From the NCBI GenBank assembly GCA_947568835.1, contig OX387606.1:18943940-19007939 (forward strand): 64,000 nucleotides of DNA, written 5' to 3'. Of the stretch, positions 1 to 64,000 are shown in pieces; position 1 is the first letter of the stretch; each line of letters opens with the position of its first letter. This stretch comes from Protonemura montana. Lineage: Eukaryota; Arthropoda; Insecta; Plecoptera; Nemouridae. Under the pieces are notes generated by a model. The model saw nothing but the letters and a program-made list of their open reading frames with translations. It did no database searches and was not told the DNA's origin. The translations under genes and the position numbers were made by a program.

Positions 1-82
1 AGCCAATACAGGAACATTACATATTAATAAATCTGAACCACAACCGCGTGAGCTTTGCACTGAAGACTTTGTCTTTGTCCAG

Positions 83-325
83 GCGAGAGCGAGCCGGTGC
101 ACTTTGAGTGCCGCGTGGAACCCAAGAACGACGTGAACCTTCGCGTCGAATGGTACCGCAACGGCAAACTACTGCCGTGCGGACATCGCTACCGCACCGT
201 GTTCGACCTCGGGTTCGTGTCGCTCGACATTCTGTACGTGTACGCCGAGGACAACGGCGAGTACGTCTGCCGCGCCTACAACGACTTGGGCGAAGACAAG
301 ACCAGGGCTACCATACAGTGCAAGA
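83..325 (+). CDS. sls: sls exon: kettin-type Ig domain (most of it)
   Basis: Starts after a tttgtccag acceptor and ends at A|GTAAGT, entering with a split codon and leaving in phase 1. It encodes an I-set Ig with the B-strand Cys (HFECRVEPKND), the core Trp (VEWYRNGK) and the F-strand DNGEYVCRAYN motif. The VFDLGFVSLDILYVYAED strands are the form typical of kettin repeats, which bind actin. The first Ig strand must lie in an exon left of the window. Confidence 0.88.
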
Positions 326-435
326 GTAAGTCACTTTTAAAATGTAGAGATTAGCGGTATGGACCTAGTGCTGTCAAGACAGAATGTTGCTTATCACCAA
401 AAAATAAAACTATAATATTATCACATTTTCCGCAG

Positions 436-589
436 AGCTGCCATCGATCATCCTCCAGAATCAAGTGCCAAAGGGCATGAAGAAGTCTGAAGTGTTAATG
501 CAGATGGAAGCTACCATCAAGAAATACACTTCTGAAATTTATCTCACAGAAGAGGATCTCTATGACGTCGACAAGAAACAACCACCACG
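436..589 (+). CDS. sls: sls exon: kettin inter-Ig linker
   Basis: Acceptor tttccgcag, donor CG|GTAAAA. Phase 1 in (AAG rebuilt across the junction) and phase 2 out. It encodes the linker of about 35 residues characteristic of kettin repeats (LPSIILQNQVPKGMKKSEV, then MQMEATIKKYTSE) and leads into the next Ig with KKQPPR. In kettin these linkers set the Ig spacing along the thin filament. Confidence 0.85.
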
Positions 590-676
590 GTAAAATTACA
601 TTCTTAGGGAGCGGCTAAATCTTCTTTTAAAAATGCTCACAATTTAACTTATGTCTGTACCTTTTATTCCATGCAG

Positions 677-810
677 ATTCGTTACGCAGATCAAGGACCA
701 ATCCACGCTGGTCGAGATGGAAGCCACTAAGTTTGAGTGCCAGTTGGCCCCTGTTGGTGACCCCAACATGAAGGTCGAGTGGTTCTTCAACGGAAAGCCT
801 TTGCCATACA
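677..810 (+). CDS. sls: sls exon: first half of kettin Ig
   Basis: Acceptor ccatgcag, donor ACA|GTAAGT. It encodes FVTQIKDQ, the B-strand Cys (TKFECQLAPVGDPN) and the Trp strand VEWFFNGKPLPY. The Ig domain is completed by the exon at 926. Phase 2 in, phase 1 out. Confidence 0.88.
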
Positions 811-925
811 GTAAGTTCCTCTACTCATTACATACAAACCACTCCCTTCCCTTGCCACCGATTGTCACCGGAACTGTCGCGATGCCTAACATGCAAAGTG
901 TATACAAATTGTTTGTTTCTTCCAG

Positions 926-1157
926 AGAATCGCTTCACTCCGATCTACGACTTCGGCTATGTGGCGATGAACTTCGGCTGGGTGTACCCCGAAGACAGTG
1001 GCGAGTACCTGTGCAGAGCTACCAATCTGTACGGCATGGACGAAACACGGGCGATCATCAAGACCGCTGGCAAGCCTGGAATCATCTACGACTCGCAGCT
1101 TCCGAAGCACATGAAGAGTATCGAGATGATCAGAGAAATGGAGGCCGCGTGGCAGGT
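926..1157 (+). CDS. sls: sls exon: second half of kettin Ig plus linker
   Basis: Acceptor tttcttccag, donor CAGGT|GTAAGT. It encodes NRFTPIYDFGYVAMNFGW, the F-strand motif PEDSGEYLCRATN, and then a kettin linker (LPKHMKSIEMIREMEAAW). Phase 1 in, phase 2 out. It closes the Ig begun in the preceding exon. Confidence 0.88.
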
Positions 1158-1352
1158 GTAAGTTAATGAGACACAGAATTCAGTGGCCATTTCGTAGTTC
1201 TTGTGAAACCTTGCCTTAAAGCCCCATATTTTCTTGCTTGTCTTTAAAAAATACCATATCAGAAGTTTATTATTATGCCTTCATGATCGTCGACCTAATA
1301 ACCTTATGACCCATTTGCCCAGCTGTAAGTCCAACGACCTTTTTTTACGCAG

Positions 1353-1524
1353 CGCCCCAGAGGAAATCATCGACCCCGCCGCCCAAAAGAGCGCGCCGCT
1401 GTTCGTGACCAGCCCCGAGCCGTACACGGCCATCGAGGGCGAGAGCGCGCGCTTCTGTTGCCGCGTCACCGGCTTCCCTCGACCCAGGGTCATGTGGCTC
1501 ATCAACGGGCACACCATTGTCAAC
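1353..1524 (+). CDS. sls: sls exon: first half of Ig (APLFVTSP)
   Basis: Acceptor ttttttacgcag, donor AAC|GTAAGC, phase 0 out. After the short acidic link APEEIIDPAAQKS it encodes APLFVTSPEPYTAIEGESA, the B-strand Cys pair FCCRVTGFPRP and VMWLINGHTIVN. The double Cys beside the usual B-strand Cys is unusual but intact. Confidence 0.88.
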
Positions 1525-1709
1525 GTAAGCCACACTCGCTCAGTCTCAAAGCAGCATTGCGTTACGATAAAATTTAATCCTTATTGCTTGAGGGAAAAAG
1601 CTGCCCAAAATATCAGGTTGATTTAAATTATGAGCCAGTAAATGTGAGCAATTTTAAAGCCTTGTCAGCTTAACGCAACTAACCACAACCTCCATGCATC
1701 TGTGTACAG

Positions 1710-1896
1710 GGTATGCGCTACAAGCTGACATACGATGGAATGTGGCATCTTGACATCCCGAAGACGCGACAGTACGACCACGGCAAGGTGGAGGTTGTCG
1801 CTCGCAACTCGGCCGGCGAGGCCATCGCGACCACCGAGTTGACGGTGAAGCAGCGCGAGGACGACTACAGGAATGTGCTCAAGAACTCGCCCAGGC
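1710..1896 (+). CDS. sls: sls exon: second half of Ig
   Basis: Acceptor tctgtgtacag, donor AGGC|GTAAGT, phase 0 in and 1 out. It encodes GMRYKLTYDGMWHLDIP, the EF/G strands HGKVEVVARNSAGEAIATTE and the link DDYRNVLKNSPR. The usual F-strand Cys is replaced (VEVVARN), so this Ig probably lacks the canonical disulfide. Confidence 0.88.
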
Positions 1897-3794
1897 GTAA
1901 GTCGTCGACCCTAGTCGGCATTACTAACCGTTTTTTCCTTTGTAGGTCACGAGGGAGCTGGGTTCGAGACTTTGGCGTCGATGATTTTTTTCTCTTTCAG
2001 ATTAAATGAGGATGGTTTGAAATCGGATGAAAGTTAATTATTTTCGATTTCAAATAGGAAAAGTTAAAGTTTGACTATTTTTAATAATTGCCTTTTTGAT
2101 TTCAAACCATCTTCTCAAGAGGCATAACAATTTTCAGCTTTCCGAGGAGCAGATCTGCTGAATTAACACTCTGTATTCATGTTGCTGAGTTTTCCGACAA
2201 AATAGGAAATGCCATGTAAATATTATACTCTCGACTCGAATCCTCACCTTTAAATATACAAACACCATAAAGATATCCGCAAATGAGCATCTGCCACATA
2301 ACAAAATAAACTAACGACACCTGTCACCACAGTACCATCACCTAACACCACCACAACGCTTCTCTCACTCGACACTAGGTTTTGGTCAGTGCATTCCATT
2401 AATGTGTGCCCTGGTCTAATGCCATCATCATCATTTTGGTTTTTATTTGATTTGCTTCTTCGATTTCACTTATATCAATGTGGGGAGGGACTCAGTTTGC
2501 GTCGCAGTAGGTTGGAAAAAACTTGCTGTTTATACGGTGAACTTATAACATAAACGGTGAACACACATTTTCGAAAATACTTCCGCAAAAATTATTTAAT
2601 TTGGTGTGGTCTTTCCATTTGGTAAAACTGAAGTAGATTAAAACGTTACGTATTTGAATGTGGTTACTAAATTGTATTGCCTAGAACAGAGAATGAGTAA
2701 GGATAGGTTTGTGCTTTTTTTCACTCAAGGGGCGAGCCTTCTGATCTTTGCGCATGTGTATTGTGTAATTTCAACAGTTGTTGTAACGTTTTGATTTGTT
2801 TTATTTTTAAAAAGTAGAGCACATATAATTTGGCATGTAATAAAGACGGCGTTCTAGAAAAAATTGCAAAAAAATAATTCGAAGCAGGAAGAGGTCAAAT
2901 TTTGATATAATTTTATGTCATCATACCCTTTCTTTAATGTGCACTACTCAAGTAATGAATCGTGTAAATAATCGTGTGGTATGACGTATCTTAATGGAGT
3001 GCACTTGTCGATTATAAATCTGTACGCAAATACTACACTAACACAACTCAAGACAACCACCCTATGGCCATTGTCCCTCGCCCAAAGCTCCTTGCTTCGC
3101 TTTCGATGACCGAACGTTTTCGAAGACCTGATTGCATCGCGTCTTTCTGTCGCCATGCCTCCCCAATCAGGAAACGTTGACAGGTATGGACAAGCACACT
3201 TTTGGTAAGCCTTCTCTAGTAGGTATCTTTTTCGTATCGTTGTTCTTATGCGTATAGTTGTTGCTTTATTATTATTTCTTGTCTGCATGCCTCTGCCAAT
3301 CGACTAATATCGTTCGCACTAACTGATAAATCTTGAACCGTATAAATCGACGATCATCTTCAAACAAACTTCCTTGGCTGTATCCCTTACCGCGCAACAA
3401 TTTATTTCCATTTACTTTTTTTTCTTTGCCCCGTGACCGAATTTTTCACCCATTTTATTTTGTGCTAGCCCTGAACTGCACTCCTTTCAATTTATAATTT
3501 CATATTTTGTTTCATGCAACCACTGTTCCACTGTATCCCTACGAATAGCAATGCTTACCCATTTGCATCACTAGTCCTATAAGGATAGACGAATGTCTCC
3601 ACATAATATGGTAGCAAGTCACCTGTCTACATCTACCTATTCATTTTCTTTCACTGCTGCTGTATCACTTATGATTTAACTCAGCTAAAAGAAATATAGG
3701 CCTCGGTGTATTCTTCATCTCCTAATCACTCCGTTTTCGTGCACCCCACGTGGTGAGTGACCGCACTAACATGACAGTTTTTAATCGACGACAG
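1897..3794 (+). other. Intron, 1.9 kb
   Basis: AT-rich intron between NSPR and PWYDYEL coding. It contains a perfect 14-bp inverted repeat (2011-2024 with 2098-2111), several poly-T runs, and a good-looking acceptor at 1945 that leads only to a short frame ending at a stop. I found no supported gene or repeat family in the rest. Confidence 0.7.
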
Positions 3795-4000
3795 CCTGGT
3801 ACGACTACGAACTGACAGCGTATCAGAAGGAGCGACAGGACACCGAACTGACCAGGGTGTTCGAGGAGCGCCAGTCCACAAACCAGAACCAGGTGGAGAT
3901 CGACCACCTCAAGAAGGTTCCGACAAAGGAACCACAAACGGAGTGGCAGCAGAATGTCAAGAAGAAGAAAGGAGAGGATTATTACATGAAGCTCAAGGAG
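3795..4000 (+). CDS. sls: sls exon: long kettin C-terminal linker, part 1
   Basis: Acceptor gacgacag, donor GAG|GTAGAA, phase 1 in and 0 out. It encodes PWYDYELTAYQKERQDTELT then VFEERQSTNQNQVEIDHLKK, a charged, Gln-rich, probably helical linker that follows an Ig in insect kettin. It has no Ig-type Cys or Trp. Confidence 0.85.
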
Positions 4001-4551
4001 GTAGAAAAACTGACTTTGTAATTTTTTATACCACCTGCTAACTTTGCTTTTAAATCACAAGATTGAAGCCCTCTATTTTCTTGACATTGAAGCTCGCACG
4101 CGACGCAACAGACTTGATTTTTGGCAAAATCTGTTTAGTGGTGGAGGAGCCGAGTTAGATGTGCTCTGCGGGCTGCATTCAGAGGGCACGTTTTAAGGAC
4201 CTGATTTTTAGTGCCGCGTTAAATAAATAACAGCCCGCTTAAAAACAAAAAATATCTTCTGATTGGCTGTTTCCAAGCAAATAACAAATCAATAGACTGT
4301 TAGTTACTTAACGGATCACTGAAAACCGTTTCTCATGGTCATTTACGCATAAAAATTTCAGCAACAATAGATTATTTACCAATAAAATAAAATTTTGACA
4401 CACTTACCGTATGGTTTTTACATATAGTTGTTGGTACCCTCAAAAAAAGTACTAAAAAGTTCGTAAAAACGAATTTATATTTAATTTTTACATTAAAGGC
4501 ACTTCAAAGAAATGTTTGCTTTCAATATTGAACTCTGACTTTTTTGAACAG
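4001..4551 (+). other. Intron, 0.55 kb
   Basis: AT-rich intron with no recognisable element, ending in the acceptor tttttgaacag. Confidence 0.7.
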
Positions 4552-4679
4552 CTTGAAGAAGAGCAGGTGATCAAAGAATCCCGTCTTCGCGAAGCATCGC
4601 ACCAGTTCGCAATCCCCGGCGAAAAGGTCGTCAACTCGTCTGTAGCCAAGGGCATGGCCCAAAGCTACGACGATAAGCT
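4552..4679 (+). CDS. sls: sls exon: kettin linker, part 2
   Basis: Acceptor tttttgaacag, donor GCT|GTAAGT, phase 0 in and 2 out. It encodes LEEEQVIKESRLREASHQF and AIPGEKVVNSSVAKGMAQSY, continuing the charged helical linker. Confidence 0.83.
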
Positions 4680-4753
4680 GTAAGTGCAATGTCAAACGCC
4701 TCTAAACAAATGTCTTGGGAGTTCGGCCTAACGTAACCTTCATGTCCTCTAAG

Positions 4754-5000
4754 GGACACCGACGAGTCGACGGTACGTGCCAATGAGGCCCGCTCCAGCG
4801 CGGCGTTGAGCGCCATCATCAGCGCCGTGGGCGGCAACATCAGCAGTTCTCGCGCGCCTCCAGACGTGCAGAAAGTTAGCCAGCACACTTCGGAAGTCAG
4901 CATCGACTCGCAGCGCGTGAAGCCGGCGCCGGACCCATCGGAATCCACTGTCCACGGCAGGGAGGTGCACGTGGCCAAACAGAAACAGACTCAGAAAGAA
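4754..5000 (+). CDS. sls: sls exon: Ser/Ala-rich kettin linker, part 3
   Basis: Acceptor cctctaag, donor GAA|GTACGA, phase 2 in and 0 out. It encodes TDESTVRANEARSSAALSAI, then a Gly/Ser stretch and a polar tail with RVKPAPDPSES. It is low-complexity linker with no Ig hallmarks. GC-rich third positions support coding. The frame stays open only a short way past the donor. Confidence 0.8.
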
Positions 5001-5301
5001 GTACGACCCACCACGCTTTGTTACTCAAACTCAGCTGTGGTATTCTTGTCTAGATGCCGGTTATTAAATATTTTCTAATAAATTCGCATCTTTGGCAGTC
5101 AAAACTAGGTTAATTAAATTAATGACTCATCAATAACGATTGAATTGAAGGTTAAATTGGATATTTTAACCTAGTTGCTCTAGAAACCCATAGCGACGGC
5201 CTGACTTACGGATTTATTTTGGAAAAATACACAAAAAAGTGAAAATATTTTAAAATATAATTGTTACTGTACTCGGCGGTATATAATTGTCTTAATTTTA
5301 G

Positions 5302-5403
5302 GTTCAAGGAGATCTGGAGATCACTCGTAAGATCACCGCCACAGAAACCACCGAAGTGGAGCACAAGGCCAAGACCCAGGAGAGGGTTGTTCAAGGCAAA
5401 GTG
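5302..5403 (+). CDS. sls: sls exon: short polar linker
   Basis: Acceptor cttaattttag, donor GTG|GTACGT, phase 0 at both ends (34 codons). It encodes VQGDLEITRKITATETTEVE and HKAKTQERVVQGKV. Being symmetric it could be skipped without a frame shift. Confidence 0.78.
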
Positions 5404-5485
5404 GTACGTAGCTTCAAGTATCCTCCAAATGTATTTTACAAATACCGCACAGTTAATAACACACCATTTCTTACTTTCACTCTAG

Positions 5486-5716
5486 AAACCCGCGACTCCA
5501 CCGCGATTCACGAAGAAGATCCAGCCTTGCCGCGCGTTCGAGCAGGAGCAGGCCAAGTTTGAGGTGGAGTTCGACGGGGACCCGATCCCCACCGTGAAAT
5601 GGTACCGCGAGGACTTCCCGATCACCAGCTCGGCCGACCTACAGATTCACACGTTTGGCACCAAGTCTGTGCTCATCATGCGACAGGTCTTCATGGAGGA
5701 CTCTGCTGTCTTTTCG
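5486..5716 (+). CDS. sls: sls exon: Ig domain without canonical Cys
   Basis: Acceptor tttcactctag, donor TCG|GTAAGG, phase 0 at both ends (77 codons). It encodes PPRFTKKIQPCRAFEQEQ, FEVEFDGDPIPTVKWYRED and VLIMRQVFMEDSAVFS. Both disulfide positions are Val (FEVEF; VFS|VIAEN), which is seen in some titin I-set domains. The domain ends in the exon at 6031. Confidence 0.88.
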
Positions 5717-6030
5717 GTAAGGATAAATTCTAAGCTTTATGGGCACACGCAGTTCCATTTTCAAAACTCAACGACCTTAATCTTAATTAAAGGCCACTCA
5801 GAAATCTGTGCTTAGACAAAGGACTCCTTTCTGGGTTAATAAAGTGCTACAAACCCTTCTTGTAGGCTTTGTCTTGCCGATGCACAAAAGTATGCAGGTA
5901 TTTTGAAATAATTTTTAGTTTGAGATAAATTTAAACTCTTTCCAGCCCCTTTCAAATACCGATTCGTAAAATGTCTCCGTTGTTAATTTCTTCGTAGGCA
6001 TGAACTGATTCCATCTCTTCCATTTTCCAG

Positions 6031-6231
6031 GTGATTGCCGAAAACAGGGGTGGCAAAGCCAAGTGCAGTGCCAACCTCGTAGTGGAGGAAAAGAAGAGAG
6101 CCGGAAGGGGAGGTGTTGTCCCTCCTAGCTTCCTGTCAACAGTGCAGAACACCACAGTGGCCGCCGGGCAACTCGCAAGGTTCGACGCTAGGGTGGCCGG
6201 GACCAAGCCCCTTGACGTCTACTGGCTGAAG
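6031..6231 (+). CDS. sls: sls exon: end of one Ig, first half of next
   Basis: Acceptor cattttccag, donor AAG|GTAAAA, phase 0 at both ends (67 codons). It encodes the G strand VIAENRGGKAKCSANLVVEE, a short basic link, then the next Ig from PPSFLSTVQNTTVAAGQLAR to the Trp strand DVYWLK. Confidence 0.87.
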
Positions 6232-6463
6232 GTAAAATACTTTTTGTTGGTATCTTAATCTAATATGATGTTAAGTGTTTGTGAAAAGTCAAGACTCCGT
6301 TTAAGTTTATATACGTTACCTACGATATCTACTTTAACTTAACTCTTTTTTAAATGTTCAAATCTGCACAAAATATTGCATTTCAATTTAATATGTACAG
6401 AAAAAAATAAACTGATAACTCAGTTAAAAGTATACGACCCTAATAGTTCTCTATCCCTGTCAG

Positions 6464-6767
6464 AATGGCAAGAAAATCTCTCCAGACATTCGCTACAAGA
6501 CCGTGGAAGAAGACAACGTGTTCACGCTCCTAATCATCGAGGCGTTTGCCGAAGACGTCGGCCGTTACGAGTGCGTGGCCCTCAATAGCGCCGGAGAGGC
6601 TCGCTGCGATGCCGAATGCTTCGTGCAGTCGCCACCCTCCGCCAAAAAGGCGGCGCCGACCACCCCTGGCACGGACCAAGCCCCGACGGTAGCCGAAGCA
6701 CTTAAGGAGCAAAGCATACGCGAGGGTCAAGCAGTCGCATTCAGATGCAAGATCACGGCAAAGCCAG
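6464..6767 (+). CDS. sls: sls exon: end of Ig, Ala/Pro link, start of next Ig
   Basis: Acceptor ctatccctgtcag, donor CCAG|GTGCGA, phase 0 in and 1 out. It encodes NGKKISPDIRYKTVEEDN, the F-strand EDVGRYECVALNSAGEARC, a link (SPPSAKKAAPTTPG), then EGQAVAFRCKITAKP of the next Ig. Confidence 0.88.
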
Positions 6768-7106
6768 GTGCGAAAACGTTGATAACTTTTGGAGTTTTTA
6801 ATCAAATAATTTGGGCAACCAAATTACCTGGAGAAATTGTTAGTAATACCTCTGGGCCCAGAATGTGGTGAACTTGCTACTAAAACTACGTGCCAAACCT
6901 TAAGAACATTTTAAATGTACCTACTGCAAATTTGGGTTTAGGAAAGTAATTTTTTACAGCTGAAGCACAAATAGTCATAACACGAATTTCTTTCCTTGAT
7001 AAATGCTAAAATATTGCTGATTTTTGGTTATGGCAACACTTAAACAGAGCTGCACACAAACACATATTAACGACCTGGAAAACTAATCAATAATTTTTTT
7101 CGACAG

Positions 7107-7295
7107 CTCCCCAGATCGCCTGGCAGAAGGGTGACAAGGTCATCAAGCCGTCCAAGTACTTCCAGATGCAGAAAGACGGCGACGTCTACACCCTGCGTAT
7201 ATCGGAGGCGTTCCCCGAAGACGAGGGAGTCTACAAGTGTGTGGCCACGAACCCGGCCGGCTCCGTGACCTTGACAGCCAACTTGCACGTACTTG
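7107..7295 (+). CDS. sls: sls exon: second part of Ig (APQIAWQKGDK)
   Basis: Acceptor tttttttcgacag, donor CTTG|GTGAGC, phase 1 at both ends. It encodes APQIAWQKGDKVIKPSKYF, TLRISEAFPEDEGVYKCVAT and NPAGSVTLTANLHVL, a classical I-set C-terminal half. Confidence 0.9.
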
Positions 7296-7439
7296 GTGAG
7301 CTCTTCTTGCCTTAATGATTAACTTGTACGATACAAATTACTGCATTGCTAATTTTGCTAGATTGATACCCGTTTTTGAATTGGTATACGACCTTGTATT
7401 TTGACATTTTATTAACCGTGTTATCGTTTGATGTTTCAG

Positions 7440-7603
7440 CACCTGACAGCCAAGAGCAGCAGCCGACATTGAGTCCGTTGCGCGACGTGATTGTACCGGA
7501 AGGAAGTAATGCTCAGTTCCGCACCCAAGTCGCTGGAAAGCCGACACCGACCATCCAATGGTACAGAGAAGGAGCGCTGATTCCACAATCGGCAGACTTC
7601 CAG
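7440..7603 (+). CDS. sls: sls exon: first half of last kettin-region Ig
   Basis: Acceptor gatgtttcag, donor CAG|GTCAGT, phase 1 in and 0 out. After APDSQEQQPTLSPLRDV it encodes EGSNAQFRTQVAGKPTPTIQ then WYREGALIPQSADFQ. The B-strand Cys is replaced by Arg (AQFRTQ). Confidence 0.88.
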
Positions 7604-8070
7604 GTCAGTTGAACATCAAGAAATCAACAGATAAAAATGCTGCTGCAGTCCATATGTATTTTAAAAAATATTTAGATTGAGTCTCCCAATATAGCACTTT
7701 TTAAAATGAAGAAGATAATGGTGAAAAGTCGTATGACTTTTAACTACTGTTGGGAAGCAATAATCAGGTGACATCCGATTCCCTCTACATCTTAAGTTAA
7801 GATGAGATCTTACAAAAATGCAACAGCGTCACACATACAATTTGGCCCAACAACTGCCATTTGTATCCTAGAGCTTTCCGAGAAATAAGAAATCTATTGA
7901 TTTGCTAGCACTTATAATTTTATGCATATGTAGAAGACTTCAAAAAGATTGCAAGCCCCAAAGGAAGGTCTCATTTTTGTACCCATCTCATTTGTCACAG
8001 CTATCTGAAGATGATATGTTATCATATTTTAACAAAGTTTTAACACTTAGGTTATGTTTGGTCGTTGCAG

Positions 8071-8200
8071 ATGATACACGAGGGCAACAACGTGGTCCTG
8101 CTGATCACTACCACCTACGAGGAGGACTCCGGCAAGTTCACCTGTCGGGCCACGAACTCGGCCGGGCAGGTCGAGACATCTGCAAAGCTGATCGTAAAAA
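8071..8200 (+). CDS. sls: sls exon: second half of last kettin-region Ig
   Basis: Acceptor tggtcgttgcag, donor AAAA|GTAAGA, phase 0 in and 1 out. It encodes MIHEGNNVVLLITTTYEED, SGKFTCRATNSAGQ and VETSAKLIVK. Spliced to the PEVK-1 exon it reads IVKRRSG. If the intron is retained it reads IVKSKK and stops at 8209-8211. This is where the shorter kettin isoform would be expected to end. Confidence 0.88.
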
Positions 8201-8239
8201 GTAAGAAATAACTCGAAATCACAGCACAGAGTAGTTAGA

Positions 8240-8268
8240 CGCGAGAGCACTGGAACCGTGCTCTCGCG
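8240..8268 (+). repeat. Perfect hairpin, 11-bp stem and 7-nt loop
   Basis: CGCGAGAGCAC at 8240-8250 is exactly complementary to GTGCTCTCGCG at 8258-8268, with loop TGGAACC. It lies 40 bases after the last kettin-region donor. Confidence 0.9.
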
Positions 8269-8529
8269 AAAGTCCGCACATGTCCCCCCCTGCCTCACAG
8301 TAAACTATCATAGCGATAGAAAAACAATATTGATAGCTTTTTAACACGATTTTGTTAGCTTTTATAATCGTATTTTATCTAGTTTTAAGGAAGATTTTAT
8401 CGTTTTTGCATTGACTCGTACGTGGGTCAATTTATAAAAGACCTGCCGCTTAGTATAAATGAAGAAGAGCCCTAGGTGTTGGATAGATTGTTAGTTAGTG
8501 AAAGAAGCACCCCAAGTTGTATCGGGTAC

Positions 8530-8535
8530 AATAAA
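8530..8535 (+). terminator. AATAAA, possible poly(A) signal for kettin isoform
   Basis: First canonical AATAAA after the read-through stop at 8211. It would give a 3' UTR of roughly 0.35 kb. The hexamer is common in AT-rich introns, so confidence is limited. Confidence 0.35.
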
Positions 8536-10002
8536 TGAAAAGGAAAATCATGCACGGTCTCTCAAAAAGAGAGGTGCAAGGTTTTAGAAGCGTCCAAGAT
8601 AGCTTTCAGAGCACTGAAACTAATTCTTTGTTGGACTAATCTACCAAACGCCACCAATTATAGGACTCGAATTGTAGACCACGGCTAAGTGATGTTCCCT
8701 GTGTCACTCTAGCCAAGTTTTCACTGTTGTGTCTTTAGCTTCGAGGATAGAATTGTGCTTTCAGCATTGAACGCTTCGTCACATCAGCTTAATCAATGAC
8801 GGGCCTAATACAGGTTAATTAGCTTTCTGGAATTTTAATCAATCATCCGGTAGGAACAGTTCTGATAGGAATTATAATTATTGTGAAGTTTCTAGTCATT
8901 AGTAATTGACATGTCACCTTTCATGATAGTTATTTTGATCGCTATTCGCTTACATTAACTGTGTTGATGCCAATCAAAAGTATGTATTGTATCTTATTGA
9001 TATAAGAAGACTCCCTTCTGGTTATAATCGAACCTTCCAAGATGTTCAAATTTGGCGAGTTGGTTCGAAAACATGTGGTGAAGCTTAATAAGGTATTATA
9101 CAATGTTCCAAAGTGTGCTACATAATTTTATTAGTGATTGACTTGCTGCAACAAATAATTGCAGACTGTGTATCCAAATAATTGCTAAACAAGCTTATCT
9201 AACAATGAATAAATTTAAAATAAAGCTTGTCTGTTCAATTATGTATTATCAATTTTGGAGAATCAACAATAAATGATAGACAATGTAAAATACGTGAAGG
9301 AAATATGTGGAATTAAATTATAGTTATTTTTAACCGACAACAACAACACGAAGAAAGAAAATGGTATGACACGCATAAGCTGTCTTTAAAACCTGGCCAC
9401 AAGAAAAATCTCAATGGAGACACTTGGGTACCCTAAGACCGTGAAACAATAAGTAACGACTCAAAAATCGAAAACACGCTTTCCAAAATGACATTCCTGT
9501 CAACTAAATAAATCCATCACGATGAGTGAAAGATGAAAGGCTAGCCAACTTCTCAAAGCGATCGCAATCTAAAATACACATTGCAAGATTGCGAAACGTA
9601 AATGTTGCCCACGGCTTGATCCCTTCTCTGACTCAGAACAGCTATGGGTCACTAATAAAATAAATGGGACAACTAAACTGATGTTGTTCACAGCATAAAT
9701 CTAGATGATTAATATATTGAAATCTCGCTGGTCTGGCCAGTGTGTCACAGCGAGCTAGTAACGCGCTCTCACGGAGCGCTTTCGCTGCTTTGACGTCACT
9801 TTTTGGGAAGCTATTTCTGTGCAGCTTGCCCCTAGCGCAGGATACCATTACCTGAGGCTAAATTTGGCTATGTCTTGATCTTGGAAAAGTCTCCCCACTT
9901 TCCTTCCCAAAAACCCGTGCCGGCAATTATCGTACCTGCTGCCTTGCTCCCGCCAACATCGCTGCATGACATGTAATTGATGTGCAGCCAAATTGCAAAT
10001 AG

Positions 10003-10064
10003 TTTTCCCGCAATTTTCCCGCGATTTTCCCGCGGTTTTCCCGTGTTGACGTTGTGGCGCGAAA
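10003..10064. promoter_or_regulatory. Tandem TTTTCCCG 11-mers beside TGGCGCGAAA
   Basis: Four head-to-tail 11-mers (10003-10046) each begin TTTTCCCG and three continue TTTTCCCGC. A TGGCGCGAAA follows at 10055-10064. TTTCCCGC and TTTCGCGCCA are the textbook E2F/DP binding forms. The cluster is seen directly; function is inference and slippage alone could make the tandem part. Confidence 0.4.
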
Positions 10065-13000
10065 CTGCAAGAATTTGGCTCTGTACACTAATAGAACGAT
10101 AATGATTAATGGTTCACGCATTGTTTATTTGCACAACTAGGTTAACTAATGGAAGATAATTGTTTGTCAAAATATAACCGTCAATTTTATTATTTACCCG
10201 CCTGAAAATAGTATATTAGCAAAACATTACACATGTTTGCCAAATGCGATAACACTGGACTATTTTCAACGATATCTGGGTCATTTCAATAAGAAAAAAC
10301 TATTATATACCAACGGTGGGACAAATTGATAGCAGATTGCTTGTTTAACTCTTTTTGACTTGGAAATGCCGTTAAGTTTATCTTGCACACTCATCTCTTT
10401 CGGTCCTCTCTCCTTGAGGAATTTATTTTTAGCAAAAGCGCGTTTTTAAAGCGTAGAAATAATAACGTGACTCAGTGAGCGACCGTTGCCCGCTTTTTCC
10501 AATCCCACGTAAAACGCGTGACTCAAAGCATAATAATTATAAGTGATGGTTTTCCTTGATTTTCTCTGCTGAATCAGAACCTAAGCTCGCCGATAAATTG
10601 AACTGTTGGACGCGTTTCACAAACCCCGGCTGGCTCAACTCCAATCTTGTTGCATTCATTGTCTTCTCATTATTACACGTTATGATTCAGAGACTCAATG
10701 CAGTGGCATCCCTGTCCACGTATTCCCACCTGTGAGGTCTATAAATCTTGCAGCATCCCGCGTTTGGCGCTCCAACCTCCCACGGCGACGAGCACACACC
10801 GCGAACACCGAATTAAAATACTTACCTCGCTACATTCACAAGAATCCGCTCTGAAGAGCAAAGAGGGAGAACAAAAAACTGTGGATATAAAACCTAATGT
10901 ATTCGAGAAAAAAAAATACTCATCTCAAACGTCAAAATTAGAAGTCTGGAAATCATTTTTGGGTGAACACATCAAAAACAAAACATAATTCCGCTTTATT
11001 GAGCACAGCCAAGATAAATCACAATAATATTCACATCCAAGTAGGTCACCATCGCTGAATGAACGTCATCATTGGAAATAAAACGCCCAATTATGGCATT
11101 ACAACCTTCGAGTACATTTGTCCTCCATTCTTGTAACTCGTTCTTCTACCCACATTCATTATCAACCAGGCCGTTAGGACTTGTTAAGTACATAACACTG
11201 AAGAGCTAACGGCATGTGGGTTAATTGATGGCCTTATATTAGCACCAGCGATGAGCGAATATGTCAAGAAATCGTCACACACTCCTTTTGATATGGACAT
11301 AATTCTTACAAGAAGCAGCGAAGAAAGAAAAGTGACTCATTTCACACGATGCGCAAATAAATTTATTAAAAACCAAAAGACAAAGCTATCTTTGTTATTA
11401 TCTGAGCGACTGTTTGTTTTTACTATGGTGGGGCGTTATTTGAAGTAGAGGAAAGTAAATGTACAGCTCGTGGCATTTGTCTGTCGGCATATCCCGATGA
11501 AAACCCATTCCCACCAATCGTGATCCAGACGAAAAAAGCCACACTTTGGTAGTAAATTTAGCATATCCGAGCAGGATCAAGCACTTGGCTGCCGACTGTG
11601 GTCTCGCTCTGCATCTCCTCGCCGAGTCACCCACTTTCAAAACTCATCACGACAACACCGAATGAATCACACGATGCTGTTACTAACACCTAATTTTTAG
11701 CGCTAGAGCACACTTTGGAACATTGCATTGTTGTCTTTTGCTCTACTCCACAGCTTTTCGATTTCTACTCGCCATCGGGGTGTCCTGTTATAAACTCGGC
11801 TGTGTCAAAACTGAAAGACACAGGAATCAACTCGTAATCAGTTCTCAGAGGACGAGTGATCGTTCTTTTAGATTTGACACAGCCTAGCTTCGTAACACAG
11901 CGTAAAGTGAACATGCATTGACCGTTTCAAAGACTGGCACACGACACTTTTCTTAATTTGCTTTTCTAAAATAATTTTAACCGACAGAATTACAAGAAAA
12001 CATCATCTGGACATGTTTCAAAATGTTTTCTATCATTTTATAACTCGACGATATAGAACTGAATCTCATTTTCATTTTCCGAACCTGTTAATCTGATTTA
12101 TGACTTTGGCAAACGCAAAAGCGATAAAAAAATTAAAAGCGCAAAAAAGCTCTGCCCCGTTAAAAATAATCCTCGCGCAGATGAAAAGCGTCGAATCTTG
12201 AAACAGAGCCGTCTTCGTTACAGCGACTTATCTTCAATCTGAGCTTGTCACTTTGAAAGAACTTCTCGCAACACTATGTCACTTGCCCCGCGATACCTTT
12301 CCGGCGCCGACGCCGACGCCCGCACAAGCACAAGCACACGCACACGCACTCACGCACCGTTCGGCAGTCGCAGCATCACTGCTCGCTTCATCTCTCCCGT
12401 ACTCTGTGTTTGCTAGAGGGGCGTCACCGAAATGACATCATTCTTGCCTCCCTCTCTGCCCTCGCTGAAGTCCGCGTCATCGCAAGATGCTCTAACTTGG
12501 ACTCGAACACGGCACTCACTGCGAAAGAAAGAGCGGCTGTAGTCTTGCAAATCTAGTAATAACTTGAGAGATGCATCGCTAGCTCATTATGCAACTGCAA
12601 TTACATTTTAAATTTGGTGCGCACTTGATAATTTAGTTTTCAGTTAAGCCCAGAGATAGATATTTTGCAATCCTTATATCTGAAATATTAGGCAATTTTC
12701 ATAAGTACAAAGTTCGAAGTCGTAAATCATAAAACCCTTCATAAATTTGTCATAAATGTCATGCGATCATAAATATTTTTTCTAAAAATCTTATCGAGGC
12801 AAGCTCATCCCTATACTATTAGTGATAAAATGTGCTTCCATGCCATAAAGATGACTATTATACTTTAGATAGTATATCAAATCGTTTTTTTATAGTTTAA
12901 ATATTGTTCCCCGAGAACTTTTATCTGTACCTCCACTGTGTGGTCCACACCGCACATGAATGACTGCAACCAAACACCGTGTATTCATCGATGCTCTTGA

Positions 13001-14001
13001 GATCCCGTCTCGTTGGTGGTTCAGAGATAGTTGATACCTGTCGATACCTGCTCGGTCTAATAACTTGAAATTCCACAATTTACTTTCGACGTCATGCCTA
13101 GAAAACGAGGCTGCATTTGGTTTCTTACGAACTCACGCCCTGTGGCGTTTTGCTGGTGCGACTGTACGAGTTGTTAATCAGCTCTGTTTATCATGATACC
13201 ATCTCAATTATCTCTTCTTTCAACACGGGCACCGTTCCAAATTCTTGTCCCTTAAGGCACCCTCCAAATATTTCTAATACTAAAAGCCCATTGCGGTAAT
13301 TGCGTCGGTTTCCTCATTATATTGCCCAGTTTTCATAAAGTGATAACTTTGGCCTTACCAAAGCAATTATCTGAAATTAGCTCAAGTTCGAGCGTTTCAT
13401 TTCTACGACAAATTACGCACGCTATCGCCTCTACTTCTGACATCTCCCGCGCGTTTCCACCCCACGTGTTCAAAATTAGTCGGTAATAGACAGATCTATT
13501 TCCAGATCGTATCAAGGTTTCGCTTGGTCGCTTAGCGAGCCGCCGTGAACTTAGCGCGCTCTTGTCGTTTGTCTCCCCATCTTGAGTGCACAGCTGCACA
13601 TTTTGGTCGACGCCGCGCCCGGCTGCGGACGCCACTATCACCGCACTGGGCTCGACGCGCGCCGCCCACGGGGAGAATCCGTTTGTTTGGGTTGTGTTTT
13701 CAAAACGTAAATATAGTCTCGGCGAAAGAGAACGTTATTGGACACGGCCCAGATGCGGTGGCATTGGCATGTGTTTTATTACTTCGAGGGAAACGCGAAA
13801 CGCTCTCCGGACGCTCACATCAAAGTGAAATAAATTATGAGAGCCACATTAATTACAGACAACTTCCCCCTGGCCCCTGAGTGTACTTTCAGCTGGTGCA
13901 TGATGATTTAAAATACTTGTATGTTATTATATTGTGTTTGTTCTTATTGGGTGCTTTGAATTTCAAATACGGTGGTGGTGGTGGTGTTTCTTTTCTCTTA
14001 G

Positions 14002-17000
14002 GACGATCAGGAGTTAGCTATGGTACCTCAGTTTCGGACCAAAAAGGAGGTGGAAATGTTAGTTCGACACACGGCTTCCCAGGGGCGTCCAAGGGGGGTG
14101 TCGGCATGCCGTTCGCTCCCGACGGTGTGGACGGTAGCCAGGCGATGGAAGATATGGGTGCCCTGCCGCAAGGCGATGAAACCTTGCCTTGGCGACGTGG
14201 CAGGCGACCTCAGGAGTCTGCCGCTCCTTGGCGGAGGCCCTCGAGAGATCGGTCGCTGGAAACAAAGCCCGTTGAGCAAGCCAAGCCGTGGACGCAGGAG
14301 GAGGTCAAGCTTAAGAAAGCACCCCGAGAAAGAAAGGAGTTGCCGAAAGAACAAGTCGAAGAAGTCGCATTGAAACCCACGAAGCGTGAGAAGAAAGACA
14401 TTCCTCGTGAAAAACTTGAAGAAGTTGACTTGAAGCCCGTTAAAAAACAGCCGAGAGAGCAGGCTGTGCCCGAAGGATATAGTTTGCGGCCGGTGCGACG
14501 GGGATCGAAAGATGAGGGCGATGACGACTCGTCCATCTATCGCACAACAGACGAGGACGACTCGAGCTTGCTTCAGCTGGATAGGCACTCTGAGGAAACG
14601 GTGCAAGCTCCGTGGCGAAAACCGAGGGACAAACCGCAGGGGGTGGAGAGCTTTTTGGAAGAAGACGACTCTTCTTTGCTCGATATCGAGAGAACGGACG
14701 ATGAGTCTGCAAAGGCCGTGCCGTGGGCTACTGAAGCTGTAAAACTGAAGAAAGCAATTCGGGAGAAGAAAGAGATTCCCAAAGAGACAGTAGAAGAGGT
14801 TCAGCTGAAGCCAACGAAGCGCGAAAAGCGAGCCATTCCAAAAGAAGGCATCGAATCTGTGGATCTGAAACCAGTCGTCAAGGAGACTGACGTCGAATCT
14901 CTCCTGCGCACGACGGACGAAGACGATGCGAGCTTCCTTAAGGTCGACCAATCCATCGAAGAGGACGCCAAGTCGAAGCAAGTTCCTTGGACCAAAGAGA
15001 CTGTGAAATTGAGGAAAGCCTCTGTTGAGAGGAAAGAAGTTCAAAAGGAAAAACTGGAAGAGGTATCTCTTAAGCCGACGAAACGAGATCGCAAAGAAAT
15101 TCCCAAAGAAGGAATTGAACAGGTTGAGTTAAAGCCAGTGAAGAAGGTTCAACAGATTGAAGATATTGAACAGACATTATTGAGAATGATGGACGAAGAT
15201 GATTCGAACATGTTGGTTATTGATCAGTCGGAGACGGTTGAGTCTCGGCTTCAGATAAATGAGGAGGACGACTCTTCTTTACTGCAAATTGACAGAAGAC
15301 AAGAAGAAGACAAACAACGAATTCCTCGAAAGGTGAGACCAGTTGAGGTGGTAGCAGAAAAGCAGGTACCTTGGACGCAAGAGAGCTTAAAGTTGAAACG
15401 AGCGCCCAAGGAAAGGAAGGAAATACAAAAAGAAACAATGGAGGAGGTTTCATTGAAGCCAGTTAAACGTGAGAAGAAAGATTTGCCTACAGAAGGATTG
15501 GAGCACGTCGATCTGCAGCCAATTCGCAAGGACGTTTCAGAGCCAACAAAAAAAGAGCTCGCTTCTGAAGAATCCGAGAGCGTTCTAAGGATCACCGAAG
15601 AAGATGATAGCAACATCCTTCGTATTGAAAGAACACTAAACGAAAAGGCGAAGGGACCTAAGAAAATGCAGCCCGAGGTAGAAAGCGTGTTGACAATCAC
15701 CGAGGAAGATGATAGCAACATTCTTCAGTTAAAAGAATCACTCGAGGAACGGAAAACCAGTCCCAAAAGACCAATTCCAGTGGCTAATGAACCAGAACCA
15801 AAAGCTGTGCCGTGGACAGAACAAGTGGCGTTGAAACGACCCATGAAAGACAAAAAAGTGTTAGAAAAAGAACATTTGGAAGAGGTTCAACTGAAGCCGG
15901 TTAAGAAACCAAACAAGGAAGTTCCAGCAACGAAAGAGAAGGAAATTGAGGATGAGTTGAAACCAGATCAAACTTTCGAGACAGTTGTCTCTGAAGAGGA
16001 TACGTCATTGCTAAATATCAGCGAAGATGTTGAACAACAGCAAGAGGCAGGTCTCCCTTGGCGTAGAGGCAAAGACGCACCTAAGAAAATTGTACCAGAA
16101 GTCACTCCAGAACCAGAGAAAATCACGCTCAAGCCTACTCGTAAGACAAAGCCACAAGAAGAAGTAGTCGAAAAGGAAACCGTGTCTCTGAAGCCAGTTA
16201 AGAAAACTACTAGGCCTGAAACCGAGGAGGCAGAGACAACAACATTGAGACCCACTAAGAAGCCGGTTCCAGAGCTTCTTAAAGATGAAACCATCAAATT
16301 AAAACCAGTTCCAATGGAACCCGTTGAACAGCCAAAGGAAGAACCCACGCCAGAAGAGACACAGTTACCTTGGCGACGAGGTAAGAAGCCCGCGCCAGCG
16401 GAAGAAGCTACCATCGCACCTGTGGAACCACAGAAAGCTAAGTTGCCCGAAAAGGAAGTCGAACAGCAGGCTGCTCAGGCCCCTTGGCGCCGCGGAAAGA
16501 AACCAGAAACTGAGCCAGAGCCAGAGCAACCCTCGTGGAAACCTGGCAAAGGAAAGATACCACAAGAAGTTGAGGAAAAGGAAGAAGTCGTTTTGAAACC
16601 TTTCAAGCGTGGAAAGCCAAAATCTCCTGAAAAAGACGAAATAAAGTTAAGGCCATTTAAAAAGGAGAGACCTGAAGACGAGACGGAGGAAATTAAACTC
16701 AAACCCTTCCAGCGGGGGAAAAAAGAGGAGCCAGAAGTTCGCGAGGAAATAACTTTAAAGCCGTTCAAAAAGACTCCTATTCCTGATCATGAAAGTGAGC
16801 AGGCTAAGCTTAAGCCAATCAAGCGAGAAAATTCACCCGAAAAGAAGGAGGAGATAACATTAAAACCAGTCAAGAAGGAAAAGAGAGAAGAACATCAGGA
16901 AACCACCCAAACTGTAGATCTAAAACCAGTTAAGAAAACTCTAGAGCCTGAAAAGGTTGAACCAGCAAAGGAAGAAAAACCAGCTGAGCCTGTCAAAATT

Positions 17001-20000
17001 CCAGATATGTCGGAAGCAGAGGAGCCAGTTGAAAAAGACAAATCAGAGGTTTCTTGGCGTAAGAAAAAGCGTCCGGAAAAACCGGTACCAGAGCCAGTAG
17101 CTCCCGAAGAGACTCTTCCCGAGTTTGTTGCGGTCCCTGAGGAGCAACAGCCCAAGGTTGAGCAGACAGAAACTACTGCCGTCTCGTGGCGTAAAAAGAA
17201 AACGCCAGCTCAAAAACCGGAACCCCAAGTCGAGGAGAAATTCGAAGTGAAATTGAAGCCGGTGAAAAGACAAGAAGTGCAAATAGAAGAGAACCGTGAG
17301 ATTATAACCTTGAAGCCAGTCGTAAAAGAAACTCAAGAAGAGAAAATTCCAGTTCCAGAGAAAATCACTGACGACGCAAAGCCAACTGACGATATTCCTG
17401 CACAAACGACAGAAGTCTCTTGCCGAAAGAAGAAGACAAAAACACCAAAGCCGACTCCTGAAGTTGAAACAGAAGTTAGGGAAATTGAGCCTGCTCCGGT
17501 ACCCATTGAGGAAGATAAACCTGTCGAAAGAGTCGAAGACAAAGCGTCACAGCCTTGGCGAAGAGGGAAAAAGCCGGAGCCAGAGGAGGAACCTGAAAAA
17601 CCTACATGGAAACCTGGAAAGGGTAAAATCCCACATCAAGAGGAGGAAAGAGAGGAGGTTGTTCTCAAGCCGTTTAAGCGTGGTAAGCCGCAATCTCCAG
17701 AAAAAGATGAAATAAAATTGAAACCAATAAAAAGGGAAAAACCAGAGGATGAGACTGAGGAAATAAAACTGAAACCATTTAAACGTGGGCCAAAGGAAGA
17801 ACCTGAGAAACGAGAACAAGTAACTCTAAAACCATTTAAAGGTAAGGCTATACCCGAAGGAGAAACCGAACAAATTACACTCAAACCATTTGAAAAATCC
17901 ATCCCTGAACCTGTACTTGAGCCAGTTGAAATTCCGGACGAGCCGAAACCAGAAGAACCGATTCCTGAAGAGAAATCAGAAGTATCTTGGCGAAAGAAGA
18001 AGCCAAAGACTGTGAAGGTAGAGAAAGTGGAGGTTGAAATTATACCTGAACCTGAACTTGAGCCAGTTAAAATTCCGGACGAGCCGAAACCAGAAGAACC
18101 GGTTCCTGAGGAGAAATCAGAAGTATCGTGGCGAAAGAAGAAGCCGAAGACTGTGAAGGTAGAGAGAGTGGAGGTTGAAATTGTCCCAGAGCCGGTTCTT
18201 GAGCCAGTGCAAATCCCGGATGAACCTAAACCAGAAGAACCGGTTCCAGAAGAGAAATCAGAAGTAGCTTGGCGCAAAAAGAAGCCAAAGACTGTGAAGG
18301 TAGATAAAGTGGAGGTTGAAATTATACCTGAACCTGAACTTGAGCCAGTTAAAATTCTGGACGAGCCGAAACCAGAAGAACCGGTTCCTGAAGAGAAATC
18401 AGAAGTATCGTGGCGAAAGAAGAAGCCAAAGACTGTGAAGATAGAGAAAGTGGAGGTTGAAATTGTCCCGGAGCCGGTTCTTGAGCCAGTGCAAATCCCG
18501 GATGAACATAAACCAGAAGAACTGGTTCCAGAAGAGAAATCAGAAGTATCTTGGCGAAAGAAGAAGCCGAAGACTGTGAAGGTAGAGCGAGTGGAGGTTA
18601 AAATTGTCCCAGAGCCGGTTCTTGAGCCAGTGCAAATCCCGGATGAACCTAAACCAGAAGAACCAGTTCCAGAAGAGAAATCAGAAGTATCTTGGCGCAA
18701 AAAGAAGCCAAAGACTGTGAAGGTAGAGAAAGTGGAGGTTGAAATTATACCTGAACCTGAACTTGAGCCAGTTAAAATTCCGGACGAGCCGAAACCAGAA
18801 GAACCGGTTCCTGAAGAGAAATCAGAAGTATCGTGGCGAAAGAAGAAGCCAAAGACTGTGAAGGTAGAGAAAGTGGAGGTTGAAATTGTACCTGAACCTG
18901 TACTTGAGCCAGTTAAAATTCCAGACGAGCCGAAACCAGAAGAACCGGTTCTTGAAGAGAAATCAGAAGTATCGTGGCGAAAGAAGAAGCCAAAGACTGT
19001 GAAGGTAGAGAAAGTGGAGGTTGAAATTGTCCCGGAGCCGGTTCTTGAGCCAGTGCAAATCCCGGATGAACCTAAACCAGAAGAACCGGTTGTGGAAGAG
19101 AAATCTGAAGTATCCTGGCGCAAAAAGAAACCAAAAACTGTGAAGGTAGAGAAAGTGGAGGTTGAAATTGTCCCGGAACTGGTTCTTGAGCCAGTACAAA
19201 TTCTAGATGAACCTTTACCGGAAGAGCCAGCTCAGGAGGAGACGGAAGACATTATCATTCCGGAGCTGGTTAAATTGCCTGATGCACCGCAGCCTGAAGA
19301 AACGACTTCTGAAGAAAAAACTGAAATTTCTTGGCGAAAGAAGCTGAAAACTAAGCGCGTGACAATACCTAGAGGACCACTGGAGCCTCTTGAGGAGCCT
19401 GAGGAAGAAAGCTGGCCAAAGAAGCGTCAACCAAAGGTGAAAAAACACAAACTGGTGGCAACGCAGATCGGTTCAACCGAAGAAGAGGACACAGTCGTTG
19501 AAGAATTGAAATCTAAAGCTCAAATGGTTTTACTTCAGCAGAAAGAGAAACAAGTAGTGAAGTCAGACAAATCTGTGGTTTCCCAAGAGGAAGAGGACAC
19601 CGAGGAGGTTTGGCACCAAGAGATGAAAGTGGACACACTATCAAAGAAGAAGGTAACCAATCAATTGAGACTGCAACACTCAAGCGAAGACTCGCCGCTT
19701 CAATCACTTGAAATCGTGACAGCGAAGCGCGTCACCGAAGGCATGCTCAGGCTTCCCGAGGAAGACGTCGTCGAAGAGGAGGAAGTTCGTGAAGACCGGC
19801 GCACCGTTCGCCGGTCGTTGGTTCAGAAGTCAGCAGTTGAAATGTCAACCTCGACCAAAAACATTCCGCCAAAGTTCATCCAACGCCTGGAGCCGGTCAT
19901 CGCCGAACTTACCAAACCGGCAAAATTCACTTGCAAAGTCGACGGCACTCCTTTCCCCGAAATCACATGGTACCGCAACGAACAGGTGGTCAAAGCGACC

Positions 20001-20142
20001 GAACGCCACCTGATCACATCGCTCGAGAAGACGGCGACGTTGGAGATCACCGAAACGAGACTAGAAGATGCCGGCATGTTTTCTTGTCGGGCTACCAACC
20101 TGGCAGGGGTGGCAACGTCCACCGTGAACCTACTGGTCTTGG
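14002..20142 (+). CDS. sls: sls PEVK-1 exon (2,047 codons) ending in one Ig
   Basis: Acceptor ttcttttctcttag, donor TTGG|GTATGT, phase 1 at both ends. It is the elastic PEVK-1 region. A Gly-rich start leads to: about five modules combining PWT.E..KLKK, ERKE.PKE, LKPTKREK and LKPVKK; eight acidic DEDDSSLL-type motifs; PWRRGKK motifs; two copies of an LKPFKRGK block (near 16,490 and 17,560); nine 47-residue SWRKKKPKTVKVE repeats (17895-19163); and an acidic stretch. The last 90 residues (from PPKFIQRLEPVIAELTKPA, with FTCKVDG, WYRNEQ and DAGMFSCRATN) form an I-set Ig. The amino-acid bias suggests an unfolded spring in the I-band. The long open frames on the other strand are by-products of the repeat bias. 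Confidence 0.93.
17895..19163 (+). repeat. 141-bp coding tandem array, nine units
   Basis: Unit starts fall exactly every 141 bases (17895, 18036 ... 19023). Each unit encodes 47 residues built on PEEKSEVSWRKKKPKTVKVE. Units fall into an EPELEPVK type and an EPVLEPVQ type. A tenth, decayed unit follows from 19164. The constant length keeps the frame open and points to unequal exchange. Confidence 0.93.
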
Positions 20143-20991
20143 GTATGTGGGACTGAATCACGAGCATGTGTGTAACGACTTGTGGTCATGAAACTGTTTG
20201 GAGTTCGGCCAAGCAACATGCATCGTATGGTTATGTTTCACACGTAAATTGTTAATTTAATTACCGCATGATTTACTTCTTTTGATCCATAGTTAATATT
20301 TTGCTTGTACTAGAGGTTTACGTATGTTTGTTTTTCGTAGAACTGTGTGTTATAAACCTTGGCTATAAAGCAAGCAACAAAGGTTTATAAAGCGATGGAA
20401 GTAGATCTAAATAGCTCTGGCTTGTATGCTGGGTCATTTGGCTTCCTAGCTCGTAATAATGACCCTCGACGGGGCTCAATGCCAGCGCCGCGAGCTCAGT
20501 TGTCTCCTAGCTTTGCTTTGCACAAGACACCCTTCCTTAGCTCCTCTCCTTAATCCCATCCTTAGCAATGTAGCGCATCCACAACTAATTACCCAAATCA
20601 CAATTAATCAGAGCAATGGGCTCGAGAGATAGTAAGTCTTGTGATCCTCGTGGCATGGCATTTGTACTTGTTCAACTCACCACCTGAGAGCGCTAATAAC
20701 CTGTTGTTTTTGTGAACAGTGATGCATAGTAACATAAATTTCAGTGCATAGTGTTTGAATATTTGAGTGATTAATTATCAATAACATACATTAATCGAGA
20801 CAGTCTGTAAAATGTGTCTACCATTGATGCCAAGAGTCAGGTTAAATTGGCTCTTAACCAGTTAATTCTGTAGAGCTCATTTTAAACGTTTGATTCTGAG
20901 GCTAACTTTAAACATGAGCGCTAACACCTGTTTAACTTGATTGTCAATCTTTTTCCCATCTAATTTTAGTCGCGTTCACTGTGAATTTCAG
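20143..20991 (+). other. Intron, 0.85 kb
   Basis: AT-rich intron. A second acceptor-like TCTAATTTTAG lies about 22 bases before the used TGAATTTCAG, but it would shift the Ig frame. Nothing else recognised. Confidence 0.65.
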
Positions 20992-21606
20992 AAAAAGAAG
21001 AAACAGGGGTTGCACCACATTTCGTCCAGCCACTCAAGCCCCTTATTGTCCACGAACATCAGCCGGCGTTGCTACAATGCGCTGTCGTCGGTCAGCCTAC
21101 CCCAACTGTCAAATGGTTTCGCCTCGACAAGGAAGTCGTGCCCGATCGGCGCACCGAAATCACCTTCGTCCCAGAAACAGGGGTGGCCACTCTGCGAATC
21201 CTCGAGCCGGTCGACGAAGATCAGACCATTTACAGCGTGAAAGCGTTTAACAACTTCGGCCGTGCCGAATGCAGGGCCAATTTAATTGTCAGCGAAGCCG
21301 TCAAAGTTCACAAGCCACTTGTTCTTCGAGCGCCGAAGATAACACAGCCACTGAAGGCAATGGTTGTTCCGACTGGGCATCCAATGACACTGGAGGCAAG
21401 ATTTGAAGGAGTCCCTACGCCCGAAGTGAAATGGTATCGAAATGGAAAAGAAATTTTACCAAAGTCTGATGTCAAAGTCACAACGGAAGAGAACAAGACG
21501 ACGCTGCACATTCCTGAAGCTTTCAAAGAAGATGGTGGAAAATATGAGATAAGAGCCATGAATCCTGTAGGAGAAGCTAGGAGCTCTGGATCTGTGGCTG
21601 TGAAAG
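20992..21606 (+). CDS. sls: sls exon: two complete Ig domains
   Basis: Acceptor gtgaatttcag, donor AAAG|GTGATT, phase 1 at both ends (615 bases). First Ig: APHFVQPLKPLIVHEHQP, LLQCAVVGQPTPTVKWF, QTIYSVKAFNNFGRAECRAN. Second Ig: APKITQPLKAMVVPTGHP, LEARFEGVPTPEVKWYRNGK, GGKYEIRAMNPVGEARS. Both F-strand Cys positions are replaced. In the second Ig the B-strand Cys is Ala as well. Confidence 0.92.
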
Positions 21607-21712
21607 GTGATTATTAATCAAGCTGATTTCTCTGATTTTTAAAAGTCTTTAAAAATAAATACATTTTTAAAGAACTTTTAAAATAAATATTGAAATTGTA
21701 TTTTTCTTCTAG

Positions 21713-21870
21713 TTCCAGAACCAGAAATGGCTGAAGTGGTTCCTCCGTGGTTCATCGAACCTATCAAACCACAGATAGTGGCAGAAGGCGAGGTTGTGAT
21801 AATGGAGACAACAGTCGAGTCCCATCCGACGTGTTCGTTCCAATGGTTCCAACATTCGGTCCCGATCAAG
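21713..21870 (+). CDS. sls: sls exon: first half of Ig
   Basis: Acceptor tttttcttctag, donor AAG|GTGAAA, phase 1 in and 0 out. It encodes PPWFIEPIKPQIVAEGE, METTVESHPTCSFQWFQHS and VPIK. Confidence 0.88.
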
Positions 21871-21950
21871 GTGAAATTGAACTCAAAATTTACCGAACTT
21901 GAAGTTTTCGCCCACAGACCACTGTACTGACCAAAATCTTTCCTTTCTAG

Positions 21951-22205
21951 TCGTCACCCGAGCTACGCGTGGTGACCACAGACAACCACTCCGTGCTTCT
22001 TGTGAGGGAAATTCTGCCCGAGCACGCGGGCATTTACACGTGTCGAGCAGAGAACGTGGGTGGCTCAGTCACGTGCACGGCTACATTGAACGTGGTGCCC
22101 GAAACTGAGTGGGAGGAGGCCGTCGAACTCGCGTCGCCGACCTTTGTCAAGAAGATGGCCCACCAGCGAGTGATGGACGGAGAGAAAATGGAGTTCTCGT
22201 GCCAG
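21951..22205 (+). CDS. sls: sls exon: second half of Ig, start of next Ig
   Basis: Acceptor cctttctag, phase 0 at both ends (85 codons). It encodes SSPELRVVTTDNHSVLLV, HAGIYTCRAENVGGSVTCTA, a link, then SPTFVKKMAHQRVMDGEKME and FSCQ. The following intron starts with GC rather than GT, because only CAG|GCACGT keeps the Ig (SCQ|VVGKPTPKVSWF) in frame. Confidence 0.86.
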
Positions 22206-22286
22206 GCACGTGCATTTTTTTATTGCCTAACGTGTTTTTTGTTGTTCGTTAACTTGAGCGAAGGTGTAACATCTTTATTTCAACAG
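22206..22286 (+). other. 81-nt GC-AG intron without stop codons
   Basis: Begins GCACGT, ends TTTCAACAG. Its length is divisible by three and it is open in the coding frame, so retention would insert 27 mostly hydrophobic residues into the Ig. A GT four bases in (22210) would shift the frame and soon reach a stop. Confidence 0.7.
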
Positions 22287-22494
22287 GTGGTGGGCAAACC
22301 GACGCCGAAAGTCAGTTGGTTCCACAAAAAGGAACCGGTCCAAGAGGCTAAGGACGTTATCTTCTACCAAGACTCTGAAGGCGTCTGCAAGCTGGCGATC
22401 GGCGAGGTTTTCCCAGAGGATGCCGGTGAATACACGTGTCAGGCTGTCAACAAAGTCGGCGAGGCTGTTTGCGCGGCCTCCTTGGTGGTCGAAG
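22287..22494 (+). CDS. sls: sls exon: remainder of Ig
   Basis: Acceptor atttcaacag, donor GAAG|GTACGT, phase 0 in and 1 out. It encodes VVGKPTPKVSWFHKKEPV, KLAIGEVFPEDAGEYTCQAV and NKVGEAVCAASLVVE, a textbook I-set C-terminal half. Confidence 0.9.
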
Positions 22495-22577
22495 GTACGT
22501 TAGTCAAGGCAGTAGCACAAACATTCATTCGTTTGATTTATTTTTCTCATCCGTGCTCAATCGACTCTTCGTTCTAG

Positions 22578-22678
22578 CATACGAATATGTGCCCGATTCT
22601 GAAATCGCGTCTGTGACTGTCGGAACGTCCCTAGTCACGGGCCAGAGTGGATCGGAAGAGGACCTTCTGGCAGAAAAG
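22578..22678 (+). CDS. sls: sls exon: acidic linker
   Basis: Acceptor tcttcgttctag, donor AAAAG|GTAACA, phase 1 in and 0 out. It encodes AYEYVPDSEIASVTVGTSL and GQSGSEEDLLAEK, a short Ser/Glu-rich link between Igs. Confidence 0.82.
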
Positions 22679-23333
22679 GTAACAACTTATTGGAAGTCAC
22701 TTCACGACAATGACTATGGATGAACTAGAATCATCTTTCCAGTGGAAATCTGAGCTTTGGGAAATTTAGCAGTTTTCCCTTTCCTTTGTTGGACTATGCG
22801 CATATCCTGTGTTACAAATATATTACCTGTGATTCTATATATGTTTTGTAGATTGTTAGAAATGGATTGTTAGTACGTGTGGAAATCACTTGTAGTTGAA
22901 ATTGTGTTAATAAAATGTGTATTAAAGCATTCAACCCCCAATGAATTTTACGTAGTAATGAGAAAATCAAAGCAATAACTGAAATAATTACATATATTTA
23001 ATTGCTTCACTAAAAACAACTTAACTCTCACTCATAAATAAACGAATTGGTTTCTGACTGCTTTAGTCACATTTTCAATAAATTCGCCAGCATTGGACTT
23101 GTTCCTCGGCTCACAATCAAACACAACTCCAGGCTCAGCTAACATTGAATAGACAGTAGTTAACAGGCTATGAATATCCTGTTTTATAAAAATAAATCAG
23201 TTGGTAAAAAGTGTGCACCAATTTCCTGCAGTAGAAACAAAAGTTTAGAAATATCCTGCTTTTATGATCATCATAAGCATCATACATTTTCATCATCATA
23301 CATTTGTGAGCTGACCAGCGCTTTGGCTTTCAG
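22679..23333 (+). other. Intron, 0.65 kb
   Basis: AT-rich intron with a run of cat/cac triplets near 23,265-23,305. No other element seen. Confidence 0.65.
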
Positions 23334-23455
23334 GAATGGGAAGTAATCGAGGAAAAACCAGAAGTAGAATTGAAACAAGAGGAGATTGGCAACGCGCCGC
23401 ACTTTGTCACCAAATTACCAATCCACATACCATCGAGGGATGGCGAACTCACCAG
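23334..23455 (+). CDS. sls: sls exon: acidic linker and Ig start
   Basis: Acceptor tttggctttcag, donor CCAG|GTACTA, phase 0 in and 2 out. It encodes EWEVIEEKPEVELKQEEIG then APHFVTKLPIHIPSRDGEL, the A strand of the next Ig. Confidence 0.84.
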
Positions 23456-23535
23456 GTACTAACAAAGCAAATGAAACTTGTAACCAAATTTCACCCCCTG
23501 GCGCCAGTTACTCATCCATGCTGTGTCCTGTGCAG

Positions 23536-23756
23536 ACTAGAGGTCAAGGTGGAGGGTTCGCCCAGGCCAACCGTTCGCTGGTACAAGCAAGGAGTTCCCA
23601 TCGAGCCGTCGCGAGACTTCCAAGTCGAGGACTTTGAGGACGGCACTTCCGTGTTGACCATCACAGAAGTCTTCCCCGACGACACAGGCGAGATCCTGGT
23701 CGAAGCGCAGAACGAGTATGGCGTTGACCAGACTGTCTGCAAGCTCGACGTAGAGG
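23536..23756 (+). CDS. sls: sls exon: remainder of Ig
   Basis: Acceptor gtcctgtgcag, donor GAGG|GTGAGT, phase 2 in and 1 out. It encodes LEVKVEGSPRPTVRWYKQG, VLTITEVFPDDTGEILVEA and QNEYGVDQTVCKLDVEG. The F-strand Cys is replaced (ILVEAQN). Confidence 0.88.
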
Positions 23757-24100
23757 GTGAGTCCAATTTGAGTCCATTTTCGACCGAAAGTTTTTTTTTG
23801 TTGCTTGGAACGATTAAATTTGAATGCAGACACCTTCCAGAAGCCAGTAATCATGTTTTTCTTTCAAAGTTGTGTGAATTGTTACTTGAGATGGCTAATA
23901 CTATCTGGCTGGGTCTCATATTCAAATCGTTTCTTTCATTTTTCTTAGAAAAAAAGCTTTTTGTAACAATTTTTTGCTTTTGATGATTTCAGAAACCAAT
24001 TTATTTTCAATTTTCAATTTTTTTCTAGAGCTATAGAGATTTGCATTGATGTCAATTAATCTGGTTTGCTTTTCTTGATGAAATTTTCTTTATTTTCCAG

Positions 24101-24168
24101 TTATCGTAATCGAGTTTCTCTTCTATGGTGTTGGGTCATTCTTCATTGCTATATTGTATGTTGCTTAA
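24101..24168 (+). CDS. Possible alternative terminal exon, hydrophobic tail
   Basis: After the strong acceptor ctttattttccag the phase required by the upstream exon reads about 21 residues, almost all hydrophobic (FLFYGVGSFFIAILYVA at the end), then TAA at 24166-24168. It would make a membrane-spanning C-terminus. The stretch is T-rich, and T-rich intron DNA often reads as hydrophobic by chance. I saw no AATAAA nearby. Tentative. Confidence 0.25.
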
Positions 24169-24191
24169 GCAGCTTCCTTCTCAATCCTTGA

Positions 24192-24219
<28 letters not shown>
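24192..24219. repeat. (TC)n microsatellite
   Basis: About 14 uninterrupted TC units inside an intron. Confidence 0.9.
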
Positions 24220-24222
<3 letters not shown>

Positions 24223-24755
24223 TCTCTTATCACAAAACCTACATGACAAATTCCACACTCACAAGATGCCACCACGCTATATTACGGCTTACAGACATTG
24301 AAACAGTGGCAGCGGTACATGCACAGAACTCACCACGGACCACCACAACATCAACGGCACATTTTATTTGTCACATCATTTTACATGTGCATGACTGATT
24401 TCATAGCGTTTAAATAACTTAACTTTACGCTGTTTTCTTGTACTTTTAATTTTATTACAATACAAGAAATCCAGGGAACCAAAGATTTTGACAAAAGCTA
24501 TAATGCATTTAGTTGAATGCAGTTGTCCCAGTTCTATGACTCTGTGAATTAGTTTACTTCTTTGGTTCCTGTGTTTCTCGTATTCAATCAATTGTCTTTT
24601 AATTTGTGTACATATATTTTAATTTTTTTTTTTTGCATCATATTCGTGTTAAACTGGCAATATTTTGCATTTTATTTGTAAATCGTCCATTGTTTGTAAA
24701 GCCAATGTTAAGTACCTGCTTAAGTACCCGCGCTAACCGCTCTCTGTGTCTCTAG

Positions 24756-25754
24756 GTATCGTCGGCACCAAGGAATACCGCAAGCCCGAATGGGTCACCC
24801 ACATGGAGGAACTCCAGGAAGCCTTGCGAGGTAATGAAGTCACTAGCAGCGTCAGGTCGAGGTCTAGGACCGCTTGCATGCCGCATGGCAGTGACCTGTC
24901 CGTGGACAGTCTTGAGTGCAGATGGTCACGTCCACGCGCAGAGGAAGCCGTCGACCCCTCTCAAGGGAGCATGTCGGCCGGAGAGGAGTCCGTGTTCGTG
25001 TCCAGCGCAAGTAGTTTGTGTTCAGAAGATGTGCGCGTTGCTCGTTCTAACGCTTCTGTCCTTGTGCCGTTCCATTTGTCGCCCCACAAGTCCACTACAC
25101 ACACTAACCTCGCCACGCTGGGCGGCGACGAGACTGACAAGCTCGATTGTCCACTGAACGTAATGCACGACTACGTAAAATCCCATCCGATATCGATATC
25201 AGCAGTCATAGACGCGCTGGAAGCAAACATACCGGAGAAACCAGAGACTGATTTCAGTCGCAAACGGCGGGAAAAGTCGGAGGAAATAGTTGTGTTCGTC
25301 GACAACCCCAAGCTTGACGCGCACCTGCCGTTCTACCTATTGTCCCCGATCCGGGAGAGCAGCGAGCACTCCACCGCCAGCAGCAGCTCCAGAAAGTCTG
25401 CGCAGCCAGAGTCGACACTAAGGCTGTTGTCGGCGTCGTGCGAAGCGTTGCAGGGGACGTACGACGTCTCGATGAGCTCCGAGACTCAAACTAAGTACCA
25501 GACGTTCCCGCGCTCCAAGATCCCAGTTCTCTCGCCGATGCGCAACAACGCCTGCTATGACGTGCCCGAGGACCCGTCCATGTACCCTCTGGAGCCTCGC
25601 GAACTGGATCCGGAGAGCTTTCAACAGCTGCACAACGCCGACAGCCAAGAAGAGCTGCAAGAATTCCTTCTCTTAGAGAGTCAATGCATGACCACAGATA
25701 ACAGGCGAGGAATAGCGTCCGCCTTTGTCGCCTCTGACGACGAGGAAGAATCAG
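24756..25754 (+). CDS. sls: sls exon: unique Ser-rich region, two possible donors
   Basis: Acceptor gtgtctctag, with donor TCAG|GTAACA at 25754. The first 25 codons (GIVGTKEYRKPEWVTHMEEL then QEALR) end at a second donor, CGAG|GTAATG after 24830. Both donors leave phase 1 and join the next exon in frame, so a short (24756-24830) and a long form are possible. The long part adds 308 residues without Ig features: Ser-rich segments, SISAVIDALEANIPEKPE, a possible YDVPEDP phosphotyrosine site and LEPRELDPESFQQLH. GC-rich codons show it is coding. Function unknown. Confidence 0.8.
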
Positions 25755-26301
25755 GTAACACGGGAAAGAAGTCACCTTAGCCCCCGCAATATTCTTGCAT
25801 TTACACACTTATCTCAATTTATGTTTCCAATCGCATAAAACTACAATACTTTCCGTTCACGTTTCATCGAAATAAGCACCATGCATTCACTCTCAAAACT
25901 GGGTCTTCACCACCACACAAAAATAATGTTACGATGACCTTCATGACTGTTCACATAATCATGGTTTCATAAACGAGGTACCACGCTCTGCTGCACTCAC
26001 CTCACAAGGACCTTTGTAACACCACCTCGTGCTGTTTGTTGTGTTTTTGGTGCACCCAACATCTAATTATTCACCCTGTCTCGTGTGCCTTGTCCATGTA
26101 ATCGCATGTTTGGTGTTTCATGTCGTTCTCATAGACCAATGACGGAGCACAAAGAATGCCAAACAATATTTCTTCTCAGAGTACAAGGTACGTATGACCT
26201 GCAAATATCATTCTGAATTGAGTGAGATCGTTTTTTTTCCTGTAACAGTTTTTGACAGAAACATATTGTTGAACCGGTCTGTATTTTTTTTTCTCTTGCA
26301 G
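25755..26301 (+). other. Intron, 0.55 kb
   Basis: No recognisable element. Ends in a good acceptor, tttttttttctcttgcag. Confidence 0.65.
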
Positions 26302-26406
26302 CAACTCAATGTGTGCCGACATTCACCATTGAAGTCAAGGACTACCGAGCAAAGGAAACTGAACCAGTTACTTTCGAATGCCAGTATCAAGGCATGCCAG
26401 TTCCTG
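26302..26406 (+). CDS. sls: sls exon: first half of Ig
   Basis: Acceptor ttctcttgcag, donor CCTG|GTTAGT, phase 1 at both ends. It encodes CVPTFTIEVKDYRAKETEP and VTFECQYQGMPVP with the B-strand Cys. Confidence 0.87.
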
Positions 26407-26507
26407 GTTAGTTGGCTACCGTCCCTTATTTACTGCTTGCATTTTAAAATATTTCATCCCCTTTCTACATGTCACTGTGATTACAACTGTGTTTTAATTT
26501 CTTCCAG

Positions 26508-26690
26508 ATATTGTTTGGTATCGCAACGACAAACTAATTTCTAACACGAAGAATGTCAAAATCAACACCAAGAACTTGAAGTCGTCGTGCAGCATCCTTT
26601 CGGTGACTCCCGAAGATCAGGGTACTTACGTCTGCAAGGCAACGAGCCAGATCGGAGAGACGACGACCAGGGGCAAACTATACGTTCAAG
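26508..26690 (+). CDS. sls: sls exon: second half of Ig
   Basis: Acceptor aatttcttccag, donor CAAG|GTGCGA, phase 1 at both ends. It encodes DIVWYRNDKLISNTKNVKI, CSILSVTPEDQGTYVCKAT and SQIGETTTRGKLYVQ. With the previous exon it makes a complete, disulfide-capable I-set Ig. Confidence 0.89.
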
Positions 26691-26780
26691 GTGCGAATAG
26701 ACCACGTTGCAGACCACGGTCTGCAAAGATCACCGTACGCTTCATGGGTTTCATTTTTTACCAACCCATTTAATTTACAG

Positions 26781-26928
26781 AGTTGCCCCGAGACAAGAAG
26801 AAGGAAGTCGAATTGCAAAAGGCTAAAGAGGAAGAGGAGAAAATCAAAATGGAGAAAATACAGCTTGAAAAGAAGCGCTTAGAAAAGCGCCAGAAGAAGG
26901 GAACCGTAACGTTCGAAACAGAAACAAA
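26781..26928 (+). CDS. sls: sls exon: charged single-helix or coiled-coil segment
   Basis: Acceptor tttaatttacag, donor ACAAA|GTAAGA, phase 1 in and 2 out. It encodes ELPRDKKKEVELQKAKEEEE and KMEKIQLEKKRLEKRQKKG, a dense alternation of Glu and Lys expected to form a stable single helix. Confidence 0.86.
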
Positions 26929-27096
26929 GTAAGATCCATGCTGTATTTTAACTGCAATTTTGTGCTCTTTAAAATGTTTCCACTATAATAATTTTTTTCA
27001 CTATTCATATTTACAGGTAGCAAAAATTCTTCGATTATTTCTGCTTTATTATTTGATTAAATCTGTCGCTTATGAACCTTTCTCATTTCTCCACAG

Positions 27097-27472
27097 AGAG
27101 ACCGCGGGTGTGAGCGTGACCCAAGTAATGGAGTCCACCTCGACAATCACGGAGACGACGCAGTCGGTGAAGGCCAAGCAAGTCCTTTCAGTAGCGGAGT
27201 CCGTGCAGACTTCGGCGGTCGCCTCGTGCAAGAAGATCGACGACAAGACGGAGGCGGTCGCCGAGATTGAGGAGAAGGCCGTGAAGACGGCGCCGATCCA
27301 AGAGTCCATCACCGTGTCTGAGATCCAACCGGAGGACGTGGTCAAAGAGCTGCCCGATAAGAAGCCAAAGGCTCGCCGTGCGAAGCCGGAGAAGAAGGTT
27401 TCAGTCACCGAGACAGCCACCGTGACGCAGGTCCAGACGTCGTTGGCGGAAGAGATCATGATTCACGAGGAG
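27097..27472 (+). CDS. sls: sls exon: Val/Thr/Glu repeat-type segment
   Basis: Acceptor catttctccacag, donor GAG|GTAGGC, phase 2 in and 0 out (125 codons). It encodes TAGVSVTQVMESTSTITET, ESITVSEIQPEDVVKELPD and KKVSVTETATVTQVQTSLAE. The SVTQV/VTETATVTQVQ units resemble the repeats of the giant exon at 35953, as an outlying member of that array. Confidence 0.86.
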
Positions 27473-27771
27473 GTAGGCGTTGCATTCGAATATCTTTCTG
27501 GCAGCGTGTAAAAACAGCACCTTCTCGCTTTAATTCCAGCGAATACTTTCCATGCAATCGTATCACTCTTCAAAACGCAATAATAATTTTTTACCTAATA
27601 ATAATAATATTAATAAATGTGGATAGAACTAATCATTTTTCAGAAAATACTTTTTCCAAATAAAACACCATCTCCGTAAAATAAGGGACATCTAAATGAT
27701 AAAATAAGTTTTCAGTCCTCTGACACATTCAAGTTCCTTGAATTCTGTTGACGACCCATTGCCCTTTGCAG

Positions 27772-28014
27772 ATCCGCATGGCAACCGAGATTGAGGAATT
27801 AATGCAGACCATCTCTGCCCGCGAGTTCGGTGCCGGCGAGTCGCCTCTCCGCGAGCTGGCCAAGATCGGCTTCCTCGTGCGTCACGGCGTGTCAGTCAAC
27901 GAGATTACAACCCTCTACCAGGCCGACCTGTTCCCCGCGCTGCGCACACCTCAAGCGCAGTCTGCGCTTGTGCAGGTGGTCGAGCGCAGGGGATACGGCA
28001 CCCTAGTGTCGCAG
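27772..28014 (+). CDS. sls: sls exon: predicted helical domain, part 1
   Basis: Acceptor cctttgcag, donor CAG|GTAAGC, phase 0 at both ends (81 codons). It encodes MATEIEELMQTISAREFGAG, LRELAKIGFLVRHGVSVNEI and QSALVQVVERRGYGTLVSQ. This is a balanced, globular composition quite unlike the PEVK around it and probably all-helical. I recall similar sequence in other insect Sls proteins but cannot search here. Confidence 0.87.
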
Positions 28015-28336
28015 GTAAGCGGAGAAATGTGTGGCGTTATGCGGAGGGGGCGTTTGTGTTTCAATTCGATTCGTCAAATTTCGAATCTTAACGTCATCTA
28101 TCTGCACCTTTTTTGAAGAGAGGATAAATTTTGGAAGGAAGTTAAATTTTTCCTTTAGAGTCAGCAAATCTGAACATTATTATTTAAGCTGTTAGCTATT
28201 AGCTTTATTACCAATATAAGTAATGTGTAAATTTATGAACAGATTACAAAAATTATTTGGGTCAAACATGTAGTAGTCATATTTTATCTTATCTAGTAGA
28301 AAGTTTCTCTACTTTACATCTTAACTCATTTTATTC

Positions 28337-28340
28337 CCTT
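28337..28340. repeat. Left target-site duplication CCTT
   Basis: CCTT immediately left of the GGGTC terminus, repeated right of the other end. A 5-bp CCCTT reading is possible if the right terminus is one base shorter. Confidence 0.7.
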
Positions 28341-29737
28341 GGGTCATTCCATATCAAGTGCCCACACTCAAAACCTTCACTATCTCAGAACTTGACGAAA
28401 TTTTCAGGAGGGTTAGAACACCGGAAATAAAAAATCTCTTTTAAAGTTTTTTTCCATATGTCTAGCGGTTTGCCCGTGGCAGGGGATGGAAAAATAAAAT
28501 ATTTTACTTTTTGCCCCGCACGGCCATTCACTATATTCACTCTAGCGTTTGAACAAATAAACTTAAAACAATGGGATTAGTTCTAAAATGATAATCGTGC
28601 TTTCATTAACAAGAAAAAATGCATAAATTGCTTACTTATCAAGTTTAGGGGTAGAAAAAATCCACCCTTAAATTTCAACCCTTAATAACTCGAGAAGTAA
28701 TATTTTTTTTTTTTTTTGTTTTGTTGTGAAGCATCTCCTGTCTATTATCTTTCCATGAAAAAAAAATTAATCATTAACAGCCGTATGATCAGAAGTTATG
28801 AGATTTTTATTGTATAAATGTGTGTGCATTTAGTTGTGTTTCTGCAAGTCTGTTAGCATGGTCCATGCAAATCACCCGTAAATTGATAGATTATATAATT
28901 TTTCAGTTTAAAAATTGTGTGTAAGTACTACAAAGATTCTTTTTACTCACTCATTTCTTCGTTTCACTCTGACCTATCACTCTGGCTTCTTCGAACAACG
29001 GCGAGGAGGAGAACACCCGCGTGGCTACTGAGTGCTCAGACACGGGTACGAAGCAATGCAGTTTTTGCGTGCCGGGAATTGGCCGGGATGACGCAAATCG
29101 TGTGGCTAGCACCTGTTCTGTGTCTTGGTGCTCCTCAATAGTTCCGAATGTGAAGTTGATGGTCGGGATGGCTTCGACCGCCCAATCGAAGAGTTGCCGG
29201 GGTGTTATTATTTGCGACTCGTAGGGGCGCTGAAGACTCGCCCGCGCTGCCAGCCGCTTGACCGTCCCTCCGACGCCGTCGCAGGCGCTCTTCCCATGTG
29301 ACGTCGCCGTGAAATGCCACTCCACGTCGGCCCCAAAGTCTCTTTGATAGTGGCACAAGTTGGCAAAATTTTTCCTATTTTTATATTGCGAGGCTGCCCC
29401 ATCAGAAAAATAGAACATCTTCTTTATGGTCTGAAATTTATTGTGCAAAAAGCTCACGAGTTTTTTTATGAATAGATGCACTGCGACAGTGTTGTGGATC
29501 AAACTCTCGGAAATTACAACAAAGCTGATGTGGCGCTCTTCCCCGCCCTCTTTGTAATATGCCACGAAGGGGTGGATGGTGGCGGACGCATTGTTCCAGT
29601 GGAACCCCTGGGCCTCGTCTTGTAGCACGAACGCATAGTTTTCGGCAAAATCACAGATCACCAAAAACTCGCCGGGCAGGAGACCGCACTTGATGTCCGA
29701 TTGGTGCGAAGATTGTTTTTTAGCAATAAAAGAGTGG
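28341..29737. repeat. Left arm of transposon palindrome
   Basis: 1,397 bases that pair with 30149-31545, equal in length to the base. A 15-T run inside (about 28704-28718) matches a 15-A run in the other arm. Confidence 0.92.
28951..29737 (-). pseudogene. Inverted partial copy of the transposase C-terminus
   Basis: The minus strand carries the same C-terminal 260 residues (HSFIAKKQSSHQ to GQSETKK) as the + copy at 30149-30935, as part of the left arm. It lacks the N-terminal half. Confidence 0.85.
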
Positions 29738-30935
29738 ATTTTCAAAATTTGCAGAGCTGCGGCCGAAGAACTGTGTGTTGCCTGGTGCCAGTGGGACTCA
29801 TTCGGTGTGCGTGTGCACTATCCACCAAAACGTCAAGCTAATGATCATCGGTGCCGACTTGACGAAGTTGACAGTGGACCAATCTTATCCGATAACATCT
29901 TACCACGACTGCCTTGAGCAGTTGGTCTGCGACAGTCCCCTCCCCGAATGCCATCTAGGCGAGTGTGAGGAGTGCCCGGGCATCGAGCCGTTAAAGGAGC
30001 GCCTCACGCAACTGCTGGACGACGAAATGGTGGACAATGTTATCTACAAGCAGTGGGAGAGCACCGACCGATGCACCCTGCAAACGCACATCGATTCATC
30101 CGAGGAATTCGTGGACAGTTGTTGTGCAAAATTAGTTGCTCTGTGCCGCCACTCTTTTATTGCTAAAAAACAATCTTCGCACCAATCGGACATCAAGTGC
30201 GGTCTCCTGCCCGGCGAGTTTTTGGTGATCTGTGATTTTGCCGAAAACTATGCGTTCGTGCTACAAGACGAGGCCCAGGGGTTCCACTGGAACAATGCGT
30301 CCGCCACCATCCACCCCTTCGTGGCATATTACAAAGAGGGCGGGGAAGAGCGCCACATCAGCTTTGTTGTAATTTCCGAGAGTTTGATCCACAACACTGT
30401 CGCAGTGCATCTATTCATAAAAAAACTCGTGAGCTTTTTGCACAATAAATTTCAGACCATAAAGAAGATGTTCTATTTTTCTGATGGGGCAGCCTCGCAA
30501 TATAAAAATAGGAAAAATTTTGCCAACTTGTGCCACTATCAAAGAGACTTTGGGGCCGACGTGGAGTGGCATTTCACGGCGACGTCACATGGGAAGAGCG
30601 CCTGCGACGGCGTCGGAGGGACGGTCAAGCGGCTGGCAGCGCGGGCGAGTCTTCAGCGCCCCTACGAGTCGCAAATAATAACACCCCGGCAACTCTTCGA
30701 TTGGGCGGTCGAAGCCATCCCGACCATCAACTTCACATTCGGAACTATTGAGGAGCACCAAGACACAGAACAGGTGCTAGCCACACGATTTGCGTCATCC
30801 CGGCCAATTCCCGGCACGCAAAAACTGCATTGCTTCGTACCCGTGTCTGAGCACTCAGTAGCCACGCGGGTGTTCTCCTCCTCGCCGTTGTTCGAAGAAG
30901 CCAGAGTGATAGGTCAGAGTGAAACGAAGAAATGA
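29738..30935 (+). CDS. Transposase-like protein, N-terminus missing
   Basis: Encodes about 400 residues, open from the palindrome junction to the stop before 30936. It begins FAELRPKNCVLPGASGTHS and VCVCTIHQNVKLMIIG. It continues with VICDFAENYAFVLQDEAQG, HWNNASATIHPFVAYY, YFSDGAASQYKNRKNF and HGKSACDGVGGTVKR. The Asp residues in DFAENY, FSDGAAS and CDGVGG are candidates for an RNase-H-like DDE/D catalytic triad. Related uncharacterised proteins are frequent in arthropod genomes as far as I recall. No ATG is needed at the junction because the frame runs in from the other arm: the original N-terminal exons are absent, so it cannot be a complete transposase. Confidence 0.75.
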
Positions 30936-31545
30936 GTGAGTAAAAAGAATCTTTGTAGTACTTACACACAATTTTTAAACTGAAAAATTATATAATCTAT
31001 CAATTTACGGGTGATTTGCATGGACCATGCTAACAGACTTGCAGAAACACAACTAAATGCACACACATTTATACAATAAAAATCTCATAACTTCTGATCA
31101 TACGGCTGTTAATGATTAATTTTTTTTTCATGGAAAGATAATAGACAGGAGATGCTTCACAACAAAACAAAAAAAAAAAAAAATATTACTTCTCGAGTTA
31201 TTAAGGGTTGAAATTTAAGGGTGGATTTTTTCTACCCCTAAACTTGATAAGTAAGCAATTTATGCATTTTTTCTTGTTAATGAAAGCACGATTATCATTT
31301 TAGAACTAATCCCATTGTTTTAAGTTTATTTGTTCAAACGCTAGAGTGAATATAGTGAATGGCCGTGCGGGGCAAAAAGTAAAATATTTTATTTTTCCAT
31401 CCCCTGCCACGGGCAAACCGCTAGACATATGGAAAAAAACTTTAAAAGAGATTTTTTATTTCCGGTGTTCTAACCCTCCTGAAAATTTCGTCAAGTTCTG
31501 AGATAGTGAAGGTTTTGAGTGTGGGCACTTGACATGGAATGACCC
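30149..31545. repeat. Right arm of transposon palindrome
   Basis: Inverted copy of 28341-29737. It carries the C-terminal part of the transposase frame in + orientation. Confidence 0.92.
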
Positions 31546-31549
31546 CCTT
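31546..31549. repeat. Right target-site duplication CCTT
   Basis: Matches the left flank of the transposon. Confidence 0.7.
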
Positions 31550-32207
31550 ACTTTTATAATTTTGTAATTCTGTCCTTATGCACTCCACTTCCCCTAAACG
31601 CAACCCGCTATTCATACCTGGCACCTCCACCAAGAAAAATAGTTTATACCTCGAAAAAATTACTTTTAAAACAAATAATGGAATATTTTGGGATAATATG
31701 TAAACAAAACTATCGTATCATTTAGTTCTGAGCATCATTTTGTGTCCCTTACCCCTAAACGCAGCCCGCAGAGCAAACTTGGAATGAACTGATATTAAGT
31801 TGGAAATTGAAAAGCGTGTGATACTTTGCATGCACGTCAGAGACAAGGAGACAGGTGTTTGAACTTAGGGCTCCGATTCCTGCACGTGGTGTGACAAAAC
31901 CAGCCATAAATATAACATTTTGTAAAGATTGCTTCATTTCAGAGCAGAACGTGTCCACGTGAGCGCACATAGTAATCAACTAATTGCAAAGATAATCGTG
32001 ATAAACCAGAGAGAATAGGTTGCTGTGAGCACTTCGATGTGTCTCAGTACATCTTGCAGTTGAATGGTCACCATTTAAAACAAGAATACTTTGTGAAGTC
32101 CTTTTTGAGACCTAGACCCAGATCTAGAACTGAAGGGATTTACCGAGGGTGAACGTACTAAGAAAAAGAGTAAGAATAACACCTGTCGGGCTGGTTTGTG
32201 TCTTCAG

Positions 32208-32378
32208 ATCTTGACCGAAGAGTCGACGATGGATGAGACCGTCTTCGCTGCCACAGTTGGTTTCCGCGCGTTCATGCGTATGGTGGAGCTCAACTACGCC
32301 ACGGTCGAGGAGGTCATCACTCACTTTTCACCCGAAGACTTCAGCCCAAGTGCTTGGGAATCCACCGAGGTATCACAG
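32208..32378 (+). CDS. sls: sls exon: predicted helical domain, part 2
   Basis: Acceptor gtttgtgtcttcag, donor CAG|GTAGGC, phase 0 at both ends (57 codons). It encodes ILTEESTMDETVFAATVGF, RAFMRMVELNYATVEEVIT and HFSPEDFSPSAWESTEVSQ. It completes the globular domain begun at 27772. Confidence 0.87.
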
Positions 32379-32719
32379 GTAGGCGCAATCCTCATTGGAA
32401 CAATCCTTATCAGAGTAATTCTCGTTAGCTATCCAGCAAAGTGGCGCTGGTCTAATTGAGCCAGTCATTATACCGTGATGATAATTTTTATTATAAAGCT
32501 AACCTTACCTGAAAGAAACTAAAAATCTTACGAGTAAATGTGTTGTAGTAATGATTGCAATCCCTCAAAATTCTTGCAATTTACGTGAAAATTGTGGTCC
32601 AGTAATTGGCTCGGTAATTGGCGCAATATTGCTTTAACGTGTGAGAACCAGTTTGGGTGGCACTTTTTGTTCCTTGCCAACTGTCAAATGCAGACAAATC
32701 AACGACTTTGATGTTTCAG

Positions 32720-32780
32720 GTGGTGACAAGGAAAGCGACAGGAACTGTTGACGTTGCGGAGCGTACGGAAGTTCACTATG
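32720..32780 (+). CDS. sls: sls exon: short linker and branch point for isoforms
   Basis: Acceptor gatgtttcag, donor ATG|GTGAGT, phase 0 in and 1 out. It encodes VVTRKATGTVDVAERTEVHY. Two downstream exons fit its phase: the small exon at 33972 on the way to the giant exon, and the hydrophobic terminal exon at 33062. Confidence 0.83.
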
Positions 32781-33061
32781 GTGAGTTTATCATTCACTTT
32801 TGTCTGCTGGTTGCCAAGATTTTTGCATGGCATGTGAGTGTTAGTGTCATTTCTTAACACCCGTATCAGTAGATTGAATAAACTCACAGAAAGTTATATT
32901 TCCGTTGGTGGTAGGCATGAAAATGTTATGAAATTATGTTGGATTAAATACATTTTTTCATATTTTCTCTGAGAAGTGTTCAAATGTAAACGCATTCCAA
33001 GTAGTACCTGTGTTTTTGTGTAGAGTTGTGAAGCATGGTTGTTGTTTGAATTTCTTCTCAG

Positions 33062-33243
33062 CCTCCTCCAGCCAAGCTCTGTCGCGACCACGTACCTCCC
33101 CACTCTGCCAAGCAGACTGGTTCCCCGACGAGAAGACCCTCCAGCCCGAGTACATCGTGTTTGCTGTGCTCTGTGCCCTGTTTATTAATATTGTAGCATG
33201 GCTTGTAGGAATAGTGTTCTCATTCCAAACCGATGAACTGTGA
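33062..33243 (+). CDS. sls: Alternative terminal exon with C-terminal transmembrane helix
   Basis: Acceptor gaatttcttctcag, phase 1, matching the exon ending at 32780. It reads ASSSQALSRPRTSPLCQADW, FPDEKTLQPE, then a 25-residue hydrophobic helix (YIVFAVLCALFINIVAW, LVGIVFSF) and ends QTDEL with TGA at 33241-33243. The first half has GC-rich third positions set in AT-rich intron DNA, a clear coding signature. An AATAAA follows at 33351. Known Sls is soluble, so this would be a tail-anchored isoform stopping before the giant exon. The splice choice is predicted from sequence only. Intron continues to 33971 in the long isoform. Confidence 0.68.
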
Positions 33244-33350
33244 TCAAACGTGACCTTTCCGCAAGGATGTTTTTACTAATTTCGTATTTTATTTCTGTTG
33301 TCAATGTTGTGATATTAATGTAATTGTTTGTTTACTAGATATTATAAAGA

Positions 33351-33356
33351 AATAAA
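33351..33356 (+). terminator. Poly(A) signal for the membrane-tail isoform
   Basis: AATAAA 108 bases after the TGA, followed by T- and GT-rich sequence. Good spacing for a short 3' UTR. Confidence 0.6.
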
Positions 33357-33429
33357 ATATGTTTTTAATTGTGTGTTGATTAATACTAGTTTTTATTTTT
33401 GTTGTCATTAACTTTTAATTGTATTATTA

Positions 33430-33446
33430 AAAAAAAAAAAAAAAAT
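33430..33446. repeat. Poly-A run
   Basis: About 17 A in a row inside the intron, downstream of the proposed poly(A) site. Confidence 0.7.
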
Positions 33447-33796
33447 CTTGTGTTTTGATTTGTTGTGTTTAACCAATTATTGTTTTGACGACAGGCCCTG
33501 ACGGAACTAGCCTAATGGCTTCGGTGAATGAGTGGGTGATGTGTTGATAATGATGTGGATGTGGATGATGACAAACCTAACCTAGCCTAGAAAGCAAGAA
33601 AAAATCCAGGAGCCTGAACTGGGCATGAGTATATTGAAGAGCACCAAGGGCTTACATTGGCCTTACGTCTCTTACGAAGGTCAACAACAGGATTCCTCTA
33701 CTAATCCATGCTGTCGAGAGGTTGATAAGCAAAGCGAGTGAAGTACTAACTATCAACCCTTCAACCTCAAACAAAAGTGGCCATGCGTAGGATATG

Positions 33797-33843
33797 ATGG
33801 TCTCCCATACAACACCTGACGCAATTCAATGTTGCTTAACCCA
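33797..33843 (-). pseudogene. 5S-rRNA-like fragment
   Basis: On the minus strand GTTAAGCAACATTG and GTATGGGAGACCATC match the conserved 3' half of 5S rRNA (GTTAAGCAACGT ... GGATGGGAGACCGC) with several changes. It is probably a remnant of a 5S-derived SINE or a 5S pseudogene. I could not define ends or target duplications. Confidence 0.4.
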
Positions 33844-33971
33844 TTTGAAAACCCATGTGAAATACGCCAAACCGTTCGGAGTTTTCTCAAGTCATTCCAC
33901 CCTATATTCATATTGTGCTAATTGACTTTTTGTTTGATTTGTCGATTTGACACACTACGATTTTCTTACAG

Positions 33972-34034
33972 AAAAGAGGAAGTCTACCAAGAAAACTAGA
34001 GTTGTTAAATCAAGCGCCGAGGCGGAAACACAAG
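33972..34034 (+). CDS. sls: sls exon: basic micro-exon
   Basis: Acceptor gattttcttacag, donor CAAG|GTAGGA, phase 1 at both ends (63 bases). It encodes EKRKSTKKTRVVKSSAEAET. The symmetric phase would allow skipping. It leads into the giant exon. Confidence 0.78.
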
Positions 34035-35952
34035 GTAGGATGCAAGACGATTAACTCTTCTTCTGTTCTTTATTCTACATATATTTATTTTGATTCCGTC
34101 CCTCAATTATAAATTTGTATTATAAAAATCTTGATAGAAACGTATGAAACATAAGTTGTTCCATGTTTCAAAACGTAAAACAATTAAGTCACTAGAAAGA
34201 CATATTTTTTCAAGTCACATGCCCGATATCGTATTGTATTATTTTTCTGTTGTTGTATTGCCAGCTATGAACTTTTCTCGTAGAACTGTATTAGAACATG
34301 TTTCTCTGTCTAGCGTTGTGTAGATAGATAGATGTTGGTAGAGACTTGAACATAACTCGAACTGTTGACATGAAAATGTGCTCCCCTTGAACAGTAACCG
34401 GCTAGAATATGCCACAGTGTAGACTAGACCCTCAAATGTTGCCTGAATTTACTAACGGTTGGAGAATTTCAACAATTCATAATCTTTAATTAATAATGTC
34501 ACATGTTTTATGCTGTATCTTGCAAGGCTCTCTATATTTTTATTTCAGTTGCTATCATTAATTTTTCTCTAGCTTAGGCTATCATTTATCATTAATTGAT
34601 CTAGATGTGATCTTGTCTAGATATTTAATCCAATTGATTGTTCGTATGAACTTCTGGTTTGACCTGAACTCGAAACACAAATGATTCATACACTGGCTTA
34701 TCAATGTAACAAACACACATCTTGCTATAGCTTTTCTGTTTTGTGTTCACTTGATTCGCAACTTTGCTTTCGTGATTTTATTTTTGCAAGCTGCAAATTT
34801 ACTTGACGCGCTTACTAAGTAACAACCGAGGTGAGTTCTCTGGCCTGGGTTAAGTTTGATGAACGCTGTTTTATGTGATACTCCGTCTGTCTCAACAACT
34901 CCTCAGCCAAACCTCCTGCCCGCTCGACAGCTTCCGTGCTTCGATTTTCTTTCCTCATATTTTCTTTCTTCTATCAAATGTGCGATTCTAGTAAGACACA
35001 TTTTGTATCATTTTTTGCCGTTCTTCGGAATGTTCTTGATTTTTTGTAGTATTTTTCTTCTCAATAAAAGAGACTTTTTTTCTTTCTCTGTTATACTTTT
35101 TAACATAAGCAGATAACAATTTCATTTTCTCAAGCCATTAACTCATTTTTTTGTGGCTTATTGCTTTTGCTGTGATTGCTTAGTGAAATTCTTATCTGCA
35201 TTCTTTTCTGTTGTGCTGTCTACCTCCAAATAATCTTTCATTTATTCGATTTTTTTTCTTTCTTCTTTCTATCTATCTGTTTGCCTATCTATCTAACTTT
35301 CTTACAGTCTTTTTCTCTGTCTTCCTTTCTTTTAGTCACTTTTTTTAGTATAGATTCTATCCCAGTAGGTAGGTTCATTCTAATAGTTTACTTACTTCCC
35401 TCTAAATTAATTTTTACTCAAAATATCGATTTTAACCACTCTTCTTAAGTTTTCTTTCACTTATTCTTTCCTCTCCTGGTCCATACTCCTAATCCATACT
35501 CCATTGTTCTTTATACAGATTTCTTTGCAGCTCTCACTTCTATCATCTCACTTGACACAAACCATCTCTTGAAGCAATCTGTCTTTCTTTCACTTTCACA
35601 AACTTCTTACCTACTCTTACTCTCACTCTCTCTCTCTCTGTACCATGCAACAATAACGCTAGGTATCATGCAACGCTTACATTCTTGAAACTAAATCCAA
35701 ACTGCACTTATCCTTACATAGAAATGAAATGTTTTACTTTGACGTTTACTCACAATGGTTTGAAACTCGCTTATATACAAAGTCATCAGAAAACGATTGA
35801 CCCATCGCAGTAACCAATCACGCTGGACAATAACGAGAGATGCACCTTGATCGCTTTACATGCATGACGAAAGCAAGCACCAATATTACCAACAAATAAC
35901 ACTGACCATGCTAAATGAACAGTTGAAGTGACACGATTATACACTTCCACAG
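34035..35952 (+). other. Intron, 1.9 kb, T-rich
   Basis: 34,950-35,480 is strongly T/C-rich on this strand. A short CT repeat lies at about 35625-35639. A possible 40-base exon at 34791 has an in-frame stop and was discarded. No other element seen. Confidence 0.65.
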
Positions 35953-38900
35953 AAACGCTGGAGGACACAGAACAACGAACAGCATCTAGGACTGCTGACG
36001 TCACACAACAACACACACAGGTAGAAGAGGAGGGCGTTACGATAACAGAGTTGCCGCTAGACGAGAAGGTAGTGACAGTAGTCGAGCAATCGCTGGCGAT
36101 CGTCACACAACCGACTGACGAAACAGTCGTTAAGACAAGGGATGAGCAAGAAGAGCGCGTCGAGGAGGAGTTGATTATCGTTGAGAAAAAGGGGGTACTG
36201 AAGCGACAGAAAGTTAAGAAGGTAGTTAAAGAGGAATCAGAGGAGGAAGTTGAAGTTGAGATAGAGATAGTGGGTGGTGGGAAGAGAATCGTTAGAAAGA
36301 CTTTGAGGGCCCAACGTCCCGACACAGAGGAAGAGGTCGTCGATGAAGAGTACACGGAAGAATTGAAGCCATTCCCAGACGCATCAATGAAAGGATTACC
36401 CCTTATTAGCACCCCGATGCAAGTCGGTGAGACCATCCCGTCGGCGGCGGTCGCTCGGCTGCCCGCCGACAGGGCAATGCAGGAGCACGTCACAGTGAGT
36501 CTGATCACGCACTCGGCCGTGTCCGAACAAGAGGTGCGCGTCGAGGAGAGAGAGCGAGACAGTCTGCAAGGGGTGAAACCCGAGGGCGTCAGGGCAGAGC
36601 GGCGTTTGGACACCGTGGAACCCTACCAGGTGACCGAGCCTGACGTGCAAAACAGAACAGGGGAGTTCGACACGACCTTCAAGCCGCAGGTGTTTGAGGC
36701 AAGCAAGAGCATTTCCACGCGGGAAGGCATCATCGTCAGCGAGACGAGGCCAGACCACAAGATGGGAGTCGTGGAGCAAACGCAATTGCAGCGTACGCAG
36801 GCTACGATGTCGCTCACCTTAAAGGAAGCGACATTCGTCACCGAAACAGAGGTGTCCACCAGGGAGGGCGACATGCGCTTGGAGAAATCACCGGCCAAGT
36901 ATCACGCCGAGAAGAACATCGTCCCTCAGGAAGGAATCACTGTCACCGAAGTGCACGAGGGACAATCTGAGGACCGATTGGAGTCGATGTCAAAGCCGAC
37001 GCCGGTGAAGCCGAGGTTCGAAATACCGTCGGCAGAGTCGCTAGTGGTAAGCGAAGTGTTCGCAGAAATAAAGCCAGGCAAATACTATCCAGAGCTTTTC
37101 GTAGCAACTGAGGTAGCCACAAAGTCCGTTACCACGCAGCAGCAAGTCACTACGCAGGTTATGAACGCTCCCGAAAAGGAAGGAGAATACGTTCCCGGAC
37201 GGTTGCCTCCTTCACAGAACGCTGGCTTTGGTATTACTCCCGGAGAATCACTGGAAGTCTCCGAGCTGAGAGTGCAAGAAAAGGAGAGTGAACTTTTAGC
37301 CCAACGTAAACCAGACTTGTCTAGGGCAACTCGCGACATCACGCTGGTGGAAGGGGTGAGCGTCAGCACCATAGACGCTCAGCTGCACGAGCAGGATGTA
37401 AACGCGATCGTCAAGGACGAACGCACGGCCGACGTACAATTCTCGGAGAAAGAATCCTTCGTGATCGTCGAGACGACCACGTCAGAGCGCGAAGGGGTGT
37501 ACAACCCCGGAGACAAACCACTAGTAAAACACGCCGGCACGTCGATTTCTTGTCTCGAGACTTCTGATGTGTCAGAGTCTCTGATCCAGGAGTCAGAGGG
37601 CGAGTTGATTCCAATGAAAACCCCGACAAGCGCGTTGGCTGAACGGACTATAAAACCTGACGAGTCCATCGCAGTCTCGGAGACCGTGCCAGTAGATCAC
37701 CCCTCCGAGTTCACCGAAACACTCCGCTATCGCACCGACGAGGCTGTCAGAGTTTTCGAAACGCAAGAAGCTAAGCAGATAACGGTCACGCATACTCAAG
37801 ACAAGGAGGCTTTGATGGCCGACACAGACAAGCCGCAGGTGTGCAAGGTGGAAGCAGGATTCAGACCGCAAGAAGGTATCAACGTCACGCACACGCAGTT
37901 CGTGGAGACCGAGGGCGACTTTCCCGTGTACGACTTGCCCGAATCACACAAAGGCAAGCACGTTCCTGCCGGTCAGGTGCATTCGATAGAGATCAGTGAG
38001 ACGCTTCCCGAAGGATTTGCCAGCCACCTCAAGGAAATCACTCCTCAATCGGGCTTGGCTAGGGTCGGACAAGAAATGTTCCAGGAGACAATCGTAGAGG
38101 AGACCGTTATTGGAGAGGGGTTGGCAAAGTACACAACTGGTGCCAAGCCTGACCAAAAGGTGGCAGATGTGACCGTGTTGCACGAAGAAGGCATAAGCGT
38201 GACAGAGGTGATTACCGAAGACAAGGAAGACAAATACCTGCGCCCAGAAGGCCCAAGCGAATGCTTTGCGTCCTCTGATATCTCCCCACAAAAGGTGGCC
38301 GTCAAGTCGGAAGTGCAACCTGAATCAGTGGCTGCCCAGCTGGTCGAGGCCGCCCCGGTCGTGGGCGTAGCCAAGTCAGAGACGTCACCGCTGGAGAGCT
38401 TGCTCGTTTCGCTGGCGCATCTAGTGGAGAAGGAAGGCAAATTCAGCACCGACGCGCCGTCCATTCGCCAAGCCAACGTGGAACTCGGCGACGAAATGAC
38501 AGGACTCACGGTGACGCAGATCGTCGCGCACGACCGCGAGACCGAGTACCTGAGTCAAGTGGCGCCGAAACAGATGACAGCTACGTCCAGCGTACCCAGC
38601 CAGGACGTGGCCATCAAGACCGAGACGCTGTTCGAGCTCAACGTCGGCCAGCTGATTCATGAGACCCCCCTGCTAGGGAGGGCAAAGAGAGACAATGAGC
38701 CACTGCAAGAGCTAGTCGTCACCGAGACCGCAATTACCGAAACCGAAAAGGAGTGGACCAAAGATTTCAAACCCGAACAACAGCGCGCCGGCGTGACCAT
38801 CGACGGCGGGCAAGGAATCTCGATCACGGAGATCGTGGCCGACCACAAAGAAGCTCTACTCGAATCGTTGGAGATGCCAAAACACCGGAAGGCGATGATG

Positions 38901-41900
38901 GAGTTCTTGAGCCAGGAGGTCGCGCAAAAAGAAGAGGTCGTGATCGACTCTCAAGTGGGCGATTGGAAGAGACAGTCGCCAGTGAAGGAGACTGCGCGAC
39001 GGGAGCAGGATGGTCTCGAGTGCGCGGTCCTCACGCAGCCTGCTATAGGCGAGACAGAGGGCGAGTACACAGGGGCGTTCAAACCCGACCAGAAGCAAGC
39101 CGGTGTCGTCTTCGAGCAGACCGAAGTTCTAAATGTGATGCAAGTGGAAATTGTGGACCACGAACAACCGTTGGTGGTGCAAGAAGTGCCTAAGTTGAGG
39201 AAAGCGACGTCTGACGTCAGCGGCAAGAATGTGGCACAAATGGCGGAGGTGATTACCGACTCAAGCGTCGAAGAAATCCAGCCGCTGAAACCGCAGATGG
39301 CGGCAGCAAAGTCAGGTCAGATTCCTTTCGAGGGAATCGTTCGTAGCGAAACACAGATCCGCGAGAGCGAAGGTCTCTACCATCCAGACGCCAAACCGGA
39401 AACAAAGACGGCTCAGTCTGCGTTCGAAGAGGGACAGGGTATCACGGTCACGATGATCACAGTAGAAGACAGAGAGCAAAGTTTGGTGACGCCCGATGCG
39501 CCAAAATCCAGACGAGCGCAGGCCGAAGTTCTCGGTCACGAGGTGGCCGAGAAGTCGGAGGTGATCATTGAGAGCAGCGTGTCAAAGCTTGACCGAGAGT
39601 CCCCGGTTCGAGGCCAGGCCGTGGCTGAGCAGCTGCCTTACCAGAGCATCATCCTCTCCGAGACGGCGCCCGGCGAGCGCGAGGGAGAGTTCTGTGGGCT
39701 TTTCAAGCCGGACACGAAGAGTGCAGAGGTTACCTTCGAAGAGGGCACAGGAGTCACTGTAACCGAGGTGTTTTCCGACGACAAAGAGGACAGATACACC
39801 TCGCCAGACAAACCGGAAGCACGGTTTGCGAGACCAGACATATCTGGTCAAGAAGTCGCCCAGAAGAGCGAAGTGGTGTCCGAAAGTACGACTGGAGACG
39901 TGGTCGTCGAGACGCCGACGAGTGCACAGGCGAGTTCCGAGCAGTTGACGTTCGACAGCGTGATCGCCACCGAAGCGACTGTTCGCGAGCGTGAAGGGCA
40001 ATTCAAGGACAAGTTCAAGGCCGATGCGTTCAGCGCCGAGATGTCATTCGTGGAGGGTCGTAGCCTGACGGTCACTCAAGTCACGCTCGACGACAAGGAG
40101 ACGAACTACGAGACCCCGGCGCTGCCCAAAGAGCGAGTGGCTCGGCCTGACGTCACGGGCCAGGAGGTTGCCGAGAAGACGGAAGTCGTGACAGACTTCG
40201 GCGTCGGCGCGCTGACTCATGAGACGGTGACGACTGCGTTTGCGCTTCCCGAACAGACACCCTTCGAAAGCGTCATTCACATACAGGCCACCGTACGGGA
40301 GAGTGAAGGCGAGTTCAACAAGTTGGCAAGACCTGAATCGAAGCTCGCCGACCTTGTATTCGAGGAGGGAAAGAGTGTGACTGTGACGTCTGTGACCACC
40401 GAAGACCGAGAGAGCGAGCTGGTAACGCCGGCGAGGCCGAAAGAACGACTTGCCAGGCCTGATCTTATTGGCCACGAAGTCGCCGAGAAAACAGAAGTTG
40501 TTGTTGATTCGTCGGTGAAAGAGTTTTCCGAAGAAGCTCCCTCATTGGCTCGCGCTTTGGCAGAACAGTCTACGTTTGAAAGTGTGACGCTTGCGCAAGC
40601 CGAGGTCCGTGAACGGGAGGGTGACCTCGCCGGAGACAAGAAGCCAGACACTCGACGCGCGGAGCTGGAGTTTGAAACCAGGCAGAGCGTTAGCGTATCG
40701 CAAGTCACTCTCGGCGACAAGGAGGTCAAGTACCAATCACCTGAGCTGCCTAAGGAGAGGAAAGCTCTGCCGGACATCACCGACAGCCAGGATGTGGCGG
40801 TCCAATCTCAGGTCACGCCGGAGCAAGCGTTCGGCAAACTTGTCGACGCAGCGCCGAACCTGGAACAAGCGCGACCCGGACAGGAAACGCTGCGATGCGT
40901 CGTCGTGTCCGAGGGACTGGCGCAGGAACACGAAGCTGAGTTCACGGGCAAGTTCAAACCGAGCACGAAGACCGCCGACGTGTTCATCGAAGAAGGCAAG
41001 AAGGTGCAGTCAGTCACGCAGGTATTCGCGGGCGACAAGGAAGGCACATTCAACAACCCCGAGATGCCCTCAGGAAGGAATGCGCAGCCAGAAATCACTG
41101 GGCGAGAAGTTGCAGAAAAAACAGAAGTGCTGACAGAAATATGTGTTGGGGAGGTGGCGAGGGTGTCTGCACAGCAGATAACTGCTAATTTGGAGCAAGT
41201 TCCATTCGAAAGTATAATTTCTACGCAAGCAACAATCAGAGAAAGCGAGCAGGAGCTGAAGACCCAACTTACAATGATATCAAAAACCGCCGAAGTGCGG
41301 ATCGACGAAGGAAGGAGCATAACAGTGACACAAGTCACCGCCGAAGACAAAGAGGAATCGTACGTCACTCCCGAGATGCCGCAAGGCCGCGTGGCGCTGC
41401 CGGAAGTACTTGGCAAAGAGGTCGCCTCGAAGACCGAAGTGCTGACCGAACAAAATGTCGGTCTCATTTCGTACGAGACGCCCGCGTCAGCCACCGCCAA
41501 GTCGGAGTCAGTGCCCTTCGAGGGGCTAGTGCAGACGCAGGCGACGGTGCGCGAACGAGAGGAAGAGTTTTCCGGCGCTTTCAAGCCCACGTCGAAGAGT
41601 GCTGATGTCACGTTCGAAGAGGGAAGAGGTGTGACGATAACGGAGGTCGTGTCGGAAGACAGGGAGGAGAAATACGTGTCGCCGGAAGTGCCGACTGGAA
41701 AGTTAGCGCAGTCCGACATTTCGGGACAGGAAGTAGCACAAAAGTCAGAAGTGCTGACGGAAATGTGTGTCGGTGAGGTGACTTTGGAGAAAGCGCAGCC
41801 CAGCAAGGCGAACCTAGAACAAGTGCCTTTCGAAAGCATCGTGCAGTCGCAAGCGAATGTACGCGAGAGCGAGATCGAATTTACAGGCAAAGTGCAGCTC

Positions 41901-44900
41901 GTAACAAAGAGTGCCGAGGTGATATTCGAGGAGGGGCGCAGCGTGAACGTTACTCAGGTCACTGTCGATCATAAAGAAGGGACCTTGCAGGCGCTAGACC
42001 TGCCCAAAGAGAGGAAAGCTCAGCCTGAAATCATCAGCCAGGAGTCAGTTCAGACCAGCCAAGTGCTGGCTGAATCGCACGTCGGTCAAGTAGATCGTGT
42101 CTCTCCGACTCGAGAGCAGGCGTTACCTGGACGAGAGCCTTTGGAGAGTCTGATTGTGTCGCAAGGAAATGTCCAAGAACACGAAGGAACGTTCGAAGGC
42201 GCTTTTAAGCCGACCGGTAAAAATGTCGACGTAGTGTTCGAAGAAAGCAAGGTTGTCACGGTTTCCGAAGTAACCACGCAAGACAAGGAGGGAATATTTG
42301 TGACGCCCGAAGGTCCGAAAGAGAGGAGAGCTATGCCCGACATCAACTCCCAGGAAGTCGCTGAGAAGACCGAAGTGCTGACCGAGTTTGGAATTGGTCA
42401 GGTTACACATGAGACGCCAATCACTGCTCATGCCAAGCCGGAACAGCTCACGCTGGAGAGTGTCATTCAAACGCAACCAACCGTGAGCGAACGGGAAGGC
42501 CACTTTGAGGGACTTTTCAAGCCGGAAACCAAGAGCGCCGAGCTAACTTTCGAGGATGCTAATAAGGGGGTGACGACGACACAAGTCGTGCCTGAAGACA
42601 AAGAGGGAATTTACGTCGGCGCTGAGAGGCCCAAAGAGCGAATCGCTCGCCCTGAGATCACGGGACAAGAGGTTGTCCAGCAAACCGAGACGCTGACTAA
42701 TCTTGCGACAGGCAAGATGGCGGACGTTCAGCCAACCACGGGCCAGGCAAGCTTGGAACAGCTTCCGTACGAGAGCATCGTCCTCACGGAGCCGTCGATC
42801 CAAGAAAGTGAAGGCGTTTTTAAATCAACAACGCGCCCCGACTCAACAAGCGCCGAGTTCTCATTCCAAGAGACTCGAAGCATCAACGTGACCGAAGTCA
42901 TGGTTCAAGACAAAGAAGGCGATAAAGTCATCATTGGCGTCGCCAAGGAAGGTGTCGCGCGACCGGACGTTGTAGAGCGGGAGGTGGCCCTCAAGTCGGA
43001 GACGATTGCAGAGAGTGGGTTAGGATCTTTAGACATCGACACGCCAGTCGCAGGGGTAGCCAGACATTCGGTTAGTCAGCATCACGGGGTGCTCGTCACG
43101 GACGTGGAGACTACTGGAGAGATCGAAGCGCAGCTGCCGGACATGATTAAGCCGGAAAAGAAGAACGTCAAGATCGCATTCGAGGAAAGGGAGAAGCTTC
43201 TCGTGACGCAGATCCAGCCCGAAGACCGAGAGGGTGAGTACACTGCACCCGCGAGTAGAGACGTGCAAGTCGGCACCGTTCTGTTTGACGCGTTGTGCGC
43301 GGTCGTGCGAGAGGAGACAGTCGCGGGTGCGAGCATTCAGGACTTGGCCGAGAGTCACGACGAGGCTACCCGGCAACGCGCTAGCTTAGCTCGATCCGAA
43401 GTGCGGGGGGCGGTCGTAGTGTCGGAGACGACGTCAAACGAACGCGAGGGAAGGTACGAACAGTTGTTGCCGGAGACAAAGAGCGCGGGTGTCGACTTCG
43501 AAGGCGCGAAAAGCGGGGTGGAAGTGTGGGTAACGAGACTCCATGACACTGAAACGGAGTTTGTGGTAGAACATGTAGATTCTAGGCGTGCATCGGCAGG
43601 ATTCGTGCAAGTTAGGTCGACTTTAGTGGAGGAAACGAGGTCGGAGGAGCTCTTAGGTAAGGTAGACAAGTTGCAGCGTAACGAACATACTGTACAGGTT
43701 AGTCAGGATGTGCAGGAGGGGGTTACGGTAATTGAAGCTGGGGTTACTGAACACGAAACAGATTACGACAAAAATACTTTCAAATTCAGCACAAAAACAG
43801 CTTCGGTATCTTTAACAGAAAGTAAAAGCGTTACCGTTAGGGAGACAATAACACAACAAACTACCGACGACCTGTCACTCTCCTTGAACGCACTCACTGA
43901 ACAAGCTAGGTCTGACATTATCACAAGTGACGCAGCTTTGGTGACACAAACTGTCATCGGGGACTCGGTAGATTCGCTGTCTGTTGAAGAACTGAAAACA
44001 GGACGATCAGCAACTGCTGAAATTACACCTCAGCAAGCTCTTGTCACTTTTGAGGTTTCTCCTCAGCAAGACACTGAACACATAAGCAAAGCTTTAGAGT
44101 CAAAGAAGTCGCAAGCAGAATGCATCATAGAGGCTACCCGATTGGTGGCTGCTGTCGAAGAATCATCGACTCAAGAAGGAATCGGTGAATTTAGTGCAGA
44201 AAAAATATCCGGTGTCCAAGTGTCCTCAGATATAATTCTCAAACAGGTGGCCATGACGCAAGATTTAAGGGTCGAGGAGAGCTTAGATAAACTTGAGATT
44301 TTAAAACGCGATGAGCTTCAAGCGTTGTCTAGCTTTATATCCAGAGAAGTCGCTGTAACAGAAGAGCAGCACACAGAACAAGACATCTCTAACTTGGCCG
44401 TGACAGCTTTGCAGTCTAAGACTCAGGCAAGCGTTGAGTTCATCACCAGCCAATCGGTGGTCACTAAAACAGTGGACACGCACCAAAACACTGTTGAGAT
44501 CGTCGACGATGATAGAGTCAAAGAGGAGCATGCTCACAGGGAGATTATGATGAGAGAGGCTGCAATCACCGAGCACATTCTCGCCGATCAAGATGTCTCG
44601 GATCTGTTGCTCAAAGTCTCCGACAAGCTGAAAGAAATCAGGGCGACCCCCGAAGTTGTGACTCGGGAAATTGCAATCACAGAGCAACCACTGCCGCATC
44701 AGAAAGCCGAGGACTTTTTCACGGCCAAACAAAAGCTGGCTGTCGCCAAACCAGACGTCTCGTCTATCGAAGTCGCTCTGGTAGAAGAACAACGTTCCGA
44801 GATGGACGTTACTCTCATGACCACGTTTAAAGCAGGTAAGCATGAAACAGCCAGTTCTTCTCTGGCCACGCGTGAAGCTCTCATCACGGAGGAAATCAAA

Positions 44901-47900
44901 ACAGAACAGCAAGTCACGGATATAAAAATGTCTGAGCTCCTGGAAGAAACGCAGGCAACTCCTGAAATAGTGACTCGGTCGGTTGCCATGACAGAGCAGC
45001 AGATGACTGGTGAGAACACGTCTGACTTTGTCGCCCCTACAACGCTAGCAAGTACCACAGCTGAGAGAGGAGTCGTTTCCATCGACGTTGCCGTTAAACA
45101 CGAGCAGATGTCTCAGCAAACCACAGAAGATCTACAAATCGAAGAAATCAGATCTAGTTCCAATGCCACTGCAGATCTTGTGACTAGGAGTGTGGCTATC
45201 AAGGAACAGACTTTAACAAGAGAGCATGCAACTGAGATGCCAGTTCCGCTAATGGCCGACACTTCTGAAGCGTCTCTTGACGTCATAGAGAGAGAGGTCG
45301 CGCAAACGCATGAGGTAGACGTCGAGCAAAGCCTTGCGCAGATGACCATCAAAGAATCACTAACGGTCAAAGCCAACACCGACTTTATTAGAAACAAGGC
45401 GGCATTGATTTCTGAGACATTAACTCACCAAGACGCTGAAGATTTTGCGCCGCAAAGTGCGAGACGAGGCTCAAAGGCCACCTCGCAATTCACAACGCTG
45501 GACGTGGCGATCACGGATGAACCGCAAACGGAGCAGGTCGCCGCTGATTTCGCGGCGCCGGAGAAGATTAAAGATGCGAACGCGTCGCCGAGTGTGATAT
45601 CTCGTGACGTCGCCATATCCCAGCAGGCTGACATGCAGCAAACTGTTGCCGACCTCGTTCCCGAGGTATTATTGAAAGGTGCTAACGCCGAGCCTGGATT
45701 CGAGACTAGAGAACTGGCGATATCCCAGCAGCAAGTGCCGCAAGAAGGAAGCGCGGACTTCGAAACCCCAGAGATGAAAGCGGGAACGAAGGCCAAGCCG
45801 GAAGTGGATTCCCTGGCGGTGGCTGTAAGTGAGCAGACCCGGTCGGAACAGAGCGCGGAAGATTTCAAGAGCGAGGAGATGATCGAAGGAGTGACCGCCA
45901 GAGCCGACGTGGAAGTCAGGCAGGCGGGCGTAACGCAGCAGACTCACACTGAGGGAGAAATCACAGAAATTGTGACGAAAACTAAACCGAAGAAGACAAA
46001 GGCCACGCCTCAAGTTGACACGCGTGAAGCAGCTGAAGTCATTCAAACGAAGACCGAAGAAAATGTTACAAATTCTGACTTCGTTACCTTGTTTAAAGAG
46101 ATATTTGCAAAATCAGTAAAGCCATTAGACACAAAGCACGCTGCAGTTACAGAAGAAGCTAAGACAGAAGAGAATTTGCCAGACATTAAAGACAAGAAAC
46201 CTGTTCCCAAGAAGACAAAAGCCAGCGCAAAGGTCGTTTCGAAAAAGGTCGCGGTCACGGAGCAACTGGTGACTGATGAAGGCATCACAGAAATGGGCTC
46301 ACCGACCAAAGCAGACGAGTCCAATGCACAAGCAGAAGTTTTGCCAAGAGCGGTGGCCCTGACAACAGAGCAGGTTGCTAACGAAGGAGTCACCGACTTG
46401 AGTTTCCCCGAGAGTGTTGCAGAAACTAGTGCGCAGACTCAAACTGCGCTGCTGGAAGTCGCAATATCCGATCAGCCAGTCGTTGGTGAGACATCTTCGC
46501 AACTGCTGCGTGAGGAGAAACCTCTGGAGTTGACTGCAAAGCCAGAGGTCGAGGCGAGACAAGTTGCTGAAACCATTCAGATCAAGTCGGAAGAAACAGC
46601 AACAAATTCAGATTTTGTAAATCTCTTTAAAGAAATATTTGCAAAAGCCGCGCCGTCAGATGCAAGAAGTTCTGCGCTGACTGAGGAGACGTTGGCAGAA
46701 GAAAGTGCGCCCGATCTAAAAGAAACAAAGTCCGCTAAGAAAACGAAAGCCGTGCCTAAAGTTGTGTCCAAGAAAGTAGCTGTTAAGCAGAAGTCTTTTG
46801 CTGAAGAAAGCGTGGCTGAAATTGAGGCACCCAAAGATGTGAAAGACGCCGTTGCAACACCAAAAGTGACGCCAAGAGATGTGGCTGTGACACAGCAGAC
46901 ACTGGCAGAAGAAGAAACATCCAGGCTTGTAGTTATCAAGATTCCGGAGGAATCAACGGCTCAGCCAGAGGTAGAATCAAGAGAGGTTGCCGAGACGTCT
47001 CAAGTCAAGCCTGAGGAGAAAACTGAAGATTTACTAGATGTTTCTCCGACGAAAAATAAAATGAAGCCAACGAAAGTAGCAGTTTCTAAGAAACTGGCTG
47101 TGAAGGAACAAGTGAACGTTGAAGAAAGCACATCGGATATAAAGCCTTCTGAATCCCCATCAGAAACCACAGCTGGCTCGGACATATCTTCCCATCCGGT
47201 AGCTGTCACTCAACAAACTCTGGTTGAGGAAGACACATCAACGCTTGTAGTTGAAACGCCAAGCTCGTCTACAGCAGGCCAAGAAGTTGAAGCCAGAGAG
47301 GCTGCTGAAACTAGTGAAACGACAGTAGAAGAGGGTCTAGTCAAATTGAAAGACGATACTGTTAAAAAGACAAAGAAAACAAAACCGTTGAAGACACAAG
47401 AGACTGATAAGAAGTTAGCGGTGCAAGAGGTGGTGGTCACTGAAGAAGGAACGACAGAAATAACTCCAATAAAACCAGCAGCAAAAACTAAAGCAAAAAT
47501 AGACGTGTCGCTTTTACCAGTGATGGAAATCACGTTGACCAAGCCAGAAGAGACTGCGATCAACACAGACTTTGCAAGTCTTTTCAAGGAAATATTTACA
47601 AAAGCTGTAAAACCAATTGTCACTAAAACGTCAACAGTTACAGAGGAAACGATCGCCGATGAAAACTTGGCACAAATAAAATCTCCCAAATCGACCAAGA
47701 AAACTAAGGCAACTAAGAAAATAATTTCAAAGAAAGTAGCAGTACAGGAGACACCTTTTACAGACGAAAGTACCGGAGATTTGAGCGTTCCTGACAAACA
47801 GAGCGAATCTGCCGCAGATCTCGTCGTAGACGTGTGCGTAGCGTTGCAAGTGGAGGATACTGTGACTTCTGACATGACCGCTGACCTCAGACCAGACACT

Positions 47901-50900
47901 GTTAGGAGAGACTCGCTGAAACCCGGCCGAGAGCAGCTGCTGACCATAGCTGACGTCATTACAACCGACACGCTAGAAGTAGTTGCCACAATGAAACCTA
48001 AGACAAAGAAACCGAACAAACGAGCGTCTTTATCGGTAGAACCAGATCAGGAGAGTGCAATCGCGAAAGACGAGCCAGAGACAATAGACGGTCGCGAAGG
48101 AGACGAAATTACCACGGTAGACGCGAAAGTAACCGCCATCAGCAGTGCTGAACAAGAGGAGGTGGAAGAAACGACTTTAAAGACAGGCGCGATTAGAAAG
48201 ACCCGGGTTAAGAAATCTAGCATGATTGTGAGTAGTGTAGTTAGCGACGATGTGAGTGAGGAGGTAAGTGGAGAATCTGTCGAGTCGATGATTAAAAAGC
48301 CAAAGAGACCGCTTCCAATCGCCGACGACAAACTATCAAATGTTGTACACGAAACTATCACCGACACACTGGAAGAACAAGTTACACCGGCACCACACAC
48401 CACCACATCGATGGCACCTGCTGACAAACTGCCAACACACAAACAACCACAACCACCACATACCACCGAGGACCGAACACAACACTCCAGCAGCACCGAA
48501 GACACCATCCAGCCACTAAACACGACAACACCAGAGCAACAACACGCCACAGCGTCAAAGGTCAAACCAGACAACGTCTTGTTTAGGGCCCATGTCAACA
48601 CGACGTCTCCTCACCGGATCATTGACATTTCAGAAACCCTGGCCGAGATCAAACCCACTGTGACCACACACATCACCACACAATTGATCGAGCAAGAACC
48701 GACGGTAACTATATCGGAAACAATCACTGAAATTGCCCACGGTGAGTATGTGCCCGACGAAACACGAGAGGTGGAAGAGTTCATCACACGGTTCCAATCG
48801 AGCCCCGGCCGCGAGCCCACGAAAGTGGTGAAGAAGCGCACTATTAGGAAGGGGGGAAAACCGAGTCCCGGGGTGCTTCAACCTGATGAGGGTGAGGGTG
48901 ACGTGATTGTTGAAGAGGCGGTCGATGTCGACGACGAAGAAATAAGAGACATTCCTGACGAACACGAAGAGACGGTCATCGTTGAAATCACCGATGATCT
49001 TCCGACTGCGGTCGAAGCGCCTGTTGAAGTGAAGAAAATAAAGAAAAGGGTTGTGAAGAAAGTTACTCAGAGGAAAGTAAGTAATGACGAAGAAGAGACT
49101 ATTATTATTGTCCAAGACGACGCTAAAGAGGCTGAAGTAACAACAGAAGAAAGTGTGGAAGATGTGGCAGTGCCCGAAGAAGAAACTGTTGAAATTATCA
49201 TGCCAATCGTGGAAGAAGAAGATAAGAAACCAACAAAGAAAATAATTAAAAAGAAGAAGACTGTGGTGGAGAAGTCTAATAATACACAAATTGTGGAAGA
49301 ACATGTGAAAATAGTAGAGGAAAAAACATTTACACCTGTAGAGGAGATTCAAAAATCACCAGAAGTCGAGGAAATTGAGGAAATTCCCGATGTTCACGAA
49401 GAAACACTCATTGTGGAAGTCACTGACAGCCTGACAGAGGCTGAGGAAAGCACACAAGAAGTTAAGAAGACCAAGAAAAGGGTAGTGAAGAAAGTGACTC
49501 AAAGAAAAGTTGGCATAGAGGAAGAGGAGGCGATTATCACTGTCGAAGATAAGTCCAAGGAGCCTGAAATAACAACCGAAGAAGTAATAGAAGATGTTCC
49601 TGTACCGGAAGAAGAAGCAGTAGAAGCTGGTACTCCAACTCAGATTCCAAAAAAGAAGAAAAAGAAGGTTGCGATTAGCGAAACGAAAGTGACGGAACTG
49701 GAAGTTGCCGAAGTTGTGGAGACTGTGGCCGCAGTTGATGTTCAGGAGCACATTGATGTCCTCGAAGACGTTAAAGAATATCCTGCTAAAGACTTGCCTG
49801 CGGAACCTGAAGCTAAAAAGAAGAAGCCAAAGAAAAAGGTTCATATTACAGATGAAAAGCCTGAAATAATAACGATCGAGCCAGTTGTAATCGAAGATTT
49901 CCCTCAAGAACCGGAGCAACAACCGCAGACTGTTGAACAAATCGAATCTGATGAAGAGGTGATCCACGTAGAGGAGCTCTCTGGAGGAACGATAGTAAAA
50001 AAAAAGATAATCAAAAAGAAGAAGAAGGTTGTTGTTGCCCCTCAAGAAGAAATTCCAGATTTCGAGGAAATACCTGTGGTTGAAGAAGTAGTGTTTAATA
50101 TACCCGACGTGGAAAAGAAGAAACCGAAAAAGAGAGTGATAAAACTAAAGCCTCAACTTGTCAAGGAGCAACCTGTCTTGATGACCATTGAAAGGAAAGA
50201 AATTAAGCCAACGAATGTGAAGATGATTAAAATAACAGACCAAGAGGAAACCCCGTTATTTGCTCAAATTAAATTAAAGAAGCCCACAGTTCAAAGGAAA
50301 AAGGAAATTAAAAGTGTGAAACTTCAAAAGGTCATGCTGCGTAGTCGCATGGAGATAATTGAATATCCACCTCAAGAGCTCACTCCTGTCATAACGTTCA
50401 TGGAGCCAGTTGTTCTAGATCACGGAGTCATCTCAAGAAACACACAGGAAGCTCTGCAGGTGTTAAAGAAGCGGGTCAAGAAGGTGAAGCTTTCTGAAAA
50501 AGAGGAAACTGTGCTGGAGAAGGTTGCGTTCGTTATAGAGAAACAAGAAAAACCAGTTAAACATCAAGTTGAAGAAAAGACGCTCTATGAGAAGTCACCA
50601 AAGCAGCCAGCGCCGGAAGTAACCGAGCCAGCCAAACTGGTGGTTGGCAAAGGAAAGATCCCTGAACCAGAGATAGAGGAGCCACAGCCAATTAAGCTTA
50701 AGAAAATTCCGGAAAAGGCACAGCTTGTTGAGGAAGAGCCCAAGCCGAAACCAAAGAAAGAAGTAGTTGAAGAGGAGAAACCAAAAGAAAAGAAGAAGCG
50801 TGAGCAGCCTGAACTGAAACCGTTCACTCCATATGATATTGATAGAGAGGATTTAGAGTTGGAAAAACCCGAAAAGTATCAGCCAGAAAAGCCAGAAGAA

Positions 50901-53900
50901 AAAGCTCCCGAAGAAGTTAAAGTAAAACGACCGAAGCAAAAGAAGCCCGCTCCAGAGCCAGAAGTTGTTCAAATTCCACTTGTGAAAGGTGTGCCAAAAC
51001 AGCCAGAACCGGAAGAAGATAAAGACATTAAGCTGCGTTATAAAGTAGGCGAACCGGAACCGGAAGAACCGGAGACAATCAAATTGAAACCTTGGACCAA
51101 GGAGAAGCCAGAGGAAGAACCAGAGCCAATCACACTGACAGTTGGTAAACCTAAGCCAGAAGACAAGAATCCAGATGATGAAAACTTTGATATTAAACCA
51201 TTCGCTCTTGACGACGAAATCAAAAAGAAGAAAAAATTGAAAAAGAAACCAACTCCAACCGAAGAGCCGTCTCCAGTTGAAGAAATTCCCAAAAAAGAAG
51301 ACGTGATTACAGAGAAAGAAATTCCTCTAGAGTACGAGGAGGAAATAAAAACAGTCATCACCTCTGTAAAGATTGTACCTGAAGTGGAAGAAGAAATCTC
51401 CATCGAGTTCAAACCACGGGAAATTGAAGAAGCAAGCATATATGTTGAGGAACCTGCTGAGCCACTGCTGAGTCCTGCCTCTGAGAAACCAGAGAAAGAT
51501 ATCAAGAAAAATAAGAAGAAGAAGGTAACAATTGCGGAGCCAATTATTTTAGAAAGAGATGCGAAAGAAGAGAAGCCGGTACAGCCCGAAGAAAAGACCG
51601 AAGAAATCGCTTCTCCTGTTTATGACACCCAAAGGCCAGAAATAAAACTGGAGCCTCAGAAAAGTATTAAAATCACCGACACGGTACCAAGTGAAGAAGT
51701 CAGTGATATTGTGAAGGCACCCACCGAAGAAGGCAAAGCAACTACAAAGCAAGAAGTCCAAATTCCTGTCACAGTAGAGGAAGCAACAGCTCATGACGAA
51801 ACTATCCCACTAGACGATGAAAAGAAACCAGAGAAGAAAGCAAAAACAAAGAAGGTCGTCAAGGAACGTAAAGCAGCCGAATCCTCGAAAGTTGAGGTCG
51901 AACAGAAAGAGCTCGACACTCCTGATGTGAAACCAGAACCGGAAGAGGCGAGGCCTATTATCCCGTCTCAAGACGCTGTGGCAACTTCGCAAGTGGAGGT
52001 CACCGAACAAACCGAACCGTTGAATAAATTGTTGAAACCTGCCACAGAAACTGCTGCTATCGTCATCACCGAACTAGAATCTGTCACAAGCACTGAGCAA
52101 CAGGAGTTAAACTTCACACAAGATTCAAAGGTCGATTCCACAGAAGTAGAAAAAGCTACAATGAAAGTAGAACCTCAAGATGCAGTGACGGAAGAGGAAT
52201 CAGCTACTTTGATAGAGCCTAAAACAAAGACAAAGAGAAAAGCGAAGCCTAAAGTTGACGAAGTTCAGCCATTAGTCGTAGAAGAGCCGATGCCATCGGT
52301 AAAACTAGTTGACATTCCCGAGAAAAAGCAGGAGACTCAAGTCTCCAAAGAGATTGTCGAAGAGTCACAGACTGAAGAGAGAGCGCAAGTAGCGGAAGTG
52401 ATTGTGCAAGAGGAGATAGAAACCATTGTGGATGGCAAGAAAACTGTAAAAGTCGTAAAGAAAAAGAAGAAAATAGAAAAGAAAACGGAGACACCAGCTG
52501 GAGAAGAGCAACCAATTGAAACCGTTGAACCGTTTGAGTCAGAAGCGCCGATTAAGGAGCAAGCCGAGGTCAGCATAGGCGAGCACCACGTGGCGTCACT
52601 TGAAGAGACTAGGTCTGAAGCCATCGCCGAGGCCTTCGAAGTCACGAAGAAGCCCGAGAAGAAGCAAGCCAAGCCTTCCGTGAAGGCTCAGAAATCTGTG
52701 ACCGTCGTCGAAGTAGTTGCTCAATCCGAAGGTGAAGATATTCTTACTGACAAACCGGCTGATTTGCATGCGCAGCAGGTGTTATCTGAGGTACAATCCG
52801 TCACCGTCGATCAGGTTGAAACATTCGACACGCACACACACCTTGAGAAACCCGACTCCCATCCCAAACAAGCAACCCCATCCATCCTCCCACAGGAGTC
52901 AGTCGCCATCACGCAGGTTGAACCTCAACAAAAAGAGGACGACCTGTTCACCACAAAGAGACCAGATATGATTTCAGCAAAACAATCTATTCCCGAACAA
53001 GACTCTATCACAATCAGCCAAGTTGAGACATCAGAAACACCGGCCGAGCTAAAACCAACAGAAACACTGGGAGAGACAGCAACAACTAGTTCAACACTTG
53101 CTGAATCGATGACCATCACAGAGGTACAACCAGGCCAATCTACAGGTGAGCTTATCAAACCAATTAAACATAAATCTGACACGGCTCAGCGAAAACAATC
53201 TACACAGGAACCAATACATATACAAGAAGTGATTACAGAACAGATTGCTACAGGGACAAGCAACGAGAAAACACCACACGTCACATTGTCAACGCAAAAA
53301 GTCGTCCAAAAACGACAGAAAGCAGCGACAGTGACAGAAGTATCCACTGACACAAAGGAGTCCGACCTCCAAGCAGAAACAACACCTGTACAACAAGCGA
53401 CAGTTACATTACCGGAAACAGAGAAACACTTGTCAATTACTCAAGTTGAAACTGGCGTGTTTCCAGGTGAAATATCTATGCCGTCAACGGTCAAGGAGCA
53501 GGTAAGGCCAGTAGAGACGCCGACAGAGAAGCAGTCGGTTATTGTCGAGACAGTCCGCTCACAGCTGAATGAAGAGTCTTTGGACTCTGTCGTACAGACA
53601 GAAGTCCAGGCGAAGCAAACTGTCGTCCCTGAACAACCGACAGCCGTGGCCACCGACACCCAGGCGAAAGAGGCCCCCAAAAAGCCGAAGAAGCCGAAGA
53701 AAAAACCCGAAGAGGGGAAGCCCGAAGAAGAAAAGCCAGAAATTCTAACAACAGAGGTGTTAGAAACTGCTCCCGCCGTTCCAGAACAAGTAAAAGATTC
53801 TCTTGTGGAAAGTGAAGCTGTTGAAGTCGTTCAGGTAACGCCAGAGACAAGAACTTTCGAGTTGCCTGAGCAGGAGACGGAACCCGAAGTAGCTGAGCCA

Positions 53901-56900
53901 GTCGAAGAAGAAGATGACGACGAACCAATCAGCGTCACTGAGAAAACGCCAACTAAAAAGATTCTCAAGAAAAAGAAGAAGGTGGTAGTGCCTAAAGAAG
54001 AGAGTCCCGAGAAAGAATCTCCTGTCGAGGAAATTGAGATTGAGAGCTTGCCTGTGGTCGAAGACGTCGTGTTTAATATACCAGACTTAGAGAAAAAGAA
54101 GCCCAAAAAGTTGAAGATAATCAAACCAAAGCCAGAACTTATGAAGGAGCAGCCAGTCTTGATGACTATCGAGCGGAGAGAGATCAAACCAACACAGATT
54201 AAGATGACAGACGTCAAACAGCCTGAAGAGGTGCCTCTCTTTGCGCAAGTTAAGTTGAGAAAGTCGTCGGTGCAGAGGAAGAGTGTTTCTGTTGCAAAGG
54301 TTCCTAAGTTTATGCTCAAAAGTCGTATGGAGGTCGTTCAATATCCGCCCGAAGAGCACAAACCAGTCATCACGTTCATGACTCCTGTTGTAATTGACCA
54401 TGGAGTTATTTCACGAAACACGCAAGAGGCTCTTCAAGTATTGAAAAAGAAGGTCAAGAAGGTGAAACTGTCGGAAAAAGAGGAGATTGTTCTCGAAAAA
54501 GTTGCATTCGTTATCGAGAAACAGGAAAAGCCAGTGAAACAAGAAGTCGAGGATAAGAAACCGTACGAAAAGGCAGTTAAACAACCAGCGCCCGAAGAAG
54601 CCGAACCACGTAAACTGAGCGTCGGGAAAGGAAAAGTTCCCGAGCCAGAAATTGAAGAGCCTCAGCCGGTCAAACTCAGGAAGATCCCAGAAAAACCACA
54701 GCCTATCGTTGAAGAAGAAAAGTCTAAGCCAAAGAAAGTTATTGTTGAGGAGCCTAAACCAGTAGAAAAGGAAGAGCGAGTCCGTCCTGAATTTAAACCA
54801 TTCGAGCCGTATGATCTTGAACGGGAAGATATTGAGTTGGAGAAACCAGAGAAATATGAACCAGAAAAGCCAGAAGAAAATCTTCCTGAGGAAGTAAAGG
54901 TGAAACGACCTAAACAAAAGAAGCCGGTGCCTGAGCCAGAAGTTGTTCAAATTCCACTTGTGAAAGGAGTGCCAAAACAGCCAGAGCCAGAAGAAGATAA
55001 AGACATAAAGCTGCGTTACAAGGTTGGTGAACCGGAGCCAGAGGAGCCAGTGACTATCAAACTGAAACCTTGGACCAAGGAAAAGCCAGAAGAAGAACCA
55101 GAACCAGTTGTTGCAAGCATTCCAAAGCCTGTGCATCCCGAAAGAAAGCCTGAGGATGAGGAAATAACTCTAAATATTGAGAAGCCCAAGGAAGAACCAG
55201 TCAAGAAAAAAGTGCTGAAGAAGAAACCAAAAACTGAAAAGCCTGAGGAAACTCCTGAGGAAGAAATCACACCAGAGGAACCAACCAAACCGGTTGAAGA
55301 AATCAAAAAGCCTGTAGAGGAATCAGTTCCAGCTGTCAAAGAAAAGCCGGAACCAGTACCAGAAGTTGTAGAAGAGCCTAAACCAGTACCAGTAGTTGTA
55401 GAAGAGCCTAAACCAGAGGTGAGAGAAGATGTGCCAGAAGAAATAATTCAAGTTAAACGTAAGAAGCAACCGGTGGAAGAAACCACACAGGAAGTGACAT
55501 TTACTGGCTCAGTGGTCGAACAAAAGGAAGAAGAGATAACGCAAGCGGTGACACTTAAAAAGAGGAAGCCAAAGAAGGTGGTGAATGATGAGGCCGCAGC
55601 TGAAGTTACTCTCAAGCCAGAGGTCGTACAAAAGCCGGAAGAAGAGGAAGTAGTAGCGGAGGTTTCTTTCAAGAAGCGGCCATCAGTCCAACCGGTCGTT
55701 GAGGAAGCCACCGAAGAGATCACTTTGAAAAAGTCGTCTCCAGAGCCAGAAGAGGTAGTAGAGGCAATTACTCTCAAGAAAAAGAAGCCTAAGAAGCCTG
55801 TCGTTGAAGAAGCAGCTGAAGAAATAACGATTCAGAAGACACCGGAGTTACCAGAAGAAGAAGAAGTAGCTGAAGCTATAACGATTAAGAAAAAGCGACC
55901 GTCAATAAGACAGGACGTGGTCGAAGATGTAGCTGAAGAAATTACACTTAGGAAGACGCCAGAACAGCCGCAAGAGGACGTTGAAGAGGCCATTGTCATT
56001 AAAAAGAAACGACCGTCTGTAAAACCAACGGTCGTTGAGGAGGTTGCCGAAGAAATTACTATTCAGAAAACTGTGGAAGAGCCGCAAGAAGATGTCCAGG
56101 AAGAGATAACGATAAAGAAGAAACGCCCTGTTATTAAACCAACTGTAGCCGATGATGTAGAAGAAGCAATCATCTTAAAGAAAGCACCCGCAAAGCCTCA
56201 GGAAGAAGTAGCGGAAGCAATAACCATCAAGAAAAAGCGCCCATCAGTTAAGCCGACCGTGGTTGAAGAGGTGGCAGAGGAAATTACTATAAAGAAGACT
56301 GTTGAAGAACCACAAGAAGACGTTGTAGAGGCAATTACGATAAAGAAGAAGCGTCCATCGATACAGCAGGTAGACGAAGAGGAGGTTTCGGAAGAAATAA
56401 CACTCAAGAAAACTCCAGAGAAGGCGCAGGACGAAGTCGCTGAGGCAATAACCATCAAGAAAAAGCGCCCATCAGTTAAGCCAACCGTGGTTGAAGAGGT
56501 GGCAGAGGAAATAACTATAAAGAAGACTGTGGAAGAACCACAAGAAGACGTTGTAGAGGCAATTACGATAAAGAAGAAGCGTCCATCGATACAGCAGGTA
56601 GACGAAGAGGAGGTTTCGGAAGAAATTACACTCAAGAAAACTCCTGAGAAGGTGCAGGACGAAGTCGCTGAGGCAATCACAATAAAAAAGAAACGTCCAT
56701 CCGTCAAGCCAACTGTGGTTGAAGAAGTTGCCGAGGAAATAACCATAAAGAAAACCGCTGAGGTCGAGGAGCCCCAAGAGGATGTGACTGAAGCAGTAAC
56801 TATAAAAAAGAAGCGCCCTTCGGTTAAGCCAACTGTCGTAGAGGAAGTGACCGATGAGTTTACAATTAAGAAAGCCGCACCCGAGCAACCAACTGAAGAA

Positions 56901-58023
56901 CAAGAAGTCAGTCAGGCAATATCGATCAAGAAGAAGTCGAAGAAGCCCGTTGTGGAAGAGGTGGCTGAAGAAATTACTATCCGCAAGACGGTTCCAGAAG
57001 AGCCTGTCGAAGACGTCAGCGAACAGGTGACGTTGAAAAAGCGACAACCCAAAAAGTCTTTAGAAGAGACGTCGGAGGAAATAACCTTAAAGAAAATTAC
57101 TCCGAAGGCAACTGCTGAAGAGCCTGAGGAAGTCAGTCAAGCTGTGACAATTAAGAAGAAACCGTCAATCAAACCTGTGCAAGAAGAGGCAGCTGATGAG
57201 ATTACCCTGAGAAAGGTTGCTCCTGAGAAACCCGAAGAGGAAGAGATTTCCGAGCAGATTACACTCAAGAAGAAGGCAAAGAAGCCTACTAAGACTGAAG
57301 ACGTGAGCGAGGAAGTTACATTGAAGAAGCTTAAACCAAAATCAGAGCCCGAGGAGGACGTTGTTGGTGAATTTACTATGAAAAAGACTGTGAAACCACG
57401 CAAGCTATCTCTTGAGGAACATTCTGAAGAAATTACACTAAAGAAGGCGTCAAGAAAGCCGTCCATGCCTGAAGTCGAGGAGATAATTGGCACAGAGACC
57501 ATAACAATGCGACCTCGTATCACTCGAACGAAGGAAGAAATCGAACAGGAATTCAAAATCTCTTTGAACACCTACGAAGAAGAAGAAATTAGCATGTCAG
57601 GGAAAGTGCGCCTGCGAAAGCCGAGTCGCCCTCAGACGTTCAGCGAAGAGAGTGGCGAATCCACCATCCAAATCACACAAGAACTTGAAGATTTGGACGA
57701 ACCCATTGTGGAGGAACCCGAAGACGAAGACGACGAGATTGTCGAGCTGCGACGTGAGCCCAGCTACGAGGACGACGAAGTCGAGGAGCTGGTCGCGCTA
57801 AAACGGCGCCCCAGCGAGGACATCGAGGAAAGCTTCCGCGTTCCATTCCGAAAGAAATCGACTGAAGTGCGACGACCATCGTACACTGTCGAGCACCACG
57901 AAGAAGAATTCCAGATCGGACTCAAGCGAGAAAGGCCAGCTCCCGAAGGTGCCCTTTACGAGGAGGAGTCTCTACAGCTCAAACTCAAGTCTACCAGAAA
58001 ACCTTCACAGACCTTACATCAAG
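35953..58023 (+). CDS. sls: sls giant exon, 7,357 codons: repeat spring and PEVK-2
   Basis: Acceptor acacttccacag (an alternative 18 bases on keeps frame), donor CAAG|GTTAAT, phase 1 at both ends. One open frame of 22,071 bases. Order: charged KKVVKEESEEEVEVEIE start; about 104-residue repeats (36,400-43,700) with EVAEKTEVLTE, PFESIV.TQATVRE and FEEGRSVTVTEVT; about 35-residue VAVTEQ repeats (43,700-47,900) with three LFKEIF segments; a Thr/His/Pro/Gln-rich patch (48,380-48,580); KKK and acidic blocks; a 355-residue block present twice (50,060-51,135 and 54,030-55,110); 35-residue ITQVE repeats (51,950-53,520) between them; PEVK-2 with EEITIKKK repeats (55,480-57,450); and an acidic tail with RKPSRP and RRPSED. 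It acts as an unfolded spring. No Ig domain was seen. Splice ends are predicted; the coding status is certain. Confidence 0.93.
36400..43700 (+). repeat. About 104-residue (312-bp) coding repeats
   Basis: Successive EVAEKTEV-type boxes recur at near 312-base spacing (for example about 40,164 and 40,479). I count 16 clear boxes from about 38,290 to 43,000 and more divergent units before. Each unit runs VGEV..ETP, EQ.PFESIV, REGEF.G.FKP, AEVTFEEG, VTEV..EDKE, PKER.ARPDITG. Confidence 0.85.
46068..46115 (+). other. LFKEIF segment, copy 1
   Basis: Encodes TNSDFVTLFKEIFAKS inside the giant exon. It is hydrophobic and helix-forming in an otherwise polar array. Copies 2 and 3 are at 46602-46649 and 47559-47606. 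Confidence 0.85.
46602..46649 (+). other. LFKEIF segment, copy 2
   Basis: Encodes TNSDFVNLFKEIFAKA, nearly the same as copy 1. Confidence 0.85.
47559..47606 (+). other. LFKEIF segment, copy 3
   Basis: Encodes INTDFASLFKEIFTKA, the most diverged copy, with the DF..LFKEIF.K core kept. Confidence 0.85.
50060..51135 (+). repeat. Duplicated 355-residue block, copy 1
   Basis: From PVVEEVVFNIPDVEKKKPKK through KEQPVLMTIERKEIKPT, ITFMEPVVLDHGVISRNTQE and LVKGVPKQPEPEEDKDIKLR to TIKLKPWTKEKPEEEPEP. Copy 2 lies about 3.97 kb downstream. Confidence 0.9.
54030..55110 (+). repeat. Duplicated 355-residue block, copy 2
   Basis: Collinear with copy 1 (VVFNIPDLEKKKPKK, KEQPVLMTIERREIKPT, ITFMTPVVIDHGVISRNTQE, DKDIKLRYKVGEPEPEEP). 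Protein identity is high, with more synonymous change, so it is an old duplication under constraint. Confidence 0.9.
55480..57450 (+). repeat. PEVK-2 EEITIKKK repeats
   Basis: Alternating acidic and KKK boxes (EEVAEEITIKKTVEEPQED, EAITIKKKRPSVKPTVV) of 18-22 residues each, about 35 boxes in all. A recent 228-bp duplication lies inside. Confidence 0.88.
56205..56660 (+). repeat. Recent 228-bp tandem duplication
   Basis: 56205-56432 and 56433-56660 encode the same 76 residues (EVAEAITIKKKRPSVKPTVV ... EEVSEEITLKKTPEK) with only a few base differences. The third unit starts at 56661 and diverges. Confidence 0.9.
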
Positions 58024-58838
58024 GTTAATCACTGAACTTTTATTTCACCACTCATAACACTAATGCCACTTTTACCTGCGCTTACTAAACACTTGATGCA
58101 TTTAACACAGAATTTACGCTTTGTACTGCTTTTAGGTTACAAAACCCACGAGCAAGAACAAATGTGTAAGCGATGATGCAAGATTCGCTCTTTCATTGAT
58201 CAGATTGATTCTTACACGCTTTGTTGACAGCGGATACCACCCCTAGTTTGCTTCGGGGGGTTGACATTCCTGGTTCATTACCAAAGACTGCTTGACTTAC
58301 CACCAAGGGTGCTGTATTCAATCCCCCCACAGTTAACATTTATTATTGTACCACAATATTTTGTATAGTGAAATATGCTTTATTAACACAAAATAATATA
58401 CCTCGCACATTGCAATTTCCACTTGAGCAATGAAAACAGTAGAGTTTGCGTTATTTTCACTCACACAATTAATCATCTTTAGACTTAAGTTTGTACTCAA
58501 TTGTATTACATTATTACATTATAGATGAAGTACGTCGTCAATTTATCATTGTATACACAGGCCAGTACAACAATTTTATAAATATTTCCATTTAAATCAA
58601 ATTATTGTTTGCATTAAACACACAGTTACATTCACTGATAATTTATTAAGAAAAAGATGTATCAAAGTTTTTATTTTTCAGGGAACCGTAGGTAATCTCG
58701 TAGTTTGTGAGTCGTACTTCTATGTTTTTGGTGAAATTTATATGTTCTTGCATGTAATGTATGTAAATATTAACTGACTGTTTTCGCAGGTCAAACAATG
58801 CCAGTTCACATTACTTATCTTTGTCGATCATTCCACAG
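58024..58838 (+). other. Intron, 0.8 kb
   Basis: AT-rich. Contains a strong acceptor, gactgttttcgcag, ending at 58789, 49 bases before the one I use. Using it would hit an in-frame TGA. An open 42-base stretch at 58231-58272 has a poor donor and was not accepted. Confidence 0.6.
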
Positions 58839-58886
58839 AGGCAGTTTCTCTGAGCATTCAAAGGGAGTCCGAGGTATTTGAAGATG
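58839..58886 (+). CDS. sls: sls exon: 48-base link to SH3
   Basis: Acceptor gatcattccacag, donor GATG|GTACGT, phase 1 at both ends. It encodes EAVSLSIQRESEVFED, continuing the acidic LQLKLK-type tail of the giant exon. Confidence 0.65.
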
Positions 58887-58962
58887 GTACGTATAATGTA
58901 GCAAAGTAATTGCCAGATGTAATTGTGACTTTTTTTATTACACCCCGTGTCTCTGTCTTCAG

Positions 58963-59085
58963 TCGTCCGCGAAGCAGTTCTGACGGAAATCCACGAAGGA
59001 GACATGTTGTTTTCCATTTGCTCGTACATGGCCGAGAACGTTGATGCCATTAACTTGGTGGAGGGCGAGAGAGTTTACGTCCTTG
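58963..59085 (+). CDS. sls: sls exon: SH3 domain, first part
   Basis: Acceptor ctctgtcttcag, donor CTTG|GTGAGA, phase 1 at both ends. After VVREAVLTEIHEGDMLFSI it encodes the SH3 start CSYMAENVDAINLVEGERVY. The ALYDY motif is replaced by CSYMA, and the acidic RT-loop E..DAINLVEGE is kept. Insect Sls carries one SH3 at this place. Confidence 0.88.
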
Positions 59086-59359
59086 GTGAGAGACTGCTGA
59101 TTTTGTATTATTACACTTCGACAATTGCAAGAATTTGAAAAATACACAAGTACCGAATGCCAACGATATTGCTTACAATATTGACAGCTACAAAATGTAT
59201 TTTGTTTTTATTTAGTACAGTTGCTTCTTGAAAAACAATTTCAATGTCAAGTTTCCTTTTTTGTTAGCATAAATGTACACAAAATTGTGTATTTATTTTC
59301 TTTTGAATCTTTCAAAATATCAAAAATCAGTATCTGATGGCGTGTGTGTGACGGTTTAG

Positions 59360-59512
59360 AATGCCACAACTCGGACTGGTGGTTTGTGAAGAAGCACCTT
59401 ACCGAGGAGAAGGGTTGGGTGCCCGCACAGTTCCTCAAGGACGAGCCCAGCTACACCCTATACGTCCAGAAGACACTGCACGAGAAGATTGACAAGCTGC
59501 CAGTATTCGAGA
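59360..59512 (+). CDS. sls: sls exon: SH3 domain, second part
   Basis: Acceptor gtgacggtttag, donor GAGA|GTAAGT, phase 1 at both ends. It encodes the n-Src and distal region CHNSDWWFVKKHLTEEKGWV and PAQFL, with the WW pair and the GWVPAQFL motif that line the proline-peptide groove. A link, YTLYVQKTLHEKIDKLPVF, follows. Confidence 0.9.
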
Positions 59513-59952
59513 GTAAGTTGTTGTTGCTTGGGACTCTAATCATAACACTTTGCCATATTATTAACGTTTATCAACCAAAAATGTATCCATTTATATTCTG
59601 ACAATTGTATTTATTATACATAACTGGTTAACCATGAACCACAATTAATGTTTCTATAAAGTTGCAGGTGAAGACGGAATGCTGAAATAGGTGTAAGGTT
59701 AATCTCTTTGATATGAGTGGGTGTTTCTACTAATATTTTTTAAAAAATCCAGCACAGAACAAATCACTTGAGAACAAAATTATTACCAAGTTTTTATTTC
59801 TTTTAAACATTTTATAAAACAAACAATCACTCCCTAAACAGTATCAAATAAAACACTGCCACGATATTATCCATCGATTACCTATGGTCCTGCAACATAC
59901 AATACCTCGAGCAACTCCTTCGTTCTTCCTAACTTCGTCTCAAACTTTCTAG
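59513..59952 (+). other. Intron, 0.44 kb
   Basis: AT-rich intron, nothing recognised. Confidence 0.65.
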
Positions 59953-60316
59953 AACCGGCCTCCGACGAGAAGGTTTCAGCTCCGCGATTCACCGAGAAAC
60001 TCCAGCCGAAGCACTCGCCCGACGGTGCCACCGTCCAGTTTGAGTGCCAGGTGGTCGGCTCGCCGCGTCCCCAAATCACGTGGTTCCGACAGACGGCGAT
60101 CATCCTGCCGTCGGCCGACTTCCAGATCTTCTACGACGAGGACAACGTCGCGACACTCATCATCCGCGAAGTGTTCCCCGAAGACGCCGGCATGTTCACG
60201 TGCGTTGCGAAGAACGCAGCTGGGTTCGCGTCGAGCACCACCGAGCTCTACGTCGAGGCGCCACTTTCTGACCATGGTTCAGACATCACGATTCCGTCCA
60301 GAAAAAGTGTTTCAAG
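59953..60316 (+). CDS. sls: sls exon: complete Ig after SH3
   Basis: Acceptor aaactttctag, donor TCAAG|GTAAGT, phase 1 in and 2 out. It encodes APRFTEKLQPKHSPDGATV, QFECQVVGSPRPQITWFRQ, DNVATLIIREVFPEDAGMFT and CVAKNAAGFASSTTELYVE, then a polar link. Both Cys and the Trp are present: a standard I-set Ig. Confidence 0.92.
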
Positions 60317-60685
60317 GTAAGTGAAATCGCAAGATTGATTTCTTAAACGTAGCTGGAGATTACCAATCTAGATAAATCTAAGTTATCAATCTTCCGAATT
60401 ACAAGAGAAATTTACTTACAGTAATTAAAATTTCGAAAGCTATTTTACGTGATTTTCCGTGCATTCTGAATTACGTTACATTCGTATAGTTTCTTTGGTA
60501 TTGACTCGAAGACGAAATGTCCGTAAACTAAATCCTATAATTTCCTTTCCTGACCCCCAGACCTAGCCATCGATGTACGCTTTCCCTAAAATCTTCCTTG
60601 CACCAGGACAACACAAATGTACGAATATAACCAAAAAACGCATAAACGAGGATTTGCGATATAACCTCTTGGCTTTTGTCTCCAG
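60317..60685 (+). other. Intron, 0.37 kb
   Basis: Nothing recognised. Ends with the acceptor cttttgtctccag. Confidence 0.65.
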
Positions 60686-61001
60686 GGAGTCGTCATTGGC
60701 GGACATCTTGGAAGGCATCCCACCGATGTTCTCCCGCAAGCCGAAAGCCCTGTGCGTCGATGAGGGCACTGACGTGGAGGTGGAGTGCCGCTTGGTGGCA
60801 ATCCCTGAGCCGGACGTGACTTGGTTCATCGGCGGCCGGGAACTGACCAGCGTTGGCAACGTGACCGTCACCACCGACTCGGACATGCACATGTACTGCA
60901 GCATCGTGCGCATCAAGAAGGTGCTCAAAAAGCAGGAAGGTATCTACGAGATTGTCGCCAAGAATCGGGAGGGAGAGGCGTCCATACAGTTCACCCTTAA
61001 G
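60686..61001 (+). CDS. sls: sls exon: complete Ig (PPMFSRKPK)
   Basis: Acceptor ttttgtctccag, donor AAG|GTAAGA, phase 2 in and 0 out. It encodes ESSLADILEGIPPMFSRKP, VEVECRLVAIPEPDVTWFIG and LKKQEGIYEIVAKNREGEAS. The F-strand Cys is Ile (YEIVAKN). Confidence 0.91.
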
Positions 61002-61393
61002 GTAAGAATTTAAACTTTCTACTTTCTGGGATAAATTCTAATAAAACTCCAAAAATACTTTTGACTTGAATCTCTGTCTCATGTAGAGTCTTATTTCTAC
61101 TATCTATTTCACAACTAATACAATCGGCAAGCAACAATTTGTCCACTCTTAATTTTTGTTACCATTTGAAGGAAAATTTCTTAGAAATTAAATTGAATGA
61201 GATTCTACACTTTTGAACTCAACAATAGTCATGTTATTTGAAAGAAGCTCGTATTGATTTAAAATACGCTTAGAGTTTTATTTTATTTTTTATTCAAGTG
61301 AGATGAAATGTCGATATTGTTCTTTCCTTTACTAGCTAATACAAGAACACTTTTTAACAAGTCGGTCGCCTCACTCTCACCCCTAATCTTTAG
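61002..61393 (+). other. Intron, 0.39 kb
   Basis: AT-rich intron, nothing recognised. Confidence 0.65.
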
Positions 61394-61682
61394 GTGAGAA
61401 CCGGCGAGAACGAACCGCCGCAGATCCTGGAGCCACTTCGCAACGCCGTGGTGCGTGAAGGCGACAGTCTGGTGCTGAGCACGCAAATCGTGGGAACTCC
61501 CAAACCTACCATCACGTGGCTGCGCAATGGCAAGCCCCTCGCGGGAACTCCAACTAAGGTGGACAAGGACACGCACGTCCTCACGCTCATCCAGCCTAAG
61601 CAGGACGATGCCGGCGAGTACACGGTCACCGCCGTCAACCCTATGGGCAAGGCGGAGACCACTGCCTCAGTCGTCATTGAAG
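61394..61682 (+). CDS. sls: sls exon: complete Ig (PPQILEPLR)
   Basis: Acceptor cctaatctttag, donor GAAG|GTGAGG, phase 0 in and 1 out. It encodes ENEPPQILEPLRNAVVREGD, LSTQIVGTPKPTITWLRNGK, LIQPKQDDAGEYTVTAVNP and MGKAETTASVVIEG. Neither disulfide Cys is present. Confidence 0.91.
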
Positions 61683-61812
61683 GTGAGGCACGCTTCTTTT
61701 TCAGCTAGTGTCTGCAGAGATGCTATTGTTTTTTTTTATTATTTTCATTGCTATGACGATGGAAATAGATGTCGAATGTGCATGATGTACATATAAACAG
61801 CATTTTATTATG

Positions 61813-61966
61813 AGGAACACTAACAACCTCTCAAAACTTGGTGCCCGAGCCTCTCAAAAATGAAATGTTCAAGCAGCTCAAGTGGTGAGAACGACACATG
61901 TGACAGGTGGGGATCGGGTTTAGTCTCCATTTGAGCGTCCATCATTGAGAGGTTATTAATGTTCCT
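61813..61966. mobile_element. MITE-like element with 22-24-bp inverted ends
   Basis: AGGAACACTAACAACCTCTC (61813-61832) pairs with the reverse complement of 61947-61966 (AGGAACATTAATAACCTCTC), differing at three places in 22. The element is 154 bp without coding. I could not fix a target-site duplication, so the exact ends are approximate. Confidence 0.5.
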
Positions 61967-62293
61967 AATGTTAAAATACTAAGTCCATTTCAAGCGTTTG
62001 CAATTTAAACCTGATTTTACAGAACGAAATTTACATTTTAAGCTTGTTGTATCAGCACTGTCCTATCACCCATCAGTGGTGTCATTAACAGAGGAGACTT
62101 GTGAGATAATGGAATGAGAATAAGAGATTGGGCTAGATCTGTTTTAGCCTTTGTACCTATTGGCAGTTGAGATGAAATTCACCGTTTGCGCACATGGCGC
62201 ACGATTAGAGGGAGATGGCTTGGGATGGCAGCTCCGCATGCATTTCAAATAATTAACACTTACCACGGCGCTTGACTCTCGATATTTTTCCAG

Positions 62294-62365
62294 CCTACGA
62301 ATCGCTAACAGATTTTCGAATGCAAAACCCGTTTGTCATTGTTTCGGGCGCGAGCAACATTCACG
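62294..62365 (+). CDS. sls: Predicted cassette exon, 72 nt
   Basis: Strong acceptor gatatttttccag, donor CACG|GTACGC, phase 1 at both ends, matching both neighbours (61682 and 62762). It is open and reads AYESLTDFRMQNPFVIVSGA then SNIH. Including or skipping it keeps the frame, adding 24 residues between two Igs. Chance occurrence of a framed exon this short is possible. Confidence 0.5.
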
Positions 62366-62761
62366 GTACGCTAGCCGCTGTTTACCCACCCCTGAGTCTC
62401 AGTCTGTGTGCCTCTTTCCACCTGTTATAGACGGTATTAGTCTCTCACTTCATTTGTATCGGATACATAATTGTTTATTAGCTGGTGTACGTAATAGACG
62501 CGGATAGTGTTTGCTTTTAGAACGGATACATGTTCTGGAAAACCTGTGGACAAAATGATGACATCAAAGTTTTTCTGGAAATGTCATTCAGTCTTAATTT
62601 TTGTGTTTTGTGTTTCCTTGCAGGTTTTAGACTATGCTTTTGTCAGTCTATTACTTGCAGTTGTTTTTTGTTGAGTGTGATTCATTTTATTAGGACAATC
62701 AGAAAGCTGTACAGTGGCGTAGAATTAAGATTCCTGTTCTACAGCTAGTGTTTTCTTTCAG

Positions 62762-62888
62762 AGCTACCAACTCATGAGCCTCCGATGTTCGTCGAGCGGT
62801 TCCAGGAACAGAACGTCAAGAACAAGGGAACCGTGCGGCTAAGCGCTAAGGTGACTGGAAACCCAACTCCGCAGATCATGTGGCTCAG
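62762..62888 (+). CDS. sls: sls exon: first half of Ig
   Basis: Acceptor gttttctttcag, donor CTCAG|GTAAGC, phase 1 in and 2 out. It encodes ELPTHEPPMFVERFQEQNV, TVRLSAKVTGNPTPQIMWL. The B-strand Cys is replaced by Ser (RLSAKV). Confidence 0.89.
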
Positions 62889-63304
62889 GTAAGCGTTACA
62901 CTCTTGCATACCAAGACCATCGTCACTATCAATCGCCGTGATCACGAAATTTGTTGCAAAGTTTTTTGTGCTACAAAAACTGGTGAAAATTACAAACCTT
63001 GTATGTTTAGTGGCTTCAATTTCTTAATCTAAGCAAATTTTTTGATCCTCACACCCTGAACCTATTTTACTTTGACTCTTGCCGTCAATTATTCTGTTAT
63101 TTCCTCTTCGAATTAAGTGTTGTATAGACAAGGAAAGAAAGAACAAAATGAAACAAAACAGAAATTAACAGAGAAGATCTAAACCTGCGTCCGAACAAGC
63201 GTTCCACGTACAAATGCAAACTAACATATAGTGGCCAAGTCCATTGCTGTTTTGTAGGCTGCTTTTCAGTTCTAAATGTTGCATGATTGTCGCTTGGTCT
63301 TCAG
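62889..63304 (+). other. Intron, 0.42 kb
   Basis: Nothing recognised. Confidence 0.65.
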
Positions 63305-63484
63305 GAACAACGAGCCGCTGAAGATGCGACCGACCATCAAGGAGACGTTCGATGGCGAGAACATTCTGCTCGAGATCACGCAAGCAGACTCCGAGATAGA
63401 CGCCGGGGACTACAAGTGCGTGGCCAGCAACCCGATCGGCAAGACGTCTCACGGGGCGAGGGTCACCGTCGACGTTGACAAAGT
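63305..63484 (+). CDS. sls: sls exon: second half of Ig
   Basis: Acceptor gcttggtcttcag, donor AAAGT|GTAAGT, phase 2 in and 2 out. It encodes NNEPLKMRPTIKETFDGENI, DAGDYKCVASNPIGKTSHGA and RVTVDVDK. It completes the Ig of the previous exon. Confidence 0.9.
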
Positions 63485-63790
63485 GTAAGTTACTTGGCTT
63501 CGAGTGTTCCGTGTTAAATCTTTCTACTCAGGAGTCAAAGAAATAGGGAGTGTCTACATACGAAACGACTTGCAAACATCCATGTCAAATTCCAAGAGAT
63601 TTGAGATACAATCATGATTTTAGCAATGATATAAACAAAATTACACTAACAACGGATGTAGTAGCCATTGTTTTGAAAGCTAGCATTGAAGAAAGAAACC
63701 TTGTCCACCTTAAAACTTTCCAGTCTCTTTAAGATGTCACTCTGCAAGTATTTCTACTCGTGACTTAACATTCTATTTCACCCTTCGCAG
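63485..63790 (+). other. Intron, 0.3 kb
   Basis: Nothing recognised. Confidence 0.65.
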
Positions 63791-64000
63791 TACTTTCACG
63801 CGCAAGCTTCAAAAGTCCGTGAACTTAGACGAGCAGAGCTCTTTGACGCTGGAGTGCGAAACTTCGCACACGATCTCGACCAAGTGGTACCAGAACGGCA
63901 AGGAGGTGAGCGGCATGGACCATCGGGAGGTGATACAGGAAGGTCGCATCCACCGGCTGGTCATCAAGAAGACAAAGAGCCAAGACGCTGGAACGTACAA
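63791..64000 (+). CDS. sls: sls exon: Ig, cut by window edge
   Basis: Acceptor cacccttcgcag, phase 2 in. It encodes TFTRKLQKSVNLDEQSSLT, LECETSHTISTKWYQNGKE and IHRLVIKKTKSQDAGTYK, an I-set Ig with B-strand Cys and Trp. It runs past the right end of the window, just before the expected F-strand Cys. Confidence 0.9.

Follow-up and report, generated by a model that had tools for sequence, protein, structure and literature searches.

We found that a titin-type gene of Protonemura montana probably carries an alternative last exon (33062-33243, + strand) giving a tail-anchored isoform, which would end in one long hydrophobic helix followed by five residues. The exon was studied within a window of 64,000 nucleotides, this being the whole stretch of DNA analysed, and all positions are counted from its first letter. 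The case rests on the reading frame and splice sites, on the hydrophobic run and the poly(A) signal that follows it, and above all on the conservation of the exon in one relative.

The host gene is an arthropod titin-type gene, most likely sls as judged from its domain order. When ten segments were scanned with Pfam, I-set hits were obtained in eight, with 1683-2006 below the Pfam cut-off, and no I-set hit was seen in the exon 24737-25777 or in the intronic ORF 29730-30932. Long ORFs rich in E, K, V and P span 13881-20156 and 35953-58028. I-set Ig domains and PEVK-type springs, by which we assigned the gene to the titin family, are hence both present. The giant exon at 35953-58028 holds about 7,360 open codons, with repeats of the ITIKKKRPSV or EEVAEEITIKK kind near its end. 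The exon seen at 24756-25754 within the first of these segments (GIVGTKEYRKPEWVTHMEELQEAL...), nearly 1 kb long and placed between Ig exons, gave no Pfam hit of any kind at E 0.001. The features on which the following analysis turns are listed here, all on the + strand.

27772-28014, + strand: helical domain, first half (IRMATEIEELMQ...TLVSQ), phase 0 at both ends, with relatives
32208-32378, + strand: helical domain, second half (ILTEEST...SEVSQ), phase 0 at both ends
32720-32780, + strand: last shared exon, 61 nt (VVTRKATGTVDVAERTEVHY + G), phase 0 in and phase 1 out, donor ATG/gtgagt
32781-33061, + strand: putative intron of 281 bases spliced out in the anchored isoform, acceptor ttcttctcag (8.8 bits)
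33062-33243, + strand: candidate alternative last exon, 60 residues counting the split codon at its start, with the TGA at 33241-33243, matched by P0002
33151-33225, + strand: hydrophobic run YIVFAVLCALFINIVAWLVGIVFSF, 25 residues, predicted transmembrane helix
33226-33240, + strand: tail QTDEL, 5 residues, the same in P0002
33351-33356, + strand: AATAAA poly(A) signal, 108 bases 3' of the stop
33972-34034, + strand: internal exon used by the long path in competition with 33062-33243 (EKRKSTKKTRVVKSSAEAETQ), phase-1 acceptor
35953-58028, + strand: giant spring exon, a single open frame with a phase-1 acceptor, not in the anchored isoform

The in-phase junction between 32780 and 33062 that the sequence-only reading had proposed was checked base by base and stood: the donor at 32780 leaves phase 1, and the acceptor at 33061/33062 (ttcttctcag/CC) restores that frame, with the joined product reading ...TEVHY/ASSSQALSRPRTSPLCQADWFPDEKTLQPEYIVFAVLCALFINIVAWLVGIVFSFQTDEL-stop. 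Upstream of this junction, the six exons from 26509 to 32780 are open in one frame over 393 residues. Because a split codon opens the candidate last exon and no methionine precedes its helix, it needs an upstream exon, and the closest donor of the right phase on that side is 32780, since the donors at 32378, 28014 and 27472 leave phase 0 and that at 26928 leaves phase 2. The exon competes with those at 33972 and 35953, both of which have phase-1 acceptors. Its 60 residues comprise a 19-residue linker, the segment WFPDEKTLQPE, the 25-residue helix and QTDEL, followed by TGA; helix, tail, stop codon and the AATAAA 108 bases further on were each borne out as first described. The same description had called the exon rich in GC3, which holds for its first 30 codons (0.73) but not for the next 30 (0.40, stop counted). 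In a search of predicted proteins of about 120-381 aa for the 32780/33062 junction, four candidates were retrieved and none of them scored; no transcript was found.

Using a matrix derived from 14 other acceptors of the titin-type gene, which themselves gave 0.4-11.3 bits upon leave-one-out scoring, we obtained 8.8 bits for the acceptor at 33061/33062, ranking it 16 of 471 among the AGs of the scored introns. It had been termed strong; it is a good acceptor, but an unexceptional one, and the matrix itself is a weak test, because the 12 top-scoring AGs include no modelled acceptor (0/12). Chance expectation was estimated with 150 dinucleotide shuffles of intron sequence (9,220 nt), counting every acceptor with a phase-1 ORF of at least 50 codons that ends in a hydrophobic helix and has a poly(A) signal no more than 200 nt away, and the resulting 0.0072 such exons per 10 kb is a guide only, because these criteria were picked after the exon had been seen. 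In the window, with the ORF limit set at 30 codons, four acceptors on the + strand lead to a terminal helix and two of the four have a poly(A) signal, namely that of the 33062 exon and a weaker one within it at 33116; on the - strand there are five such acceptors, none (0/5) with a poly(A) signal. The conservation described next is much stronger evidence than the shuffle expectation.

When the 60 residues were compared with 5.77 billion predicted proteins, where only proteins of about 33-105 aa sharing a five-residue word could become candidates, a single candidate was found and it was also the single match. This protein, P0002, is an 84-aa ORF on a contig of 1,165 bases, with 77% identity over 98% of the query (E 3.4e-21). 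Aligned without gaps from ASSS through the final residue, the two sequences share 46 of 60 positions, and the identity is unevenly placed, with 38/41 in the distal residues 20-60 and 8/19 in the linker residues 1-19 (Fisher p 4.9e-5). The 24 residues of P0002 lying 5' of ASSS agree with the intron frame of the window at 4/24 positions, which is the permutation level (p 0.17), so that the similarity begins at the splice acceptor; its ...VIT/ASSS is compatible, we infer, with a CAG/CC acceptor at that point. As the distal part is nearly invariant and the similarity ends at the acceptor, the exon is very probably coding, and from this comparison 33062-33243 also appears very probably to be kept by selection, with helix and tail as the constrained part. 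That the exon is both coding and conserved we regard as highly likely. A lack of conservation in related species was one of the two conditions set for refuting the sequence-only reading, and the match to P0002 answers that point. The linker contains the motif RPR, which in P0002 lies one position earlier despite the otherwise drifting linker.

The run YIVFAVLCALFINIVAWLVGIVFSF comprises 25 residues devoid of D, E, K, R, Q, H and P, has a Kyte-Doolittle peak of 2.65 over 19 residues and ends five residues before the stop. The tail-anchor criteria were those found in passages of PMC6849228, where a program examines the final 60 residues of a protein, and by these criteria the exon encodes a C-terminal hydrophobic segment of the tail-anchor kind, which supports the terminal transmembrane helix first described. 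The other coding stretches scored, in a gene whose 5' part extends beyond the window, have weaker runs: the corresponding 19-residue peak was 0.85 across six exons upstream, 0.76 for a two-Ig exon and 1.29 for the giant one. The PEVK-1 ORF reached 2.07, in a stretch starting at residue 10 of the stop-to-stop frame that is probably intronic. In passages of PMC6849228, tail-anchored proteins of human and Arabidopsis are described as enriched in K/R at both helix ends and depleted in D/E, a tendency rather than a definition, and the helix studied here departs from it, with D23, E24, K25 and E30 before it and D58 and E59 after it (exon numbering) making acidic flanks. AlphaFold models of the anchor, made for the two sequences, gave a helix at low confidence, with block means of 67-75 pLDDT.

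Retrieval signals of the KDEL type usually follow the pattern [KRHQSA]-[DENQ]-E-L. TDEL was considered as such a signal and did not match, its T lying outside the set allowed at the first position. The tetrapeptide is the same in P0002 and starts one residue beyond the hydrophobic run, and because just this one residue separates it from the helix, the KDEL receptor may fail to reach it. A location in the ER or sarcoplasmic reticulum (SR), as had been suggested from TDEL, is weak on both counts. Passages of PMC12393879 state that length and hydrophobicity of tail anchors sort them along the secretory route. By that rule a helix as hydrophobic as this one, with its 25 residues, is more like the anchors of the plasma membrane than those of the ER, an argument against placing it simply in the ER. 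Emerin, according to the same source, has one very hydrophobic helix of 23 residues at the protein end and is of the TRC40/GET client type; with this similar helix it resides in the inner nuclear membrane, and an RXR motif limits its secretory trafficking (PMC12393879, passages). The linker RPR is a possible Arg-based ER signal, read from a short motif.

Upstream of the anchor, the helical domain encoded by 27772-28014 and 32208-32378 had 12 relatives among 49 candidates, to be set against one homolog for the anchor exon, a comparison that calibrates the anchor search. Both halves lay in one ORF in eight of the 12, while two lacked the first part and two had the first half only. An AlphaFold model of P0003, made with 11 relatives, gave an all-helical domain with a mean pLDDT of 78.9, and 90 of its 183 residues scored no less than 90. 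No Pfam family reached the cut-off for the domain in the window protein, and over the 12 relatives no family was found in more than one member (best E 0.0018). The anchor was present in none (0/12) of these ORFs, which look genomic and run on into unrelated tails; P0009 and P0010 continue 20-30 residues beyond the domain, in a sequence unlike the next exon of the window. The single anchor homolog may mean either that the exon is lineage-limited or that a 60-residue intronic exon is seldom called as a gene. The intron dividing the helical domain also contains an inverted repeat at 28341-31545, with arms of 1,397 bases (28341-29737 and 30149-31545) that are 99.93% identical around a 411-base spacer. 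It holds the ORFs 29730-30935 (+), without a Pfam hit at E 0.001, and 28951-29817 (-), and probably represents either a fold-back mobile element of recent origin or a duplication introduced in assembly.

Small ankyrin-1 (sAnk1), made from an internal promoter of ANK1, has an N-terminal helix. It supplies the model for the foremost alternative, that the exon serves chiefly a short transcript begun at an internal promoter, giving a small tail-anchored protein without Ig domains that would contain the helical domain and the anchor, or less, as with the small ankyrin isoforms of ANK1. We consider this unlikely, albeit with several observations on its side. The exons at 27772 and 32208 contain in-frame methionines, the helical domain is conserved as a unit, and sAnk1, a membrane-bound ANK1 splice isoform, is a precedent from muscle (PMC12812942, passages). 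Tail-anchored proteins are moreover described as shorter than average, with a median of 288 aa (PMC6849228, passages); a small product would suit the observations equally well, and this shortness better than a huge isoform does. The donor at 32780, however, is common to the long path.

That the exon is part of an independent small gene, lying within the intron and unjoined to the titin-type gene, we find quite improbable. The split codon at the acceptor, the want of a methionine before the helix and an intron of 281 bases, which leaves scant room for another start, all argue against such a gene, and the titin-type gene itself provides the closest phase-1 donor; what would suit it is that P0002 is a lone ORF, with no neighbour in view on its short contig. 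Still less probably, the site acts as a premature poly(A) trap, cutting the output of the long isoform, with an inert peptide as by-product: a last exon with AATAAA just 5' of the 22-kb exon would suit a switch of that kind, but the peptide was kept at 38/41 distal positions, gap-free to its last residue, while the linker drifted. A chance open frame within the intron is the least credible of all, for although nine terminal hydrophobic frames follow acceptor-like sites on the two strands (a count that takes in the exon itself and its nested frame), the P0002 match at E 3.4e-21 and the shuffle expectation of 0.0072 per 10 kb stand against it.

The reading that we prefer is thus a tail-anchored isoform made through an alternative last exon of the titin-type gene, against which count the search for the junction that found no transcript, the single homolog, the acidic flanks, the low-confidence helix model and the size of a huge full isoform compared with the short tail-anchored proteins known. 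According to this proposal, cleavage at a poly(A) site after 33351 would leave 32780 joined to 33062, bypassing 33972 and the giant spring exon, and the isoform would end in the helical domain, the drifting linker, the conserved WFPDEKTLQPE, the long hydrophobic helix and the five-residue tail. We infer that its earlier parts would include the kettin Igs, PEVK-1 and the middle Igs. With five residues following the helix, insertion would have to be post-translational, and since the helix is very hydrophobic, the GET/TRC40 route is probable, very hydrophobic tail anchors being described as clients of that route in passages of PMC12393879. The bulk of the protein would be cytosolic, with QTDEL on the opposite side of the membrane, and the isoform would tether a membrane near the Z-disc or I-band (SR, T-tubule or sarcolemma) to the myofibril.

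Burkart et al. 2007 is reportedly the main paper on the Drosophila isoforms. It lies outside the scope of our literature searches, which covered titles, abstract starts and passages in one open-access full-text library and found no membrane-bound titin or Sls there. This agrees with the earlier statement of knowing no membrane-anchored Sls isoform from the literature, absence in such searches not being proof. Of six articles from that library pairing tail anchors with titin, none has a titin as its subject, as judged by title and abstract start. In seven papers in which the word was counted (PMC12063666, PMC9886278, PMC8742874, PMC13322953, PMC11081514, PMC9886281 and PMC12812942), 'transmembrane' occurred a single time, in a list of gene categories (PMC8742874), and passages of PMC10036370 contained no membrane-bound titin.

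Alternative ends would be shared with Drosophila Sallimus/kettin, and compared with Drosophila sls the site found here is just 5' of the giant spring exon. Novex-3 titin also has its own last exon, and is not known to have a membrane helix. It is a truncated vertebrate titin of about 700 kDa found in the I-band (PMC12812942, passages). As for Drosophila, kettin is described as having an early poly(A) end after Ig35, and the long isoforms as ending in five Fn domains, with no hydrophobic C-terminus mentioned in the passages concerned (PMC9886278). The PEVK spring exons of Drosophila sls are kept or skipped according to muscle type (PMC12063666, passages). A physical tie between the SR and a giant sarcomeric protein is known from small ankyrin-1 and obscurin, by which the SR is held to the myofibril, with sAnk1 mainly near the M-line and some of it at Z-discs; the role of small ankyrins in nematodes is stated as not known (PMC12812942, passages). 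That tie is made by two molecules, whereas one is proposed here.

Titin-type proteins are regarded as links from the Z-disc to the thick filament. We raise tentatively the wider possibility that some arthropods make a membrane-anchored titin, with its N-terminal part in the Z-disc or I-band and its end in the SR, the T-tubule or the surface membrane. The helix may then bind a specific membrane partner, since not just its hydrophobic character but its very sequence is almost unchanged between the two proteins. If this is true, a conserved, membrane-ended form would provide a direct mechanical link from the myofibril to a membrane system, a single molecule would do the job of the vertebrate pair of obscurin and small ankyrin, and one splice/poly(A) choice would decide between spring and anchor.
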